A stretch of DNA of 64,000 nt from assembly GCF_024609325.1 (NCBI RefSeq), contig NZ_JANHMQ010000001.1, forward strand, positions 1,488,001 through 1,552,000, read 5' to 3'. The stretch is from Geothrix fuzhouensis. GTDB taxonomy: Bacteria; Acidobacteriota; Holophagae; Holophagales; Holophagaceae. Within the stretch, counting starts at the first letter, position 1; the number at the start of each line of letters is the position of its first letter. The position numbers were made by a program, and so were the translations under genes. The notes beneath the pieces are model-generated. The model saw nothing but the letters and a program-made list of their open reading frames with translations, ran no database searches and was not told the origin of the DNA. Positions 1 through 64,000 of the stretch are shown here, one piece after another.

Positions 1-263
1 GAACCGCTGGCCCAGAGCCTGCTCATCACGCTGCTGAGATCGACGTTCCGGAGATCGTCGCCCACATGCACACCCGACTTGAAGATCACCGTCTCGGCTG
101 TCTGTTTCTGGGCGCCTACCACCTCGATCTTGACGATGGGTTCGATGTCCTGTGCCGCCAGCGGAAGGGTGAATCCCCCCACCAGTACTACGAGGGTCAG
201 GGGCAGCACGCCCTTCCACCACCGGGGCAGAGCCCGGTTATATTCCAATTTCCGCTGCGTCAT
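1..263 (-). CDS. bamA: Outer-membrane protein assembly factor BamA, N-terminal part (runs off left edge)
   Basis: Only the first 87 codons are in the window. The translation has a basic N-terminus, a hydrophobic segment ending in PLAAQD (signal peptide) and then a POTRA-like beginning (IVKIEVVGAQ, followed by a helix and FKSGVHVGDD). This is how BamA/Omp85 proteins start: POTRA repeats in the periplasm, then a C-terminal barrel that inserts outer-membrane proteins. The ATG overlaps the stop of clpC as ATGA, so translation is probably coupled. The barrel is not visible, so another POTRA protein (for example TamA) cannot be excluded, but BamA is the simplest reading. Confidence 0.75.
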   Translation of the reverse strand, partial: MTQRKLEYNRALPRWWKGVLPLTLVVLVGGFTLPLAAQDIEPIVKIEVVGAQKQTAETVIFKSGVHVGDDLRNVDLSSVMSRLWASG

Positions 264-2737
264 TCAGGCGCTCCGACCAGATGGGTTTCCTGGCCAGCGG
301 CCACGTCTCCGGAATCAGACAGGGTGGGGACGAGTTTCTCGTCCACCAGATCGAACTTCACGAAGCCAGAAGGCACCGTGTCCTGACCCACCATCAACTC
401 GGCGAGGGGGTCCTCCACCTGCTTCTGGATGGCCCGCCGCAGCGGCCGGGCGCCATAGGCGCGATCCCGCAGGGTGGTCTTCACCAGCCAGTCGCAGGCG
501 GCATCCGTGAGGGACACGGTGAGCCGGTGCTTCTGGAGGGTGACATTGAGATCCTCCACCAACAGGCGGACGATCTTCCGAAGCTCCTCGTCGCCCAGGC
601 GGTTGAACACCACGATCTCGTCGATGCGATTGAGGAACTCGGGCGGGAAGGTCCGCTTGAGCACCTTCATGGCATCGCCGGACTTGGCGTCGGGACGGCC
701 GTCCTGCTCGACAAAGCCGAGGCTCTTATCTGACAGCAGCTCCCGGCTGCCCACATTGGACGTCATGATGATGATGGTGTTCTTGAAGTCCACCAGGTTC
801 CCGAAGGCGTCCGAAGCCTGACCGTCGTCAAAAATCTGCAGCAGGATGTTGATCAGGTCGGGATGGGCCTTCTCGATCTCGTCGAAGAGCAGGACACAGT
901 ACGGGTTCCGCCGGATGCGGTCCGTGAGCATGCCGCCTTCTTCATATCCCACGTAGCCTGGAGGGGCCCCAAGCAGCTTGGAGACCTCATGCTTCTCCAT
1001 GTATTCGGACATGTCGAAGCGGATCATCTTTTTGGGGTCGCCGAAGAGGAAGGCCGCCAGGGTCTTGGCCAGCTCGGTCTTACCCACGCCGGTGGGACCC
1101 AGGAACAGGAACGAGCCCATGGGCCGGTTGGGGTTTTTCAGGCCCGTGCGTGCCCGGCGCACGGCGCGCACCACGGCGCTCACCGCCTCGGGCTGGCCGA
1201 TGACGCGCTCGTTGATCCGGGGTTCCATGTTCACCAGGGTGGCCTTCTCGTCGCCCTTGAGCGCCGACACGGGAATGCCGGTCCAGCTGGCCACCACATC
1301 CTCGATGTCCCGCTCGGTCACTTCGGGGAAGCGGGCGTAGTCCTCGTCCGTCAGCTCGCCGTGATCCTTCTGGAGCTCGTCGCGCAGTTGCAGTTCCCGC
1401 TGCCGGAGCAGGACGGCTTTCTCGAAATCGCGGCTGAGGACAGCCTCGTTCATCTCGTTGATGACCCGGTGCAGCTCCTCCTCGTGGGACTGCCCCTCGG
1501 TGCTGGCACCGCCGCCGGCCGCTACGCGCAGCTTCACCCGCGCCCCCGCCTCGTCCAGCAAGTCGATGGCCTTGTCGGGCAGGAAGCGGTCCGTGATGTA
1601 GCGGTTGGAGAGGTAGACCGAGGCCTCCATGGTCTTGGCGGCGTAGCGCACCCGGTGGAACAGCTCGTAGCGGCTGCGGATGCCCTCGATGATGCGGAGG
1701 CTCTCGGCCTCATCCGGGGGGTTCACCGTCACGGGCTGGAAGCGCCGGACCAGGCTTCGGTCCTTGTCGATGTACTTGGCGTATTCCTTGTGCGTCGTGG
1801 CGCCGATGCACTGGATCTCGCCCCGGCTCAGCGCCGGCTTCAGGATGTTGGCCGCGTCCAGGCTGCCTTCCGCGGCGCCCGTGCCGATGAGGCTGTGGAT
1901 CTCGTCGATGAAGAGCACCACGCTGGGATCCTTGCTGGCCTCGGCGATGATGGACTTCAGGCGCTCCTCGAACTGGCCGCGGTACTTGGTGCCCGCCACC
2001 ACGAGGCTGAGGTCCAGCGCGTAGATGCGCTTGTCCGCCAGGCTGGGCGGCACCACGCCCTCGTAGATCTTCTGGGCCAGGCCCTCCACGATGGCCGTCT
2101 TGCCCACGCCCGCCTCGCCCAGCAGGATCGGGTTGTTCTTCCGGCGGCGGCTGAGGATCTGGACGATGCGTTCGACCTCCTGCTCACGGCCGATCAGGTT
2201 GTCGAAGATGCCGCGCTCGGCCATTTCCGAGAGGTTGCGGGCGAACTCGGAGAGGAGCGGGTGCTCCTTCTTCTTCTTCGCGATCTTCTCCTCCTTGGTG
2301 CTCTCCAGCAGGATCTCCTTGGCGGCGATCAGGTCCGCGCCCGCCTCCGTCAGGAGCCGCCCGGCCAGACAGCCCTCCTCCTTGAGCATGCCCAGCAGCA
2401 GGTGCTCGGCCCCCACGTGCTTGTGGTTGAGCTTGGCGCTTTCCGCCGTGGCGTGCTGGAGGATCCGCTTGACCTCCTCCTCCATGGGGATGTCAATGCT
2501 GGTGCTGCTGGGAGTGATCTTCTTGTCCTTGGGGGTCAGCGCCGCCACCAGGCGCTCCCGCAGGGCGCTCACATGCACGCCCATGCGTTCGAGCAGCTGG
2601 GTGCTGGTCTTTTCCGACTCCCGGAGCAGCCCCAGCAGGAGGTGGCCGCTCTGGATGCTTTCCGCACCGAACTGACTCGCCTCGTAACGGGCGAAGAACA
2701 TCACACGTCGCGCTTTTTCGGTGAATTTTTCGAACAC
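260..2737 (-). CDS. clpC: ATP-dependent Clp protease ATP-binding subunit ClpC
   Basis: AAA+ unfoldase of 825 aa that feeds substrates to ClpP in the cytoplasm. In order: a double Clp-N domain (about 1-145), first AAA module with Walker A GEAGVGKT (207-214) and Walker B VLFIDE (274-279), a UVR-like linker (about 424-455), second AAA module with Walker A GPTGVGKT (547-554), and a ClpP-docking loop with LGF at 673-675. The UVR linker and the length identify ClpC rather than ClpA or ClpB. The start is GTG at 2737, preceded by AAGGG about 7 nt upstream. It is transcribed divergently from purA and its stop overlaps the bamA start, so unfoldase and outer-membrane assembly genes share a transcript. 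Confidence 0.96.
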
Positions 2738-2953
2738 GGGACACCCTTTCGGGTTAGCTGCTGACCACCCTTACGGATGATTGGATGACCCCGGGACCAG
2801 GATGGTTCCAGGGAGGCCTACCAGGGTAGCGCCTTCCCCCCGGGTTGTCCCGGTCCGGCTGGGACAGAACCGAGCCTGGACTCGGGACCAAACCCGCCTC
2901 TACCCAGGACAGAACCGCGCTGCAACGGTAGACTGGAGGGCTGGGAGGGCGAC

Positions 2954-4261
2954 ATGAGCCTGGATAGGACCAATCTGGCGATCCTGGGCCTCCAATGGGG
3001 CGACGAGGGCAAGGGCAAGGTCGTGGACCTGCTCAGTCCCAAGTTCCAGCACGTGGTGCGCTTCCAGGGCGGCAACAACGCCGGCCACACCGTCGTGGTC
3101 GACGGTCAGAGCATTGCCCTGCATCAGGTGCCCAGTGGCGCTCTGCATCCCGGCTGCTTCCTGGTGGTGGGCAACGGCGTTGTCCTCAACCTCGAGGTGT
3201 TCCAGCAGGAGCTGGACCGCCTGAAGACCCGCGGCTTCGACCTGACGGGCCGATTGATGCTGTCCGAGAAGGCCCACATCATCCTGCCCCATCACATCGC
3301 CCTGGATCTCTGGCGCGAAGGCGGCACCAACAAGATCGGCACCACGGGCCGCGGCATCGGCCCCGCCTACGAGATGAAGGCTGGCCGCATGGGCGTGCGC
3401 CTGGGCGACCTGCTCCACCCCGACACCCTGGCCGAGCGCATCGGCCACGGCTACGAGGAAGTCCGCCTGCGCCTGGGCGCCGGCGCGGCCGACCTGCCCA
3501 CCCTGGACGCCATCGTCGAAGGCCTGCTCCGCACGGCCAAGCCGCTCCTGCCCTTCATCGGCGACACCCAGAGCCACCTCGTGGCGGCCTGGGAGCGCGG
3601 CGACCGCATCCTCTTCGAAGGCGCCCAGGCCGCCCTGCTCGACATCGACCACGGCACCTACCCCTTCGTCACCTCCAGCAACTGCAGCCTGGGCGGCCTC
3701 TTCACCGGCACCGGCCTGTCCCCCAAGGCCCTCGACAAGATCCTCGGCATCGCCAAGGCCTACACCACCCGCGTCGGTTCCGGCCCCTTCCCCGCCGAGA
3801 TGCACGACGCCATCGGCGAGCGCCTGCGCGATGTGGGCAAGGAGTTCGGCACCACCACGGGCCGGCCCCGCCGCTGCGGCTGGTTCGACGCTCCCATCAC
3901 CGCCCACGCCTGCCGCACCAACGGCGTGGATGGCCTGGCCATCATGAAGCTGGATGTGCTGGACGGCCTGGACGAGGTGGGCCTCATCGTGGGCTATCGC
4001 ACCGGCGAAGGCACCCTCACCACCAAGCTCCCCAGCTGCGCCGCCGACTGGAAGGAGCTGAAGCCCGAGGTAAAGATGTTCAAGGGCTGGGCCAGCACCC
4101 GCGGCGTCACCAAGCACGGCGACCTTCCCGCCGAAGCCCACGCCTACCTCGAGGCCCTGGTCGAAAGCGTTGAAGTGCCCATCGCCTACCTCAGCACCGG
4201 CCCCGATCGCCAGGAGGGCTGCGTCTACCCCGGCACCTTCCTCGAGCCGCTGCTGGGTTGA
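2954..4261 (+). CDS. purA: Adenylosuccinate synthetase
   Basis: Catalyses IMP + aspartate + GTP to adenylosuccinate, the first committed step to AMP. The 435-aa protein has the usual family length. The phosphate-binding loop QWGDEGKGK lies at residues 14-22, and GGNNAGHTVVV follows, with the catalytic His at about 45. Later blocks, TTGRGIGPAYE and the C-terminal TTTGRPRRCGWFD, are also typical. A strong GGGAGGG ribosome site lies about 5 nt before the ATG. The gene stands alone, divergent from clpC (216-nt gap) and upstream of two tRNA genes. Confidence 0.98.
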   Translation: MSLDRTNLAILGLQWGDEGKGKVVDLLSPKFQHVVRFQGGNNAGHTVVVDGQSIALHQVPSGALHPGCFLVVGNGVVLNLEVFQQELDRLKTRGFDLTGRLMLSEKAHIILPHHIALDLWREGGTNKIGTTGRGIGPAYEMKAGRMGVRLGDLLHPDTLAERIGHGYEEVRLRLGAGAADLPTLDAIVEGLLRTAKPLLPFIGDTQSHLVAAWERGDRILFEGAQAALLDIDHGTYPFVTSSNCSLGGLFTGTGLSPKALDKILGIAKAYTTRVGSGPFPAEMHDAIGERLRDVGKEFGTTTGRPRRCGWFDAPITAHACRTNGVDGLAIMKLDVLDGLDEVGLIVGYRTGEGTLTTKLPSCAADWKELKPEVKMFKGWASTRGVTKHGDLPAEAHAYLEALVESVEVPIAYLSTGPDRQEGCVYPGTFLEPLLG

Positions 4262-4365
4262 CCAAACGCCCATTCACGGGCACACTGATCGTCCTGCCCA
4301 TTCAGGCATCGCACGCTCGCGTGCACCGCGCGCTCGAGGGCACGCGGGCCTGGAACCACCGGCAA

Positions 4366-4440
4366 GGGCCCTTAGCTCAGCGGTAGAGCAGCGGCCTTTT
4401 AAGCCGTTGGCCGCGGGTTCAAATCCCGCAGGGCCCACCA
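4366..4440 (+). tRNA. tRNA-Lys (UUU anticodon)
   Basis: A complete cloverleaf can be folded by eye: acceptor GGGCCCT pairs with AGGGCCC, the D arm is GCTC/GAGC, and the anticodon stem GCGGC/GCCGT holds loop CTTTTAA with anticodon TTT. The T arm is GCGGG-TTCAAAT-CCCGC. The CCA end is encoded (ACCA at 4437-4440). It is 13 nt upstream of tRNA-Glu and probably co-transcribed with it. Confidence 0.97.
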
Positions 4441-4453
4441 AGTTCCACCCCAT

Positions 4454-4528
4454 GGGGCTATCGTCTAGGGGTCAGGACACCGCCCTTTCACGGCGGTAAC
4501 ACGGGTTCAAATCCCGTTAGCCCTACCA
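4454..4528 (+). tRNA. tRNA-Glu (UUC anticodon)
   Basis: The acceptor GGGGCTA pairs with TAGCCCT (one G-T pair). The anticodon stem CCGCC/GGCGG holds loop CTTTCAC with anticodon TTC. The T loop is TTCAAAT and the CCA is encoded (ACCA at 4525-4528). It lies just after tRNA-Lys and just before a hairpin terminator. The sequence beyond it is atypical, but no integrase or duplicated tRNA 3' end was seen. Confidence 0.97.
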
Positions 4529-4533
4529 GAAAA

Positions 4534-4557
4534 AGAGCCTAGAGAAATCTAGGCTCT
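4534..4557 (+). terminator. Rho-independent-like terminator of the tRNA-Lys/tRNA-Glu transcript
   Basis: Perfect 10-bp stem AGAGCCTAGA / TCTAGGCTCT closed by a GAAA tetraloop, starting 5 nt after tRNA-Glu. An A-run precedes it and a weak T-rich stretch (acttgtattt) follows. The position right after the tRNA pair makes it very probably their terminator. Confidence 0.8.
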
Positions 4558-4875
4558 ACTTGTATTTAGTCGGCACGATCAGAGTTCTATTTTCCCAAAA
4601 TACGGGAAATTTACTGAAAAATCTCCGCGAAAGACGATGAACGACCACGGTCGCGGCCCAATGGAACCAAAGCCACTGGCCTTTCGAAGCTCTATGGATT
4701 CGAAGGTCCAATCCTTCTCAAGAACCGATGTGGGTAGGTTCAAGCGCAAGGTGAATTGCATATCCGACGGCTGCTCGCTACCTGCAGAGATAACCTGGAG
4801 CATCCCACGGACATTTTCTGTCCAAACCGCTGTGGCAGGATGGTCTGGAACCAAGTCAGTCCTTGAGATGCCTCC
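4558..4875. other. Atypical stretch between tRNA-Glu and the AddB-like gene; minus-strand coding remnant
   Basis: This 318-nt stretch is visibly less GC-rich than its surroundings. On the minus strand, the frame ending with a stop at 4579 reads like real protein (for example WSFIVFRGDFSVNFPYFGKIEL is split across 4579-4645; it contains PRPWSFIVF and NFPYFGKIEL). Upstream of about 4870 that frame runs into the AddB-like gene and loses protein character. The simplest reading is the 3' end of a hypothetical gene whose 5' part has been lost. A plus-strand 80-codon ORF (4637-4879) has no recognisable features. I assign no function. Confidence 0.35.
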
Positions 4876-7827
4876 ATGAGCTACGACCCCTTTGATGGCG
4901 TGCTGCTGAACGACCCCCGACCGCCCGTGTCGGGTGCCGTCAGCCTTATGCTGCACTTGCGGGTGGCGCGGAGACTGGCCAAGGCCCAGGGGCGCGCGGC
5001 GGGTCCCAGCCTGGAGACCCTGAAGGCACGTGCCCAGGCTTGCCGGGAGCTGCTGGCTCAGGGCCTGCTGCCGGCCACCCTTCGGGAATTGCAGGCACAC
5101 GGACTGGACCTCGGCCCGCCCAAGGCCGCCCACAGCCTGGCCAGTGTGCTGGCCCACATGGAGGCCTACCTCAAGGAGGTGGAAGCGGGCGGCTACCTGG
5201 AACCGGACCTGGCCCTATGGCAGGCCGTGGACCTGGAACTGGCCGGGAAGCGGGGGCTCTGGATCGAGCGGACCGAAGCTGATGGGCCGCTGGAGGCAGG
5301 GCTTCGCGACCTGGTGCCCTCGCGCCTGCGGGCCCTGGCCTGCGTGCCGGGCTTGGGTGGTGCCACGTTCAGGCTTGCGGCCCAGAAGGGCGGCGAGGCC
5401 TCAGGCCTCTTCGGGAGTGCCCAGCCGCTCGTGGCGTGGTTCCTCGATGGGCTGGAAGCCCATGGCGACAGACTCCCCAATGACCTCGATCTTTCTGAAC
5501 CGGAGGGCTGGGGATCAGCCCCCTGGTCGCCCGCTCTGGAATCCCTGTTCGAGGGGCCACTGGACCTGAAGGCCCATGCGGACACCTTCCAACGGGGGCT
5601 CGTCGAAGGCCCCCTCGACCTGCTGCGCCATGCCATCGAACAGGTCTGCCTCTGGCTGGATGCGGGCATTCCCCCGGCTGAGATCACCCTCATCCATCCC
5701 GAGCCTCAGACGGTGGCTGCCTTCCTCGCGCCCCTGCTGGCAGAAGAAGGCGTGGCGCTCCATGTGCGCGGCGGCCTGCTGCCCCTCCTCGCCAGCGAAG
5801 CCTGGAGCCCGCTCTGGACCCTGCTCATGGGCGTGCAGCGGCTGGACCCCTGTGCCGTATCCGCAGGGCTCCGCGCCTCGAGGCGCGACGATCTGCGCCA
5901 CTGGGCAGACGCCCTGGCCCTTGCTGACCAGAGTGGGACCCCCGCGTTTGAAGGCAGCTTCATGCACCTGCGGGACCGCGTGAAGGACTACGCCCTGGGC
6001 ATCTGGCAGGAACTGGCCGCCCTGCGGAGCACCACCCAGACGGCACACAAGTGGGCCGAGCGCCTGGAATCCCTGGCCACCACCCTGCGGCTGCACATGG
6101 ATCCCGACGATTTCTATTCGCCGTTGGGCCTCCTCAAGGAAGCCTGGGGGCTCGAAACCTGGACCTTCGCCGACATGCTCCTGGCGCTGGAAGCCTTTCT
6201 GGACGCGGCGCGCAGCAGCGAGATCCCCCGAGCCGTCGAGGGCCTGCGCCTGGTGACCCCTGGCACGATCCTCGACGACTGGAACGGCGCCCACGCCACC
6301 CTGATCCTTGACCTCTCCGAAGGCGCCTGGCCCAGCCGACCTGCCGAGAACCCCGACCTGGACGGCGACCGCAAGGCCGCCTTCAACCGCGCGCTGCTGG
6401 CCTGGAGCCAAGCCGAGCCGATGGCGACCTTCCCCCCTGCCCTGCAGCGGTTCTGGTTGCCCCGCAGTGAACACGGCGACCAGATTCCCCGCGCCTTCCA
6501 GCGGGAGGCGTACGCCTTCAACAAGGTGCTGGCCATGACCCGCGAGCGCCTGGTAGTGCTCAGTCCCGCCCAGGATGAGGATGGCCGCATGAAGTCCCAG
6601 GGCCCCTTCTGGACGGCGCTGGAAGGCGCGGCCCCGTGGTGTCCTGATCCCACACTGCACAGTCGCCTGCGCTGGCGCTGGGAAGGCCACGATCAGTCGC
6701 CTCACCAACAGGCCCGAGCTACCGCCGCTCAGGCCCGCCCGGCCAACGAGGTGCTGCTGGCGGAAGCGCCAAACTTCGACCATGCACCGGGACTCCGCGC
6801 CGCCTGGCTCAAGGGACAGGACAGCGCCAGCCCCACGGCACTCGAAGGCCTCGCCAAGTGCCCCTTCCGTTCATTCGCTGAGCGAGTTTGGGGCTTGCAG
6901 ACCTTCGATGCGCGCACTCGGATGTCCATGGCCGTGGGCATCCTCGTGCACCACATCATGGAAGAGGCCCTGATGCCCTTCGTGGGCGTGGAGGTTTGGC
7001 CGACCGCCTTCCAGACGGCATTGGGGCTTGGACCCGAGGCTGGAGCCGACGACCTCATCCCGCACCTGCAATATCTTTGGCAGGACCACCAGGACCAATG
7101 GCTGAAGGAATTGGACCGCCACATCCCGCAGGAGCAGTGGCCCCAGGCCGTGCTGCGCCTGGAATCCCTGCTGCCGAATCTGGCCGCTGCCCTGCTGCGG
7201 GATGTCCAGGCCGAATCCCCAGAGAAGGGCGAACTCGCATTGCTCGACCCTGCACGCCTGTCCGCTCCGAAGGGCAAGAAGGCCGCAGCGCCCCCACCGG
7301 AGACCTGGCGCCGGACCCTCCTGGCCCTTGAGGGCAACCTGGGACCGGTGGCGCTTGATATGGGTGATGGACGCTCCTTGGCTGTCAGCGGCAAGGTGGA
7401 TCGCATCGAGCGCTGGACCAGTGACAGCCTCTCCTTCCTGCGGGTGGTGGACTATAAAACCTCGAAGGAGACCTACCTCAAGGCCTACGCCGACGACGAT
7501 GCGCCCTTCGGATCCCACCTCCAGACCCCCCTCTACATGCTCCTCGCGGAGAAGGTCTACCCGGGCGAACGGGCCACAGCGGTGCTCTTTCCCCTGAAGG
7601 AGGATGAGCCAAAGCCCTTCACCAAGCACTTGGCCACCCTTGCCGAGGCCGGACCCGATGGAGCCTGGCGCGAGAAGCTGCTGACGAACCTCGCCCGCTT
7701 CGATGCGCGGCTGGAGTCGGGGGATTTCCCGCCGACTCCCGGCGAGCACTGCAGCCAGTGTCAGTTGGCGGCCCTCTGTGGACGCCCCGTGGACGTGACC
7801 GTCGAGACCGATGGGGAGGGGGACTGA
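4876..7827 (+). CDS. addB: AddB-like helicase/nuclease subunit (PD-(D/E)XK family) of an AddAB-type recombination complex
   Basis: 983 aa. The C-terminal nuclease domain has GKVDRIE followed by VVDYKTSK (D859, K861). Four cysteines are placed as in AddB iron-sulphur clusters: C662, then C959-x2-C962-x5-C968. AddB pairs with AddA to resect DNA double-strand breaks, and the AddA-like gene follows at once. The N-terminus lacks the Walker A (G-x4-GK-T/S) expected near residue 30 of many AddB proteins, and an in-frame TGA lies 12 nt upstream of the ATG. There is no clear ribosome site. Either this lineage lost the motif or the 5' end was removed at a rearrangement. The AddB-type assignment is firm at the nuclease end and less so at the helicase end. 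Confidence 0.82.
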   Translation: MSYDPFDGVLLNDPRPPVSGAVSLMLHLRVARRLAKAQGRAAGPSLETLKARAQACRELLAQGLLPATLRELQAHGLDLGPPKAAHSLASVLAHMEAYLKEVEAGGYLEPDLALWQAVDLELAGKRGLWIERTEADGPLEAGLRDLVPSRLRALACVPGLGGATFRLAAQKGGEASGLFGSAQPLVAWFLDGLEAHGDRLPNDLDLSEPEGWGSAPWSPALESLFEGPLDLKAHADTFQRGLVEGPLDLLRHAIEQVCLWLDAGIPPAEITLIHPEPQTVAAFLAPLLAEEGVALHVRGGLLPLLASEAWSPLWTLLMGVQRLDPCAVSAGLRASRRDDLRHWADALALADQSGTPAFEGSFMHLRDRVKDYALGIWQELAALRSTTQTAHKWAERLESLATTLRLHMDPDDFYSPLGLLKEAWGLETWTFADMLLALEAFLDAARSSEIPRAVEGLRLVTPGTILDDWNGAHATLILDLSEGAWPSRPAENPDLDGDRKAAFNRALLAWSQAEPMATFPPALQRFWLPRSEHGDQIPRAFQREAYAFNKVLAMTRERLVVLSPAQDEDGRMKSQGPFWTALEGAAPWCPDPTLHSRLRWRWEGHDQSPHQQARATAAQARPANEVLLAEAPNFDHAPGLRAAWLKGQDSASPTALEGLAKCPFRSFAERVWGLQTFDARTRMSMAVGILVHHIMEEALMPFVGVEVWPTAFQTALGLGPEAGADDLIPHLQYLWQDHQDQWLKELDRHIPQEQWPQAVLRLESLLPNLAAALLRDVQAESPEKGELALLDPARLSAPKGKKAAAPPPETWRRTLLALEGNLGPVALDMGDGRSLAVSGKVDRIERWTSDSLSFLRVVDYKTSKETYLKAYADDDAPFGSHLQTPLYMLLAEKVYPGERATAVLFPLKEDEPKPFTKHLATLAEAGPDGAWREKLLTNLARFDARLESGDFPPTPGEHCSQCQLAALCGRPVDVTVETDGEGD

Positions 7828-7828
7828 C

Positions 7829-10800
7829 ATGCGCACCCTCGACCTGAGCGATTCCCGCATCCTCGACCAGTCGCTGGTGGTGAGCGCCAGCGCGGGCTCC
7901 GGCAAGACCTTCACCCTCACGGTGCTGGTCACGGCCCGGCTGGGCCGTGGGGACATCCGCCCCTGGGAGATCCTGGCCACCACCTTCAGCGAGACCTCAG
8001 CAGCAGATCTGCGCGAGCGGCTGCTGCGCCCCCTGGACCTGCTGTCCGCCCTGGATGAGGCCGCCTGGCAGCACCTGCTGCCGCACCTCGACGCGCCCGT
8101 GGCCAAGGACCTCGAAGCCATCCTCAAGGACCTGCCCAGCATCCAGTACCTGAAAAAATCAGCTGGGGAGGTGGCCCAAGCCGCCGCGCACTGGCCGGGT
8201 GCGCACTGGGTCGGCTCGCCCGCCAAGGCCCGCGCGTACTGGCGCCGCGTGCGACGAGAAGCCGAGCTGCTGCAGGTGTCCACCATCCACAGCCTGGCCA
8301 TGCGTGTGCTGAGCAAGGGCGAGGGCAGTAACGACACCATTCTCGATGTGCGCCATCCCTCCCTGCTGCGGCTGCTGCGACTGACGGTGCGCGAAGCCCT
8401 GACACTGCCCGCCGGCCATGCTGATGAGGTGCCCGCCCGGTTGCTGCTGGCCTGGGTCGAGCAGAACTGGGAGGAACTTTCGCAGGGCTTCGACAACCAC
8501 CTGGATGCCCTTGGGCACCTGAAGGGTGAAGACCCAAGCCACCACCGCGACGCGCTGACCCGTGCCGTGGTTGCAGCCCGAACCGCGTTGGCGCCCTTCG
8601 CCACGGATCCTGAGCTGGCCAAGCACCCCAGCGGCAAGGGCCTCCACAACTTCAAGAAGGAGAACCTTCTCCCGGTTCCCCTGGACGGCGCAGACCTGCA
8701 GACGAACCTGCGCTGGGCTCAGGCCCAGAGCGGGCGCGTGTCGAATCCGCCCCCGGCCTATTACTCCGACGCTTTTTGCGATGCGATGACAACCCTCAAG
8801 CCAGTGGTCACCGCGCTGGAAGCCTGGCTGCGCTGCCTGCTGGTGAACGCACTCCAGAGCTTTGAGGCTGAGAAGCAGGCCCAGGGGTTGGCCACTTTCG
8901 GTGACCTGGTCCGCAAGGCCTTGGACAGCCTCAAGACTCACGGAGTGGAAACGCCCGCGCCCAAGCTGCTCCTGGTGGACGAGTACCAGGACACGTCCAA
9001 AGTGCAAGATGCCTTCCTGGAGGCCCTCGGCGCTGAGCGCATGGTGCGTGTGGGCGACGTGAAACAGGCCATCTATGGCTTCCGTGGCGGCGATCCCGAC
9101 CTGCTGCGGGATCGTCTGACCGCAGCAGGAGAGGGCGCCTTCCGCCTCGCGTCCAACTTCCGCTCCACCCCCGAGATCGTGTCTCTGGCCAACACCTATG
9201 TGGACCAGGTCTGGCCGTTGCTGGATCCCACGGTCGGCGACCTTGACGGTGCCCAGGAACCCATTACCCCATCCGGGCCTCCGGCGGGGTTGGTCCGCAC
9301 GCCTGCGCCATCGACCTCGGGTGACCTACCGGCCCTGGCGGATTGGATCTCGGGCCTCTCCCGGGAGGCCGGCTGGACCAAGTCCCTCGGCGCTCCCATG
9401 AAGACCGGCAGCCGCACCCGGGCGCTTCTGCTCAAGCAGCGCACGCGCCTGCCGAGCCTCCTCCAGCGCCTCAAGGCCAAAGGAATCCAACCCTACGTGG
9501 TAGCCAAGGAGGGATTCTGGGACAGCCCCGGCGTGCGGCTCATCCTGGCGGCCCTGGAGGCCGTGGCACACCCCGAGCGACCCATCCCCTGTGCGGCGTT
9601 GCTACGCCAAGTGGTGGGCATGACCGATAGCGAAATGGCGTCCCTGGCCCAGGGCAGCGAAGGCCGTCCTGGACTGCCCGGCCTGGGTCACCTGGATCCC
9701 GAGCTGCTGCCGGAGGCACACCAAGATCTCGTCCGTTTCCTCATCGAGCTGCGGCAGGCCTCCACCCAGACCATCGCAGGCCGCTTGCTGCGACAGGGAG
9801 CCGTACTTCAGGCCATTGCAGCCCTGGAGGTGCATGGTTCGCTGGAGCCCCTGCGGGCACGGCGCAACTTGGCCGGACTGCTTGCCAAGTTGCAGGACCT
9901 GCCCGCCAGCCCCTCCGTGGCCTACGCCCTGCTGGATGACGAGCGGAACGGCCTGGAGCGAGGCGACCTGCCTGCCTCCGTCGAAGACGCGGACCTGCTC
10001 ATCCAGACCGCCCATGGCAGCAAGGGCCTCGAGTATGACGACGTGATCCTCCCCCTGCTCAACGTGAATCCGCGCAGTTTCAGAAAGGGAGACCTCCGCA
10101 CCCAGCCCGAGACCGGCGAGCTGCTGCTCGCCTGGAAGCTTGGGAAATTCACTGGGCGCGCCTACGACGACCTCAAGCCCCTGGTGGAATCCAAACAGAA
10201 GCGCGACGAACTCAACCTGCTCTATGTGGCCCTCACGCGGGCCAAGGGGCGCCTCTGCCTGCTGCTGCAGGAGCCAAAGGATCCCAAAGAGCCCAAGCCT
10301 CCCAGCGAATTCAAGACCTGGGCGAAGTGGGGGCAGGTCCTGGCTAGCGCGCACCCGGACTGGAAAGTACTGACTGATGCACCGACGCCGGAACCCTTGC
10401 CGATTCGGGTCATCTTCACGCCGGACTCACCGCCTGTGCGAACGGCCCTGGCTGACATCACCGTGCCCCCCGACGCCCATGAGGATCTTCCCGGCGACAC
10501 CCGCAGCAAGGCCCGCCAGGAGGGTGAAGCCATGCATGCCTTCCTCCGGGATCTCCTGGTGCGCTGGGAGGAACCAGAAGCCTTCCAGGCCTGCCTCGAC
10601 AGCGCCCCGCCTGTGGTTCACGCCCGCGAGAACGCGCTGCGCTTCCTGGAGCAATTCGAGGCCAAGGGCTGGCGCCACCTCCGTCGTCGCACGGAGTTGC
10701 CCCTCGCGGGCGCAGCCAGCAGTGGCGGGCTTGGTCGCGCGGACCTCGTCGTCTGGGGAGAGGACTGCATCCACCTCCTGGACTTCAAGCACTCCAAGAG

Positions 10801-10936
10801 CTTCGGGGAGGAGGAGCTTGCGACCTACCGGGACCAACTCCATCGGTACTCCGCCGTATTGGCGGAACGGGAGAGCATGCCCGTGGCCTCCTGGCTTGTG
10901 CCACTGCGTGGGAACGCTTGGGTCAATCTGGAATGA
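7829..10936 (+). CDS. addA: AddA-like UvrD-family helicase/exonuclease
   Basis: ATP-dependent 3'-5' helicase with a C-terminal nuclease; partner of the AddB-like protein in double-strand break resection. SF1 motifs run in order: Walker A SASAGSGKT (19-27), DEYQDT (from 384), GDVKQAIYGFRGGDP, SNFRSTPEIV, TAHGSKGLEYDDVI and LLYVALTRAKGRL. The end carries GRADLVV and LLDFKHSK (D985, K987), a PD-(D/E)XK nuclease core. The ATG at 7829 is chosen over the in-frame ATG at 7811 because a strong purine-rich site (GGGGAGGGGGAC) sits just before it. It begins 1 nt after the addB stop, so the two are one operon. About 1035 aa, slightly short for AddA. Confidence 0.9.
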   Translation: MRTLDLSDSRILDQSLVVSASAGSGKTFTLTVLVTARLGRGDIRPWEILATTFSETSAADLRERLLRPLDLLSALDEAAWQHLLPHLDAPVAKDLEAILKDLPSIQYLKKSAGEVAQAAAHWPGAHWVGSPAKARAYWRRVRREAELLQVSTIHSLAMRVLSKGEGSNDTILDVRHPSLLRLLRLTVREALTLPAGHADEVPARLLLAWVEQNWEELSQGFDNHLDALGHLKGEDPSHHRDALTRAVVAARTALAPFATDPELAKHPSGKGLHNFKKENLLPVPLDGADLQTNLRWAQAQSGRVSNPPPAYYSDAFCDAMTTLKPVVTALEAWLRCLLVNALQSFEAEKQAQGLATFGDLVRKALDSLKTHGVETPAPKLLLVDEYQDTSKVQDAFLEALGAERMVRVGDVKQAIYGFRGGDPDLLRDRLTAAGEGAFRLASNFRSTPEIVSLANTYVDQVWPLLDPTVGDLDGAQEPITPSGPPAGLVRTPAPSTSGDLPALADWISGLSREAGWTKSLGAPMKTGSRTRALLLKQRTRLPSLLQRLKAKGIQPYVVAKEGFWDSPGVRLILAALEAVAHPERPIPCAALLRQVVGMTDSEMASLAQGSEGRPGLPGLGHLDPELLPEAHQDLVRFLIELRQASTQTIAGRLLRQGAVLQAIAALEVHGSLEPLRARRNLAGLLAKLQDLPASPSVAYALLDDERNGLERGDLPASVEDADLLIQTAHGSKGLEYDDVILPLLNVNPRSFRKGDLRTQPETGELLLAWKLGKFTGRAYDDLKPLVESKQKRDELNLLYVALTRAKGRLCLLLQEPKDPKEPKPPSEFKTWAKWGQVLASAHPDWKVLTDAPTPEPLPIRVIFTPDSPPVRTALADITVPPDAHEDLPGDTRSKARQEGEAMHAFLRDLLVRWEEPEAFQACLDSAPPVVHARENALRFLEQFEAKGWRHLRRRTELPLAGAASSGGLGRADLVVWGEDCIHLLDFKHSKSFGEEELATYRDQLHRYSAVLAERESMPVASWLVPLRGNAWVNLE

Positions 10937-11002
10937 CAAGGCTGGCTAGACGATGGTTTGAACGTGGGAAGTCGATCTGGGTTTCCTGACGAAACGCCCT
11001 CC

Positions 11003-11023
11003 AGCCAACCCGGGCGGGTGGCT
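11003..11023. terminator. Possible hairpin between convergent addA and the S9 peptidase gene
   Basis: The sequence forms a GC-rich hairpin of about 9 bp (AGCCAACCCG against CGGGTGGCT, one mismatch) in the 106-nt gap between two convergent genes. There is no T-run, so this is only a candidate terminator. Confidence 0.3.
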
Positions 11024-11042
11024 TCCCGGATTTAGGTAGCTA

Positions 11043-13556
11043 TCACTTCCGGGGCGTGGCCACCGGCTGGGGGTTCTTCACATAGGTATCGAACCAGCGC
11101 AGCATCTCGTAGATCAATTGTTCATTAGACTCGCGCGCTGAGTACCAGTGCGGCTCAAAGGGCAGCATGACGAGGCGGGTGGTCCCGCCATTGCCCCGGA
11201 TGGCTTCATAGAGTTTCGTGGCCTGGAGCGGGGTCGTCCCGGGATTGGCATCATCCGCCCCATGCATAATGAGGAGCGGGGTCTTCAGCTTGTCGGCGAA
11301 GAAGAAGGTGGAGACCTGGCGGTAGACCTCCGGCGCCTCCCAGACCGAGCGCCGCTCATTCTGGAAGCCGAACGGCGTGAGGGTCTTGTTGTAGGAACCA
11401 CTGGTCGCGACGCCCGCCTTGAACAGCGGGGAATGGGCGACCAGGTTGGCCGCCATCAGCGCGCCGTGGCTGTGGCCTGTCACACCGATGCGACCCGGAT
11501 CGACCACGCCAAGCTCGACTGCCTTGTCCACGGCGGCCTTGGCATCCGCGACCAGCTGGTCGAGGTAGGTGTCGTAGGCCTTGGTGGGATCACCCACGAT
11601 GGGGAAGGAGGCGTTATCGATGATCGCGTAGCCTGCGAGGAGGAGGAGGCGGTAGTTCCTCAGCCGGGTGAAGGTGTACTGAGAGCCCGAGACCTGGCCC
11701 GCCTTGGCAGGATCCGCATAGTCGAGCGGGTAGGCATACAGAATGGCGGGAACCCGGGTTCCCTCCCGGTAACCCGGCGGGGTATAGAGGGTGAAGGACA
11801 GGTCGACCCCATCTGCCCGCTTGTAGGTCACCAGGTGCTTCTTGATCTGCCGGACTTCGGGTGTGGGATCCGGAATATGCGTCAGGGCTTTGCGCTGCGA
11901 GGCAAAGGCCGCCTCTCCCGCCGGGGCCTTGATGCCCTTGCCCAGGCTGCGGGCGTAGGCGTTGGGAGGGTCCAGGGGCGACTGGTGCCAGGTCAGGAAC
12001 TGCTTGGAGTCCGGGCCGGTGAATCCGACGAACATCTCGAATTCAGTCTTTCCACTGCGGAAAAGGCGCTCTGTTTTCAGGGTGCGAAGGTCGAGCCGGT
12101 CCAGGAAGGGCCGGTTTCCTTCAGGCGAGGCGCCCTGGCCCGACAGGAAGATAAACTCGCCCTCCTGCCTCAGCACAGCCGCGCCATTCGGCAGCGGGCG
12201 CCAGACGGGATTGCCCGGATCGGCGTACTGCTCTTCCGTGGACAGGTCCCAAAGCTTCCGCGGGGCCTGCTTCGGAGCATCCGGGTTGACGATGAAGGTC
12301 CGGGTCCAGTGTTTGTTGTGGTCGTATTCGTAGAGGAGCGCAAGCCCGGGCCGTTCCCCCCACATCAGGCCAGAAAAACGCTGTTCTGTGCGGAACAGCT
12401 CCACTGGCGCCGATTCGAATGGCGCCCTCAGCATCATCACCTTGTCGCGGTGAGGAACCTTGGTCTTCCAGTCGCCGCCGTCCAGGGCCTCGGCCCAGAT
12501 CAGCGTGGCGGGCTCGGTGGGACGCCAGGCGAACTGGCGGGGGCCGAGGGGCTCCCCATGGATGGGAACGCGGTCCGCAAGGGGAAGCGAGGCCAGGAGG
12601 TGCTTCGTGATGGCAGATCGGGAACCCATGTCCCAGACCGCCACCTCCCGGGGGAAGCGCTCGAAGGTCGTGACATAGGAGTAGGGCTTGCGAAGCGTGG
12701 AAACCAGGAGGTGGCGCCCATCGGGAGCAGGACGCGCCTGAAGGTAGTGGTCGCGTTCGCCGACTGGCGTCACCACGCCGGTGGTGGCATCCACCAGGGT
12801 CAGCTGTGACGTGCTGTAGTAGTCGAACACATCCTCATCGTGGGGGTTGCCGAGGGTATCCCGGGTTTCGTAGGTGCTGCTCTGGCCCTTCCCGCCGATG
12901 GACTCCTGGATGCTGGGGCCCGGAAGCACGTCAGCGGCGGCCGGAGGCGGTCCCAGCTTATCGGGCACAGCCTTGACCAGGAGGGTCTTCTGGTCCGGCA
13001 TCCACTGGACTTCTCCTCCGAGCATCTGGTTCAACCAGACACCGGGGATCGGCCGGACCACCCCGGTTTGGGCATCCCCGATCCAGAGTTCCACGGAGGT
13101 CTCGGTCACCCGCGAGAAGGCGAACCGCAGCCCGTTTGAACTCCAAATCGGGGCCTGGATGATGCCCCCTTCGGGAAGCTTGACCGGGATCGATGTGCCA
13201 TCGGAAACCCGGACCAGCTCATAGCTGAGCGCCGCGGGAACGATCCCGTACCCGCCGGGCGTATCGTGCCGGCTGTGGTTCTTCGGTTCGATCCGGACGC
13301 CGGCTAGCCTCAGGTAGGGCGTGGCAACCCGGCTGATGGACGGGTAATCCTCCCAGGCGACCAGCAGCAGGCGGTCGCGCGAAGGGCTGATCACCGGGGA
13401 TGGCGGCGAGGGCGCCCGCATGACATCCAGGATGGCCTTGGGTGGCTGGTTGTAGCCGGTGGTGGAGATCTTCGTCTGCGCCCAGCCAAGGCCAGAAATC
13501 AGGACCGCGGCCAGAGATGTGCGCATGAATAGGGACTGGGTTGTCTTGGTCTGCAA
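11043..13556 (-). CDS. Exported prolyl-oligopeptidase-family peptidase, S9D (glutamyl endopeptidase) type
   Basis: Serine peptidase with an N-terminal propeller-like region and a C-terminal alpha/beta hydrolase. The nucleophile lies in GHSHGALM (S696), followed by TLTPFGFQNE; the Asp is in HGADDANPGT and the His in EPHWYSARES. These blocks match the S9D group of plant and bacterial glutamyl endopeptidases as I recall it. The start chosen is TTG at 13556, because AAGGAG lies 5 nt before it and gives MQTKTT followed by a hydrophobic segment ending GLGWAQ, a plausible signal peptide. An ATG at 13526 is the alternative. It is co-directional with the KAS III-like, DUF3606 and LanB genes upstream. 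Substrate unknown; see findings for a possible leader-peptidase role. Confidence 0.88.
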   Translation of the reverse strand: MQTKTTQSLFMRTSLAAVLISGLGWAQTKISTTGYNQPPKAILDVMRAPSPPSPVISPSRDRLLLVAWEDYPSISRVATPYLRLAGVRIEPKNHSRHDTPGGYGIVPAALSYELVRVSDGTSIPVKLPEGGIIQAPIWSSNGLRFAFSRVTETSVELWIGDAQTGVVRPIPGVWLNQMLGGEVQWMPDQKTLLVKAVPDKLGPPPAAADVLPGPSIQESIGGKGQSSTYETRDTLGNPHDEDVFDYYSTSQLTLVDATTGVVTPVGERDHYLQARPAPDGRHLLVSTLRKPYSYVTTFERFPREVAVWDMGSRSAITKHLLASLPLADRVPIHGEPLGPRQFAWRPTEPATLIWAEALDGGDWKTKVPHRDKVMMLRAPFESAPVELFRTEQRFSGLMWGERPGLALLYEYDHNKHWTRTFIVNPDAPKQAPRKLWDLSTEEQYADPGNPVWRPLPNGAAVLRQEGEFIFLSGQGASPEGNRPFLDRLDLRTLKTERLFRSGKTEFEMFVGFTGPDSKQFLTWHQSPLDPPNAYARSLGKGIKAPAGEAAFASQRKALTHIPDPTPEVRQIKKHLVTYKRADGVDLSFTLYTPPGYREGTRVPAILYAYPLDYADPAKAGQVSGSQYTFTRLRNYRLLLLAGYAIIDNASFPIVGDPTKAYDTYLDQLVADAKAAVDKAVELGVVDPGRIGVTGHSHGALMAANLVAHSPLFKAGVATSGSYNKTLTPFGFQNERRSVWEAPEVYRQVSTFFFADKLKTPLLIMHGADDANPGTTPLQATKLYEAIRGNGGTTRLVMLPFEPHWYSARESNEQLIYEMLRWFDTYVKNPQPVATPRK

Positions 13557-13751
13557 GGGCACTCCTTCTGAAGGGATGAGCCACATCCAACGCATATCCA
13601 CTGGCTGAGAGGCGCATTACTTATATCCAAGTCCCCTGGTCTGCCCAAGCCCTTTGGTGTGATATGTACCAATCGCACAGACGATCATTCGAATTTGGGA
13701 AGCGGATCTGATTCCATCAACCCCGCGCATACCCATTCATTCAGCACTCAA

Positions 13752-14843
13752 TCATCTCTGAGATGGCCAGCGGTAGACCATGGCATTGATGCTCATGCCG
13801 GCGCCGACAGAGGCGAACACGACGTGGTCGCCGCTATTCAGCGTGTGGCCCTCCATCTGGCCCCGCACCACCAGGTCGAGGAGGGTGGGCACGGTGGCCA
13901 CAGAGCTGTTGCCCAGCCACGAGACGGTCATGGGCATGATGCCCGCGGGCATCTCCGTCATGCCGTAGAGCCGGAAGAGCCGCTTGAGGATGGCCTCGTC
14001 CATCTTCCCGTTGGCCTGATGGATCAGCACCTTGTCCACCTGCTCCAGGGAGAGCCCCGCCCGCTCCAGGCTCAAGCGAACCAGGCCCGGCACGGTGGCA
14101 ATCGCGTATTCGTAGAGCTTCCGTCCCTGCATCTTGATGTAGAGCTGGCCGTCGTTGCGGTCGAGGTCGAAGGAACGGCCCATCCGCAACAGGCCGCCGT
14201 GATCGAGGGTGTCGGTCCGCGTCGCGTGCGCGAGGATGCCCACGGGTTCGTCGTGAGCCTGCGCCTCCAGCACCACGGCCCCGGCACCATCCGCATAGAT
14301 CAGGCTGTCCCGGTCGCAGGGATCGGACACGCGGGAAAGGGTCTCGGCGCCGATCACCAGGGCCCGCTTCGCATCCCCCGAGCGCAGGAAGTAGTCGGCC
14401 TGGATCATGGCCTGAAGCCAGCCGGGGCAGCCGAAGGGCAGGTCGTAGGCCACGCAGAAGGGATTGGCGATGCGCAGCCTCGCCTTGACCCGAGCGGCCA
14501 GGGTCGGGACCTGGTCGCATTGCCGGCTGCCCTCCGTCACGTCGCCGAAGTTGTGGGCCACGATGAGGTAGTCCAGGGTCTCCGGGTCGATGGCGGCCGA
14601 GGCCAGGGCCTTCTCCGCGGCGTCGAGGGCAAGATCCGAGGCGACCCGATCCTCCGATACGTAGCGCCGCTCGGCGATCTCGGTGATCTCCTGGAACTTC
14701 GCCACCATCCGCGCCGTCTCACCGGCGGGATAGGGCTGCCCTTCGCCCTCGAAAAACGCATGCTCCAGAAACGCGTCATTCGGGATGTGGCGCAGGGGAA
14801 GGCAGCTACCCGTGCCGGTGATGACGCTGCGAACCTGAGCCAT
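13752..14843 (-). CDS. Beta-ketoacyl-ACP synthase III (FabH-like) paralogue
   Basis: Thiolase-fold condensing enzyme of 363 aa. The KAS III triad is present: Cys139 in LPFGCPGW, His275 in LIHQANGK and Asn312 in WLGNSSVATVP. The family condenses an acyl-CoA with malonyl-ACP. This copy differs from housekeeping FabH (about 320 aa) by inserts in the first 60 residues and by AHNFGDV and SDPCDRDSLIYADGAGA. Those blocks resemble a KAS III subfamily that I remember as common in Bacteroidetes. It may therefore be a second, specialised enzyme. The ATG follows GGGGGA. It lies 195 nt upstream of the S9 peptidase and downstream of the DUF3606 gene on the same strand. Confidence 0.9.
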   Translation of the reverse strand: MAQVRSVITGTGSCLPLRHIPNDAFLEHAFFEGEGQPYPAGETARMVAKFQEITEIAERRYVSEDRVASDLALDAAEKALASAAIDPETLDYLIVAHNFGDVTEGSRQCDQVPTLAARVKARLRIANPFCVAYDLPFGCPGWLQAMIQADYFLRSGDAKRALVIGAETLSRVSDPCDRDSLIYADGAGAVVLEAQAHDEPVGILAHATRTDTLDHGGLLRMGRSFDLDRNDGQLYIKMQGRKLYEYAIATVPGLVRLSLERAGLSLEQVDKVLIHQANGKMDEAILKRLFRLYGMTEMPAGIMPMTVSWLGNSSVATVPTLLDLVVRGQMEGHTLNSGDHVVFASVGAGMSINAMVYRWPSQR

Positions 14844-15199
14844 CCGTTCCCCCTGCGGCGATCGTGCCCTGCATGCCAGATCTAACCAGTCTACTTGCGT
14901 TCACTTCCAGGTCCGAACTGGAGCCGATTCTTCCTCCGCGCAGAGGAGATCGGCGATGGTCGCCCTCCCACGGAGGCAGGAGCTCACAGCGCGGACGCAG
15001 GGCCTCGTTGCCCGCTCTGTGGCCGTCCTCACGGGTAACTGTTACCTTCCGCGGCCTTCAGGGCGCGAACCTGGAGAGGGGTTCAGCTCTCCCACCATCA
15101 CATCAATTTCATTAATGAATAGAGTCGATCCAACTTATCGCTGGCACACGATTGGGGTCGATCCGCAGGTTCGTCGGGTCATCTTATGTTGCAGGTGGT
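14844..15199. other. Intergenic region upstream of the KAS III-like gene
   Basis: 356 nt with no convincing gene. It contains a perfect 12-bp palindrome TTCATTAATGAA at 15108-15119 in a locally AT-rich patch, which could be an operator. It lies about 265 nt from the KAS III start, so a link is unproven. The short plus-strand ORFs here have neither a ribosome site nor recognisable sequence. Confidence 0.4.
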
Positions 15200-15421
15200 T
15201 CATTTCCCCAGATATCGCTTCACGTCCTCGACCATGGGGCCCACGGCCATGACGGCTTCGGCGATCTTCATGCGGGAGACACTGAAGTAGATAGCCCAAT
15301 CGCGCAGCTCGTAGGGCTCATGGACGTTGATCCATTCCTGCTTCTCAGAGCCGCGGGCTTCCAGGTTTTCAGGCACAAATCCTCCCAGGGATGAGCGTGG
15401 CGCGATTGCGCGGGTCTCCAT
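15200..15421 (-). CDS. DUF3606 small protein
   Basis: 73 aa. The C-terminal 50 residues read INVHEPYELRDWAIYFSVS followed by a helix and VGPMVEDVKRYLG, the pattern of DUF3606: a conserved I-N-V-x-E-x-Y-E-x-R-x-W and a closing A-V-x-x-V-G. Function unknown. The ATG at 15421 has GGAGG 6 nt upstream, so the longer open frame reaching to 15625 is not used. It sits 128 nt downstream of LanB on the same strand and could be read from the same promoter. DUF3606 proteins are common in unrelated contexts, so no role in peptide modification is implied. Confidence 0.8.
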   Translation of the reverse strand: METRAIAPRSSLGGFVPENLEARGSEKQEWINVHEPYELRDWAIYFSVSRMKIAEAVMAVGPMVEDVKRYLGK

Positions 15422-15549
15422 AGGAACCCTCCATGCAGCGGATCCTAGCAGTGGCCACCGGTGGCGGAGCGAACCCCGGCCGAACGGTAGGATTTCACCC
15501 CTGAACGGATGTTTGCCAGGCCGAGGACCCCTTATGGACCTTGGCCGAA

Positions 15550-18500
15550 TCAGAGGGCCGAGTGTCGAGACAGGCGTGCGAGGTGGGAGTCGTACAGACG
15601 GGTCAGAAATTCCATGAGGACCCATTCGTTTTCCCGGGGGTTGGCCCGTAGCAGGCGGTTGAGGTGCATGTGCGCCAGGCTGCTGGCGAGACGCTCGAGG
15701 CCCTCCTGCAGCAGACCCTGGTCGAAGGCTTCCCGCAACCGCGACAGGCCGCCGAGTTCGGGGGCGCAGGGCGAACCCAGCGGCAAGGGAAATCCTGCGG
15801 CCAGTTCCTTCCGCAGGTTCCTGAACTTCGCGCCGATCTGCGCGCTCATGGGTCCGGTGTCGCCGAACTCCTTCCGGAAGCTATCCCGGGTGGCCTGGGC
15901 CAGCGCTTCGCGCGCCCGGGGGCTCAGGCCCAGGGCCGCCCAGATCGCATCCACATCGCGGAGACCGGCGCGCCAGCGCTCCTCCTGCGTCTGGCCGGCC
16001 GCGAGGCGGGTCAGGGTCCGTTGGCTGTCGGCCCAGAACCACGCCTCGGCCAAAGAGAAGCCAACTGGCCCGCCGTAGCGCTCGACTTCCGGCTCGAAGG
16101 TATCCACCTGCCATTTCCAGAGCAGCCCGGCGGCCCGGTAGGGTTCCAGGTGCTGGTGGAGCCGAGGGAGCAGTTCCGCGAGCAGGTGCCCGGGATGGCC
16201 ATGGAAGCGGAGGCGGAGGTGGGGCTCGGGATCGCGGTACCGGATGAAGTGCCAGCGGTCCCAAAGGCCCTGCACGTGCGTCAGGCGGAGCAGCGGATCC
16301 AGTTCCACCAGCAGCCGGTCCGCGCTGGTCGGGCCGCAGTAGAGCTTGAGATAGAGCCACTCCGAACCGGGCGGATAGGCCCGGACCGCGGGCACCTGGG
16401 CCAGCGATGAGAAGGCCAACGGCGGGAGGGCCGGCGCCCCGGATTGACGCTGTGTCAGCGCCTCGAACGGGATGACCAGCTCGTGGGCGAACCGGCCCTC
16501 CGGCGCCGTCACCAGGGCTTGATCGGGAGGCGGGAAACATTCTGTTAGGAGGAAGCCCGAGCGCTGGGCCACGAGGTGGTGCAGCGTCTCCACCCAGAGC
16601 GCCTGGTCGAGGTCCACCAGCAGGCTGTTGTCGGCATCGGTGAGCGTGACGAACCTGGGCAGGCGCCGCCGTTCCCGCAGGGACTGGAAGGCGCCCCAGG
16701 CCCCGCCGCCGGAACCCGCCAGGGCCGCTTTCAGTTCCCGGGCTTCGATCCGCCAGCGCGCCTTGCTGAGGACGTGGCGCCCGCGGGTGACGCGCGGAAG
16801 GAACGGCTGGTCGGCCAGGGCCCCCCAGGACCATCCGCCGGAGCGCCCGTCCTGGTCCTGCAGATGCGCCAGGAACCGGTAGACCACGGGGCCGCGGGTG
16901 AAGTTGTGCGCCGAAGACAGGCGGGGGAGGACCTCGCGCCCCAGCCGCGCCGAGGCTAGCAGCACGCGCTGGCCGCGCACAGTCAGGCGCAGGTCCGAGG
17001 GGGGGAGCGTGTGCGTGGACGCCACGCCGGAGGTGGCGAGAAAGGGGATCTCGTAGTCCCGCAGGGCGGGTCGGGCCAGGACGTTGCCCATCCGGCCCTC
17101 GGGCACATGGACCACTTCGGCGAACACGGCCTCGGGGCGCGCGTCCTCCTCGGTCCGCAGGTGACGATGCAAGGCGGCTTTCAGGACGGGATCCCCGGAG
17201 GCGAAGCGCCCCAGCCACCGCGCGGCCGTGGGGCCCGAATGGTGCTCCATCCAGAACTGGAACTCGCCCCGGTCCAGGGCGGCGGGGCTGGCGGCCGCCA
17301 GGCTGGTCAACGCGGCGAAGGAAGCGGGAAAGGGCTGCGGATCCGGGTTGGCGAGGGCTTCCACATCGGCGTCGGTCAGGTCCCAGACCGGCGTTCCCTG
17401 CCACCGGGACAGCTGCGCGAGGAGGAACCGGTCCCGCTGGGTGAGCCCGGGCGCAGGAGTGGCGGTCTGCAAGGGCAAGTCCTCCAGCAAGGAGCCCTCC
17501 AGCGGGGGCGCCCCGTCGAACCCGATCCCGCTTTCCTCGTCCAGCACCTCCAGCAGCGGCAGCCAGCGTGTTCCGTAACGCTCGGTGAAGGCCGCCCGAA
17601 ACCGTTCCATGGGACCCTCCGGGCGCGGCGGGGCCAGGCGACGCAGCGTTTCGGCACCCTCTTCCAGAACGCGACGAACCACCGGCGACAGGGTCAGCTC
17701 GGCGGCCGGGCGGAAGAGGTCCACCTGGAGGACATCCCGGGTGTCTGTGGGCAGGCCCAGCTCGGCCAAGGACGCCACCAGGCTGGGATGCCCGTCCGGG
17801 TGTGCCCCGACGGGGGCCTCCCGCAGCCGGTCCAGGTCCAGGCCCAGCTTCACCAGGGGCTCAGCCCGTGGGGCGGTACTCGGATCGGCCTGCAGGGTGG
17901 TGATCACGTGGCCGAGGGGATCGGGACTGGTCAGCGGGGGGTGGAGCTCCGCGCCAAGGAGCTGCGCCTGGATGATTTGCTCCAGAAAGGCTCGGGCCTC
18001 GGCCGGCGGGACCTGCAGGTGCTGGGCCAGGCTCGTCGTCAGGTCGTCCAGACGGACCCCCGGTGCCGCCTGCTGCAGTGCGAAGTCGAGATGGGGGGTG
18101 GCTTCCACCGCCTCCAGGTGGTAGGTGCGCCCCATTCCGGGCTGATCCCTGGATTCGAGATACCGATACCAGCCTGCGCAGGCGTAAATGCTGGAATTGG
18201 GCCGGTAACGCAGGCGCGACCGCACCTCCGAATCACCCTCCAGCTGGTTCACCAGGGTTTCCAGGACGCCCCAGTCGAGCCGCACCGCCTTGCGGCAGGC
18301 CTCCCAGGGCCCCAGGGACAACCGGCTCGCGGGCCCCCAGGCGCCCGTGGTTACTCCAGCAAAAAGACCAAAGGGCGTCGCGCGGTGGCTCATCCGGCTG
18401 AGGTATTTCACCAGGGCCCGCTCCACACTCCGGGCCACGGCGATTTCCAGGGTGCCTTCCAGCCAGGCATCCACGCGAAAGGCCAGATCCGGAGACGCAA

Positions 18501-18663
18501 GGGCCAAAGCTTCCCGCACAGCGTCGCGACGGGTCAGCTCCTGTAGGGTCAGGCGCAAGCCCCCCGGGTCAGATGGCTGCTCGGGGATGAGCGCGTCCAG
18601 AGGCAGGCTCGGGCTGCGAAGCACAAAGAAGTCAGCGGTTTGGCAGGTCGGCTGCGGAGGCAT
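15550..18663 (-). CDS. Full-length lantibiotic dehydratase (LanB) with thiopeptide-type C-terminal domain
   Basis: 1037 aa. The N-terminal glutamylation domain carries YLSRMSHRATPFGLFAG, where R90, R94 and T96 have the spacing of NisB R83, R87 and T89. The C-terminal elimination (SpaB_C) domain carries WHFIRYRDPEPHLRLRF, YGGPVGF..AEAWFWADS and HMHLNRLL (from about 998), with the expected Arg and His residues. LanB uses Glu-tRNA to glutamylate Ser/Thr of a precursor peptide and eliminates glutamate to give Dha/Dhb. Being full length, it is not one of the small LanB-like aminoacyl ligases. No LanC, LanT or LanP gene is near. A candidate substrate is encoded divergently at 18862. The ribosome site is weak. 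DUF3606 lies downstream on the same strand. Confidence 0.92.
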   Translation of the reverse strand: MPPQPTCQTADFFVLRSPSLPLDALIPEQPSDPGGLRLTLQELTRRDAVREALALASPDLAFRVDAWLEGTLEIAVARSVERALVKYLSRMSHRATPFGLFAGVTTGAWGPASRLSLGPWEACRKAVRLDWGVLETLVNQLEGDSEVRSRLRYRPNSSIYACAGWYRYLESRDQPGMGRTYHLEAVEATPHLDFALQQAAPGVRLDDLTTSLAQHLQVPPAEARAFLEQIIQAQLLGAELHPPLTSPDPLGHVITTLQADPSTAPRAEPLVKLGLDLDRLREAPVGAHPDGHPSLVASLAELGLPTDTRDVLQVDLFRPAAELTLSPVVRRVLEEGAETLRRLAPPRPEGPMERFRAAFTERYGTRWLPLLEVLDEESGIGFDGAPPLEGSLLEDLPLQTATPAPGLTQRDRFLLAQLSRWQGTPVWDLTDADVEALANPDPQPFPASFAALTSLAAASPAALDRGEFQFWMEHHSGPTAARWLGRFASGDPVLKAALHRHLRTEEDARPEAVFAEVVHVPEGRMGNVLARPALRDYEIPFLATSGVASTHTLPPSDLRLTVRGQRVLLASARLGREVLPRLSSAHNFTRGPVVYRFLAHLQDQDGRSGGWSWGALADQPFLPRVTRGRHVLSKARWRIEARELKAALAGSGGGAWGAFQSLRERRRLPRFVTLTDADNSLLVDLDQALWVETLHHLVAQRSGFLLTECFPPPDQALVTAPEGRFAHELVIPFEALTQRQSGAPALPPLAFSSLAQVPAVRAYPPGSEWLYLKLYCGPTSADRLLVELDPLLRLTHVQGLWDRWHFIRYRDPEPHLRLRFHGHPGHLLAELLPRLHQHLEPYRAAGLLWKWQVDTFEPEVERYGGPVGFSLAEAWFWADSQRTLTRLAAGQTQEERWRAGLRDVDAIWAALGLSPRAREALAQATRDSFRKEFGDTGPMSAQIGAKFRNLRKELAAGFPLPLGSPCAPELGGLSRLREAFDQGLLQEGLERLASSLAHMHLNRLLRANPRENEWVLMEFLTRLYDSHLARLSRHSAL

Positions 18664-18861
18664 GGACAGGCTGCTTTCTCAGGGAGGCCATTCAGGACAA
18701 CACGTCCCGATCGAGTGGACCATCGAACCCCTGAATGGTGGCACTTGGGGGGCTCAACGGTTGGAGGTGTGTTTACATACCGTTCATGGAAATCCATTGG
18801 CTGGCGTTTAGGTTGGGCTCACAAACAAGGTCGCGCCCCGCGGCGTTACCTGGGAGTTCCC
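18664..18861. promoter_or_regulatory. Divergent promoter region between LanB and the candidate precursor
   Basis: 198-nt region serving two divergent genes. At 18779-18787, ACCGTTCAT fits the LytTR/AlgR-type consensus [TA][AC][CA]GTTN[AG][TG] at every position. A degenerate copy, GGCGTTTAG, lies at 18803-18811, 24 nt start to start, slightly wider than the usual 21-22. A perfect inverted repeat ATGGA-AA-TCCAT overlaps the first box (18786-18797). A LytTR-domain regulator is encoded 1.3 kb away, so these are plausible binding sites. No clear -35/-10 pair was found. Confidence 0.4.
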
Positions 18862-19020
18862 ATGAACACCACCCTTTCCTTCCGCAAGGAATCCATTCAG
18901 CGCTCGAGCCAGGCCAGCCAAGCAGCGAACCATCCCGTTGGATTCACCGAGGCCCAAGGTTCCAAGCATGCCCGTGACCACCGGCCGATCACCCTCACCA
19001 CCACCCTCACCATTCTCTGA
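18862..19020 (+). CDS. Candidate Cys-free LanB substrate (RiPP precursor peptide)
   Basis: 52 codons. The ATG is preceded by GGGAG with 5-nt spacing. The N-terminus, TLSFRKESIQ (residues 4-13), resembles the L-x-L-x-K-E-[TS]-I leader pattern I associate with class I lanthipeptide precursors of Bacteroidetes and relatives. A hydrophilic middle (about 14-42) follows. The last ten residues are ITLTTTLTIL, with Thr at 44, 46, 47, 48 and 50. There is no Cys, so LanB could make dehydrobutyrines but no lanthionine ring. The gene is divergent from lanB and 40 nt upstream of the histidine kinase. There is no GG or obvious peptidase site; Pro42 just before the Thr-rich tail is one possible cut. Identification rests on pattern and position only. 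Confidence 0.55.
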   Translation: MNTTLSFRKESIQRSSQASQAANHPVGFTEAQGSKHARDHRPITLTTTLTIL

Positions 19021-19060
19021 AGGTCAGCCTGGGTTCGCCGAGTCCAGGGCTGGAGGTGTC

Positions 19061-20149
19061 ATGGATTCGGCGAACCCCTGGAATTCTCTGTTCCCGTTAG
19101 CCAAAAACTGGCGAGTTATCGGAGTCTGCTATTCACTCTGGGCTCTCTTCCTTCTGCACGACCAATGGGCCTCCAACCGGACCGGTTCCGGGTGGATATG
19201 GGCCAGCGCCTTTTCCTCACCGCTCACTCACATCGGGGCTTTCGCATTCCTGGCGCCATTACCCTGGGTTTTGCCCCGACGGCTTCCCTCTCCCTGGAAC
19301 TTCATTCTAGGGTTCGCGTTATCGGTGGTCACCTGTGGACTGGTCTCAGCACTGCTTCCCATCATCGATGCTTGGTTCCTTACTCATGGGAATTTCAAAT
19401 TCGACCTGGGTAAGCTCCTGCAGCTATACATCTCACTCGTGGGGCCAGCCATGATGGTCGTGGGAGGACTGGTCGCGGCCCGGGCGCGCTCGGAGGAGCT
19501 TCGGGAGGCTTCCCAGGCGGAAGCCCAGGTCGCCAAGAATCGGCTGCTCCAGAGCCAGATCCACCCGCACGTACTGTTCAACGCGTTGAATGGCCTGGCT
19601 GAGCTCGTCCACAAGGACGCCAGGGCCGCCGAGACGGCCATCCGGCACCTTTCCGACCTGCTCCGGCGCATCCTCGTGGCGTCTGAGCACATGCGCCTGC
19701 CCCTCGGGGAAGAACGGATGATCGTCGCGGACTACCTGGCCCTCGAGTCCATCCGGCTGGGAAACCGGCTCCGGATCACCTGGGAATGGGACGAGGATCT
19801 GGACTCGATCGAGGTCCCCCCCCTGCTCTTCCAGCCCCTGGTGGAAAATGCCATCAAGCATGGCATCGCGCCCAGCATCCCCGGCGGCGACCTGATCCTC
19901 CGGGCCCGGGCCAAGGATGGGGCGATCTTCCTGGAAGTCTGGAATTCGGGGCAGCCCTTCCCGATCAATGGCGTCAGCAGTGGCATTGGCATTGGCGTGA
20001 AGAACCTGCGCTCGCGGCTGGCCCTGCATTTCGGCGGCGGCGCCCGGCTATCCATCGGCCCCTCCGGCCAAGGCACGCTCGCCTGCATTCGTTTCGAGGC
20101 AACCCAAGTAGAATTCAGTCATGAACCAGCTGCAGGCCCTGGTAGTTGA
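19061..20149 (+). CDS. LytS-type sensor histidine kinase
   Basis: 362 aa. Four predicted membrane helices (about 19-36, 55-72, 80-105, 119-141) precede a His_kinase domain with SQIHPHVLFNALN, where H170 aligns with the phospho-acceptor of the usual Q-I-N-P-H-F-L-F-N box; the Asn of that box is His here. A HATPase domain follows with PLVENAIKHG (N box) and GIGIGVKNLRSRL (G box). It should phosphorylate the LytTR regulator encoded next. The ATG at 19061 is preceded by GGAGG; the longer frame from 18938 overlaps the candidate precursor and is rejected. The 3' end overlaps the regulator gene by 29 nt. No extracellular sensor domain is visible, so the membrane helices may do the sensing. Confidence 0.92.
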   Translation: MDSANPWNSLFPLAKNWRVIGVCYSLWALFLLHDQWASNRTGSGWIWASAFSSPLTHIGAFAFLAPLPWVLPRRLPSPWNFILGFALSVVTCGLVSALLPIIDAWFLTHGNFKFDLGKLLQLYISLVGPAMMVVGGLVAARARSEELREASQAEAQVAKNRLLQSQIHPHVLFNALNGLAELVHKDARAAETAIRHLSDLLRRILVASEHMRLPLGEERMIVADYLALESIRLGNRLRITWEWDEDLDSIEVPPLLFQPLVENAIKHGIAPSIPGGDLILRARAKDGAIFLEVWNSGQPFPINGVSSGIGIGVKNLRSRLALHFGGGARLSIGPSGQGTLACIRFEATQVEFSHEPAAGPGS

Positions 20150-20861
20150 CGACGAGCCGCTGGCACGGGAGCGGCTTTCCCGGTTACTCAAAGAAGCTGG
20201 CTGCGAGGTCGTGGGTGAGCTGGGCGACGGCGTGGCCCTGCTCCATTGGCTGAAGGAGCCTGGGGCGGTCGACGTCATCTTCCTGGACATCCAGATGCCC
20301 GGCCTCAGCGGGCTGGAAGTGCTGGCCGAGGTGTCCGATTGTCCCCCCGTGGTCTTCGTGACGGCCTTCTCCTCCTACGCGGTGCAGGCCTTCGAACTTG
20401 CCGCCGCGGACTACCTGCTGAAGCCGGTGTTCGAGGATCGCCTGGCCAAATGCCTGCAGCGCCTGCGGGATCGCCTGATCCGGCCCCTCAGCCCCACCGA
20501 GCTGAAGACGCTGCTGCCGCCGCCCATCCGCTTCCCCATCCGCGCCGGGGATGGGGAGGTCTACATGGAATTGGAACTGGTCACCCACTTCGAGCTGGAG
20601 AGCGATCGCATCTGGGCTTGCCGAGGCCAGAACCGCTATTTGACGCGCTGGGCCACCCTGGCGGAAGTGGAACAGTCCTTCCCGGACGACGGCATGCTCC
20701 GCATCCAGCGCCATCTGCTGTTGCGCCCCCGCATGGTCAAGGGGATCCGGCCGACCACCGTGGGGCGGATCAAGGTCCTGGTCGCGCCCAATGTGGAACT
20801 GGTCGTCAGCCGCGCCATGACCCCCCGGACGAAAGAATGCGTCCGGACCGGACGGCTTTGA
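20121..20861 (+). CDS. LytTR-family response regulator
   Basis: 246 aa. The receiver domain has the acidic pair D10/D11 in VVDDEPLAR, phospho-acceptor D56 in FLDIQMPG, T81 and K101 in DYLLKP. A C-terminal LytTR-like DNA-binding domain begins near residue 140 and includes CRGQNRYLTRW and MLRIQRHLLLRPRMV. The second is an atypical form of the R-I-H-R-S-x-x-V-N signature of LytTR. It forms a cognate pair with the overlapping LytS-type kinase. The nearest likely targets are the divergent lanB/precursor promoter and its own operon, though many such pairs act elsewhere. Confidence 0.92.
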   Translation: MNQLQALVVDDEPLARERLSRLLKEAGCEVVGELGDGVALLHWLKEPGAVDVIFLDIQMPGLSGLEVLAEVSDCPPVVFVTAFSSYAVQAFELAAADYLLKPVFEDRLAKCLQRLRDRLIRPLSPTELKTLLPPPIRFPIRAGDGEVYMELELVTHFELESDRIWACRGQNRYLTRWATLAEVEQSFPDDGMLRIQRHLLLRPRMVKGIRPTTVGRIKVLVAPNVELVVSRAMTPRTKECVRTGRL

Positions 20862-20925
20862 GGCCGCCTGTTCCGCGGGCAGGGTGAGCCAGCGAGTGAT
20901 GCCAATTAGCATTCAAAGATACAAG

Positions 20926-20991
20926 ACCACCACGGAGGCGTGGAGGATGCGGAGAGAAGCGCACGGAGAAGATCTGGCCGTGCGCCGTGTT
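20926..20991 (+). repeat. Intergenic CACGGAG-type repeat with hairpin, possible terminator
   Basis: Contains four spaced copies of (C/T)(A/G/C)CGGAG or TGGAG and an 8-bp perfect inverted repeat GCGCACGG / CCGTGCGC (20959-20966 and 20978-20985), followed 7 nt later by GAATTTTTG. Degenerate strings of this type are scattered in intergenic regions of many environmental bacteria, as I recall. The hairpin plus T-run could terminate the kinase/regulator operon. Confidence 0.4.
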
Positions 20992-21022
20992 GAATTTTTG
21001 ATGATTGGACACGAAACGGGCA

Positions 21023-23020
21023 TCAGTGGGGCTTCGCCACCGGTTCCACGATGTTGCAGGAAAGACAGCGATGAAAGAACTCCCCGCGCCGGGTGCTAGG
21101 GATGATCCGCATGGGCTGGCCGCAGGTGGGACAAGGGGCCCCGTGGGCCTTGGGGGCGGGAGCCTCCTCGAGTTCAGTCACCACGCCGGCCACGAAGCCA
21201 CGGATGTCAGCCATGAAGGCGGCGCGGGTCTCCTCGCCACGCCGCATGCGTTCCAGGCGGGCCTCCCAACTGCCGGTCAGCTCCGCGCTGCACAGAGCTT
21301 CGGCCGGGAGGCCCTGGATGAGCCGGATGCCCTTGTCGGTGGGCAGCAGGACGTTGCGTTTGCGTTCGATGTACGTGCGCTTGATGAGGGTTTCGATCAT
21401 GTTGGCCCGGGTCGCGGGGGTGCCGAGGCCGCAGTCCTTCATGGCCCCGCGCAAGGCTTCATCATCCAGTTCCCGACCGGCGCCCTGCATGGCGGACAGG
21501 AGGTCGCCTTCGCTCATCCGCTTGGGCGGGGTGGTCTTGCCTTCCTTGGGATGCAGGGAGCTGACTTCGACAGCGTCCCCCTTCTTCACCACGGGAAGGC
21601 CACCCTCGCTGTCCTCCTCGGCGTCCTCGTCCACCTCGGCGGGATCAACCGCCTTTTCCGTCTTTTTGCGGCGATGGGGCGGATCCACGGCGGACCAGCC
21701 CTCCTCCTTCACGACGGTGCCGTTGGTCTTGAAGGTCTCGCCCTCGACCTCGGTGATGACGGTGGTCTTGGCCTCCACCCGGTCCGGGAAATAGGCTCCC
21801 AGGAGGCGCCGGGCGATGAGGTCGTAGATGCGCAGTTCGTCGCCCGCGAGGCCCCGGGCGGGCTTCTCGGTGGGCACCAGCGCCGCGTGATCCTCCACTT
21901 CCTTGTCATTGACGAAGCGCTTGTCCAGCTTCACGGGCCAGCGCTTCCGGAGCTGGTCGAGGAAGGGCTGCAGCTCCGTGAGCTGGCCCTGGGCCAGGGC
22001 CTTGATCCACTGGGGCGCCTTCAGGGCATCGGCCTCGGTGAGGTGGCGACTGTTGGTGCGGGGATAGGAGATGAGCTGCTTTTCGTACAGGTTCTGCGCC
22101 AGGCCCAGCGTGGCTTCGGCGGTGAAGCCGAAGCGCTTGTTGGCTTCTTTTTGGAGGGCCGTGAGGTCATAGAGCAGCTCGGGTTTCTTCTTTTCGGTGC
22201 GGCCCGTGGCGCTCCGGATCTTCCCGGGCTTGCCTGCCAAGGTCGCCGCCAGCGCTTGGACGTCCGCCTCGGTGGCGAAGCGCTCTTGGACCTGCCCGTC
22301 CTGCTCCTTGAACCAGCGGCCCTCGTACTCCCCGTTGGGGTGGGTGAACCGGGCCCGGAGCGTCCAGAAAGGCTGGGGTTTGAAGTCGCGGATCTCCAGT
22401 TCCCGACGCACCAGCAGGGCCAGGGTCGGCGTCTGGACCCGCCCGACGCTCCACACGCCATCTTCCGCCCCCGCACGGCGCATGCGCAGGGTCTGAGCGC
22501 GGGTGGCATTGATGCCCACCAGCCAATCCGCCTCCTGGCGGCTGCGGGCCGCATCCCGAAGGCCACTGTAGGCCTCGCCGGGTTTCATGACGGCGTAGGC
22601 CGCCTGAATTGCTTCCGGGGTAAGGCTGGAAGTCCAGAAGCGCTGGACGGGCTTGGCGCAGCCTGCCAGGCGATAGACGAGATCGAAGATCAGTTCCCCT
22701 TCCCGCCCGGCGTCCGTGGCATTCACGACCTCGGTGATGTCCGCCCGGTTGAGAAGCTTCGCCACCACGTCGAACTGCTCCTTCGTCTGCGCGATGGGCG
22801 CGTAGCGGAATGGCTCAGGAAAGATGGGCAGCCGGTCCCAGCGCCAGGCCTTCCAAGCGGGATCGTACCCTTCGGGATTCAGAGCCTCCACCAGGTGCCC
22901 CACGCACCACGTCACCACCAGCCCGTTCCCCTCGATGAGGCTCCGCCCCCGCCCGGGCAGGCCCAGGGCTTCCGCCAGGGCGCGGCCCATGCTTGGTTTC
23001 TCGGCGATGATCAGACGCAG
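21023..23020 (-). CDS. topB: DNA topoisomerase III (type IA), apparent CTG start
   Basis: Type IA enzyme that decatenates DNA through a 5'-phosphotyrosine link. TOPRIM acidic residues are in ATDAGREGE (about 101-109), SVGRVQTPTL is present, and the active-site Tyr is in SYPRTNS (about Y319). A C4 zinc motif (CPTC and CLSC, about 630-655) ends the protein. Family members begin MRLFIAEKPS; the matching frame here reads (L)RLIIAEKPSMG. The only start codon at that spot is CTG at 23020, with GGGAG 5 nt upstream. The next in-frame start upstream is 300 nt away and adds low-complexity sequence unlike the family. I therefore call CTG, giving 665 aa. Confidence 0.93.
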   Translation of the reverse strand: MRLIIAEKPSMGRALAEALGLPGRGRSLIEGNGLVVTWCVGHLVEALNPEGYDPAWKAWRWDRLPIFPEPFRYAPIAQTKEQFDVVAKLLNRADITEVVNATDAGREGELIFDLVYRLAGCAKPVQRFWTSSLTPEAIQAAYAVMKPGEAYSGLRDAARSRQEADWLVGINATRAQTLRMRRAGAEDGVWSVGRVQTPTLALLVRRELEIRDFKPQPFWTLRARFTHPNGEYEGRWFKEQDGQVQERFATEADVQALAATLAGKPGKIRSATGRTEKKKPELLYDLTALQKEANKRFGFTAEATLGLAQNLYEKQLISYPRTNSRHLTEADALKAPQWIKALAQGQLTELQPFLDQLRKRWPVKLDKRFVNDKEVEDHAALVPTEKPARGLAGDELRIYDLIARRLLGAYFPDRVEAKTTVITEVEGETFKTNGTVVKEEGWSAVDPPHRRKKTEKAVDPAEVDEDAEEDSEGGLPVVKKGDAVEVSSLHPKEGKTTPPKRMSEGDLLSAMQGAGRELDDEALRGAMKDCGLGTPATRANMIETLIKRTYIERKRNVLLPTDKGIRLIQGLPAEALCSAELTGSWEARLERMRRGEETRAAFMADIRGFVAGVVTELEEAPAPKAHGAPCPTCGQPMRIIPSTRRGEFFHRCLSCNIVEPVAKPH

Positions 23021-23066
23021 GATGACTCCCAGGAGCGCTTCCCATTGTAGATGGGTAGTTCTCGTT

Positions 23067-24299
23067 CTAGAGGCCCAAGGCCCTGGGCAGGCGTGGGCTG
23101 GAGATGAGGTCGAGGAAGACCGCCCACCGCCGAGCCGGATCCGCGACCGTTCCCCCCTGCCGCTCCACCCAGGTCCGGACCAGCTGCTCACCCAGGTTGT
23201 AGTTGATGACGTAGCTGCGGTAGGTGTCAATGAACCGGAGGCGCTGGGCGGCCTGGGCCTCGGTGCGCAGGGAATAGCGCACCAGGAAGGCCTCGGCCTG
23301 GGCCCGGTCGAGGTGGCCATCCAGGTAGCCGCGGGCGGCCTCGTTGTCGGCGAAGGCCAGCACCTTCAGCTCGGCCTGCACTCGTGACCAGCGCTCGGCT
23401 TCCGAGGGATCGAGACCCGCCAAAGGGAAGAGCACGTCGCGCTCGAAAGCCAGCCGTTCCTCGCCGGGGAAGGCGACCTCGATGCCGAAGTTGGCGGTGC
23501 CTTCGGCGATGAGGGACTGGGGCGAGAACAGGGGATAGATCGTGAATTCCACCCAGCCCCGGCCCTCCGGCGCGGCTTGCGCGAACCGCTGCTCCAACAG
23601 GGCGTTGTAGACGTGATGACCCGGGTAGCCTTCGTGGGCGGCCAGGTCCAGGGCCCGGTCCATGGCGATGGGCAGGTCCAGGTTCACCTGGATCACCGAC
23701 GTGCCCCCGCCCTGGTACCAGTTGTAGGCGGACCAGGACTTGCCGGTGACGTACTCCACGCGGAAGTGGTCGGAGCCCGGCAGTAGCGCGTGCCGGCGGG
23801 TGCGCTCGCGGGCCTCGGCGATGGCCGCCTGGAAGACTGCATCGACGCGCTCAGTGGGCACCAGGATGCCCGCGCGGGCCTTCTGGTAGCGCTCCTGCAC
23901 GGAGCCGCTGCCGGCGAGCAGGCGATCCAACCGGGCGAGGGCCGCTTCGAAGGTGGCCTCGGGCAGCTGGGGTGGGCGGACCTGGTAGAGGGCTTCGGCT
24001 TCGTCATCGAAGCTGAAGCGGTGGCCCTCCAGGCGGGCCAGGTGCGCCGCCACGGCCCTAAGCTGCCCGAGCAGGTAGTCCCCGCGCAAGGCCTCATCGG
24101 CCTGCGTCTCCGCAGCCGTGACGCCGGCCAGAATCCTCGCAGCCTCGGCCTGCAGCTCGGCGAGGGGGGGCGGGGCCCCGGCCTCCGCGGTGGCCTTCCA
24201 GGCCTTCGGCCCGTAATAGGCGTCCACAAAATCGGGGTCGTGGCGACCCACCGCCAGCACCAGGTTCACGTAGTCCGCGGCCCACTCCGAAAGCGCCAT
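23067..24299 (-). CDS. DUF885-like putative zinc metallopeptidase
   Basis: 410 aa without a signal peptide. The centre carries AAHEGYPGHHVYN (H222, E223, H228, H229) and about 37 residues later LIAEGTANF (E266), which fits a gluzincin-like metal site. HEGYPGHH is the hallmark of DUF885 proteins as I recall them; the family is thought to be peptidases, but substrates are mostly unknown. The ATG at 24299 has GGAGG upstream and a plausible alpha-helical start. The open frame extends far upstream (to 25136), but only as a shadow of the permease gene. It lies between ybbP-like and topB on the same strand. Confidence 0.8.
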   Translation of the reverse strand: MALSEWAADYVNLVLAVGRHDPDFVDAYYGPKAWKATAEAGAPPPLAELQAEAARILAGVTAAETQADEALRGDYLLGQLRAVAAHLARLEGHRFSFDDEAEALYQVRPPQLPEATFEAALARLDRLLAGSGSVQERYQKARAGILVPTERVDAVFQAAIAEARERTRRHALLPGSDHFRVEYVTGKSWSAYNWYQGGGTSVIQVNLDLPIAMDRALDLAAHEGYPGHHVYNALLEQRFAQAAPEGRGWVEFTIYPLFSPQSLIAEGTANFGIEVAFPGEERLAFERDVLFPLAGLDPSEAERWSRVQAELKVLAFADNEAARGYLDGHLDRAQAEAFLVRYSLRTEAQAAQRLRFIDTYRSYVINYNLGEQLVRTWVERQGGTVADPARRWAVFLDLISSPRLPRALGL

Positions 24300-24352
24300 C
24301 TCCGTCCAGCCTCCCTGTGCTTGGACTGTACCCGGTTTGGTGCGCGGATCGT

Positions 24353-26923
24353 TCACTCCCCCCGCAGCACCTCCATGGGCTTGGCACGAAGCACCCGGAA
24401 GTTCCCGGCCACGCCCACCACCAGCGTCAAGGCCGCCGACGCCACCATCAGGAGAATGCCCAGACCGATGCCCGGATGGGTCGGCAACTCCAGCACGCGG
24501 CTGGTGTAGACCCTGGCCAGGCCCCAGGCCAGAAGGGTGGCCAGGAGCGCGGAACTGCCTCCGAGGACGAGGAATTCCCAGGCCAGGCTGCGCAGCAGGG
24601 TGCCGTGGGAGGCGCCCATGGTGCGCAGCATCGCCAGATCCTTCTGCCGCCCCAGGCGACCGGCGATGAGGCTGGCGACCAGCACCAGCAGGGCGGATGC
24701 CAGCATCAGGGCCGCCAGGGCGCGGGTGATGATGGCGATGATGTCCAGCACCCGTCCCACCTTCGCGACGACATCCGTCACATCGATCAGGGTGACATTC
24801 GGGAAGTCCCTGGCCATGGCCGCCTGGATGCGCGCCTTGGCCGACGGGTCGGCCTCGGTCGCCAACAGGTGGACCGCCGGGGCGCCCCGCAGCAGGGAGG
24901 GATGCATGACGATGAAGAAGTTGGGCTGGAAGCTCTGCCACATGACCTTGCGCAGGCTGGTGACCCTGCCCGTCACGGCGTTGCCCGACACATCGAAGGT
25001 CAGCACATCGCCGAGCTTGGCGCCGATGGAATCGGCGAAGCCCTGTTCCAGCGAAAGCTCGTCCGCCTGCGCAAGGCCCGGCGCCCAGAAGCGTCCGGCG
25101 ACCACCGTCTCGGAGGCACCGGGCCGGTCCCGCCACGTGAGGTTCTGCTCGCGGTTGCGAAACCCCTCCCCACGCGGCTCCTCGGGGGCCTCGTCCCGCC
25201 CCTTGGTCCCGGCCTCGCGCACGGGCTTCCCGGCGATGGCGGCGAGCCGGGCCCGCACGATGGGCGCCTCCATGGGCTCTCGCCCGGTCTCGGCTTTCAG
25301 CCGAGCGACGACCTGATCGCGCTGGGAGGACTGGACGTCCATGAAGAACAGATTCGGCCGAGTCCCGGCTCCCTGTTGCGACGCGAGGGGGGCGACGATG
25401 TCGTCCTTGATGAACTGAGTGGCGGTCGTCAGGAAGACGGCCAGACCCATCACCGCCATCATCAGCGCCGTCAGGCCCCGGCGGGCCCCCAGCTGGCCGA
25501 AGGCCAGGCGCAGCGAAAGCGGCATCGCCTTGGCCGTGCGGCGGTAGATCCGCAGCAGCAGTCGCGCCGCGCCAAAGAGCAGAAGGAACAGCACGGCCAT
25601 TCCCAACGCGGTGCCGAGACCGACCGCCGGGCTGGGGGCATTGCGGACGATGAGCAGCACCGCCAGCAGGAACGCCAGACCGGCACAGGCCCGGCTGAGC
25701 CAGACCCGCCCCCCATGCAGGTCCGCGCCTTCCCGCAGCAGCGTGAGGGGTTTCACGTCCCCCAACCGCACAAGGGGCGGCAGGGTCAGGAGCGCGATCA
25801 TGGCCACCGCCAAGGCCGTCTCCAGCAGGGGCGGCGCGGCGGCGGTGCCCTGGCGGATCACGGCCGGCAGCAGGTCGCCCAGCCAGCGGGGGATCGTGGC
25901 CGCCACCCCCAGCCCCGCCGCCAGGCCCAGGGCCAGGGCGACGGCCAGGAGCAGCATCGTCAGCAGCCCGTAGACCCGGGCGGGCTCCATGGGCGCGGCC
26001 CCCAGGCAGCGGAGGATGGCCGCGTCCCGGGCGCGCGCCTCCAGGAAGGCCGTGAGGATCGCCCAGGCGCCCAGCATGGCCAGCAGCAGGGTGGCGAGGC
26101 CCAGTTGCTGGACGAAACGATTCAGGTTCCGGATGGGCCGGGCGAGGGCGGTGGCCGCTTCCTCATGGCTGCGCAGGCGCAACCGCGGGCTGGCGGTCCG
26201 CACGAGCGCCTGCAGCTCCTTGCGAACCCGGGCGGCATCGGCCCCAGGGGACAAGGTCAGGAGCAGGCGCCCCGTGAAGCGCGAGCGCTGTGTCAGGAGG
26301 CCGAGGCGTTCGGCGTCCGCGCGATCGATCAGGATCCTGGGCCCCAGGGTGAACGCACTGGCCTGACGGCTTTCATCCAGAATGATGACCCCACCCACCG
26401 GCAGCGTACCATCCCCGACGGACAGGGCCGACCGGGCGGCCAGGGTCGGCTGGGCGCGGGGCTGGAGGCCCCAGGCGTCCGCCAGACCCCGCTCCACGAA
26501 GACGGCTCCGGAGCCGCCGACCTTCGCGTTGGCGCTCTGGCCAGCGGCCTGGAGCTCCAGCCTTCCGACCAAGGGATAAGACGCATCCACCGCCCGCACT
26601 TCCACCAGGCGGCTGAGGGTCGCCGCCCCCTCCCCCGTGTGCGCCATGCTCACCAGGTCGTAGACCAGGCTGTGACCCTGGATGCCCGGCAGGTCCACCG
26701 TTTTGTGAAGCACCTCGTCCGGGAAGGCGCCGGTGGACGAGATGGAGAAGTCCGCCCCGAGCAGGGACCTGGACTCGGCTCGAATGCCGCTGAGCACCCG
26801 GGCGCTGAATCCGTAGGTCGCAAAAAAAGCTGCGAAACCGACAGCCAGGCAGAGGGCGATGACCAGGAGGCGGCCCTTCTGGCGGGACCCCTCCCGCAGG
26901 GCCATGCGAAGCGCGAACCTCAT
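24353..26923 (-). CDS. ybbP: FtsX-like ABC transporter permease (YbbP type)
   Basis: Large inner-membrane permease of 856 aa. A single N-terminal helix (about 15-37) precedes a large soluble region. Two FtsX-type modules follow: a central one with clustered helices and the EARARDAAILRCLGA coupling segment, and a C-terminal one with GRLGRQKDLAMLRTMGAS. Such permeases work with MacB/LolD-type ATPases on lipoproteins, lipids or peptides at the membrane rather than as simple importers. It overlaps the ATPase gene by ATGA. The pair sits divergently beside tesA, as in E. coli tesA-ybbA-ybbP, which supports the naming. Substrate unknown. Confidence 0.9.
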   Translation of the reverse strand: MRFALRMALREGSRQKGRLLVIALCLAVGFAAFFATYGFSARVLSGIRAESRSLLGADFSISSTGAFPDEVLHKTVDLPGIQGHSLVYDLVSMAHTGEGAATLSRLVEVRAVDASYPLVGRLELQAAGQSANAKVGGSGAVFVERGLADAWGLQPRAQPTLAARSALSVGDGTLPVGGVIILDESRQASAFTLGPRILIDRADAERLGLLTQRSRFTGRLLLTLSPGADAARVRKELQALVRTASPRLRLRSHEEAATALARPIRNLNRFVQQLGLATLLLAMLGAWAILTAFLEARARDAAILRCLGAAPMEPARVYGLLTMLLLAVALALGLAAGLGVAATIPRWLGDLLPAVIRQGTAAAPPLLETALAVAMIALLTLPPLVRLGDVKPLTLLREGADLHGGRVWLSRACAGLAFLLAVLLIVRNAPSPAVGLGTALGMAVLFLLLFGAARLLLRIYRRTAKAMPLSLRLAFGQLGARRGLTALMMAVMGLAVFLTTATQFIKDDIVAPLASQQGAGTRPNLFFMDVQSSQRDQVVARLKAETGREPMEAPIVRARLAAIAGKPVREAGTKGRDEAPEEPRGEGFRNREQNLTWRDRPGASETVVAGRFWAPGLAQADELSLEQGFADSIGAKLGDVLTFDVSGNAVTGRVTSLRKVMWQSFQPNFFIVMHPSLLRGAPAVHLLATEADPSAKARIQAAMARDFPNVTLIDVTDVVAKVGRVLDIIAIITRALAALMLASALLVLVASLIAGRLGRQKDLAMLRTMGASHGTLLRSLAWEFLVLGGSSALLATLLAWGLARVYTSRVLELPTHPGIGLGILLMVASAALTLVVGVAGNFRVLRAKPMEVLRGE

Positions 26924-27591
26924 GCCACGCCCGCCACGATCCGGCCCCGTTCCAGGGCGATGTGGAGCCCCAGGCGACCCGCCAGGTGCGCATCGTGGGT
27001 CACCAGCACCAGGGTCGCCCCGAGGTCGCGTTGCAGCTCCAGGAGCAATGCGAAGACACGGTCCGCATTCACGGGATCCAGGGAGCCGGTCGGTTCGTCG
27101 CACAGAAGGATGGGAGGCCGCGCGACGATGGCCCGCGCCAGGGCCACGCGCTGGCATTCGCCCCCGCTGAGCTGCGCCGGCAGGTGCTCGGCCCGGTCCT
27201 GCAGGCCCACCCGGGCGAGCGCGTCCAGGGCCTTCGCTTCGGCCCCGGCCAGGCCCGCGATTTCCGCGGCGATGATCACGTTCTGCAAGGCAGAGAAATG
27301 GGGCAGCAAATGGTAGGCCTGGAAGACGAAGCCGAGGTTTTGCGCCCGGAAACGCGACAGGGCCAATTCGCTGAGGCCGGTGATGACCTGCTCGTTCACG
27401 ACCACTTCCCCGGAGGTGGGCTGATCCAGGCCCGCCATGAGGCCGAGCAGCGTGCTCTTGCCGCTGCCGCTGGGCCCCTGGATGGCGACCGACGTCCCGG
27501 CGGGAATCTCCAGACTGACGTCCTGCAAGACGCGCAGCCGTTCGCCGGAGGGGGACAGGAACGTCTTCGACACCGAGCGGATGGAGATCAT
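26920..27591 (-). CDS. ybbA: ABC transporter ATP-binding protein (YbbA/LolD type)
   Basis: 223 aa nucleotide-binding subunit for the adjacent permease. Walker A GPSGSGKS is at 39-46, the signature LSGGE at 141-145 and Walker B ILLCDEPTGS at 161-170 (D165, E166). The short length and the MISIRSVSKTF start fit the MacB/LolD/YbbA branch. Its stop overlaps the permease start (ATGA). It is divergent from the TesA-like lipoprotein gene with 84 nt between. Confidence 0.95.
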   Translation of the reverse strand: MISIRSVSKTFLSPSGERLRVLQDVSLEIPAGTSVAIQGPSGSGKSTLLGLMAGLDQPTSGEVVVNEQVITGLSELALSRFRAQNLGFVFQAYHLLPHFSALQNVIIAAEIAGLAGAEAKALDALARVGLQDRAEHLPAQLSGGECQRVALARAIVARPPILLCDEPTGSLDPVNADRVFALLLELQRDLGATLVLVTHDAHLAGRLGLHIALERGRIVAGVA

Positions 27592-27675
27592 GCGGCCCCC
27601 TGGCCATCAGACTAGCCGCCTGCGCCCGGATTCCGCCCGGTGCACGGGCGCTCTGACTCCTGCCATCCTGCAGGC

Positions 27676-28407
27676 ATGAGAAAGGCCTGCCCCTCCGCCG
27701 TTCTTTTGACCGCAATGCTCGCCTTGGCCAGCGCCTGCAACCGGAATGCCCAAGGCCCCAGTTCCACCGCGGCGCCTTCCGCTGCACCTGAGCCTGCGCT
27801 TGCACCTGCGTCAGAGCCGACCCAGGGCACCCTGGTGTTTCTGGGCGATAGCCTCACCGCTGGCCTTGGATTAGCGAAAGAACAGGCCTTCCCCGCGCTC
27901 ATCGACGCGCGGCTGCGAGCCGAGGGGCGGCCCTGGAAAGTCGTGAACGCCGGTGTCAGCGGCGACACCACGGCGGGCGGGGTCGCTCGCTTGGATTGGA
28001 TCTACCAGCAGAAGGTGGATGTGCTGTTTGTCTGCCTGGGGGCCAACGATGGGTTGCGTGGCATCCCGGTGGCGGAAACCGAACGGAACCTGCGGATCAT
28101 CCTGGAGCGCGCCAGGAAGGAGGGAACGCGGGTGGTGCTCGCCGGCGTCCAACTCCCGGAGAACTACGGCACAGACTATCGGACCGCCTTCGCCGGGATC
28201 TTCCCCCGCCTGGCCAAGGCCTACCGGGTGCCCCTGCTCCCATTCCTCCTCGAGGGTGTCGCCATGAATCCCCGGTTGAACCAACCCGATGGCATCCATC
28301 CCACCGCCGAAGGGGCCCGCATCGTGGCGGACCATGTCTGGATGGCCCTGGATCAGACGCTCCGCGCCACCCCAGAGCGGCAGGCTCCCGAAGGAGCGGC
28401 TCGCTGA
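27676..28407 (+). CDS. tesA: TesA-like SGNH arylesterase/lysophospholipase, predicted lipoprotein
   Basis: GDSL hydrolase of 243 aa. The catalytic blocks are FLGDSLTAG (S59), GVSGD, LGANDG (N124) and DGIHP (D205, H208). E. coli TesA is a periplasmic thioesterase/lysophospholipase. Here the start MRKACPSAVLL leads to LALASAC, a lipobox with Cys21, so the protein is probably lipid-anchored, followed by an Ala/Pro-rich linker (22-50). ATG 27676 is preferred over the in-frame ATG at 27640 because it gives a proper signal peptide. It is divergent from ybbA/ybbP, the arrangement known from E. coli. Confidence 0.9.
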   Translation: MRKACPSAVLLTAMLALASACNRNAQGPSSTAAPSAAPEPALAPASEPTQGTLVFLGDSLTAGLGLAKEQAFPALIDARLRAEGRPWKVVNAGVSGDTTAGGVARLDWIYQQKVDVLFVCLGANDGLRGIPVAETERNLRIILERARKEGTRVVLAGVQLPENYGTDYRTAFAGIFPRLAKAYRVPLLPFLLEGVAMNPRLNQPDGIHPTAEGARIVADHVWMALDQTLRATPERQAPEGAAR

Positions 28408-28666
28408 TTGCGCAAAGGACTCCTGGCCTTCGCCTGTTTTGATTGAAGCGTTTGTTCATTTTGATCGGCTGGTCAAATCCATTCTCCAATGAACCAACTT
28501 AAACATTTATAAACAAACAATATACCTTTTGGTGTCATCAATGCTTCCCTCTGTTTGGCTTGGGGGCCAAAGCCCCTCACCTGCAAATTCCTCGAAGCGC
28601 TTCTCTCAAAGACCAGACTGACTGAGGTCCTCACCTGGAATCGCAACCTTCCACCCCTCAGGAATC

Positions 28667-30388
28667 GTGACTACCAACACCCCCTGTGGCACCTCCGATG
28701 AGCCCCTTGCGGGAGGCTCGTTGTCTGCCCCCGCTCCTCCTCCACCGCCGGGCCGGTGGGCCCGACTGTTCCGCCTGGCCCGGGCCCACCGTGGCAAGAG
28801 CCTCCTGCTCGGCTTAGCCGCGCTCGCCTTGATCGGGCTGGGCTGCATGGATGTCCTGCTCGCGAGACCCATGCAGCGCTGGGCCGAACGAACCATGAAT
28901 GCGAACCTGAAGGGGTACACCGTCAAGATCGGACGGGTCCGTCCTCACCTTTGGCGCTTCGCCTTTGATCTGGACGATCTGGTGCTCAGACAGACCACCC
29001 ACCCCGATCCACCGGTGGCTGATTTTGGCGCCCTGAAGTTCTCGTTACTGATTCCAGACCTGCTCCGGTTCAAGGTGGCTGGAAATCTGACCCTTGTGCG
29101 CCCCGCCCTGCACATCGACCTCGCTCAGATCGAGGAGGAGGTCCGCAGCCACGTGGGTTTGAAGGGGCGGGGGTGGCAGAAGGCCGTGGAATCCATCTTC
29201 CCGTTCAAGCTCGACCAGGTGCAGGTCCAGGACGGTTCCGTGCTCTACCGGTCCAGAGGTGCAACCGACAAGCCGATCCAGATCACCAGGATCCACATGG
29301 TCACGACCAATGTGCGCAACATCGCCGTGTCGAAGAGCACCTTTCCTTCCCCGGTGACCATGGAGGGCGTCCTGTTCGACACGGGGAAGGTCTGGTTCAA
29401 AGGGGCGGCGGATTTTCTGCGGGAACCGTACGCGGCTGCCCGGGGCGAGCTTCATCTGGAGCAAGTCCCCCTGGATCGCCTGAGTCCCCTGGCGCAGAGC
29501 TACCAGGTGAAAACCAAGGGTGGACTCTTATCCCTGCAGGGTTCGGTGGAATACACACCCGAGGCCCATAAGGTTCATGTCGCCGAGGTCGTCTTCGATC
29601 ATCTGCACGTGAACTACGTCACCAGCCGGGCCACCAAATCGATCGAAAAGGAGCATGCCGAGCAGGTCATCAAGCTGGCCGAGCGGGTGCGCAATGCCCC
29701 TAAGCTGTGGCTGGAAGTGGATTCGCTGAAACTGAGAAACAGCCAGCTCGGTGTCGAAAACCTGGGGGCCACGCCGCCCTACCAGGTGTTCATTTCAAGT
29801 CTGAACCTCAACCTGGAACACCTGAGCAATCAAATCGGGTTGGAGACCTCCCTGTTCCATGCCCAGGGCGCCTTCATGGGCAGCGGCCAGGCCTCGCTCA
29901 GTGGCAAGATCCGCTCGACCGCCAAGCCGGTGGATTTCGACCTGCGTCTCCAGGTCGAGGAGGCCAAGCTGCCGGCCCTCAATGGCCTGCTGAAGGCCCA
30001 CCTGGGCCTCGACGTAGCTGAAGGCCTGATCTCGGTCTACACCGAGATCAAGGTCAAGAACGGCCAGGTCGAAGGCTACATCAAGCCCCTGGTCAAGAAC
30101 CTGAAAATCTACGATCGGCAGAAGGACCAGGGGAAACCCTATGGCAAGCGGGTGAAACTGCATGTCCTGCAATTTCTTGCCAACCTGTTGAAGAATCGTG
30201 AATCCAAGGAAGTGGCCACGGTGATCCGCATCTCCGGCGCCACGGGCGGCCCCCAGGCCAACGAGTGGGAAGTCATCCGCAAGCTGATCGCCAACGGTCT
30301 CGCGCATGCGATCCTGCCCGGCTTCCAGCCCGATCCCAAGACGGTGCCTCCTCCTCCACCTCCTGCGCCCAAGCCCGTTTCTCACTAA
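28667..30388 (+). CDS. AsmA-like/DUF748 membrane-anchored envelope protein
   Basis: 573 aa. A cytosolic Pro-rich N-terminus and one membrane helix (about 44-65) are followed by a long periplasmic region of beta-strand-rich sequence typical of AsmA/TamB/DUF748 proteins, which are proposed to bridge lipids between the membranes. The pattern includes LKGYTVKIGRVRP shortly after the helix and KFKV/NLTL-type strands. The end is Pro-rich. The start is GTG at 28667 with AGGA just upstream; a short spacer makes this slightly uncertain. The MsbA-like transporter starts 33 nt downstream, so the two probably form an envelope-lipid operon. The 259-nt region upstream is AT-rich and likely holds the promoter. 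Confidence 0.75.
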   Translation: MTTNTPCGTSDEPLAGGSLSAPAPPPPPGRWARLFRLARAHRGKSLLLGLAALALIGLGCMDVLLARPMQRWAERTMNANLKGYTVKIGRVRPHLWRFAFDLDDLVLRQTTHPDPPVADFGALKFSLLIPDLLRFKVAGNLTLVRPALHIDLAQIEEEVRSHVGLKGRGWQKAVESIFPFKLDQVQVQDGSVLYRSRGATDKPIQITRIHMVTTNVRNIAVSKSTFPSPVTMEGVLFDTGKVWFKGAADFLREPYAAARGELHLEQVPLDRLSPLAQSYQVKTKGGLLSLQGSVEYTPEAHKVHVAEVVFDHLHVNYVTSRATKSIEKEHAEQVIKLAERVRNAPKLWLEVDSLKLRNSQLGVENLGATPPYQVFISSLNLNLEHLSNQIGLETSLFHAQGAFMGSGQASLSGKIRSTAKPVDFDLRLQVEEAKLPALNGLLKAHLGLDVAEGLISVYTEIKVKNGQVEGYIKPLVKNLKIYDRQKDQGKPYGKRVKLHVLQFLANLLKNRESKEVATVIRISGATGGPQANEWEVIRKLIANGLAHAILPGFQPDPKTVPPPPPPAPKPVSH

Positions 30389-30421
30389 AGGAGTCCATCC
30401 TGGAGGCTCTAGGTGGCCCCC

Positions 30422-32245
30422 ATGACTGACCGCAACACGAAACCCAAGGTGGACACGGCCCGCGCCTGGCGGGAAGCCAGGGCCCTCCTGCGGCAGCACC
30501 AGGGCTCCCTGGCCCTGGGCCTGGTCCTCATGCTCATCAGCCGCCTGGCTGGCCTTGTGCTGCCCGCCAGCACGAAATACCTGATCGACGAGGTCATCGG
30601 GAAGCACAACGGGCACCTCCTCATGCCCATCGCGCTGGGCGCCGGTGTGGCCACGCTGCTGCAGGCCATCACCAGCTACGCCAACTCGCAGGTCGTGAGC
30701 GTGGCGGCCCAGCGGGCCATCATGGCCATGCGGCAGCGAGTCCAGGATCACATCCTCCGCCTGCCCATCCGCTACTTCGACAGCACCAAGAGCGGGGTCG
30801 TGATCGCCCGGGTCATGAACGACGCCGAAGGGGTCCGCAACCTGGTGGGCACCGGCATCATCCAGCTGGTGGGTGGCGTGCTCACGGCCGCGATCTCCCT
30901 GGCCGTGCTGTTCTGGCTGAACTGGAGGCTCACCCTGGCCACGGTCATCTTCCTGGCCGTCTTCGGCGGGGCCATGGCCCTGGCCTTCCGGAGGCTGCGG
31001 CCGCTGTTCCGGAAGCGCAGTGAGATCACGGCGGACATCACCGGGCGCCTGACGGAATCGGTGGGCGGCATCCGCATCCTGAAGGTCTATGTGGCGGAGG
31101 ACCGTGAGCGCCGAATCTTCGCGGAAGGCACTGAACGGCTCTTCAAGAACATCGCCGGGACCCTCACCGGAACCAGCGCCATCACAGCCTTCGGCACCGC
31201 CATCGTCGGGGCTCTGGGCGTCCTGATCATGATCATCGGCGGCCGGGCGATCCTTGCAGGGAGCATGACCTTGGGAGATCTGATCATGTACACGTTCTTC
31301 GTGGGCATGATGGCGGCCCCGGTGGTCCAAATCGCGAATATTGGAACCCAGGTGAGCGAGGCCTTCGCGGGCCTGGACCGCATCCGGGAGATCCTCGACA
31401 TGCCCACCGAGGACCAGGAGGATGCCGGCCGCGAACCGCTACCCTCCCTGGAAGGCACCGTATCTTTCAGGGACGTGCACTTCTCCTACGAGGAAGGGGC
31501 GCCCGTGCTGAAAGGCATCTCCTTCGACGTGCCCGCGGGCAGCACGGTCGCCCTGGTAGGCTCCAGCGGTTCCGGCAAGAGCACGATCATCTCCCTCGTC
31601 ATGGCGTTCAATCATCCGCAGCAGGGCCAGCTCCTCGTGGATGGGAAGAACATCGAGTCCCTGAGGCTCCGGGAGTACCGGGCCAAACTGGGTGTCGTCA
31701 TGCAGGACAACTTCCTTTTCGATGGCACCGTGGCCGATAACATCGGCTTCGCCAAACCCGGTGCGACGCCCGCGGAGATCGAAGCCGTCGGCCGCATCGC
31801 CCATGTCCATGAATTCGTGGATCGCTTCGAACTCGGCTACGACACGATCGTCGGGGAGCGCGGCGTCAAGCTTTCGGGTGGCCAACGCCAGCGGGTGGCC
31901 ATCGCGCGTGCCATCCTCGCGGATCCCCGCATCCTCCTGCTTGACGAAGCCACCTCCAGCCTCGACAGCGAGAGCGAAGCGCTCATCCGGGATGGCCTCC
32001 ACAAGCTCCGGACGGGCCGAACCACGTTCGTCATCGCCCACCGGCTCAGCACCATCGAAAGCGCCGATCAGATCCTCGTGGTGGAAAACGGCGAGATTGT
32101 GGAACGGGGCACGCATCGGGAACTGCTCGCCATGAAGGGCCGCTACAAGCAGCTTCACGACCGCCAGCAGGGCGTGGAGATGGATCAGTTCATCAATCCC
32201 GGCGAGGATTTCACCGCCCCGAATCCCCAGGCTGGACGAGCCTAG
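30422..32245 (+). CDS. MsbA-like ABC exporter (fused membrane and ATPase domains)
   Basis: 607 aa half-transporter. Six membrane helices (first about 25-45) precede the ATPase with Walker A GSSGSGKS (380-387), signature LSGGQ (484-488), Walker B LLLDEATSS (D508, E509) and the H-loop IAHRLST. This is the type-IV exporter fold of MsbA, lipid flippases and multidrug pumps. The ATG at 30422 is chosen because AGGTGG lies 5 nt before it. A GTG at 30413 is possible. It follows the AsmA-like gene by 33 nt, which favours a role in lipid or LPS transport, but a drug exporter cannot be excluded. It ends at a bidirectional terminator. Confidence 0.9.
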   Translation: MTDRNTKPKVDTARAWREARALLRQHQGSLALGLVLMLISRLAGLVLPASTKYLIDEVIGKHNGHLLMPIALGAGVATLLQAITSYANSQVVSVAAQRAIMAMRQRVQDHILRLPIRYFDSTKSGVVIARVMNDAEGVRNLVGTGIIQLVGGVLTAAISLAVLFWLNWRLTLATVIFLAVFGGAMALAFRRLRPLFRKRSEITADITGRLTESVGGIRILKVYVAEDRERRIFAEGTERLFKNIAGTLTGTSAITAFGTAIVGALGVLIMIIGGRAILAGSMTLGDLIMYTFFVGMMAAPVVQIANIGTQVSEAFAGLDRIREILDMPTEDQEDAGREPLPSLEGTVSFRDVHFSYEEGAPVLKGISFDVPAGSTVALVGSSGSGKSTIISLVMAFNHPQQGQLLVDGKNIESLRLREYRAKLGVVMQDNFLFDGTVADNIGFAKPGATPAEIEAVGRIAHVHEFVDRFELGYDTIVGERGVKLSGGQRQRVAIARAILADPRILLLDEATSSLDSESEALIRDGLHKLRTGRTTFVIAHRLSTIESADQILVVENGEIVERGTHRELLAMKGRYKQLHDRQQGVEMDQFINPGEDFTAPNPQAGRA

Positions 32246-32270
32246 GCCCTGCTCTCCCATGACTCCAAAA

Positions 32271-32297
32271 AAAGAAGGGGCCTCAGGCCCCTTCTTT
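32271..32297. terminator. Bidirectional terminator between the MsbA-like gene and HU
   Basis: Perfect 12-bp stem AAAGAAGGGGCC / GGCCCCTTCTTT with a 3-nt loop, preceded by an A-run (32267-32273) that becomes a T-run for the minus strand. It lies between two convergent genes, so it can terminate both. Confidence 0.88.
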
Positions 32298-32312
32298 GAC
32301 TACGAAAACCGC

Positions 32313-32630
32313 TTACTTCTTCTTGGCGGCCTTCTTGGGGGCAGCCTTGGGCTTCCCGGCCTTGGCAGCCTTGGAGGCCTTGAAGCTCATCGACTTTGAA
32401 GCCGCGATCTTGATGGGGGCGCCGGTCTGGGGGTTGCGCCCCGTGCGCGCCTTGCGGGTCTTCTGGCTGAAGGTGCCGAAGCCGACCAACGTGACCTTCC
32501 CGCCCTTGCCAACGTGGCCGGCGATGGAAGCAAGGAAGCAGCCGATGGCGGAAGCCGCGGCGGCCTTGGTGATGTCGGCAGTCTTGGCGACGGCTTCGAC
32601 GAGTTCAGCTTTGGTGAGGTTCTCGGCCAT
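32313..32630 (-). CDS. hup: DNA-binding protein HU with lysine/alanine-rich tail
   Basis: 105 aa nucleoid protein. The first 90 residues fit HU: MAENLTKAELVEAVA start, GFGTFSQKTRKARTGRNPQTG beta-arm region (split by the conserved RNPQTG), then IKIAASKSMSFKA. The C-terminus carries an extra basic stretch (KAAKAGKPKAAPKKAAKKK), which is uncommon in minimal HU and resembles the tails of actinobacterial or histone-like forms. ATG 32630 follows AGGAGG. A promoter candidate lies upstream at 32684-32711. Abundant, probably constitutive. Confidence 0.95.
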   Translation of the reverse strand: MAENLTKAELVEAVAKTADITKAAAASAIGCFLASIAGHVGKGGKVTLVGFGTFSQKTRKARTGRNPQTGAPIKIAASKSMSFKASKAAKAGKPKAAPKKAAKKK

Positions 32631-32683
32631 GGACTGGCCTCCTGTATGAAAGCGCCATCGGGCGCCAGGTGATTTGCACTTGG

Positions 32684-32711
32684 ATAATGCCTCAAATTCG
32701 CAGCCCTTCAA
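32684..32711 (-). promoter_or_regulatory. Candidate sigma-70 promoter of the HU gene
   Basis: Reading the minus strand, TTGAAG (32711-32706) and CATTAT (32689-32684) are 16 nt apart and lie about 55 nt upstream of the HU start codon, in a locally AT-rich patch. Confidence 0.4.
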
Positions 32712-33127
32712 GTACTGATCGTTTTTCTTCTTTTCTTGGCGCTCCCTTTCTTCGGCCCTTGGCCCGGGCATTCTGGGCGTCGAACCTGTGGCAGGGACCC
32801 GCGGTCCGCGGGCTGATACCTACTCGCAAAGCCCCTGGCCTGGTCCCGCCAAAATGGCCAAAAGAACCGAATCATATGGGATTTACCGGCCTTTGGAGCA
32901 AGCCTCGGGCCTGTCTGGAGGCCCAGCCGTAGCGACCGTCCGAGGGTCTGAGTGGACTAACCAGCGGCTGCAGGGCTCCGTATCTAATCCGAATTCTACT
33001 GATTCTTTCTTGGTCCCAATCCGCGCGTCCGGATGCCCAGTCGCCGGGATTCCGGTAGGGTGGTAGGGAACCATACCCATGCATCTTCTAAACGGGGACC
33101 ACCTCGTTTCTTTCTCAGGAGCTCTCA
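32712..33127. other. Intergenic region between HU and the M16 peptidase operon
   Basis: About 416 nt between divergent genes. It holds T-rich tracts near 32720-32745 and an AAGAACCGAATCATATGG patch near 32863. No ORF has a ribosome site or protein-like sequence. It probably carries the M16 operon promoter towards the right end. Confidence 0.4.
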
Positions 33128-34489
33128 ATGCGATTAAGGTTCTGGACCATTTTCACCCTGGGGTCCGCCCTGGTGGCTGGCCCGACAGCCCCGGCCCAGC
33201 GCCCAACCTGGCGCCTGCCCATTGAAGTGAAGACCCTGCCCAATGGCCTGACCATCGTGGTCTCCGAAGACCACGCGCTGCCGACCGTGGGGGTCAGCGT
33301 GGTCTATCGCGTGGGGATGCGGCTTGAGCCCAAGGGGCGCACCGGCTTCGCCCACCTCTTCGAACACATGATGTTCCAAGGCACACCCGTGGCCCCCAAG
33401 GGCGTGTTCGACCGGGTCATCCAGGGCGGCGGTGGCCTCAACAACGGGTCCACCCGCTACGACTTCACCAACTACATCGAGTCCGCCCCGATCTCGGCCC
33501 TGGAGCCCATCCTCTGGCTGGAGGCCGATCGCCTCAAGGCCCTGGATTTCTCTCCCCAGAACCTGAAGAACCAGCAAGAGGTGGTGAAGGAGGAGATCCG
33601 GGTCAACGTCAAGAACCAGCCCTATGGCACCTTCTGGCTGGATCTGCCCGGAGCCGCGTACTCCCGGTGGGAGAACAACCATGACGGCTATGGCTCGTTC
33701 GAGGATCTGGACCATGCGGACCTGAAGGATGTCCAGGCCTTCCACAGCACCTACTACACCCCCAGCAATGCCGTGCTGGGCATCGCCGGCGACGTCAAGC
33801 CCGCCGAGGTGTTCGCCCTGGTCGAAAAGTATTTCGGCGGCATTCCCGGCAAGCCCAAGCCGGCCTTGCCCGACCTCAAGGAGCCCCTGAACACGACCGA
33901 GATCCGTCAGGTCAGGACGGATGCCCTGGCCCGGGTGCCGGCGGTGGCGGTGGGCTGGAAGATGCCCGCCCGGGGAAGCAAAGACCACGCTCCGGCCGCA
34001 GTCCTGTCCGAGCTGCTGATCGGTGGCGATGCCTCCCGGATCTACCTCGGCCTGGTGAAGGGCAAAGAACTGCTGCTGAACGCGAGCGGCGGCCTCAACT
34101 TCCCCCTGGGGGGCGCCTGGGACTACGACGGCCAGACGCTGTTCAGCCTGTTCTCCCTCTACAAGCCCAACGCGGATGCGGACAAGGTGCTGGCCGCCAT
34201 CGACGAGATCATCGCCGCCGTGGCGAGCCAGGGCGTCCCGCCCGCGGAGCTGGAACGCACCAAGACCAAGATGCTCGCCGATTTCTATGCGGGCCTGGAG
34301 ATCCCCATGTCCCGTGCCGACGCTCTGGCCAAGGCCCAGGCCCTCTGGGGCAACGCCGCCCAGCTCAACGAGATCCCCGGGCTCATCGAAGGGGTGACCG
34401 TGGAGGACCTCAAGCGGGTCGCCACCACCTACCTGACCCATCCCAATCGCACCGTCATCGATTATCACACCGCCGCGGCGAAGAACTGA
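33128..34489 (+). CDS. Secreted M16 zinc peptidase, catalytic subunit
   Basis: 453 aa with a signal peptide (1-24, ending in PTAPAQ). The inverted zinc motif HLFEH is present (H76, E79, H80), and the distal Glu ligand is near E156 in VVKEEIR. Such enzymes degrade short or unfolded peptides and usually need a partner subunit. The next gene encodes an M16 homologue without the zinc motif, so the two should form the PqqL/YmxG-like heterodimer known for split M16 peptidases. The ATG follows CAGGAG. Likely periplasmic. Confidence 0.92.
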   Translation: MRLRFWTIFTLGSALVAGPTAPAQRPTWRLPIEVKTLPNGLTIVVSEDHALPTVGVSVVYRVGMRLEPKGRTGFAHLFEHMMFQGTPVAPKGVFDRVIQGGGGLNNGSTRYDFTNYIESAPISALEPILWLEADRLKALDFSPQNLKNQQEVVKEEIRVNVKNQPYGTFWLDLPGAAYSRWENNHDGYGSFEDLDHADLKDVQAFHSTYYTPSNAVLGIAGDVKPAEVFALVEKYFGGIPGKPKPALPDLKEPLNTTEIRQVRTDALARVPAVAVGWKMPARGSKDHAPAAVLSELLIGGDASRIYLGLVKGKELLLNASGGLNFPLGGAWDYDGQTLFSLFSLYKPNADADKVLAAIDEIIAAVASQGVPPAELERTKTKMLADFYAGLEIPMSRADALAKAQALWGNAAQLNEIPGLIEGVTVEDLKRVATTYLTHPNRTVIDYHTAAAKN

Positions 34490-34499
34490 GGAGCCGGAC

Positions 34500-35915
34500 A
34501 TGACCCTGACCCGCCACGCCCTCACCCTGCTGCTGACCACCAGCGCACTCGCCCTTGCGGCCGGTGCCACTGAGACGCCGCTCCCCAAGGACCTGCCGCC
34601 CTATGGCGCTGACCGGCCCATTCCTCCACTCAGCATTGCCCAGCGGACCCTCCCGAATGGCCTCACCGTCTGGCTCGTGAACCGCCCGGGTTTCCCCAAA
34701 GTCACCACCTACCTGGCGGTCCGGGGCGGCACGGCGCATGATCCTGCCGATCGGCAGGGGCTCGCCAACCTCATGGCGGGCCTGCTGAATGAAGGGACCA
34801 CCACGCGGACCTCCAAGCAGCTCGCCGAAGAACTCCAGACGATCGGTGGCGAGCTCAGCGCCTTCGCCAGTGCTGATGCGGTGTTCGTCTACGGAACCAG
34901 CCTGAGCAACGGCCTTCCAATCCTCATCCATCTCCTGGGCGATGTCACCCGGCACCCGAGTTTCCCCGAGAAGGAAGTCGAGCTCGCCAAGGCCAACACC
35001 CTGCAGAGCCTGCTGGCCCAGGAGGCCCAACCCGCCTTCAAGGCCAACCGAGCCTTCCAGGCGGCCGTCTTCGGGACGCATCCCTACCACTTCGCTTCGA
35101 TCACCCCGGACGTGGTCAAGGCCACCACGCCCGAGATGCTCCGGGCCCTCCACGCCTCCCGATTCCAGCCGAACCAGGCGCTGCTGGTGATCTCCGGAGA
35201 TTTCCAGGAGCCCGCCACCCTCAAGCTGATCTCGGCGGCCTTCGGGGATTGGAAGGCCACGGGTGAAGTGCTGCAACCCCTGGCGGCGGCCCCCACGAGT
35301 GCCCCTCATCAGTTCCTGTTGATCCCCCGCCCCGGTTCGGTGCAATCCACCCTGCGGGTGGGTCGCCCTACCGTGTCGGCCACCCACCCCGACTACATCC
35401 CCATGCAATTGGCCAACGTCATCCTGGGCGGCTCCTTCGGCAGCCGGATCGTGAAGAACATCCGGGAGGACAAGGGCTATACCTATTCACCCGGAGCCCG
35501 CGCCGCCGGCTGGCAGGCGGGCGGAAGCTACATGGTGCGGGCGGATGTACGGACCGAAGTCACCGCCGCGAGCCTCATGGAGATCTTCTACGAGATGGAT
35601 CGCATGGGCACGACCACCGTCGGCGAAACCGAACTCCAGAGCGCGAAGCGCTACATGGGGGGAACCTACCTGTTCCAGAACCAGATGCTCCGGGCCCTGA
35701 CCGGAACCCTTGCGACGTACTGGGTGAATGGCCAGAAACCCGAGGCCCTGTCTGAGTTCATCCCCAAAGTGAACGCGGTGAAGGCGGAGGAGGTTCGGCG
35801 CATCGGCCGAACCTACTTCGCCTCCAAGGACCAGACCATCGTTGTCGTCGGCGATGGGACGAAAGCGAAGGCTGAACTCGAACAGTTCGGCCCCGTCCAG
35901 ATCCAGAAGAACTGA
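34500..35915 (+). CDS. Secreted M16 peptidase-like subunit without zinc site
   Basis: 471 aa with a signal peptide (1-21). The position of HxxEH is occupied by GLANLMAGLLNEGT, so no metal is bound. The C-terminal half keeps the R/Y pair (R316, Y327 in SRIVKNIREDKGYTYS), which helps position substrate in M16 heterodimers. It therefore should be the non-catalytic partner of the preceding gene, from which it is separated by only 10 nt. GGAG lies upstream of the ATG. Confidence 0.9.
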   Translation: MTLTRHALTLLLTTSALALAAGATETPLPKDLPPYGADRPIPPLSIAQRTLPNGLTVWLVNRPGFPKVTTYLAVRGGTAHDPADRQGLANLMAGLLNEGTTTRTSKQLAEELQTIGGELSAFASADAVFVYGTSLSNGLPILIHLLGDVTRHPSFPEKEVELAKANTLQSLLAQEAQPAFKANRAFQAAVFGTHPYHFASITPDVVKATTPEMLRALHASRFQPNQALLVISGDFQEPATLKLISAAFGDWKATGEVLQPLAAAPTSAPHQFLLIPRPGSVQSTLRVGRPTVSATHPDYIPMQLANVILGGSFGSRIVKNIREDKGYTYSPGARAAGWQAGGSYMVRADVRTEVTAASLMEIFYEMDRMGTTTVGETELQSAKRYMGGTYLFQNQMLRALTGTLATYWVNGQKPEALSEFIPKVNAVKAEEVRRIGRTYFASKDQTIVVVGDGTKAKAELEQFGPVQIQKN

Positions 35916-36071
35916 GGGAAGTGGCCTGTCGGCTCCACCCAGCCACACGGAATGTGATCAGGGCCCGGGCGACCGGGCCCTGATGCTGTCCAGACCACTG
36001 GCTGTGGGAAAGGGTGGATTTCGACACCCTTTGTCCAACGAGAAGCCTCACCCTGTGTCCCTGGAGATTTC

Positions 36072-36302
36072 ATGAAAATCGGCCTCCGCATTCCGTCTCT
36101 CAAGAAGCGCCTGGCCGCCCGCAGCAGTCCGGCGCGGTGGGTACGTCAGGATCTCGGTCTGAAGGCCCCCCGGGGCTGGGGTTGGCTCACCAACCCGCGC
36201 AAGGCCGCCTACAACCGCGTCTACAACCGCACCACCTTCGGGCTCAAGGGCTGTGGGTGGCTGTTCTGCCTACCGGTGGGCCTGCTCCTGTGGTGGCTGT
36301 GA
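36072..36302 (+). CDS. Small conserved protein, basic with C-terminal membrane segment
   Basis: 76 aa. The first 55 residues are very basic and include KAPRGWGWLTNPRKAAYNR followed by VYNRTTFG, a pattern I recall from short conserved hypothetical proteins of many bacteria. The last 18 residues (GCGWLFCLPVGLLLWWL region) form a hydrophobic segment with two Cys. No function is known to me. There is no close operon partner, 156 nt after the M16 pair. Confidence 0.65.
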   Translation: MKIGLRIPSLKKRLAARSSPARWVRQDLGLKAPRGWGWLTNPRKAAYNRVYNRTTFGLKGCGWLFCLPVGLLLWWL

Positions 36303-36691
36303 CGACCGCGAAGGCCCGCCCATTGGATCAGTCCAGCGACGCCTGATCGCAGCTCGGGCGGCAGCGCCACGCGCCGGAGGGTCAGGTCTCCCAGAATTCG
36401 TGTTCCAGGGCAGGCAGAGGAGCTTTCTCCTCATTCAAATTGAGGGAGATCCCACCTCCAACTTGATGGATCGGCCTGCGGCCTCGTCTGCGGACAAGAG
36501 CACTAACTGATCTAAATAATTGTCGTTAGATCGACGGCTCGGAAGATGCATAGCAACCTCCACGGAGGCCCCTTGGCACTCGGAGGTCGTGCCTTCCGTG
36601 CTCTTCACCACAGGGTCGGAGCGGGGGGAAAAGAGGTCTCCCCGGTTGCGACGTGCTTCTCGCGATTGAACGCTTTATGGAGGATCACACC
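36303..36691. other. Intergenic region upstream of the YXWGXW protein gene
   Basis: 389 nt. It includes a hairpin with a 7-bp perfect stem GATCTAA / TTAGATC (36509-36515 and 36526-36532) in an AT-rich island, and a CCTCC-AC-GGAGG palindrome (36557-36568) followed by GGCAC/GTGCC. The latter resembles the CACGGAG-type intergenic repeat seen at 20926. No convincing gene. Confidence 0.45.
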
Positions 36692-37999
36692 ATGCTCGAC
36701 CATCGGCTTGCCCTTCGCTTCGATTCCCGGATCACCTGGATCCTGCTGGCCCTGGCCGCGCCTTCCGCCCTGGTGGCGCAGATCAGCATCCAGATCACCA
36801 TCGGGCCCCCGCCGATTCCCGTCTACGAACAGCCCATGATCCCCGAACCGGATTACGCCTGGACGCCCGGGTACTGGGCCTGGGGCGATGACGGCTACTA
36901 CTGGGTGCCAGGTACCTGGGTCCGCATTCCCCGGGTGGGCTTGCTCTGGACCCCCGGCTACTGGGGCTGGGAAGGCGAATACTTCGTGTTCCACCGCGGT
37001 TATTGGGGACCCCACGTGGGTTTCTACGGCGGCATCAACTATGGCCATGGCTACGGTGGCGAAGGCTTTGAAGGCGGCTACTGGGAAGGCCAGCGCTACT
37101 ACTACAACCGGGCCGTCACCAATGTAAACACCTCCACCATCACCAACGTCTACAACAAGACCGTGATCGTCAATAACAACACCTACACCGCCTACAACGG
37201 CGGCACCGGAGGCGTGAACGCCGCCCCCACCGAGCGGGAACGGACCTGGGCCAGCGAACAACACGTGCAGCCCACCGCGGAGCAGACCCGGCAGCATGAA
37301 GCTGCCAGCAGGAACCGGGAGCTCCTGGCCTCGGTCAACCGCGGCAAACCCCCCGTGGCCGCGACCGTGAGACCCGCCGATTTCTCGCCCAGAAATGTCG
37401 TGCCGGCCAAGGCCCCCGGTGGCCAAGTGCCGGAAGCCGTCCTGAAGGCCACGCCGAGGACCTTGCCGCCGCCCGTGAAGGGCCCGGCCCCTGGGGCGAG
37501 GCCTGCCAGCCCCACCCCCGAGCCGAAAGCGCGGCCCAAGGAGACGCCCCCTGGGCGCCCCATTCCAGCACCAGCTCCCACCCCGCGGCCCCCTGAACCC
37601 ATCCGGGAACCCGCTCCCCATCCGGTCCCCAGGCCCAAGGAAGAGCCTCCCGTGCAGCCCCTGCCTGATCGCCACCCGGCCCCCGCGCCGCGTCCGCTTC
37701 CGGAACCCGATCGGAAACCCCGACCGCTGCCCAAGCCCAAGGAGGAACCGCCCGTGCGGCCATCGCCGGAACGCCCTCCGGCACCCGTGCCGCATCCCCT
37801 CCCAGAACCTGATCGGAGGCCTCTGCGTCCTGAGCCGCAGCCGGCTCCCAGACCTCAGCCACCGACTGGCGAGCGGCCCAGCCTAGAACGCCGTCCGGAG
37901 CCCGCGCCCCATCCAACCGAGAAGGACAAGTCCAGACCCAGGCCAGCTCCCGACCCCAGGCCGAAGCCCGATCCGAACAAAGACAAGGAACGTGGATGA
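36692..37999 (+). CDS. Secreted YXWGXW-repeat, proline-rich protein
   Basis: 435 aa. A signal peptide (about 1-29) is followed by YXWGXW-type repeats between 45 and 115 (YAWTPGYWAWGDDGYYWVPG and LLWTPGYWGWEGEYF are examples), then Gly/Tyr-rich and Asn/Thr-rich stretches. Everything after about residue 230 is low-complexity Pro/Arg/Glu-rich sequence with an imperfect tandem duplication. The YXWGXW family is usually envelope or surface-associated with unknown function. ATG 36692 follows GGAGG by 8 nt; an in-frame start at 36653 is less likely. The acidic-basic Pro-rich tail could span peptidoglycan. Confidence 0.8.
   Translation: MLDHRLALRFDSRITWILLALAAPSALVAQISIQITIGPPPIPVYEQPMIPEPDYAWTPGYWAWGDDGYYWVPGTWVRIPRVGLLWTPGYWGWEGEYFVFHRGYWGPHVGFYGGINYGHGYGGEGFEGGYWEGQRYYYNRAVTNVNTSTITNVYNKTVIVNNNTYTAYNGGTGGVNAAPTERERTWASEQHVQPTAEQTRQHEAASRNRELLASVNRGKPPVAATVRPADFSPRNVVPAKAPGGQVPEAVLKATPRTLPPPVKGPAPGARPASPTPEPKARPKETPPGRPIPAPAPTPRPPEPIREPAPHPVPRPKEEPPVQPLPDRHPAPAPRPLPEPDRKPRPLPKPKEEPPVRPSPERPPAPVPHPLPEPDRRPLRPEPQPAPRPQPPTGERPSLERRPEPAPHPTEKDKSRPRPAPDPRPKPDPNKDKERG
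37631..37834 (+). repeat. Tandem 102-nt imperfect repeat in the proline-rich tail
   Basis: Two adjacent 34-codon units (37631-37732 and 37733-37834). Both have the pattern [RK]PKEEPPV[QR]P, then a Pro/Ala stretch, then PLPEPDR. They differ at about a third of positions, so the duplication is not recent. Confidence 0.75.
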
Positions 38000-38116
38000 G
38001 TTCACGTGACCACGATGGCCCTGGCCCGCGCCGATCCCTTCCCCCGTTTTGAAACGGATCGGCGCGGGCCCTCGATATAGTCGGACTGGCGATGCCCAGG
38101 TTCCCGTGGTGGGGCG

Positions 38117-39469
38117 ATGGCGGGCGGGCCACGAGGTGGTGTGGACGGGAACACGAGCAGCGCGCGCATCATCGTCCTGGGAGGCGGCCTCTCCGGCCTT
38201 CTCGCGGCCTGGCATTTGCACCGGCGCGGCTGCGAGGTTGAAGTATGGGAAGCTTCCGGTGCCCCGGGCGGCTGGGCACAGACGCTGCCCTGGCCAGGCC
38301 CGGCGGGCGAAGTGGGCTACCTGGAACGGGGCCCCCAGGGGCTTCGGGTGGGCCGGGGCGGCGCCCTGGATCGCCTGCTGCACGAGCTGACCCTCGAGCT
38401 GCGCCCCTCGCCACCGAAGGGCCCCCGCTGGCTGGGCAAGGCCGGTCGGCGGCAGCCCAGCCCGGTGACGCTGACGGGGCTGCTGTGCGCGCCTGGGCTC
38501 GGGATCGGCGGGAAGCTGCGGCTGCTGGCGGAACCTTTCATCCCGGCGGGATCGGGGCCGGATGAGAACCTTCACGTGTTCTTCGCCCGGCGCCTGGGGG
38601 AAGCCTTCGCCCGGGAGCTGCTGCCGGCCCTGGTGGCGGGCGTCCTCGCGGCACCGCCGGAGCGCCTCGGCCTGGAGGCGCTGCCGCGCCTGAAGCGCCT
38701 GGAGGCCCGGGGAGGCCTGCTCCTCGGCGGTCTGCGGGCAGGCCCTGAACGCACCCGCCTGCCCGCCGGCGGCACCGGTGCCCTGGCTCGCACGCTCGCG
38801 GGCCGGCTCGGGTGCCTGTTCACGGATCGCCCCGCCCGGGCCCTGGAGCCTCTGCCAGAGGGCCGGTGGCGGGTCCACGGGAAGGGGCCCGCCCGCGAGG
38901 CGGGGGCCGTGGTGCTGGCCCTCCCGACCCAGGTGACGGCGGAGCTGCTGCGACCGCTGGCACCTGAGGCAAGCCAGATCCTGGAGGCCATCCCCCGCCT
39001 GGATCTCCGCGTGTGGCACAGCCGGCATGCCATGGTGCCCGGCTGGGAACGGGGGATCGGCCTGCTCATCCATCCGCCAGAGGGCCGGGGTCTCCTGGGG
39101 GCTGCATCCTTCTCAGGGGGCGATCCCCGTGGCGTACCGGGCCTGCTCCAGCTGCGGACCTACGTGGGTGGGGCCTATCCAGTGGAGTCCGCGCTGGACG
39201 CCTGGTCTGGTGTCTTCCGCGAGCTCCGCCGCTGGCTGCCGGAGCTGGGGGAGGCGGTGCAGGTGCGGGAGGAGGCTTGCCCGGGCGCCTTCCCGCTGCT
39301 GGAGCCGGGTCATGGCGCCCGGATGGCGCGCGTGGAGGCGGCCCTCCCACCGGGCCTCCACTGGATCGGCGCCGCGCGGTTCGGCCCGGGAATCCCCGAT
39401 CTGGCCGAGGGCATCGCGGCCTGGGCGGAATCGGCCTCAGGCCTTCTGATGGCTGGGCGACCTTCCTGA
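38117..39469 (+). CDS. hemY: Protoporphyrinogen oxidase (HemY-type FAD enzyme)
   Basis: 450 aa amine-oxidase-fold flavoprotein. The dinucleotide-binding loop VLGGGLSGLLAA is at about 20-31, followed by VEVWEASGAPGGWAQT. The C-terminal FAD block GLHWIGAARFGPGIPDLAEG closes the protein. The combination fits oxygen-dependent PpoX/HemY, which makes protoporphyrin IX for heme. Other amine oxidases with this fold are possible, but the length and the C-terminal block favour PpoX. The ribosome site is weak; GTG at 38141 is an alternative start. The 3' end overlaps the convergent M50-like gene by 33 nt. Confidence 0.8.
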   Translation: MAGGPRGGVDGNTSSARIIVLGGGLSGLLAAWHLHRRGCEVEVWEASGAPGGWAQTLPWPGPAGEVGYLERGPQGLRVGRGGALDRLLHELTLELRPSPPKGPRWLGKAGRRQPSPVTLTGLLCAPGLGIGGKLRLLAEPFIPAGSGPDENLHVFFARRLGEAFARELLPALVAGVLAAPPERLGLEALPRLKRLEARGGLLLGGLRAGPERTRLPAGGTGALARTLAGRLGCLFTDRPARALEPLPEGRWRVHGKGPAREAGAVVLALPTQVTAELLRPLAPEASQILEAIPRLDLRVWHSRHAMVPGWERGIGLLIHPPEGRGLLGAASFSGGDPRGVPGLLQLRTYVGGAYPVESALDAWSGVFRELRRWLPELGEAVQVREEACPGAFPLLEPGHGARMARVEAALPPGLHWIGAARFGPGIPDLAEGIAAWAESASGLLMAGRPS

Positions 39470-40030
39470 AGGTACCGGGGCGGGCGTCTTTCCCAATCGC
39501 ATCCATCCCCAGGCCAGTCCACCCGCCAACAGCAGCCAGCCCACGGGAGAGCGGGCGGCAACCTTCAGGTCCTGCCAGGAAGGCACGGAGCCGAAGACAA
39601 GGTTCGCCAGGAGGAACACCATGGCCGCCTCGGGCCAGCCCAAGGTCGGCTTGCCGCCCAGACGCCACAAGAGGAGGGCGTAGGCCGCGGGCAGCAGCAC
39701 CAGCGGCGCCAGGCCGATAAAGAAGGCGTTGTACCAGCGGAGGTTGGAGAGGGTGACGGCCCCGAGCACCAGGCCACGACCTTCACGCCTCGGCAGGACC
39801 GTGAAGTGGACGGGGCGACCGTTGAGCAGGTGGCCAAAGGTCCAGTGGCAGAGCTCGTGACAGAAGGTCCCGGGCAACACCAGCAGGGAGAAGAGCCAGA
39901 AGGACCGCTTGGCCTGGTTCAGCAGCCAGAGGGCCGCGGCCATGCCCGCCAGGTAGGCCAGCGCCGGTCCCTGCCCCCACCACCCTGCTCCCCAGCCGTG
40001 GTCCATCCCCGCCGCTGCCTCCAACCCCAT
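39437..40030 (-). CDS. M50-like membrane metalloprotease
   Basis: 197 aa with several hydrophobic segments. HELCH (H58-H62) lies in a membrane-associated helix, FCHELCHWTFGHLLNG, as in M50/site-2-protease-like or DUF3267-type proteins. A second short motif with Asn/Asp for the third ligand was not identified with confidence. Starts at 40075, 40030 and 40006 are all possible; 40030 is chosen for AGGGTGG upstream. It is convergent with and overlaps hemY. Its substrate is unknown. Confidence 0.6.
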   Translation of the reverse strand: MGLEAAAGMDHGWGAGWWGQGPALAYLAGMAAALWLLNQAKRSFWLFSLLVLPGTFCHELCHWTFGHLLNGRPVHFTVLPRREGRGLVLGAVTLSNLRWYNAFFIGLAPLVLLPAAYALLLWRLGGKPTLGWPEAAMVFLLANLVFGSVPSWQDLKVAARSPVGWLLLAGGLAWGWMRLGKTPAPVPSGRSPSHQKA

Positions 40031-40192
40031 TGGACCACCCTGCGGGCCTTCCGTCGGAAACCCCTCGGAAACCATCGGGTGGCGTGGACAGCTTCGCGGA
40101 TCAGGTGGTCGTAAAAAAACATCATAAAGCTACTTGCGACAATCAATGGTAACGTTTGGGCCATCTCGCGTTTTTCAATCCAGAGGCCCCCC

Positions 40193-41344
40193 ATGAAGAT
40201 TGCCGTTCCCAGGGAGATCAGGGCGAACGAAACCCGCGTCGCGCTGGACCCGGAATCCTGCAAGAAGCTGGTCGCCCTCGGCATCGAGGTGGCGGTCGAG
40301 GCCAGGGCGGGCGTCGCCGCCCATTTTCTGGATCAGGCGTACCGGGATGCGGGCGCCACGGTCGTCCCGGACGCGAATTCGCTCCTGGGCGGAGCGGAGT
40401 TCGTGCTGAAGGTGAATGCCCCCCAGGCCCGGCCCGATGGCACCCACGAAGTGGACCTCATCCCTTCGGGGGCGCTGCTGCTGGCCTCCCTCTTCCCCAC
40501 GCGGAACCTCGATGCGGTGCAGCGGATGGCGGCCCGGAACCTCACGACCTTCTCCACGGACTGCATCCCGCGCACCACCCGCGCCCAGAGCATGGACACC
40601 CTCTCCAGCCAGGCCAACATCGTGGGCTACAAGGGCGCGCTGCTGGGCGCCCTGGAACTGCCGAAGTACTACCCCATGTTCATGACCGCCGCGGGGACAA
40701 CCCTGCCCGCCAAGGTCTTCGTCCTCGGCGCGGGGGTGGCGGGCCTGCAGGCCATCGCCACCGCCAAGCGGCTCGGCGCCAGCGTCACGGCCACGGACGT
40801 ACGGCCCGAAGTGAAGGAGCAGATCGAATCCGTGGGCGGGAAATACATCGGCGTGGAGCTGAAGCAGGCTGCCTCCGCCAGCGGCGGCTACGCCGCGGAG
40901 CTGTCGGCGGAGGACAAGGCGCTGCAGGCCAAGATGCTGGCAGACCACTGCGCCCAGGTGGACGTGGTCATCACCACGGCGCTCATCGGCGGGGTTTTCG
41001 CACCCAAGCTGCTCGACGAGGCCATCGTGAAGAGCATGAAGCCCGGCGCGGTGATCATCGACCTCGGCGCCGACGGTGGCGGCAACTGCACGCTGTCGAA
41101 GCTGGGCGAGACCGTGGTGGTGGACGGCGTGAAGATCGTCGCCCCCCTCAACCTGCCGGCGACGGTGCCCACCCACGCCAGCATGCTCTTCTCGCGCAAC
41201 CTGCTGAACTTCATGACGGCCTTCTGGGACAAGGAGGCCAAGCGTTTCAACCTCGACTGGGCCGACGACATCCTCAAGGGCTGCGCCGTGACCCACGAGG
41301 GGAAGGTGGTCCACGGGCCCACCCTGAAGGCGCTGCAGGGCTGA
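40193..41344 (+). CDS. pntAA: NAD(P) transhydrogenase alpha subunit, part 1
   Basis: 383 aa soluble domain I that binds NAD(H). It begins MKIAVPREIRANETRVAL, has PRTTRAQSMD (R127, Q132, D135) and the nucleotide fold VLGAGVAGLQAIATAKRLGA near 177-196. Together with PntAB and PntB it forms a proton-translocating transhydrogenase that uses the membrane gradient to make NADPH. Splitting alpha into two genes is usual outside enterobacteria. It is the first gene of a three-gene operon. A poly-A and AT-rich segment at about 40110-40150 probably contains the promoter. Confidence 0.97.
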   Translation: MKIAVPREIRANETRVALDPESCKKLVALGIEVAVEARAGVAAHFLDQAYRDAGATVVPDANSLLGGAEFVLKVNAPQARPDGTHEVDLIPSGALLLASLFPTRNLDAVQRMAARNLTTFSTDCIPRTTRAQSMDTLSSQANIVGYKGALLGALELPKYYPMFMTAAGTTLPAKVFVLGAGVAGLQAIATAKRLGASVTATDVRPEVKEQIESVGGKYIGVELKQAASASGGYAAELSAEDKALQAKMLADHCAQVDVVITTALIGGVFAPKLLDEAIVKSMKPGAVIIDLGADGGGNCTLSKLGETVVVDGVKIVAPLNLPATVPTHASMLFSRNLLNFMTAFWDKEAKRFNLDWADDILKGCAVTHEGKVVHGPTLKALQG

Positions 41345-41366
41345 TCCACGGATACGGAGGCACGGC

Positions 41367-41800
41367 GTGATGATGCTGATGGAACACACTGAGACTCCAC
41401 CAAGCCACGGGGCCCACCCGGCCCCCGCGGCCGGCGGCGGGCACGGGCAGCTCGACTACATGGGCGCCCTGTTCGTCTTCATGCTGGCCACCTTCATCGG
41501 CGTGATGGTCATCCAGCGCGTGTCGCGGCTGCTGCATACGCCGCTCATGAGCCTCACCAACGCCATCTCCGCCATCGCGGTGGTGGGCGCCCTCATCGTG
41601 TCGGCCGGGAAGGACTACCCGGGCTACATCACCGCCCTGGGCCTGGTGGCCATTTTCTGTTCCACCACGAACATCGTCAGTGGCTTCCTCATCACCGACC
41701 GCATGCTGAAGATGTTCAAGAAGCGGGAAGGAGGAGGCTCCACCTCGGCGAGCAAAGGCGAGCCGGAGCACGCACCGCGTGCGATCGGTGGAGGTGCCAA

Positions 41801-41804
<4 letters not shown>
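41367..41804 (+). CDS. pntAB: NAD(P) transhydrogenase alpha subunit, part 2
   Basis: 145 aa membrane subunit. After a His/Pro/Gly-rich N-terminus, three or four hydrophobic helices follow (about 29-50, 59-81, 86-110) with LMSLTNAISAIAVVGAL, the usual PntAB core. The last 30 residues are hydrophilic (KKREGGGSTSASKGE and onward), longer than in the typical family member of about 100 aa. It overlaps pntB by GTGA. Confidence 0.95.
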
Positions 41805-43225
<1,421 letters not shown>

Positions 43226-43287
43226 CCGTGGCGAGCGTCTGCTCCCAAGGGGCCGGCTCGACACGCTCAGGCCCACGCCCTGATGCT

Positions 43288-44028
43288 CTAGCCTTCGAGG
43301 AACCGGGCGAACTCCGACACCGGGGCGCGCTCGGTCTCCAGGCTGTTCTCCACCGCCGCCGGATCGGCGTAGCCCAGGGCCATGCCGCAGACCAGCATCT
43401 GCTCAGGCCGGAAGGCCAGCTCCTCAGCGATGACGCGGTGGAACTGGGTGAAGGCGGCCTGGGGACAGGTGTGCAGGCCCCGAGCCCGGGCTGCCACCAT
43501 GATGTTTTCCAGGAACATGCCGTAGTCCAGCCAGCTGCCCATCTGCATGATCCGGTCGATGCTGAAGATCAGGCCCACCGGGGCGTCGAAGAATCGGTAG
43601 TTGCGGCCGTGCTGCTCGTGCATCCGGGCCTTGTCCGCCTTCTCGATGCCGAGGAGCCCGTAGAGGTCCCAACCCACTTTGCGACGGCGGTCGAGGTAGG
43701 GCGAGGTCCATTCCTTCGGGTAGTACTCGTACTCGTGTTCGTGCTTCGCCAGCTCGGCGGGATCCTTGTAGATGGCGAGGATGCGGTCGGAGAGCCGCTG
43801 CTTCGCGGCGCCGGTCAGCACGTGGACCTGCCAGGGTTGGATGTTGGTGCCCGATGGGGCCCGCGACGCCACCCGCAGGATGTCCTCCACCACGGCCCGG
43901 GGCACGGGCGTGGGCAGGAAGGCGCGCATGGACCGGCGGCTGGTGATGGCGGCATCGACTGCGGCGGTCTGCGCCTCGGGGGGCATTTCAAACGAGGTCA
44001 CGAGGTCGGTCCTTTCGGAAAGGTTCAT
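43288..44028 (-). CDS. Nitroreductase-family flavoprotein
   Basis: 246 aa. The nitroreductase fold starts with ITSRRSMRAF and ILRVASRAPSGTNIQPWQVHVL, which bind FMN. The C-terminal VCGMALGYAD also fits. These enzymes reduce nitro compounds, quinones or enones with NAD(P)H. The ATG at 44028 overlaps the stop of the MBL hydrolase gene (ATGA), so the two are co-expressed. That start adds about 15 residues before the family core. Specific substrate unknown. Confidence 0.88.
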   Translation of the reverse strand: MNLSERTDLVTSFEMPPEAQTAAVDAAITSRRSMRAFLPTPVPRAVVEDILRVASRAPSGTNIQPWQVHVLTGAAKQRLSDRILAIYKDPAELAKHEHEYEYYPKEWTSPYLDRRRKVGWDLYGLLGIEKADKARMHEQHGRNYRFFDAPVGLIFSIDRIMQMGSWLDYGMFLENIMVAARARGLHTCPQAAFTQFHRVIAEELAFRPEQMLVCGMALGYADPAAVENSLETERAPVSEFARFLEG

Positions 44029-44678
44029 TTCAGCCCGTGCTTTGCCTTGAACCCCGCCCACTCGCCTTTGGCCTTGAGGAAGGCTTCCACGTCGGGGCAG
44101 AGCAGGAAGGGGTTGTAGCGCCGTTCCCATTCAATCGTGGAACTGGGTCGGGCCCCGTAGTCGTGGCCGGGCCAGAGGGTTGTGTGGGGCGGCCACTCGC
44201 GCAGCAGGCGCTGGAGGCTGGTCCACTCGGTGCGGCCATCGGCTTCGCTCTGGGTACCCCCGACCTTGCCCACGAACAGGAGGTCCCCGGTGAAGCCCGC
44301 GTCCTCGCCCTCCACCAGGAAGGCCAGATGGTCGTGGTAGTGGCCAGGCACATGCCAGGCACGGATCGAGTAGGTCCCGAAGGGGACGCGGTCCCCGTCC
44401 TTGAGCGTGAGGTCGAGGGTTCCGGGGTGGCCAGGGCCACCGGCCACCAGGGCCCCCGTCAGTGCCTTGGCACCCTCATTGCCGTTGGAATGGTCCGCGT
44501 GGCCGTGGGTGTTGAGAATGTGGGTGATCTTCAGCCCCTGAACACGGGCCCGCTCCACCACGGCCTCCGGCGTGAAGGAGGGGTCGATGAGCACGCCCAC
44601 ACCTGCCTCCCGGTCCCCCAGGAGGTACCCGAAGTTGCGATCGCCCCCGACCCGGATCTGCTCGAAGATGAACCGCAT
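44025..44678 (-). CDS. MBL-fold metallohydrolase (GloB/ETHE1-like)
   Basis: 217 aa. The zinc motif THGHADH is in ILNTHGHADHSNG, a further His is in VPGHYHDHLAF, Asp in FTGDLLFVGKVG and His in WPGHDYG. This order is that of glyoxalase II/persulfide dioxygenase-like proteins. Closest to the short GloB-like hydrolases, but the exact thioester substrate cannot be read from sequence. ATG 44678 follows GGGGAGG. It is translationally coupled to the nitroreductase gene and divergent from the msrBA gene. Confidence 0.9.
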   Translation of the reverse strand: MRFIFEQIRVGGDRNFGYLLGDREAGVGVLIDPSFTPEAVVERARVQGLKITHILNTHGHADHSNGNEGAKALTGALVAGGPGHPGTLDLTLKDGDRVPFGTYSIRAWHVPGHYHDHLAFLVEGEDAGFTGDLLFVGKVGGTQSEADGRTEWTSLQRLLREWPPHTTLWPGHDYGARPSSTIEWERRYNPFLLCPDVEAFLKAKGEWAGFKAKHGLK

Positions 44679-44762
44679 GGGACCTCCCCTGGGACGCCAT
44701 TGTCGCTCATCCGGTGAAACGCCGGTGCCCCCGGCGGCATCCAATCCGCATTCGGAGGATCC

Positions 44763-45821
44763 ATGCGGAAGAGGAGCATTTGGCTGGTGGCTGTCGCGGC
44801 GGTGGCGCTGGCGGGTGCTGCCCTGGCCTTCCCCCGCCAGGAACAGGCCCCGACCCCGCCCAATCGAGAGGTGAACGTGACCGCGCCCGACAAGCCTAGT
44901 TCCGACGTGCTCAAGAAGAAGCTCACTCCCATGCAGTACCGCGTCACCCAGGAGGCCGCCACAGAACCGCCGTTCCAGAACGAGTTCTGGAACGACCACC
45001 GGGATGGGATCTACGTGGACGTGGTGAGCGGCAAGCCGCTCTTCTCGTCCAAGGACAAGTTCGACTCGAGTTGTGGCTGGCCCAGCTTCACCAAGCCCCT
45101 GGCGGCCGATGAAGTGGTGGAGAAGCGCGACACCACCCTGGGCATGCTTCGCACAGAAGTGCGATCCAAGGGGGCAGACTCCCACCTGGGCCATGTGTTC
45201 GATGACGGCCCGCGCGACAAGGGCGGCCTGCGCTACTGCATCAATTCGGCCTCTCTGCGCTTCGTGCCCGTAGACCAGCTGGAGAGCGAGGGCCTGGGCC
45301 GCTTTCTGCCCCTGTTCGGTCGGGTAGCCAAGACCGCGCCTGTCGCCAAGGAGGAGATTGCCACTTTGGCCGGCGGCTGCTTCTGGGGCATGGAAGATCT
45401 GCTGCGCAAACAGCCCGGCGTCATCGCCATCGAAGTGGGCTACACCGGCGGCACCGTCCCCAATGCCACCTATGAGCACCACGAGGGCCATGCCGAAGCT
45501 GTGCAGATCCGCTTCGACCCCACGAAGACCACCTTCGAGGCCCTGCTGCGCTTCTTCTTCCGCATGCACGACCCCACCACGCTCAATCGCCAGGGCAACG
45601 ATGTGGGCTCCTCGTACCGCAGCGCGATCTTCTATCACAGCGAGGCCCAGCGGCAGACCGCCGAGCGGGTGAAGGCCGAGGTGGACGCCAGCGGCAAGTG
45701 GAAGCGCCCCATCGTCACCGAGATCACGCCGGCCGGCCCCTGGTGGACGGCCGAGGAATACCACCAGGACTACCTGATCAAGCACCCGGGCGGCTACACC
45801 TGCCATTACGTGCGGGACTAG
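44763..45821 (+). CDS. msrBA: Exported MsrB-MsrA fusion methionine sulfoxide reductase
   Basis: 352 aa. An N-terminal signal sequence (1-22) is followed by the MsrB domain (about 50-172; catalytic C159 in [12 protein letters not shown]104 in SSCGWPSF) and the MsrA domain (from about 200; catalytic C206 in GGCFWGMED). The two domains together reduce both R and S methionine sulfoxide. The MsrB part lacks the two CxxC pairs that bind zinc in many MsrB enzymes. There is no N-terminal thioredoxin-like domain as in PilB. Export means it repairs periplasmic or surface proteins. GGAGG lies 4 nt before the ATG. Reductant partner not seen nearby. Confidence 0.95.
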
Positions 45822-45894
45822 CTCCGCGCGGCCTACGGACATGGCATCCTTGTCCCACCGGACCACCCCGGTCCGGGCGGAACCTGGAGTCCCC

Positions 45895-46794
45895 ATGCCT
45901 GGCAAGCGACCTCCGGAGAACCGGCCCGACCTCCATGCGGTGGTCGAGGCTTTGGCCGAGGCTTCCTCGGCCCTCACGGAGATGCCCCTGGGTTGTCGCG
46001 AGTTCCCCTCCCGCACCGCGCTGGCCGCGCTGGTGGAGGAGATGCGGGCCCTGCTCTTCCCGGGCTACTTCGGCGCCTCGGAGCTGAATACTGAGACTCT
46101 CCGCTACCACCTGGGCGCCCGCATGGACCGCACCCTCCACGGCCTTTGCGACCAGATCCAGCGGGGGATGATGGCTGCGGATCCCGCGTGCGGCGACTGT
46201 GGTGAGCGGGCCCTTGAACTGGCCCGGGCCTTCCTGGCGCGGCTGCCGGAGGTGCGCCGTCTGCTGGCCACGGACATCCTGGCGGGGTTCGAGGGTGACC
46301 CCGCCGCCACCAGCCCCGATGAGGTGTTGTTCTCCTACCCGGGCATGCTGGCCATCACCAACCAGCGCCTGGCGCACGAGCTGCTCAAGCTGGGAGTGCC
46401 CCTGCTGCCGCGCATGATCACGGAACACGCCCACAGCCTCACGGGCATCGACATCCACCCCGGCGCCCAGATCGGCGAACGGTTCTTCATCGACCACGGC
46501 ACCGGCGTCGTCATCGGCGAGACCTGCATCATCGGCCGCAACGTGCGGATCTATCAAGGCGTCACCCTGGGCGCGAAGAGCTTCCCCCTCGATGCGGACG
46601 GGCACCCCGTCAAGGGTGTCCCCCGCCACCCGGTGGTGGAGGACGACGTCATCATCTACTCCAATGCCACGGTGCTGGGCCGCATCACCATCGGCCAAGG
46701 CTCGGCCATCGGCGGCAATGTGTGGCTGACCCGCAGCGTGCCCCCGGGCAGCGTCATCACCCAGGCCAAAGAGAAGGACGGGATGCCCACATGA
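45895..46794 (+). CDS. cysE: Serine O-acetyltransferase
   Basis: 299 aa. A helical N-terminal half precedes a left-handed beta-helix with hexapeptide repeats: TGIDIHPGAQIGERFFIDHG, then TGVVIGETCIIGRNVRIYQG. It makes O-acetylserine for cysteine synthesis. The length and the N-terminal domain fit the EpsC/CysE type. ATG 45895 is chosen over 45841 because CTGGAG lies 5 nt upstream. The stop overlaps the next ATG (ATGA). Confidence 0.95.
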   Translation: MPGKRPPENRPDLHAVVEALAEASSALTEMPLGCREFPSRTALAALVEEMRALLFPGYFGASELNTETLRYHLGARMDRTLHGLCDQIQRGMMAADPACGDCGERALELARAFLARLPEVRRLLATDILAGFEGDPAATSPDEVLFSYPGMLAITNQRLAHELLKLGVPLLPRMITEHAHSLTGIDIHPGAQIGERFFIDHGTGVVIGETCIIGRNVRIYQGVTLGAKSFPLDADGHPVKGVPRHPVVEDDVIIYSNATVLGRITIGQGSAIGGNVWLTRSVPPGSVITQAKEKDGMPT

Positions 46795-47189
46795 CGACCC
46801 TGCTGCGTTTCCTGTTCTCCGCCATCGGCCTGCTGGTGGCCTGCGCCGTCGTGCCGGGCCTGGGTCATGGCACTTTTCTGGATCTGCTGATCGTGGCCGT
46901 GATCCTGGCCGCCCTGAACACCACCGTGGGCAGCCTCCTGAAGCTCATCGCCTTCGTGCCCGTGGCCTGCTCCTTCGGGTGCTTCAGCCTCGTCATCAAT
47001 GGCCTGGTGTTCTGGTTGGCCGGAGCCTTGTCCTCACGGCTTGGCCTCGGTTTCACAGTCTCAGGCTTCTGGGCGGGGTTCTTCGGCGCCCTGGTGAGCA
47101 GCGTCATCGCGTCGGTCCTCGGCGCCATCTTCATCCCCAAGGATCGCCAGCGGCCGCAGGCACCGCCGACCATCAAGGTGATCAACTAG
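46791..47189 (+). CDS. Phage-holin-family (superfamily IV) four-helix membrane protein
   Basis: 132 aa with four hydrophobic segments (about 5-25, 30-50, 55-82, 90-115). The ending (FIPKDRQRP and onward) is charged. The arrangement and the early GLLVACAVVPG fit PF04020-type proteins, which are widespread in non-phage genomes. The name comes from distant resemblance and does not indicate a prophage. It overlaps cysE by 4 nt. Confidence 0.82.
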   Translation: MTTLLRFLFSAIGLLVACAVVPGLGHGTFLDLLIVAVILAALNTTVGSLLKLIAFVPVACSFGCFSLVINGLVFWLAGALSSRLGLGFTVSGFWAGFFGALVSSVIASVLGAIFIPKDRQRPQAPPTIKVIN

Positions 47190-47258
47190 CCGGTTGTCCA
47201 CCACGGAGCACGCGATTCGCATGCCCGAAGGGTTGTTCACCGGGTTTGCGGAGGGCGT

Positions 47259-47984
47259 TCAGGCCTTATTCACGAGCCCGCGCACGGCCGCTTCGGCAGC
47301 TTCACGCAGGGCATCGGCATCGGGGTAGGCACTGGATTCCAGAGGCGCAGCGACCGTGATCCGGTAGAGGCCTCCCCGCACGCGCCAGGCTCCCTTGGGC
47401 AGGATGTCCGGGCCCCCGCGGATGGCGAAGGGCACCACGGGCACGCCGGCCTCGAAGGCTAACGCGAAGGCGCCCTTCTTGAACGGCAGCAGGCCCCCGT
47501 CCAGACTCCGGGTACCCTCCGGGAAGGCCACGATGGCCTGCCCGGCGTGGATGCGGATGGCGGCCTCCTCCAGGCTCGCCAGGGCGGCCTCGCGGTCGCG
47601 TCGGTCGATGAAGATGAAGTCCGCCAACCAGATCACCCAACCCAGGAAGGGCACCCGCGCCAGTTCCCGCTTGGCCACGAACACGGGCCGGCAGGGCAGT
47701 GTGGAGATCATCAGGGGCGGATCAAACAGCGACGTGTGATTGCCGATGAACACGGCGGGCCGGGCGCCGCTACGGAGGTCGGGCGGCAGCGCCTCCCAGC
47801 CTTCCAGTTCCCGGCGGATGCCGAAGGCCCGGGCCGTGCCACGGATGTAGCGGGGCGCCACCAGCCAGAAGGCCCCCGGGCCACCCAGAAAGGGGGCCAG
47901 CAGGAAACACAGGCACACAGACAGCGCCAGCGCCAGGGCGCCGAAGATCCAGACCAGGAGGGGGCGGAGGACAGGACGGTCCAT
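47259..47984 (-). CDS. plsC: 1-acyl-sn-glycerol-3-phosphate acyltransferase (PlsC family)
   Basis: 241 aa. Two membrane-like segments at the N-terminus are followed by NHTSLFD (H83, D88; the HX4D catalytic pair) and FPEGTRS (154-160). These are the acyltransferase signatures of phosphatidic acid synthesis. GTG at 47987 and ATG at 47984 are adjacent starts; ATG is preferred. It starts a few nt after the cyclophilin gene stop. Confidence 0.9.
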   Translation of the reverse strand: MDRPVLRPLLVWIFGALALALSVCLCFLLAPFLGGPGAFWLVAPRYIRGTARAFGIRRELEGWEALPPDLRSGARPAVFIGNHTSLFDPPLMISTLPCRPVFVAKRELARVPFLGWVIWLADFIFIDRRDREAALASLEEAAIRIHAGQAIVAFPEGTRSLDGGLLPFKKGAFALAFEAGVPVVPFAIRGGPDILPKGAWRVRGGLYRITVAAPLESSAYPDADALREAAEAAVRGLVNKA

Positions 47985-47987
47985 CAC

Positions 47988-48626
47988 CTACGGCTGCTGC
48001 GGCAGCAGCACGGCGTCCTTGAGTCGCACGGGGTACTGCGGCACGCCGCTCTGGCCCTCGCGCCACTCCGTCCGCACCTTCTCGATCTTGTCCACGACGT
48101 CCATGCCCGATACCACCCGGCCGAAGACGCAGTAGCCGTAGCCATCTTCGCTCATGTCCCGATGGTCCAGGGATTTGTTGTCCACGGTGTTGATGTAGAA
48201 CTGAGCGGTGGCGCTATGGGGCGAGCCCGTGCGCGCCATGGCGATGGTGCCGCGGGTGTTCTTCAGGCCGGCCCGGAAGGTCTGGGGCGCCTCATTGACG
48301 ATGGGCGCACGGGTGGGCTTCTCGTCCAGGTTCTCCAGCAGGCCGCCGCCCTGGATCATGAAACCCTCGATGACGCGGTGGAAGATGGTGCCCTTGTAGT
48401 GGCCGTCCTTCACGTACTGAAGGAAGTTGGCCACAGTCTCCGGGGCCAGGTCGGGCTCCAGCTCCACCACGATGGGCCCGTAACTGGTGAGCAGCTGCAC
48501 CCGGGGCTTGGCCACCGGTACGGGAAGGGGAGCGGCCGAGGGGGGCGGTGAGGTCGGGGGCACCGGAACCGGCGCTTGGGCGGCCAGGGCTGCGGTGAGG
48601 GAGAGGCAGAACAGCAGACGGGACAC
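47988..48626 (-). CDS. ppiA: Secreted cyclophilin-type peptidyl-prolyl isomerase
   Basis: 212 aa. A signal peptide (1-17) and Pro-rich linker (18-40) precede a cyclophilin domain with [20 protein letters not shown], the family core with the catalytic Arg. IQGGGLLEN and FYINTVDN also fit. Periplasmic folding factor for secreted proteins. plsC follows directly. Confidence 0.93.
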
Positions 48627-48692
48627 GGGGACTCCTGGGTGTTCCCTTCATTCTGCCGCGAACCGGAAGGAAGTCCCCGGTATGGTTGTTCA

Positions 48693-49607
48693 ATGCCATT
48701 TCTCGACCTTCCACCCTGGATCCTGAGCCTCTTCTTGGCCCCCTTCGGGCTGCTGCTGGGCTCGTTCTCCAACGTGCTCATCCACCGGCTGCCCCAGGAG
48801 GCGCCGGAGGATCGCAACGTGGTGACGAAGGCCAGTCATTGCCCGTCCTGCAAAGCGAAGATCAAGCCCTGGCACAACGTGCCGCTCTTCGGCTGGCTGT
48901 GGCTGCGGGGAAAGTGTGCGGCCTGCGGCTGGCGCATCCCGGTGCGCTACCCCCTGGTGGAGCTGCTGGGCGGCCTGATCCTGGGCAGCGCCCACTGGTT
49001 CTTCCCCTTCGGAACGCTCATCTGGGTCAAGGCCGTGATCTGCGCCTACGCGCTGGTGGTGTTGTTCTTCACGGATTTCACGGAGATGATCCTGCCGGAC
49101 GTGATCCAGTTCCCCCTGATGGCCCTCGGCGTTCTGTTCGCCCTACCCCAACTGGTCCGGCCCGAAACGCTCGTGAACGCCTGGGGCCGCGGCGACACGC
49201 TGATCCAGGCCCTGGCCTTCCACAACGGCCTGCAGCCCGCCCCGGCCTACCACGGCTTCGAGCCCACGGTCACCGGGCAGGCCAGCCTCCTGGGTCTGGT
49301 CATTGGCTACGGCGCCCCCGCCCTGCTGAACCTGACCTACAAGGCCATCCGCAAGACCGACGGCCTGGGCATGGGCGACTTCAAGATGCTGGCCTGGCTG
49401 GGCGCTTTCTGGGGCTGGGGTCCCATGCTGGGAATCCTCTTCCTGGGTGCGGGCCTGGGCGCCGCCGTGGGCCTGCCCCTCATGCTCACCCGCCGCACCG
49501 GCGGGCAGACCATGCTGCCCTTCGGCTGTTTCCTCGCCCTGGCCACGCCGGTCGTGGTGTTTTTCGGACGGGCGCTGTGGTTGGGGTACCTGGGAGTGGT
49601 GGGCTGA
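48693..49607 (+). CDS. pilD: Prepilin peptidase/N-methyltransferase (PilD)
   Basis: 304 aa inner-membrane aspartyl protease that cleaves and methylates type IV prepilins and type II pseudopilins. The cytoplasmic loop has C50-x2-C53 and C75-x2-C78. The two catalytic aspartates are D128 in FFTDFTEMI and D229 in GMGDFK. ATG 48693 gives the usual N-terminus (hydrophobic, then LGSFSNVLIHRLP). No pilin gene is in the window, so the substrates are elsewhere in the genome. Confidence 0.95.
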   Translation: MPFLDLPPWILSLFLAPFGLLLGSFSNVLIHRLPQEAPEDRNVVTKASHCPSCKAKIKPWHNVPLFGWLWLRGKCAACGWRIPVRYPLVELLGGLILGSAHWFFPFGTLIWVKAVICAYALVVLFFTDFTEMILPDVIQFPLMALGVLFALPQLVRPETLVNAWGRGDTLIQALAFHNGLQPAPAYHGFEPTVTGQASLLGLVIGYGAPALLNLTYKAIRKTDGLGMGDFKMLAWLGAFWGWGPMLGILFLGAGLGAAVGLPLMLTRRTGGQTMLPFGCFLALATPVVVFFGRALWLGYLGVVG

Positions 49608-49711
49608 CCTGACCGGTCCCGCCCCCAAGCCAGCGGGAGCATGCGACCTACTTTCTGGCGGATCGGCTCCCTGTCGCTACACTTTGGGCTTTCCCTTCCT
49701 CGCAGGACGCC

Positions 49712-50692
49712 ATGGTCTCCCCCTTCCGCGGACCCTCTCTCCCCGACGACCTCGGCCTGGGCCTCCAGGGGGGGTCCCATCGCGGCGTCAACAAGGACGG
49801 TTCCTTCAATGTGCGCCGCCTGGGCCTTCCCCGCTTCCGGGCCTACGACCTCTACCACCACCTCATCACCATGGGCTGGGGCCCCTTCCTGGGGCTGCTG
49901 TTCCTGGCCTTCCTCGTCACCAACGCCCTCTTCGCCCTCGTCTACCTGGGCGTCGGGATGGAGCACTTCATCCGGCCGGGCGGTGAGACGCTCTCGGCCC
50001 GCCTGGAGGATGCCTTCTTCTTCAGCGCCCAGACGCTCACCACCGTGGGCTACGGGCACATCAGCCCCAGAGGCACCCTCGCCAGCTCCGTGGCGGCCCT
50101 GGAGTCCCTCCTGGGCCTCCTCACCTTCGCCCTGGCCACGGGCCTCCTGTATGGGCGGTTTTCCCGGCCCCAGGCCTGCCTGCGCTTCAGCGCCAGGGCT
50201 GTGGTGGCCCCCTACCGGCAGATCACGGGCTTCATGTTCCGCCTCGTCAACATGCGCAGCAATCAGCTCATCGAAGTAGAGGCGACGGTGAGTCTGTCGT
50301 TCGAGGATCCGGAATCCGGCCTGCGCCGCTACACCCTGCTGCCGCTCGAGCGCTCGAAGATCCACCTCTTCCCGTCCAACTGGACCGTGGTCCATCCCAT
50401 CGACGAGGAGAGCCCCCTTCGGGGCATGACGTCCGAGGACCTGCGCCGGGCCAAGGCCGAGTTCATCGTCCTCATCAAGGCCTTCGACGACACCTTCTCG
50501 CAGACCATCTACGCCCGAACCTCCTACACTGCCGAGGAGGTGAGCTGGGGCGCGAGGTTCAAACCCATGATCTTCGCGACGGCGGACGGCATGACCGAGC
50601 TGGATGTGGGACGCCTGGATGCCCTGGAAGAGGCCGTCAGCCCCCCTGGCTCAATTCCATCAGCACACCACCGGTCTCTGATGGGTGGATGA
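49712..50692 (+). CDS. KirBac-type inward-rectifier potassium channel
   Basis: 326 aa. TM1 (about 57-80), pore helix, selectivity filter TVGYG (111-115) and TM2 (about 124-147) are followed by a cytoplasmic beta-rich domain (SLSFEDPESGLRRYTLLPLERSKI and similar strands; the longest run exceeds KirBac core motifs). The N-terminal slide-helix region (RAYDLYHHLITMGW) is present. The channel is tetrameric and gated by lipids and pH. AGGA lies before the ATG. The 3' end overlaps the convergent mce gene by 56 nt. Confidence 0.93.
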   Translation: MVSPFRGPSLPDDLGLGLQGGSHRGVNKDGSFNVRRLGLPRFRAYDLYHHLITMGWGPFLGLLFLAFLVTNALFALVYLGVGMEHFIRPGGETLSARLEDAFFFSAQTLTTVGYGHISPRGTLASSVAALESLLGLLTFALATGLLYGRFSRPQACLRFSARAVVAPYRQITGFMFRLVNMRSNQLIEVEATVSLSFEDPESGLRRYTLLPLERSKIHLFPSNWTVVHPIDEESPLRGMTSEDLRRAKAEFIVLIKAFDDTFSQTIYARTSYTAEEVSWGARFKPMIFATADGMTELDVGRLDALEEAVSPPGSIPSAHHRSLMGG

Positions 50693-51041
50693 AGGCCACG
50701 CGGCAGCCGTGGGCGCCGTTCCGGGGGGCCTGGTCGATCATGCGGACGCCCTTGGCCAGGAGCTGGGCCACGGCGGCGTCGATGTCGTCCACCTCGAAGC
50801 AGACGTGGTGGATGCCGGGGCCGCGCTTCGCCAGGAACTTGCCGATGGGGCCCTCGGGATCGGTGCTCTCCAGGAACTCCAGGGTGCTCTCGCCCACGGG
50901 GAAGAAGGCCGTGGTCACCTTCTGCTCGGGCACGGCCTCGGTGTGGTCGGCGCCCATGTCGAAGAGGCGCGCCATCCGCGCCATGGCCTCGTCCAGGCCC
51001 GGCGCCGCGATACCCAGATGATTGATGCGTAGCAGCTTCAT
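50637..51041 (-). CDS. mce: Methylmalonyl-CoA epimerase
   Basis: 134 aa VOC-fold enzyme that interconverts (R)- and (S)-methylmalonyl-CoA. Metal ligands are seen at His8 (INHLGIA), in GIHHVCFEVDD and in the C-terminal VLMELSQ. GKFLAKRGPGIHHVCFEV is typical of the family. GGGAG lies before the ATG. The mutase genes are not in the window. The stop lies inside the 3' end of the KirBac gene. Confidence 0.93.
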   Translation of the reverse strand: MKLLRINHLGIAAPGLDEAMARMARLFDMGADHTEAVPEQKVTTAFFPVGESTLEFLESTDPEGPIGKFLAKRGPGIHHVCFEVDDIDAAVAQLLAKGVRMIDQAPRNGAHGCRVAFIHPSETGGVLMELSQGG

Positions 51042-51087
51042 GCGGGACTCCCGTGCCCCAGTGTACGGGACCGGGGCGGCAGTGACC

Positions 51088-51330
51088 TCAGTGCTGGCAG
51101 GCGGGGGCCATGCCCAGGATCACGGTCCCATCAGCCAGCTGGATCTTGCCCTTGCTGCCCAGGAAGGCGATGACGCCGTCGAAGTCGAAGGTATCCCCAT
51201 GGCAGTTGCAGTAAGTGGCCGCGGCGCCGTGGGCGGCGACGGAGGCGGCACGCAGCTCCTCCAGGCGGCAGGTCCCACCCTTCCCCACCAGGAGGGACAG
51301 CAGGTCGTGGCCGTAGAGAGGGTCGGTCAT
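51088..51330 (-). CDS. YecH-like (TIGR03853) putative metal-binding protein
   Basis: 80 aa. YGHDLLSLLVGKGG, then TYCNCHGDTFDFDGVIAFLGSKGKI and a final PACQH give the pattern of this small family, with conserved His/Cys residues that may bind metal. Function unknown. GGAG lies before the ATG. Confidence 0.75.
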   Translation of the reverse strand: MTDPLYGHDLLSLLVGKGGTCRLEELRAASVAAHGAAATYCNCHGDTFDFDGVIAFLGSKGKIQLADGTVILGMAPACQH

Positions 51331-51394
51331 GGGGGCTCCAGTTCAGGAGTCATGGCTCCTGAATCCAGTGTACCGGGGTTGGCGGTGATCGGGA

Positions 51395-52408
51395 TCACGC
51401 CCCCTGAAGGGCCAGTCCCACTTCCCGCAGCAGGGGCTCGGGGCTGAGGTTCCGGGTCAGGTTCCGCAGGGACTCCAGGGCAGCCTCCTGGGCCGGCCTC
51501 AGGTCCCGGGGCTGGGCCGCCAGGGGTTCCAGGGCCTCCCGCCAGGGTTCCAGCGCCGGAGCTTCGCCAGCACGCAGCCGAGCCACGTCTGCCAGGAGAC
51601 GCAGGAGCAGCTCCAGGGGTTGGCGCAGCTGCTCGCCCTGGGCCACGGACGAATCCCGTTCGGGCAGCAGGGCCTGGCCGGCCTCACTGAAGGAACGCCC
51701 CCCCAGCAGCGCGAGCCAAGCCTCGACCTGGGCCTCGGCCCGGCGGAAGGCAGCTTCGTCCAGGAAGCGCAGGCCTCCCTCCCCCAGGGCGGTCCAGCGG
51801 GGGCGGTCCACCTCGGTCCAGCCGTTCTGGAGGGCGACGGCCCAGGCCTCCTCCGGGCCCAGAGGCGCGAAGGGGATGCGCTCGCAGCGGCTGCGGATGG
51901 TCTGGAGCAGGGCTTCGGGGCGATGCGACACCAGGATGAAATGGGTGCCCTCGGGCGGCTCTTCGAGGGTCTTCAGCAGGAGGTTGGCGCTGTTCTCGTT
52001 GAGACGGTGGGCTTCCTCCACGAGGATCCAGCGATGGCAGCCCACGGGAGGCGCCAGCGAGGCCCACTCGATGACGCCCCGGCTGAACCGCGGCTGGCGC
52101 TCGGAATCGAGGCCCTCGCGGATCTGGTCGATGCGGATGACCCCAGCCTTCCCTTCGGGAACGATGCGCAGCAGGTTGGGCAGCTCGAAGGGCAGGTCAT
52201 CCCCCATCACCATGCGGCAGCCCTCGCACTGGCCGCAGGCGTTGCGGCGGAAGCAGATCTCGCGCCGGGCCAGTTCCAGGGCCACCCGGCGCTTGCCGAT
52301 GCCCTCGGGCCCCGTGAAGAGCAGCGAGCCGCGGATCCGCCCCCCCTGGAGGCGGTCCAGCAGTCGCTGGCGGATGGCGTGGTGGCCGACGAGGTCCTGG
52401 GCGAACAT
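51395..52408 (-). CDS. holB: DNA polymerase III delta-prime subunit
   Basis: 337 aa clamp-loader subunit. The AAA+ core has GPEGIGKRR (33-41), a zinc module with C52, C58, C61 and C64, and EEAHRLNENSANLLLKTLEEPP. The C-terminal third is less conserved, as usual. The ATG at 52408 shares one base with the tmk stop (TGATG), so the pair is coupled. The tmk-holB order is common in bacteria. Confidence 0.92.
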   Translation of the reverse strand: MFAQDLVGHHAIRQRLLDRLQGGRIRGSLLFTGPEGIGKRRVALELARREICFRRNACGQCEGCRMVMGDDLPFELPNLLRIVPEGKAGVIRIDQIREGLDSERQPRFSRGVIEWASLAPPVGCHRWILVEEAHRLNENSANLLLKTLEEPPEGTHFILVSHRPEALLQTIRSRCERIPFAPLGPEEAWAVALQNGWTEVDRPRWTALGEGGLRFLDEAAFRRAEAQVEAWLALLGGRSFSEAGQALLPERDSSVAQGEQLRQPLELLLRLLADVARLRAGEAPALEPWREALEPLAAQPRDLRPAQEAALESLRNLTRNLSPEPLLREVGLALQGA

Positions 52409-53073
52409 CAATCCACCTGGAACCCGGCGCTGCGCAGGAGCGGCGCCACCCGGGCCCAGATGGAGGCTTCCACCTGATCCACGGGATCCCGCGCCGGCAC
52501 CAGGGCCACCCGGGCAGGGTGGGCCTGGGCGATGACCAGGAAGCGGTTCCGCACCTTGCGGTGGAATTCCAGGGCCGCCTGGTCGAAGCGGGTTTCCGCG
52601 AACTCCCCCCCCAGCGACAGGTTGCGGACCTCCACCCGCTGGAGCGACACCTCCGGATCCATGTCCAGCAGCACGGTGAGGTTCGGGCGCAGGCCCCGCA
52701 GCACGATCTCGCTGAGGCGGTCCAGAGTGGCTTCGGAGACACCGCAGGCGCCCTGGTAGGCCCGGGTGGAATCCTCGAAGCGATCCACCAGCACCACCTT
52801 GTCCTCGGCCAGAGCGGGCCGGATCACCTTCTCCAAGTGCTGAGCCCGGTCCGCATAGAAGAGCAGCAGCTCGGCATCCGCGCACCAGGTTTCGCCGCTG
52901 GCGTGGGGCTCGAGCAACAGGCGACGGAGTTCCCGGCCCAGGGTCGTGCCGCCGGGCTCCTTGGATACCACCAGGGGCAGGCCGAGATGCCGCAGCCGCT
53001 CGGAGAGCCGCAGCATCTGGGTCGACTTCCCCGAACCCTCAACGCCTTCGATGGTGATGAACACGCCCCGCAA
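52408..53073 (-). CDS. tmk: Thymidylate kinase
   Basis: 221 aa; dTMP + ATP to dTDP. P-loop GVEGSGKS (10-17), DRFEDSTRAYQGA and EPGGTTLGRELR are typical. The start is TTG at 53073 with GGAGG 5 nt upstream; a GTG a few codons later would cut into the first strand. First gene of the tmk-holB unit. Confidence 0.95.
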   Translation of the reverse strand: MRGVFITIEGVEGSGKSTQMLRLSERLRHLGLPLVVSKEPGGTTLGRELRRLLLEPHASGETWCADAELLLFYADRAQHLEKVIRPALAEDKVVLVDRFEDSTRAYQGACGVSEATLDRLSEIVLRGLRPNLTVLLDMDPEVSLQRVEVRNLSLGGEFAETRFDQAALEFHRKVRNRFLVIAQAHPARVALVPARDPVDQVEASIWARVAPLLRSAGFQVD

Positions 53074-53172
53074 GCGGACCTCCGTCCGATGAGGATACCC
53101 GGGGGTCGGGCCTTCGCGGTTTGGCCGCCTTCCGCCGCAGTGCTATCCTGCTTGAAACTCCAGGAGTTCCAG

Positions 53173-54318
53173 GTGGCCGAAGCGATCCATTGCCCCAGCT
53201 GCTCCACCCGATACCGCCTGCGTCCAGAGCGGTTGAAACCCTTCCTCCGCCGGGCCCGGTGCTTCTCCTGCGGCGAAGTGTTCCCCCTGCATGACGCGGC
53301 CCCACTCCCGCCGCCCGAGGCCCCTGCCGCCACCGCCAGTTACGACCTGGCGGACATAGCCGCTGCCCTGGAGCCGGTGCCAGCCGCCCACCTTGAGGAG
53401 GCACCGCCGGCCCCCTCCTCCCTGACCCTGGGCGATCTGGAGAGCACGGACGCGGAAATACTGGAAAAGACCCTGTCGGGCCTCTCGACATCCCTTCCCG
53501 GGATACCGGGTGAGGCCGCACCGATCGAAGCAACTCCGGTAGCGGTGGCCCCCTTCGCCGCGCCCTCAGTCGCCCCCGTGGCCCCCGACGCCGCGGTGCC
53601 GGAAGTCGGCGAGGACACCCTGACCGGCACGTACAGCTCCGCCCGGGATGCCATCAGCAAGTTGTTCGCCGGCATGCCGGAGGTCCCCTCAGCGTCGAAG
53701 GCTCCCAAGGAGTCCGGGCCCACGGACATGGAAGCCACGCTGTCGGCCCTGGAGGCCACCCTGGGCAAGGGGGGCGCCACCCCCCCCGGCCTGCCGCCCA
53801 GATCGGACGGCGACGAGCCCACCTTCACGGGCCACCTTCCGGAGACCCTCCAGGCGCCCTCCACCGCCACGATGCGCCTCTCCCAGGAGGACCTCATGGC
53901 CGCCCTGCGAACGGGCGCGCCGAGCCAGCCCACGGAGGCCTTGCGGCCCTCGGACTTGTTGTCCCCTCTCCCGGCACCGCCGAGTCCGGCCCCCTCGCCC
54001 GTCCAGGCCACTGAACCCGCTCCGGCCGAGGACACTGGCGCTGAACGGCTGCGCCTGAAGATCGGCGAGGAAATCTACCCGAGCCTCACCATGGCCCAGC
54101 TGGCCGCCTGGATCGAGGAAGGCCGGATCCTGGAGCACCACCTGGTGGCCAGGCAACACAGCGAGAACTGGCTGGAAGCCCACAAAGTCCCCGGTCTGCG
54201 TCCGATCTTTGAACGCCTGCGGCGCGAGCGCGGGGACGCGGGCTCCTCCTTCGATTCCCCCATCCTGGAGATCGCTCCCAAGAAGAGCCTCTTCGGTGGC
54301 CTTTTCGGGAAGAACTGA
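53173..54318 (+). CDS. MJ0042-type zinc-ribbon protein with GYF-like C-terminal domain
   Basis: 381 aa. N-terminal zinc ribbon C7-x2-C10 ... C30-x2-C33 (IHCPSCSTRYRLRPERL, then ARCFSCGEVF) as in MJ0042-type domains. A long Ala/Pro-rich linker (40-310) follows. The C-terminal domain, about 320-370 (MAQLAAWIEEGRILEHHLVA), resembles a GYF_2-like fold. No membrane helix. GTG 53173 follows AGGAG. Possibly a regulator or scaffold for envelope or motility systems, but no specific function can be assigned. Together with the next gene (1-nt gap) it forms an operon. Confidence 0.75.
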   Translation: MAEAIHCPSCSTRYRLRPERLKPFLRRARCFSCGEVFPLHDAAPLPPPEAPAATASYDLADIAAALEPVPAAHLEEAPPAPSSLTLGDLESTDAEILEKTLSGLSTSLPGIPGEAAPIEATPVAVAPFAAPSVAPVAPDAAVPEVGEDTLTGTYSSARDAISKLFAGMPEVPSASKAPKESGPTDMEATLSALEATLGKGGATPPGLPPRSDGDEPTFTGHLPETLQAPSTATMRLSQEDLMAALRTGAPSQPTEALRPSDLLSPLPAPPSPAPSPVQATEPAPAEDTGAERLRLKIGEEIYPSLTMAQLAAWIEEGRILEHHLVARQHSENWLEAHKVPGLRPIFERLRRERGDAGSSFDSPILEIAPKKSLFGGLFGKN

Positions 54319-54319
54319 C

Positions 54320-54805
54320 ATGCAGATCCTCGCCCTCGCCGCCCTCGTCTGCCTCACCCAGGCCCCGGCCACTCAGCCGCCAGCGGCTACCCCCGCGCCT
54401 GCCCCAGTCGCCGAAGTCTCCCTCTCCTACTACGCCGAGACCCTCCCCTTCGCCTGGGATCGCATGATCCCCCTGACGGTGAACGTGGATGGCCTCAAGG
54501 TCACCAGCATCTTCTTCAACCGGCGGGAGGTGAAGCCGGGGTTCTTCAACATCCTCCAGGGCGCCGAGTTCGGCACCCGGGCCCAGGTGGAGGTGACGAA
54601 TACCGCCAAATACCCCAAGGTTCCGGGCTTCGCCGTGGCCGTGCTGGACAAGGACGGCAAGCTGCTGGGCGTGGCTTCTGGCGGCACCAAAGTCGGCACC
54701 ATCAAGCCCGGCGAGACCGAGACCTTCGACCTGAACTTCACCCAGGTGAAGGAACGCCTCGCGAAGGGCGACCGGTTCTTGCTGGCCATCGAACTGAGGA
54801 ACTGA
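54320..54805 (+). CDS. Secreted hypothetical protein
   Basis: 161 aa. A signal peptide (about 1-14), a Pro/Ala-rich stretch and a beta-rich domain (VSLSYYAETLPFAWDRMIP, then VNVDGLKVTSIFFN) with an ending like immunoglobulin-type strands. I do not recognise the family. It starts 1 nt after the zinc-ribbon gene, so it probably acts in the same process, outside the cytoplasm. Confidence 0.7.
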   Translation: MQILALAALVCLTQAPATQPPAATPAPAPVAEVSLSYYAETLPFAWDRMIPLTVNVDGLKVTSIFFNRREVKPGFFNILQGAEFGTRAQVEVTNTAKYPKVPGFAVAVLDKDGKLLGVASGGTKVGTIKPGETETFDLNFTQVKERLAKGDRFLLAIELRN

Positions 54806-54893
54806 CCTCCATCCCAGTGACGTTGGGCGGTGGCGACGGCTCGGGTCCCACCGACCCCGGGATCGCCTCAAACCTACGAGGAGGGCCATGCCC

Positions 54894-56795
54894 ATGGATT
54901 CCCCCCTCTCCGCCCGACTGGAACCCGGCCGCGCCCTGGTGGCCCTTCAACGGGAATGGATCACGCCTGAGCAGTTCCGGGAGATCCTCCACTGCGGCCC
55001 AGATGATGGCCCGCAGTTGGAGCGTCTGCAGCGGGAAGGGGTGATCCCGGCCGAGCGTCTGGCGGAAGTGTACGGATCCACGGTGTTGCTGGCCCCGAAG
55101 GCGGCGATTGAACGGCTGGGAGAGGCCTTCATCAAGGCCGCCGCCTCTGGGGAGGCCCTCAAGAAGGGTGATTGGATCGCCGCGCGGTATCGCATCCTTG
55201 ACAGCCTCAACGGGGCCTTCGGCCGGGTCTACGTTTGCGAGGCGAAGACCGGCGAGGCCTACCGGCGAGGGGACAGCCGGGTCGCTCTCAAGACCCCTCT
55301 CCGCCAGCACCTCATCGGACCCAGGGCCCTGGACGCCTTCCACACTGAGGCCGCCCAATGGATTGCTCTTGGCGCCCACCCGAACATCGTCCTGGCCTAT
55401 GGCGTGGAGGAGCACCTCCGGCTGCCCTTCCTGGTGATGGAGTACGTCGAGGGGGCCCGAAGCCTGCACCACGAAATCCAGGCCGGACGGATGAACTGGC
55501 TCCGGGCCCTGTGGGTGGCCGTGGACGTGGCCCGGGGTCTGGCCTATGCAGAGCGGCGGCTCGGCCTCGTGCACGGGGACCTCAAGCCCTCCAATCTCCT
55601 GATCACGCGGGAGGGATCCGTGAAGGTCGCGGATTTTGGCCTCTCGCTCTGCCCGGGGCTTGGGACAGACGCCGAGGCGGACACCCTGGCTGGCACATTC
55701 GGCTACGTCGCGCCGGAGATGTACCTGGAGGCACCCTGTCGGACTTCGCAGACGGATGTGTACGCCTTCGGCGCGACCCTCTTCGAGGCGGTCACCGGCC
55801 GGCGACCCTTCCCGGACGACCAGCCCTGGCTCAACCGCGTACAGGACCCACCCGACCCAAGGCGCACGGATCCCAGCCTGCCGGACCCCTTCGCCGACCT
55901 GATCCTCGCCTGCCTCCAGCGCGATCCCGAGGCACGGCCGGCCGGATTCCAGGAACTGGTGCCAGCCCTGGAGGCGATGCACCTGCGGCTGCAGGGAACC
56001 CCACCGCCACCGTCCCTGGAGCCGGACGCCCCTGCCCAGGCCGACGCCCTGGCCAACCTCGCCGGCTCCTGGCTGAACCTCGAGCGGTTGGGAAAGGCGG
56101 AGGACGCGGCCAGAACGGCCCTGCGGCTGGATCCGGCCCATTGGAAGGCCCACTGCGCCCTGGGCCGCGTGCGGATGCGCCGGGGCGACTTTCCCGGGGC
56201 TCTGGCCTGTTTTGAATCCGCTCATCGAAGCGCCCCGGAGGAGGTGATCCCGTTCGTGAACGCAGCCCTGGCCGCCCGAGACGCCGGGGACGACCAGCGA
56301 ACCTCCTCCTGGTTGGAGCGGAGTATCCGCAGGTGCCACGAGACGGGACGCTACGCGGAATTGAACGCCATCTCCCTCTTGCTGGTTGAGCGGCTGCCTG
56401 CAGACGAAGCCCTGGACCTGATCGCCCGCATCCTGGCTGAGGATCCCGCGGCGGTCATGACGTGGAACAACCAGGCGATTCTCTTCCGCTGGCAGGGCCG
56501 TCCAGACGAGGCATTGGCAAGCGCCGAGCGAGCCCTCATCATCAATCCCATCTACGCCAAAGCCTGGAGCAACCGGGCCACGGCCCTGGTGGAGCTGGGG
56601 CGCTTCGGCGAGGCTCTCGAATCCGCTAGCAGGGCCCTGGAACTCGATCCCCGGGTGGCAGCCGCCTACGCAGCCAAGGCCACGGCCCTGGCCCAGCTGG
56701 ATCAGCTTCCGGAGGCCCGCGCCTGCCTCCAGAACGGGCTCCGGATCCTGCCGGATCATCCCCTGCTGATCCGGGCCTGTCAGGCCTTCAGCTAG
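54894..56795 (+). CDS. Serine/threonine protein kinase with C-terminal TPR repeats
   Basis: 633 aa. An N-terminal helical region (1-90) is followed by a kinase domain: glycine loop LNGAFGRVYV, K133 in ALKTP, E152, HGDLKPSNLL (227-236) and DFG at 247-249. The catalytic HRD is HGD, so it is a non-RD kinase. TPR repeats fill about 385-630. No membrane helix, so it is cytoplasmic. The ATG at 54894 has GAGGAGGG at the right distance; the ATG at 54888 is too close to it. The stop codon shares CTAG with the convergent CFI-box gene. Targets unknown. Confidence 0.9.
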   Translation: MDSPLSARLEPGRALVALQREWITPEQFREILHCGPDDGPQLERLQREGVIPAERLAEVYGSTVLLAPKAAIERLGEAFIKAAASGEALKKGDWIAARYRILDSLNGAFGRVYVCEAKTGEAYRRGDSRVALKTPLRQHLIGPRALDAFHTEAAQWIALGAHPNIVLAYGVEEHLRLPFLVMEYVEGARSLHHEIQAGRMNWLRALWVAVDVARGLAYAERRLGLVHGDLKPSNLLITREGSVKVADFGLSLCPGLGTDAEADTLAGTFGYVAPEMYLEAPCRTSQTDVYAFGATLFEAVTGRRPFPDDQPWLNRVQDPPDPRRTDPSLPDPFADLILACLQRDPEARPAGFQELVPALEAMHLRLQGTPPPPSLEPDAPAQADALANLAGSWLNLERLGKAEDAARTALRLDPAHWKAHCALGRVRMRRGDFPGALACFESAHRSAPEEVIPFVNAALAARDAGDDQRTSSWLERSIRRCHETGRYAELNAISLLLVERLPADEALDLIARILAEDPAAVMTWNNQAILFRWQGRPDEALASAERALIINPIYAKAWSNRATALVELGRFGEALESASRALELDPRVAAAYAAKATALAQLDQLPEARACLQNGLRILPDHPLLIRACQAFS

Positions 56796-57631
56796 GCTCT
56801 CTTGAACCGGCGCGCCAGGGGTTGGATCAGGGCGCGGCGGACCCACCGGCGGAGCCGGGGCGATCGCTCGATCCACCGGGCCAGCGGCGGGGAGATCCGG
56901 TAGTAGGCGTCCACGGCGAACCGGCCGAAGCGACGTCTCAGCAGCCGTTCGTCCCGGAAGCCCCGCAGAACCTCGACCTCCCAGGCATCCGGGGATCCGC
57001 AGGCGGCGGTGGCGATGAAGCAGCCCCCCTTCTTGAGCGGAAAGGCGACCAGGCTGGCCTTCCCGCGCTGGTGCAGGAGGACCTTGCTGCAGGCCGGGGA
57101 CATCCGGACCCGCTGTAGGCCCTCCCGGCGCTGGGCCGCGATCGGGTCACCCACGGGGTTCCCGCTCCAGTCCAAGTCCCCGATCACCCAGAGGTCCGCC
57201 AGGGAGACCGGCTTGTACCCGTTTTCGAACCGGGGCAGAACTTCCTCCCACGTGCCGAAGGTCACTGGAGACCCCGTGAGCATGAAGGCTCCGTGGTCCA
57301 GTTGCGCCCCGGCCTCGCCGTTGCCGTCGCAGGCCAGGTATAGGACCCCCCCCTTGCGCCCTTGAAGCCGGGCCTCGATCAGGGGCAGGATCCCGAAGAA
57401 GGCCACCACATGCTTCCGGGCCCGCTCATCCAGTTCCAGGACCAGTTCGAGGTTCTTACTCTCCCGTTGGGCGGTCCACTGTGCCATGAGGGACCGGAGT
57501 GCCGCCACTTCTTCGGGCAGGAGGGTTTCGATCCGATGGCCGCGTGAATCCGCGTACTCGGCCATCTGGAAGCGCTCCTGGATGGATTCCAGGAACTGCG
57601 TGGTCGCCCGTTCGATGCCTTCATCACTCAT
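56792..57631 (-). CDS. CFI-box C-terminal protein
   Basis: 279 aa. The C-terminal 75 residues begin CFIATAACGS (C204) and continue with EVEVLRGFRDERLL and YYRISPPLARWI, the CFI-box-CTERM pattern; function unknown. The N-terminal 200 residues have no family I recognise. ATG 57631 is preferred over 57643. It heads towards the kinase gene and follows the PrcB-like and membrane genes on the same strand with short spacing. Confidence 0.75.
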   Translation of the reverse strand: MSDEGIERATTQFLESIQERFQMAEYADSRGHRIETLLPEEVAALRSLMAQWTAQRESKNLELVLELDERARKHVVAFFGILPLIEARLQGRKGGVLYLACDGNGEAGAQLDHGAFMLTGSPVTFGTWEEVLPRFENGYKPVSLADLWVIGDLDWSGNPVGDPIAAQRREGLQRVRMSPACSKVLLHQRGKASLVAFPLKKGGCFIATAACGSPDAWEVEVLRGFRDERLLRRRFGRFAVDAYYRISPPLARWIERSPRLRRWVRRALIQPLARRFKRA

Positions 57632-57655
57632 GGGACCTTTCATCTGGGCTGGGCC

Positions 57656-58093
57656 TCATGGCTCCGCACGCACCACCTTCACGGTGCCCTTGGGCCTCAT
57701 CAGAACCTTCACCTTCCAGGGTTGGGCGAAGGCCTGGGTGACGAAGGCATCGGGGGCTGGCGGCCGCACCCGCCAACGAACAAGGAGGTCGTCCCCCTGG
57801 GGCACGGCGTTCAGGAATTCGAGGGTGAAACCACCCGTGGGGCGCCGCCCCGCGAAAGCCACCACGGCACAGCAGCGGGTGAAGTCCAGGGGCGGGGCCG
57901 ACTGGTCCAGGCGACGCCAGAGCCGGTTCCACTGCGCCGTGTTGGTCACAACCTCGGCGCTGGTCTCGGAGTCACCGTGGTACCGTCCCCGCCACTCCTG
58001 GTCCTCCACCCCCTGGGCCATGCCCGCAGCCAAGCGGACAGGCGAGGTGCCCAGCAAAAAGCAAAGGGACAGCACGAACAGTTGCGCGTTCAT
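57656..58093 (-). CDS. Secreted PrcB-C-like protein
   Basis: 145 aa with a signal peptide (1-24). The remainder fits the PrcB C-terminal-type domain: WRGRYHGDSE, CCAVVAFAGRRPTGGFTLEF and a closing PWKVKVLMRP. Proteins of this type are often secreted and of unknown function. It overlaps the upstream membrane protein gene by ATGA. Confidence 0.7.
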   Translation of the reverse strand: MNAQLFVLSLCFLLGTSPVRLAAGMAQGVEDQEWRGRYHGDSETSAEVVTNTAQWNRLWRRLDQSAPPLDFTRCCAVVAFAGRRPTGGFTLEFLNAVPQGDDLLVRWRVRPPAPDAFVTQAFAQPWKVKVLMRPKGTVKVVRAEP

Positions 58094-58743
58094 GGGCCTC
58101 TCCGGGAGTCAGGGATCTCCACCGGTGGCGCGGGGGCGATGCGACCCAGGAGCGCCAGGACGAGGAACACAACCAGGGGAAGGAGGATCCCAGCGTCGAC
58201 GCCCCAGGGATCAGGGCCCAGGATTCCGATGATGCCGCCGAAAAACGCCCCCAGAGAGGCCAGCGCGAATCGCCTGAAGCCAGGCCAGAACCGGGTCTTC
58301 CCCAGGTGGAGGTAGAGGGCGGTGCCGAGGAGGCCGGCCAGCACGCCGGTCACCGCCGCGGCGAGGTTCTCCCCGTGTGCCCCCACGCGGTGGTTGGCGG
58401 CCAGGGCGGAAGCGATGATGGCACCGATGGACCCGAAGAGGGCGAAGCGCAGAAGATGGCCGATCGCGCACGCCAAGCGTTCCGACCAACCCTGGACCGG
58501 CCGGTCGGACGGCTGCTGGAGCCAGTCCACCGCCAGCAGGAGCAGGATCCCGGCCAGGACCGTGCCTCCCAGGATCAGGAGGCCGAGCATCGCCCCTTTC
58601 CACTGGCCGTGGAGAAGCCGGGGCAGCACCACCGCCAGGGCCAGAAAGACCAGCGTCGCCAGAAGGAACAGGTCATGCCGCACGAACCCCGCCCGGCGGC
58701 CGGGCCGGGGGATCGGGCAGGCAGAAAAGGTCCTGTTCTCCAT
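58090..58743 (-). CDS. Multi-pass membrane protein of unknown function
   Basis: 217 aa with five or six hydrophobic segments (about 27-45, 53-72, 95-115, 128-147, 160-178, 185-205). No family recognised. The 3' end overlaps the PrcB-like gene (ATGA), so it begins an operon of membrane protein, PrcB-like and CFI-box proteins. Divergent from the zinc-ribbon membrane protein at 58879. Confidence 0.7.
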   Translation of the reverse strand: MENRTFSACPIPRPGRRAGFVRHDLFLLATLVFLALAVVLPRLLHGQWKGAMLGLLILGGTVLAGILLLLAVDWLQQPSDRPVQGWSERLACAIGHLLRFALFGSIGAIIASALAANHRVGAHGENLAAAVTGVLAGLLGTALYLHLGKTRFWPGFRRFALASLGAFFGGIIGILGPDPWGVDAGILLPLVVFLVLALLGRIAPAPPVEIPDSRRGP

Positions 58744-58878
58744 CGGGCATCCAGGCAGGGGGGTCGCCCCAGGATCGCAGTCCCAACACCTTCGTCAAGG
58801 CCATTGGGCTAGTTCGTGACTTGAATCGGGCCCGGATCATCCGATACTGCCCTCCAATCCAACCACCTGCGAGGACCC

Positions 58879-59514
58879 ATGCCGCGAAACTGGACGCGCA
58901 TCGTCATGAAGGGGAAGGCTCAGGTGATCCCTGCGGTCTGCCCCAACTGCCTTGGTCCGGCGGACCTGAAAATCCGCTACGGCTACAAGGGCCTCGAGGG
59001 TTGGGTGACCCGTACCACCTACTATCAGACCTTCACCTACTGCGGGACCTGCCGTCCCCAGGCCGCCTCGGGGGCGACCCTGCGGCGCTGGGGGTACGTC
59101 GGGGTGGTCCTCGGATTCATCGCCACCATCGCGGCCTCGGTCGCCCTGTCCGATGTCCTGCGGGACCCGGTGACAGGTGTCTGCACCAGCCTCATGGCCA
59201 ACCTCGCCATCGCCGGGGGTGCGGTGGTCGGGCTGGGGGTCGCAGTACTCACCTATCTGGCGGCCCGCTACCTCAAGCGCCGGCGCCACCCGCTCCAGCC
59301 GAGTCAGGCGGTCTGGGGGCAGGCTGCCTTCTACACCGGCAGCGGCCGGTGGGGCCTCGACGCAGGCACCTCCGTCTACGTCGCGGCCCAGCCGCAGTGG
59401 ATCGCCGCCCTCGCCCACGCCAATCCCGAGCAGGTGGACGAGGCGACCTACCAGGGCCTGACCGGGACAGCCCGGCCTTCGGCAATGCCCGAGCGCCCGT
59501 TTGGTCCTGCCTGA
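58879..59514 (+). CDS. Zinc-ribbon membrane protein
   Basis: 211 aa. A four-cysteine module (C21, C24, C55, C58) is followed by two membrane helices (about 69-90, 105-128) and a polar C-terminus. No family recognised. The stop overlaps the next start by one base (TGATG), so the two are coupled. Confidence 0.7.
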   Translation: MPRNWTRIVMKGKAQVIPAVCPNCLGPADLKIRYGYKGLEGWVTRTTYYQTFTYCGTCRPQAASGATLRRWGYVGVVLGFIATIAASVALSDVLRDPVTGVCTSLMANLAIAGGAVVGLGVAVLTYLAARYLKRRRHPLQPSQAVWGQAAFYTGSGRWGLDAGTSVYVAAQPQWIAALAHANPEQVDEATYQGLTGTARPSAMPERPFGPA

Positions 59515-60233
59515 TGCGGGTCCGGTTGGAGGATCTGCCGCCCGATCGTCTGGACCGCCTCCGGCGGATCGTCCAGGCGCGGGGTCTGGGCGAGGGAACG
59601 CTTTATCGAACCGATGGCAGGCGATGGCTGCCCGTCATGGGGGTGCTCTGCCTCGGCCTCGGCCTCGCCTCCGCCTGGATTCTGATGGCGGACTTCCAGG
59701 ACTGGCCTCGCCCGGCGGATGCCTACGTGCCCTGGGTGGGACTCCTGGGCCTGGTCTACGGTCCCTTGGCCCTGGTGGAGTACGTCCGGGTCCTCCGGGC
59801 CGAGTTCCCGCCCTTTCTCCTGCTGACCCCCTTCAATCTGGTGAAGGGCCGGGGCAGCCACCGCCCCCTCGACATCTACCGTCTTCCCGAGGCCCGCGCC
59901 TTCCAGCGGGTGCAGGAGTACTCGGGGACGAAATGGACGGGTCAGGCCTACGAATTCGACTTCGATGCCAAGGAGCGGTTCCGCTTCATCCTGCAACGGA
60001 AGGAGGAGATCGCGACCGCCGACCGTGCCCTGGCCCTAGCCCAGGCCGCAGGTCGCGGCGAGCCGCTCCCCGACCTCCCCATCTGCCGGGCCGGGGATGT
60101 CGGCCCGGGGTACGTCAGGCCCGATGGCAAACCGGGGGCCGTGGAGAAGTTCTTCGATCCCGCCTCCGAGACCTGGCTGGTCGTCCTCGGCTTCCTCTGC
60201 CTTGGGTTCATTCCCTACGCCATCTTCCGGTGA
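59514..60233 (+). CDS. Membrane protein of unknown function
   Basis: 239 aa. Two hydrophobic segments near 41-60 and 71-92, a soluble middle (DIYRLPEARAFQRVQEY and similar, helical) and a C-terminal helix (221-238). No family recognised. Translationally coupled to the zinc-ribbon membrane protein. Confidence 0.65.
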   Translation: MRVRLEDLPPDRLDRLRRIVQARGLGEGTLYRTDGRRWLPVMGVLCLGLGLASAWILMADFQDWPRPADAYVPWVGLLGLVYGPLALVEYVRVLRAEFPPFLLLTPFNLVKGRGSHRPLDIYRLPEARAFQRVQEYSGTKWTGQAYEFDFDAKERFRFILQRKEEIATADRALALAQAAGRGEPLPDLPICRAGDVGPGYVRPDGKPGAVEKFFDPASETWLVVLGFLCLGFIPYAIFR

Positions 60234-60307
60234 GCCTGCGCCGGGGACCGGCTTCGTGAGCCCCACGTCGGATCGGAACTGTCCCTGCTTCCACCCCTGG
60301 CCGACCG

Positions 60308-61312
60308 TCAGTTCGCTTCCTGCTCGTGGTAGTGGGCCAGCAGCTCGGCGGGGGTGACCGTGGCCGTGCCCACTTTGGCGACGACCAGGCCCGCGGCGGC
60401 ATTGGCCAGCATGGCGGCTTCCCGCCAGTCCGCACCGGCGGCGATGGCGGCGCTGAAGGCGGCGATGACGGTATCGCCAGCGCCGCTCACGTCGAAGACC
60501 TCGCGGGCCTCGGTGGGCACCATCCAGGGCGCCCGGTGGTCGCCGTCCGGCGCGAAGAGCGCCATGCCGCGCTCGCTGCGGGTCACCAGCAGGCCCTGCA
60601 GGCCCAGCTCGGCCACCAGCGCCCCCCCGGCCTCGGCCACCTCCATATCCGACTTGGCGGCGCGGTGGGTCAGCTCTGACGTTTCCTTCGTGTTGGGCGT
60701 CATGAGCGTCGCGCCCCGATAGAGGGCTTTGTGCGCCGGCTTGGGATCCACGATCCAGGGCAGGCCCTTGGCCGCGCAGAGCTCCCGCACCGCCGCCATG
60801 ATCGGTTCGTTCACCGTGCCCTTGGCATAGTCGGAGACGATCAGGGCCGAGGCCTCGCCCAGGGCGCGCTCCAGGCGGTCCTTCAGGCCCATCAGCACGG
60901 CGGCCTCCGGCGGCCCGGCCTCCTCGCGGTCGATGCGCAGCATCTGCTGCTGCTGGCCGATGACGCGGGTCTTGATGATGGTGGGGCGCGAGGGATCCAG
61001 CACCAGCCCGGAGATGGAGATGCCCAGGCGGCCCAGCAGGCCCAGCAGCCGGTCGCCCGCGGTGTCCTTCTGGAGCGTGCCGATGAGCAAGGGCTCGGCC
61101 CCCAGGGCCTTGAGGTTGGCCGCCACGTTGGCCGCCCCGCCCAGCACCGCCTGCTCACGCACCACCCGCACGATGGGCACGGGCGCCTCGGGCGAGATGC
61201 GGCTCACTTCGCCGAAGAGGTACTCGTCCAACATCACGTCGCCCAGCACGGCCACCTTGCAGCCATCCACGCGCCGGAGCAGCGACTCAGCCTGGGCGCG
61301 GTCAAGCCTCAC
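60308..61312 (-). CDS. hldA: D-glycero-beta-D-manno-heptose-7-phosphate kinase
   Basis: 334 aa PfkB-family kinase of LPS inner-core heptose synthesis. LGDVMLDEYLFGEVSRISPE, then APVPIV, is the HldE/RfaE1 hallmark; GGAANVAANLKALG and the anion hole/base in VSGAGDTVIAAF (D280) follow. It has no adenylyltransferase half, so a separate HldC-type gene is expected. The GTG start at 61312 overlaps the Trm112-like stop as GTGA. Presence of this gene supports an LPS-bearing outer membrane. Confidence 0.93.
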   Translation of the reverse strand: MRLDRAQAESLLRRVDGCKVAVLGDVMLDEYLFGEVSRISPEAPVPIVRVVREQAVLGGAANVAANLKALGAEPLLIGTLQKDTAGDRLLGLLGRLGISISGLVLDPSRPTIIKTRVIGQQQQMLRIDREEAGPPEAAVLMGLKDRLERALGEASALIVSDYAKGTVNEPIMAAVRELCAAKGLPWIVDPKPAHKALYRGATLMTPNTKETSELTHRAAKSDMEVAEAGGALVAELGLQGLLVTRSERGMALFAPDGDHRAPWMVPTEAREVFDVSGAGDTVIAAFSAAIAAGADWREAAMLANAAAGLVVAKVGTATVTPAELLAHYHEQEAN

Positions 61313-61476
61313 AGGTCCACCTGCTTCGCCTGATCCACCAGCATCACGGGAATGCCGTCCTCGATGGGGTAGAGCAGGCCGCACCTCTGGCAGTGCAGAC
61401 CCTCGGCCTTCTCCACCAGGTCGCCGTGGCAGGCCGGGCAGCAGAGGATCTCGAGGAGGCGCGGATCGAGCGGCAT
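61309..61476 (-). CDS. Trm112-like (UPF0434) zinc-ribbon protein
   Basis: 55 aa. LLEILCCPACHGDL and LHCQRCGLLYPIEDGIPVML are the family core with two CxxC pairs (C13-x2-C16 and C29-x2-C32). Trm112-like proteins are often next to lipid A or LPS genes and here the neighbour is hldA. The GTGA overlap with hldA supports it as a real gene. Confidence 0.9.
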   Translation of the reverse strand: MPLDPRLLEILCCPACHGDLVEKAEGLHCQRCGLLYPIEDGIPVMLVDQAKQVDL

Positions 61477-61544
61477 GGGATCAGCTTATCGGAATTGGCC
61501 CCAGGGGGTGACCGTCCGCCCGAACACCACGCTGAGGCCTGGGA

Positions 61545-62942
61545 TCAGCGGAAGAACACGAATGTCTCGATGAGGAACAGCGGCAGCAGCACCGCCGCCG
61601 ACCAGCCCATGTAGGCGAGGAAGGTCGGCATCTCCAGGCCGCTGTGCTCGGCGATGGCCTTCACCATGAAGTTGGGCCCGTTGCCAATGTAGGTATTGGC
61701 GCCCATGAACACCGATCCACAGGCCACGGCCTTCAGCAGCGCTGGAGAGGTCTGGGCCAGGGCTCCGAGGGAGGCGCCGCCCCCTCCTGCCATCACGCCT
61801 GCTTTGGCAGCGGCGAGCGAGGCGAAGGTGAGGTAGGTTGGGGCGTTGTCCAGGACGCTGCTCAGGAGCCCGCTCACCCAGAAGAAGTGCCAGGGCCGGT
61901 CCAGGGGAAGGAGGGCCGCGTGGGCCCGCAGGAGGTCCAGGGCGGGGAGCATGGCGCCGAAGATCCCCAGAAAGAGCCCCGCCACCTCGCCAAGGGGCTC
62001 AAAGCTGAAGTGGTTCCGCCGGAAGGGCACTTCGCCGGCAGGGTGGGCCTTTCTCGCAAGGGCCAAGGCCACAATGCCCCCCAGCGCAAGGATCTGGGCG
62101 ACCTTGCATAGGGCCTCCGCCCGCGCGTCGCCCCAGCCCGGCCGCAGGGCGGGGAGGAGCAGCTGGCCCGCCCCCAGCACCACGGCGAGAATGCCCAAGA
62201 GGAGCCCCACATTCACCCAACCCTGGATGTGGAGGGGCCGCTCCGCCTGCCGGAGGTCCTCCACCAGGGCATGCTTGGTCTCCATCTCCTCCCGGTGAAA
62301 GACGATCTCGTCCAGGAAATGGAAGATGGTGAGCAGGAGGGCCTGAAGCAGCGCCCACTGGGGCAGCAGGCCCAGGGTCCAGGCGAAGGGCACGCCTTTG
62401 AGAAAGCCCAGGTAGAGCGGTGGATCCCCCAGGGGCGTCAGCAGCCCGCCGGTGTTCGACACGACGAAGATGAAGAAGACCACGACGTGGGTCTTGTGGC
62501 GTCGCCGGCGGTTGGCGTGGAGCAGCGGGCGGATCAGGACCATGCTGGCTCCCGTGGTGCCCATCACGTTCGCCAGCAGGGCGCCCACAGCGAGGAAGAC
62601 CGTGTTCAGCCAGGGCAACCCGGAGAATGCCCCCGAGAGGTGGATGCCGCCGCTCACCACGTAGAGCGAGGCCAGCAGAGCCATGAAGGCCAGATAGTCC
62701 AGGAGGGTTTCCAGCAGCCGCGCTGGATCTCCCGCCACGGAGAAGTGGAAGCCGACGCCCACCAGGCCACAGACCGCGGCCAGTACCCACTTGTTCCGCA
62801 GGTGCGCCCACCAGCCGGAGAGCTTCGGAACCAGTGGAAAGCAGGCGATGGCCGCGAGGAGGAGGAGGAAGGGCGCGAATCCAGCCGCGGAAGACCAGGG
62901 CCCGAGACCTTGAAAGGCTTCCAGCCCTGTTCCACCGGCCAT
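61545..62942 (-). CDS. NhaD/ArsB-type sodium:proton antiporter
   Basis: 465 aa with about a dozen hydrophobic helices. SNTGGLLTPLGDPP and ANTYIGNGPNFMVKAIAE are conserved blocks of ion-transporter superfamily members annotated as sodium:proton antiporters. ATG 62942 follows GGAG by 7 nt; the upstream GTG at 62960 is less likely. Ion specificity cannot be read from sequence. Co-directional with the TorF-like porin gene, 28 nt away. Confidence 0.82.
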   Translation of the reverse strand: MAGGTGLEAFQGLGPWSSAAGFAPFLLLLAAIACFPLVPKLSGWWAHLRNKWVLAAVCGLVGVGFHFSVAGDPARLLETLLDYLAFMALLASLYVVSGGIHLSGAFSGLPWLNTVFLAVGALLANVMGTTGASMVLIRPLLHANRRRRHKTHVVVFFIFVVSNTGGLLTPLGDPPLYLGFLKGVPFAWTLGLLPQWALLQALLLTIFHFLDEIVFHREEMETKHALVEDLRQAERPLHIQGWVNVGLLLGILAVVLGAGQLLLPALRPGWGDARAEALCKVAQILALGGIVALALARKAHPAGEVPFRRNHFSFEPLGEVAGLFLGIFGAMLPALDLLRAHAALLPLDRPWHFFWVSGLLSSVLDNAPTYLTFASLAAAKAGVMAGGGGASLGALAQTSPALLKAVACGSVFMGANTYIGNGPNFMVKAIAEHSGLEMPTFLAYMGWSAAVLLPLFLIETFVFFR

Positions 62943-62970
62943 TGATGTCTCCGGAAGCACGGCGCCCGAT

Positions 62971-63879
62971 TCAGAAGCTCTTCGTGATGGTGAAGGTCAC
63001 GGTGCTCTTTCCGATGTTCCGTCCCATGACGTTCTCGTAGATGGTGAGGTCGTGGTCGGCGGCGCGGGATTTGGCGTCCGTATCGGTGGCGGCCAGGGTG
63101 AGGACGTAGCCCTTGATCTCCTTGGCGATGCCGAGCTTGTAGTCCGAGTAGCTGAACAGCGCGTTGTCTCCGGTCACGTAGCTTCCGTTGAAGAAATAGC
63201 CTGGGTTCGCCTTGGTTGCGTAGGCCGTCCTGCCTCCATGCGCCAGCACAGTCCATCCACTTCCACCAAGAGGGATCGCCAGGGTGAGATCGGCATAGCT
63301 CGTCCCACCGGAGTTGTTGACGCCGAACGTGTTCGCGCTGATGACCTGCGAGTACTTCAGGGTGGCCCAGGCGTAACTCAGGCCCAGGTAGGCCTCGGTG
63401 GTGGCGGGGTTCCGATAGGCGCCGAGGTTGTCGTAGGTGCCCGGGTAGAGGTAGCGGAAGAGGCCCACGTCCAGGGTCCAGTCCTTGGCGAAGCCCCACT
63501 TGTAGCCACCGAACAGATCCAGTTCCACCGCCGCGGAATTCACCTTGCCCGGCTCGTAGAGGGGCGCCCCCACCGCGGCCGGTGACCCCAGGCCAGTCGG
63601 GGCGCTGGCGACCCCTGCGTTCTGGTCCGTGAACCAGGAGATGTTGCTGAAGCTCGTGCTGAGGTAGAACCCGGATGGATGGACCAGGTCCAGTTCCGCC
63701 TGGACCGTGGGCTTCCCATCGGTCTGGGTGAGCCCGCGGAAGATGTATTGGGAGCCGATGGTGGCCGAACCGCCCAGGGTGAAGCCCAGGAGCGCGGGCG
63801 GAGGGGGAGTGGCGGGGCTCTGGGCGGCGAGGTCCAGAGCGAGGGCCACCCCCATGGCAAGGGGTTTGAGCAGAGACAT
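62971..63879 (-). CDS. TorF-like putative porin (TIGR02001 family)
   Basis: 302 aa with a signal peptide (1-20). The mature protein begins with a barrel-like strand containing GSQYIFRGLTQTDGKP, the family signature, followed by alternating strands and a C-terminal aromatic (ITKSF), as in outer-membrane beta-barrels. ATG 63879 has AGGAG 7 nt upstream. Function unproven; a porin role is inferred. Confidence 0.85.
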   Translation of the reverse strand: MSLLKPLAMGVALALDLAAQSPATPPPPALLGFTLGGSATIGSQYIFRGLTQTDGKPTVQAELDLVHPSGFYLSTSFSNISWFTDQNAGVASAPTGLGSPAAVGAPLYEPGKVNSAAVELDLFGGYKWGFAKDWTLDVGLFRYLYPGTYDNLGAYRNPATTEAYLGLSYAWATLKYSQVISANTFGVNNSGGTSYADLTLAIPLGGSGWTVLAHGGRTAYATKANPGYFFNGSYVTGDNALFSYSDYKLGIAKEIKGYVLTLAATDTDAKSRAADHDLTIYENVMGRNIGKSTVTFTITKSF

Positions 63880-64000
63880 GTGGGGACTCCTGGGAGGAGG
63901 CGATGGAGGCGAGGGCAGAGGCTCCCCCACCCGCGGCCGGCATCGCCGCGGGTGGGCCCCCCTGCCCGGTTGGGTTCAGTGGTGGCGGAGGGGTTCCGGG

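Follow-up and report, generated by a model that had tools for sequence, protein, structure and literature searches.

The nisin-type class I gene set comprises LanA, LanB, LanC, and LanT, often together with LanRK. Among two-component systems, BtsSR, AlgZR, and the plantaricin regulators are of the LytS/LytTR type. A published survey of class I lanthipeptides starts its mining from LanC and describes LxLxKx5L as the Bacteroidetes class I leader (PMC7268733); the accessible part of a further source reports no LanB in its Bacteroidales genomes (PMC10352776). Clusters lacking both LanC and Cys have been described for the pearlins and pyritides, which use short or truncated LanBs (PMC11002830), and dehydration is combined with azoles by YcaO plus split LanB or LanM-type enzymes (PMC10676384). 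One source describes a LanM-like protein that works as an effector in Agr signalling, and states that lanthipeptides can have a signal function (PMC10301443). The sites of LytTR regulators consist of two repeats of 9-11 nt with 11-13 nt between them (PMC4847170). These sources were available only in part, and the comparisons made with them here are limited to those parts.

Within the window (the whole stretch of DNA analysed, 64,000 nucleotides), a 52-residue ORF, a divergent LanB gene, a LytS-type histidine kinase gene, and a LytTR regulator gene form a four-gene module found in the Holophagaceae (Geothrix and kin; Table 1). We propose, with a probability of roughly 0.77, that the ORF product is a RiPP precursor on which this divergent full-length LanB acts, which would yield a linear peptide rich in dehydrobutyrine (Dhb), with expression from a promoter presumed to be under the LytTR regulator. 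The original prediction had described the ORF as a RiPP precursor without rings, a view that is supported here, the chemistry being inferred; the LanB, absent from that prediction, provides the strongest support. In the general sense the module meets the criterion for a RiPP, an encoded precursor with a leader and a variable core beside a modifying enzyme.

Like class I lanthipeptide clusters, the module has a full-length two-domain LanB, a leader-core precursor, and a two-component system nearby, but it differs in having no Cys, no LanC traced in the genome, and no conserved LanT or LanP, in the LytS/LytTR type of its pair, and in its single divergent precursor. Its leader, L-x-[FL]-x-K-E-[ST]-[IL], is similar to the Bacteroidetes type (PMC7268733), and LanC clusters of relatives (L054, L057, L058) pair similar leaders with Cys-containing cores; however, the later Leu of LxLxKx5L is Ser in the module, and there is neither a Gly-Gly end nor, as far as was found, a C39 peptidase. 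The module shares with the pearlins and pyritides a member of the LanB superfamily without LanC and a Cys-free precursor, whereas its LanB is full-length with intact elimination residues and its genome has no stand-alone PF14028 protein. Thiopeptides, goadsporin, and dehydrazoles also carry dehydroamino acids without lanthionine, but in these a YcaO forms azoles alongside split LanB or LanM-type dehydratases, and searches of the window's genome found no YcaO. LytS/LytTR systems such as YpdAB (PMC4847170) have the same PF06580 kinase, LytTR regulator, and direct repeat of 21-22 bp, although here the pair accompanies a LanB and the peptide presumed to be its substrate. In joining a full-length LanB, a Cys-free substrate, and a two-component system, with no further known RiPP enzyme found, the module matches none of the compared systems in full, as far as the partial sources allow, and looks like a new variant. 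In PMC searches we found no report of it, nor any that pairs Geothrix with a lanthipeptide; most subscription journals are outside that coverage. Mining that begins with LanC, as in the available part of the survey above, is blind to LanC-less modules of this type, and a full-length LanB with a Cys-free natural substrate raises the question of what purpose dehydration alone would serve.

Table 1. Features of the module and its surroundings in the window.
Feature	Coordinates	Strand	Basis or remark
DUF3606 gene downstream of lanB, module membership uncertain	15200..15388	-	PF12244, 3.5e-12
Class I lantibiotic dehydratase (LanB) of full length, 1037 aa, transcribed divergently; putative modifying enzyme	15550..18663	-	PF04738 and PF14028; catalytic residues conserved
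Box 1, GAATGGT in the window (consensus GAACGGT), first half of direct repeat	18733..18739	-	Read by eye; missed by one-mismatch pattern
Box 2, AACGGTT, the repeat's other half; putative site for the LytTR regulator	18756..18762	-	Conserved position
Box 3, ATACCGTTCATGG, opposite orientation	18777..18789	+	Conserved position
Ribosome binding site GGGAG	18852..18856	+	5 nt 5' of the ATG; conserved ACCTgGGAG directly before the start codon
Precursor peptide gene, 52 aa, Cys-free	18862..19020	+	Alignment of 30 intact orthologs; leader under the strongest constraint at the protein level
Leader part, residues 1-19 MNTTLSFRKESIQRSSQAS, nearly fixed	18862..18918	+	Ortholog alignment
Thr-rich tail ITLTTTLTIL, presumed dehydration sites	18988..19017	+	Thr-rich and Cys-free in orthologs
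LytS-type sensor histidine kinase (PF06580)	19061..20149	+	Starts 40 nt past the precursor stop
LytTR-type response regulator	20121..20861	+	Overlaps the kinase gene

The ORF runs from an ATG to a TGA and encodes MNTTLSFRKESIQRSSQASQAANHPVGFTEAQGSKHARDHRPITLTTTLTIL. That it would be coding, with a good ribosome site and a tail holding five Thr in its last ten residues in a peptide without Cys, had been predicted from the window alone, and all of this holds; at the Thr background of 5.0% in five neighbouring proteins, at least five Thr in ten residues has a p of ~6e-5. Coding is borne out by 30 intact orthologs aligned from 29 genomes, all in the same position upstream of the kinase gene, and by their substitutions. 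As uncorrected proportions over all pairs (G024 and G059 excluded), pN and pS are 0.160 and 0.407 in the leader, 0.434 and 0.544 in the middle, and 0.428 and 0.530 in the tail. In each part pS is higher than pN, with the widest gap in the leader; as judged from this alignment, the constraint is at the level of the protein. Conservation and substitution pattern together rule out a chance ORF. A longer frame started by TTG (18640-19020) is also mechanically open over the precursor; as far as sequence can tell, the region 5' of the ATG is a conserved promoter and not a conserved protein. A search of positions 18600-19150 against Rfam gave nothing at E up to 1.

Across the orthologs the leader is nearly fixed (LSFRKESIQ.SS), with L5, F7, E10, Q13, and S16 invariant in a 16-row alignment, while the middle varies in length and sequence. 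Middle and tail change fast; the tail nevertheless stays Thr-rich: over the 30 orthologs, Thr accounts for 30.5% of the last 14 residues, among which there is no Cys. All but one of these precursors (29 of 30) are free of Cys throughout, the sole Cys lying in the leader of one G004 copy. The original prediction had named an alignment of relatives as its check, and the expected picture, a conserved leader with a variable Thr-rich tail, is what the alignment gives. It had also named broken frames in relatives as the outcome that would refute it, which did not appear: 31 of 32 copies are intact ORFs, and the remaining one, in G024 (a draft, 88%), is open in frame but has lost its ribosome site, start, and about seven codons to a deletion of ~41 bp, beside an intact LanB. 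As to the claim of a lanthipeptide-type leader, LxFxKESI is conserved among the orthologs and resembles the LxLxKE[ST]I leaders of class I; the peptide matches no NCBIfam or Pfam model, however, and a role of this motif in LanB recognition is inferred.

The peptide query, run against 150 related genomes at E up to 0.1, gave matches in 33 genomes, a count that includes the weak match on C23 of G075, which was not inspected. Inspection showed the weak matches in G030, G060, and G132 (the only match of each genome) and on C9 of G006, all with E of 0.04-0.08, to be due to chance, and that on C8 of G004 to be a true second precursor copy; G004 carries the whole module twice (L045, L046), with different precursor tails. 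Beyond the 30 aligned orthologs, the copy without a start in G024 is the 31st, and a divergent copy in G059 is the 32nd (MKPRLVLRKETLHLL...ASITTIWTTPW, L051). The latter lies in the same place but was spotted by eye, the peptide search having missed it, so other divergent copies could be missed elsewhere. A strict leader pattern applied to one genome per species (84,980 species) gave 68 matches; a relative is encoded at 19 of these loci, in records that bear the names Geothrix (including campi, oryzisoli, fermentans, paludis, rubra, and terrae), Holophagaceae, or Acidobacteria MAGs. No relative was found in viral contigs. Being compact and conserved and occurring in named strains, for example Geothrix fermentans DSM 14018 (L087), the module lends itself to direct testing.

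The LanB gene starts 198 bp from the precursor ORF on the opposite strand, and its product is similar to MibB, MadB, and NisB. Lant_dehydr_N (PF04738) covers residues 46-694 at 3.6e-161 and Lant_dehydr_C, the elimination domain (PF14028), covers residues 769-1024 at 4e-60; by these matches the enzyme is complete, with both glutamylation and elimination domains. R90, R94, T96, R817, R819, and R862 of the window LanB align with R83, R87, T89, R784, R786, and R826 of NisB, and these six residues, together with the C-terminal His H998, do not vary across the 30 module LanBs and 7 other LanBs aligned. In NisB the six residues, and likewise H961, are catalytic. The structure model has a mean pLDDT of only 55 on a shallow alignment, and Foldseek adds little beyond the sequence evidence, its top matches being LanBs for the LanB model and histidine kinases for the kinase model.

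In a tree of 37 LanBs (matches >2500 nt; L043, L052, L059, L071, and L095 excluded), the module LanBs form one clade with support of 100/98. The second LanB of G020 (L042) branches next to this clade, so an ordinary class I system may have given rise to the LanC-less type. LanBs of other types occur in G043, G050, G074, and G076. Of 297 sampled genomes of the phylum, 22 have a LanB match at 1e-100; the 7 of these that lie outside the family are 35-42% identical to the window LanB, with surroundings viewed only for G095 and G140. LanC is present at six of the seven non-module LanB loci in the tree, as found with Pfam at L054-L057 and by genome search at L042 (G020) and L058 (G095), and was not established for L053 (G050). 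The L054 locus, in G074, also encodes a C39-peptidase ABC transporter, and candidate Cys-rich precursors with LxLxKETI-like leaders occur at L054, L057, and L058. Two Cys-containing candidates, MKKLELTKETIVPL... and MKKILIERETILPL..., lie on the minus strand at 9048-9248 and 9279-9476 of L054, the LanC cluster of this family member; the core of one holds VITLTTSRNTC.

LanC was searched for in 75 genomes (that of the window, 45 of the same genus, and 29 of the class or phylum), a set that does not cover G047-G076. None was found in the window's genome, and among it and the 45 same-genus genomes LanC occurs only in G020 and G029, beside a second LanB; G066 likewise has LanC at its second, non-module LanB. 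Searches of the window's genome found no C39 peptidase and no YcaO, and its sole PF14028 match lies inside the window LanB, with no stand-alone elimination domain. The assembly is ~97% complete, and these absences are not absolute. As far as this gene content can be trusted, lanthionine cannot form by the class I route, because the peptide has no Cys and no LanC was found in the genome.

Although the usual rings are impossible, the LanB very probably modifies the precursor. We infer that the conserved N-terminal LSFRKESI would act as a recognition leader bound by LanB, which would glutamylate Thr/Ser from glutamyl-tRNA and then eliminate the glutamate, converting several tail threonines to Dhb; neither dehydration nor its sites have a basis other than inference. 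The product would be a linear, hydrophobic, Dhb-rich peptide. Sites other than the tail threonines are possible, since S16 and S19 of the leader are as conserved as these. Dhb is electrophilic, and the enzyme might do something other than tail dehydration, for example if Dhb were trapped by a small-molecule or protein thiol, or if LanB glutamylated without eliminating. Other chemistry is known for short LanBs (PMC11002830, in the part available), but here the elimination-domain residues are invariant and the domain is of full length, and we regard such an outcome as improbable.

The distribution of the precursor ties it to the LanB. We define the family as 77 genomes, namely that of the window, G001-G046 of the same genus, and G047-G076, for which the listing, though incomplete, showed only members of that family. 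Module-type LanBs occur in 32 of the 77: 29 genomes in the tree clade (30 rows) and G002, G021, and G071 with partial genes. The precursor is present in 31 of these 32, the exception being G017, where the contig ends inside the promoter; in G056 precursor and LanB are on separate contigs. Peptide searches of the other 45 family genomes gave no real match, with the caveat that the same search missed the G059 copy. The co-occurrence has a Fisher p of ~1e-20, uncorrected for relatedness. Relatives of the kinase and regulator at ~70% identity occur with neither LanB nor precursor in G033, in G046, and as a second copy in G002, and these loci retain the box 3 promoter block; in G035 a further such relative is truncated where its contig stops. 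Their lack of the ORF indicates that the precursor goes with LanB and not with the kinase, as read from these loci, and rules out a leader ORF of the kinase. The original prediction would have failed had the ORF been a mere feature of the kinase 5' region, an outcome that these three loci exclude.

The ORF might still encode an unmodified regulatory peptide or a leader of the kinase operon, with LanB a bystander. In 27 loci it stops 28-43 nt short of the site that corresponds in the alignment to the window kinase start, and it is intact in G002, a genome of two contigs listed as 100% complete whose LanB is open for only ~200 LanB-like residues. This reading seems to us very unlikely, given the absence of the ORF from the three kinase loci without LanB, its presence with LanB in 31 of 32 genomes, and a leader of the LanB-substrate type. 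G002 also counts against our preferred reading of a LanB product, as do the intact LanB beside a precursor without a start in G024 and the lack of a conserved transporter or protease in the module. The reduced LanB of G002 lies at about 7264-8133 of L043, and also at L093, in the genome that has the second kinase/regulator pair without LanB or precursor.

The DUF3606 gene adjoins lanB in 11 of 33 module-LanB loci and lies upstream of the kinase in all three LanB-less loci. This distribution would be consistent with LanB and precursor having been gained or lost together at a single site, in an order not resolved here, and the gene may mark the ancestral site.

Precursor, kinase, and regulator stand head to tail in one locus, as would be expected of a peptide quorum-sensing system: a kinase gene comes after the precursor at every one of the 32 precursor loci and a regulator gene at 31, the one missing being at a contig end. 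The kinase model (mean pLDDT 65, shallow alignment) has four long N-terminal helices and no visible soluble sensor domain; by hydropathy three, not four, clear membrane stretches exceed the threshold. Cys92 of the kinase (window 19334-19336) falls within the third of these helices; 32 of 34 aligned kinases share it (matches >850 nt; L070 and L094 excluded), and the other two have Ser.

The shared promoter was tabulated for 27 loci. Relative to the precursor start codon, box 2 lies at -106 in 26 of them and box 3 at -85 in all 27, and the two halves of the direct repeat, GAACGGT / AACGGTT, are offset by 22 bp in 20 loci and by 21 bp in five. A one-mismatch pattern left box 1 unmatched in two loci, L066 and the window, where GAATGGT can be read by eye with a 22 bp period. 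The repeat meets the LytTR spacing rule (PMC4847170, as given in its accessible part), without binding data, and suggests control by the module's own regulator, whose binding is inferred. In the proposed mechanism the LytTR regulator would bind this repeat and set the expression of precursor, LanB, and itself. A search of the genome for box 3 with one mismatch gave four matches against one for a reversed control, one of the four being that of the window. Elsewhere in the genome the search turned up a single further exact box 3 (C1:946565; L097 1501-1513, outside the window), which lies between two minus-strand ORFs. Neither it nor the two one-mismatch matches shows a precursor or an obvious target, and the idea of a wider regulon was set aside.

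What the modified peptide might do is less certain. Class I LanB products are often antimicrobial, and the product could be a secreted antimicrobial or other effector whose production the two-component system regulates on another cue, in keeping with the fast evolution of middle and tail. We hold this possibility only tentatively: the module loci contain no conserved transporter, protease, or immunity gene (ABC-type ORFs are near only L036 and L037), no C39 peptidase was found in the window's genome, and the tail retains its Thr-rich character. The presence of a two-component system in the module suggests that the dehydropeptide could serve as a signal. Added to its modification by LanB, and not replacing it, the mature peptide may be the ligand (autoinducer) of the adjacent kinase, with the regulator raising precursor and LanB. 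The fixed order precursor-kinase-regulator makes this role attractive, as do the conserved promoter repeat, the long N-terminal helices of the kinase (at modest model confidence), and lanthipeptides that signal for their own production (PMC10301443, in the part available). We offer it only tentatively, because three kinase and regulator loci without precursor and LanB retain part of the same promoter, so that the pair can sense something else, because neither exporter nor processing enzyme, which a peptide quorum-sensing system would be expected to have in its locus, is conserved in the module, and because in G002 precursor and kinase persist beside a broken LanB.

A more speculative extension is a minimal RiPP signalling circuit, in which a linear Dhb-rich peptide made by LanB would, without a dedicated exporter, be read in or at the membrane by the LytS-type kinase, with LytTR feedback on precursor and LanB. 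Its extreme form, in which the electrophilic peptide would react with Cys92 of the kinase and become a covalent ligand, is not excluded, but the kinases of LanB-less loci carry the same Cys. In G020 and G029 the kinase genes (L041, L060) stop at an in-frame TGA roughly ten codons short of the aligned end, so that the C-terminus is slightly shorter.
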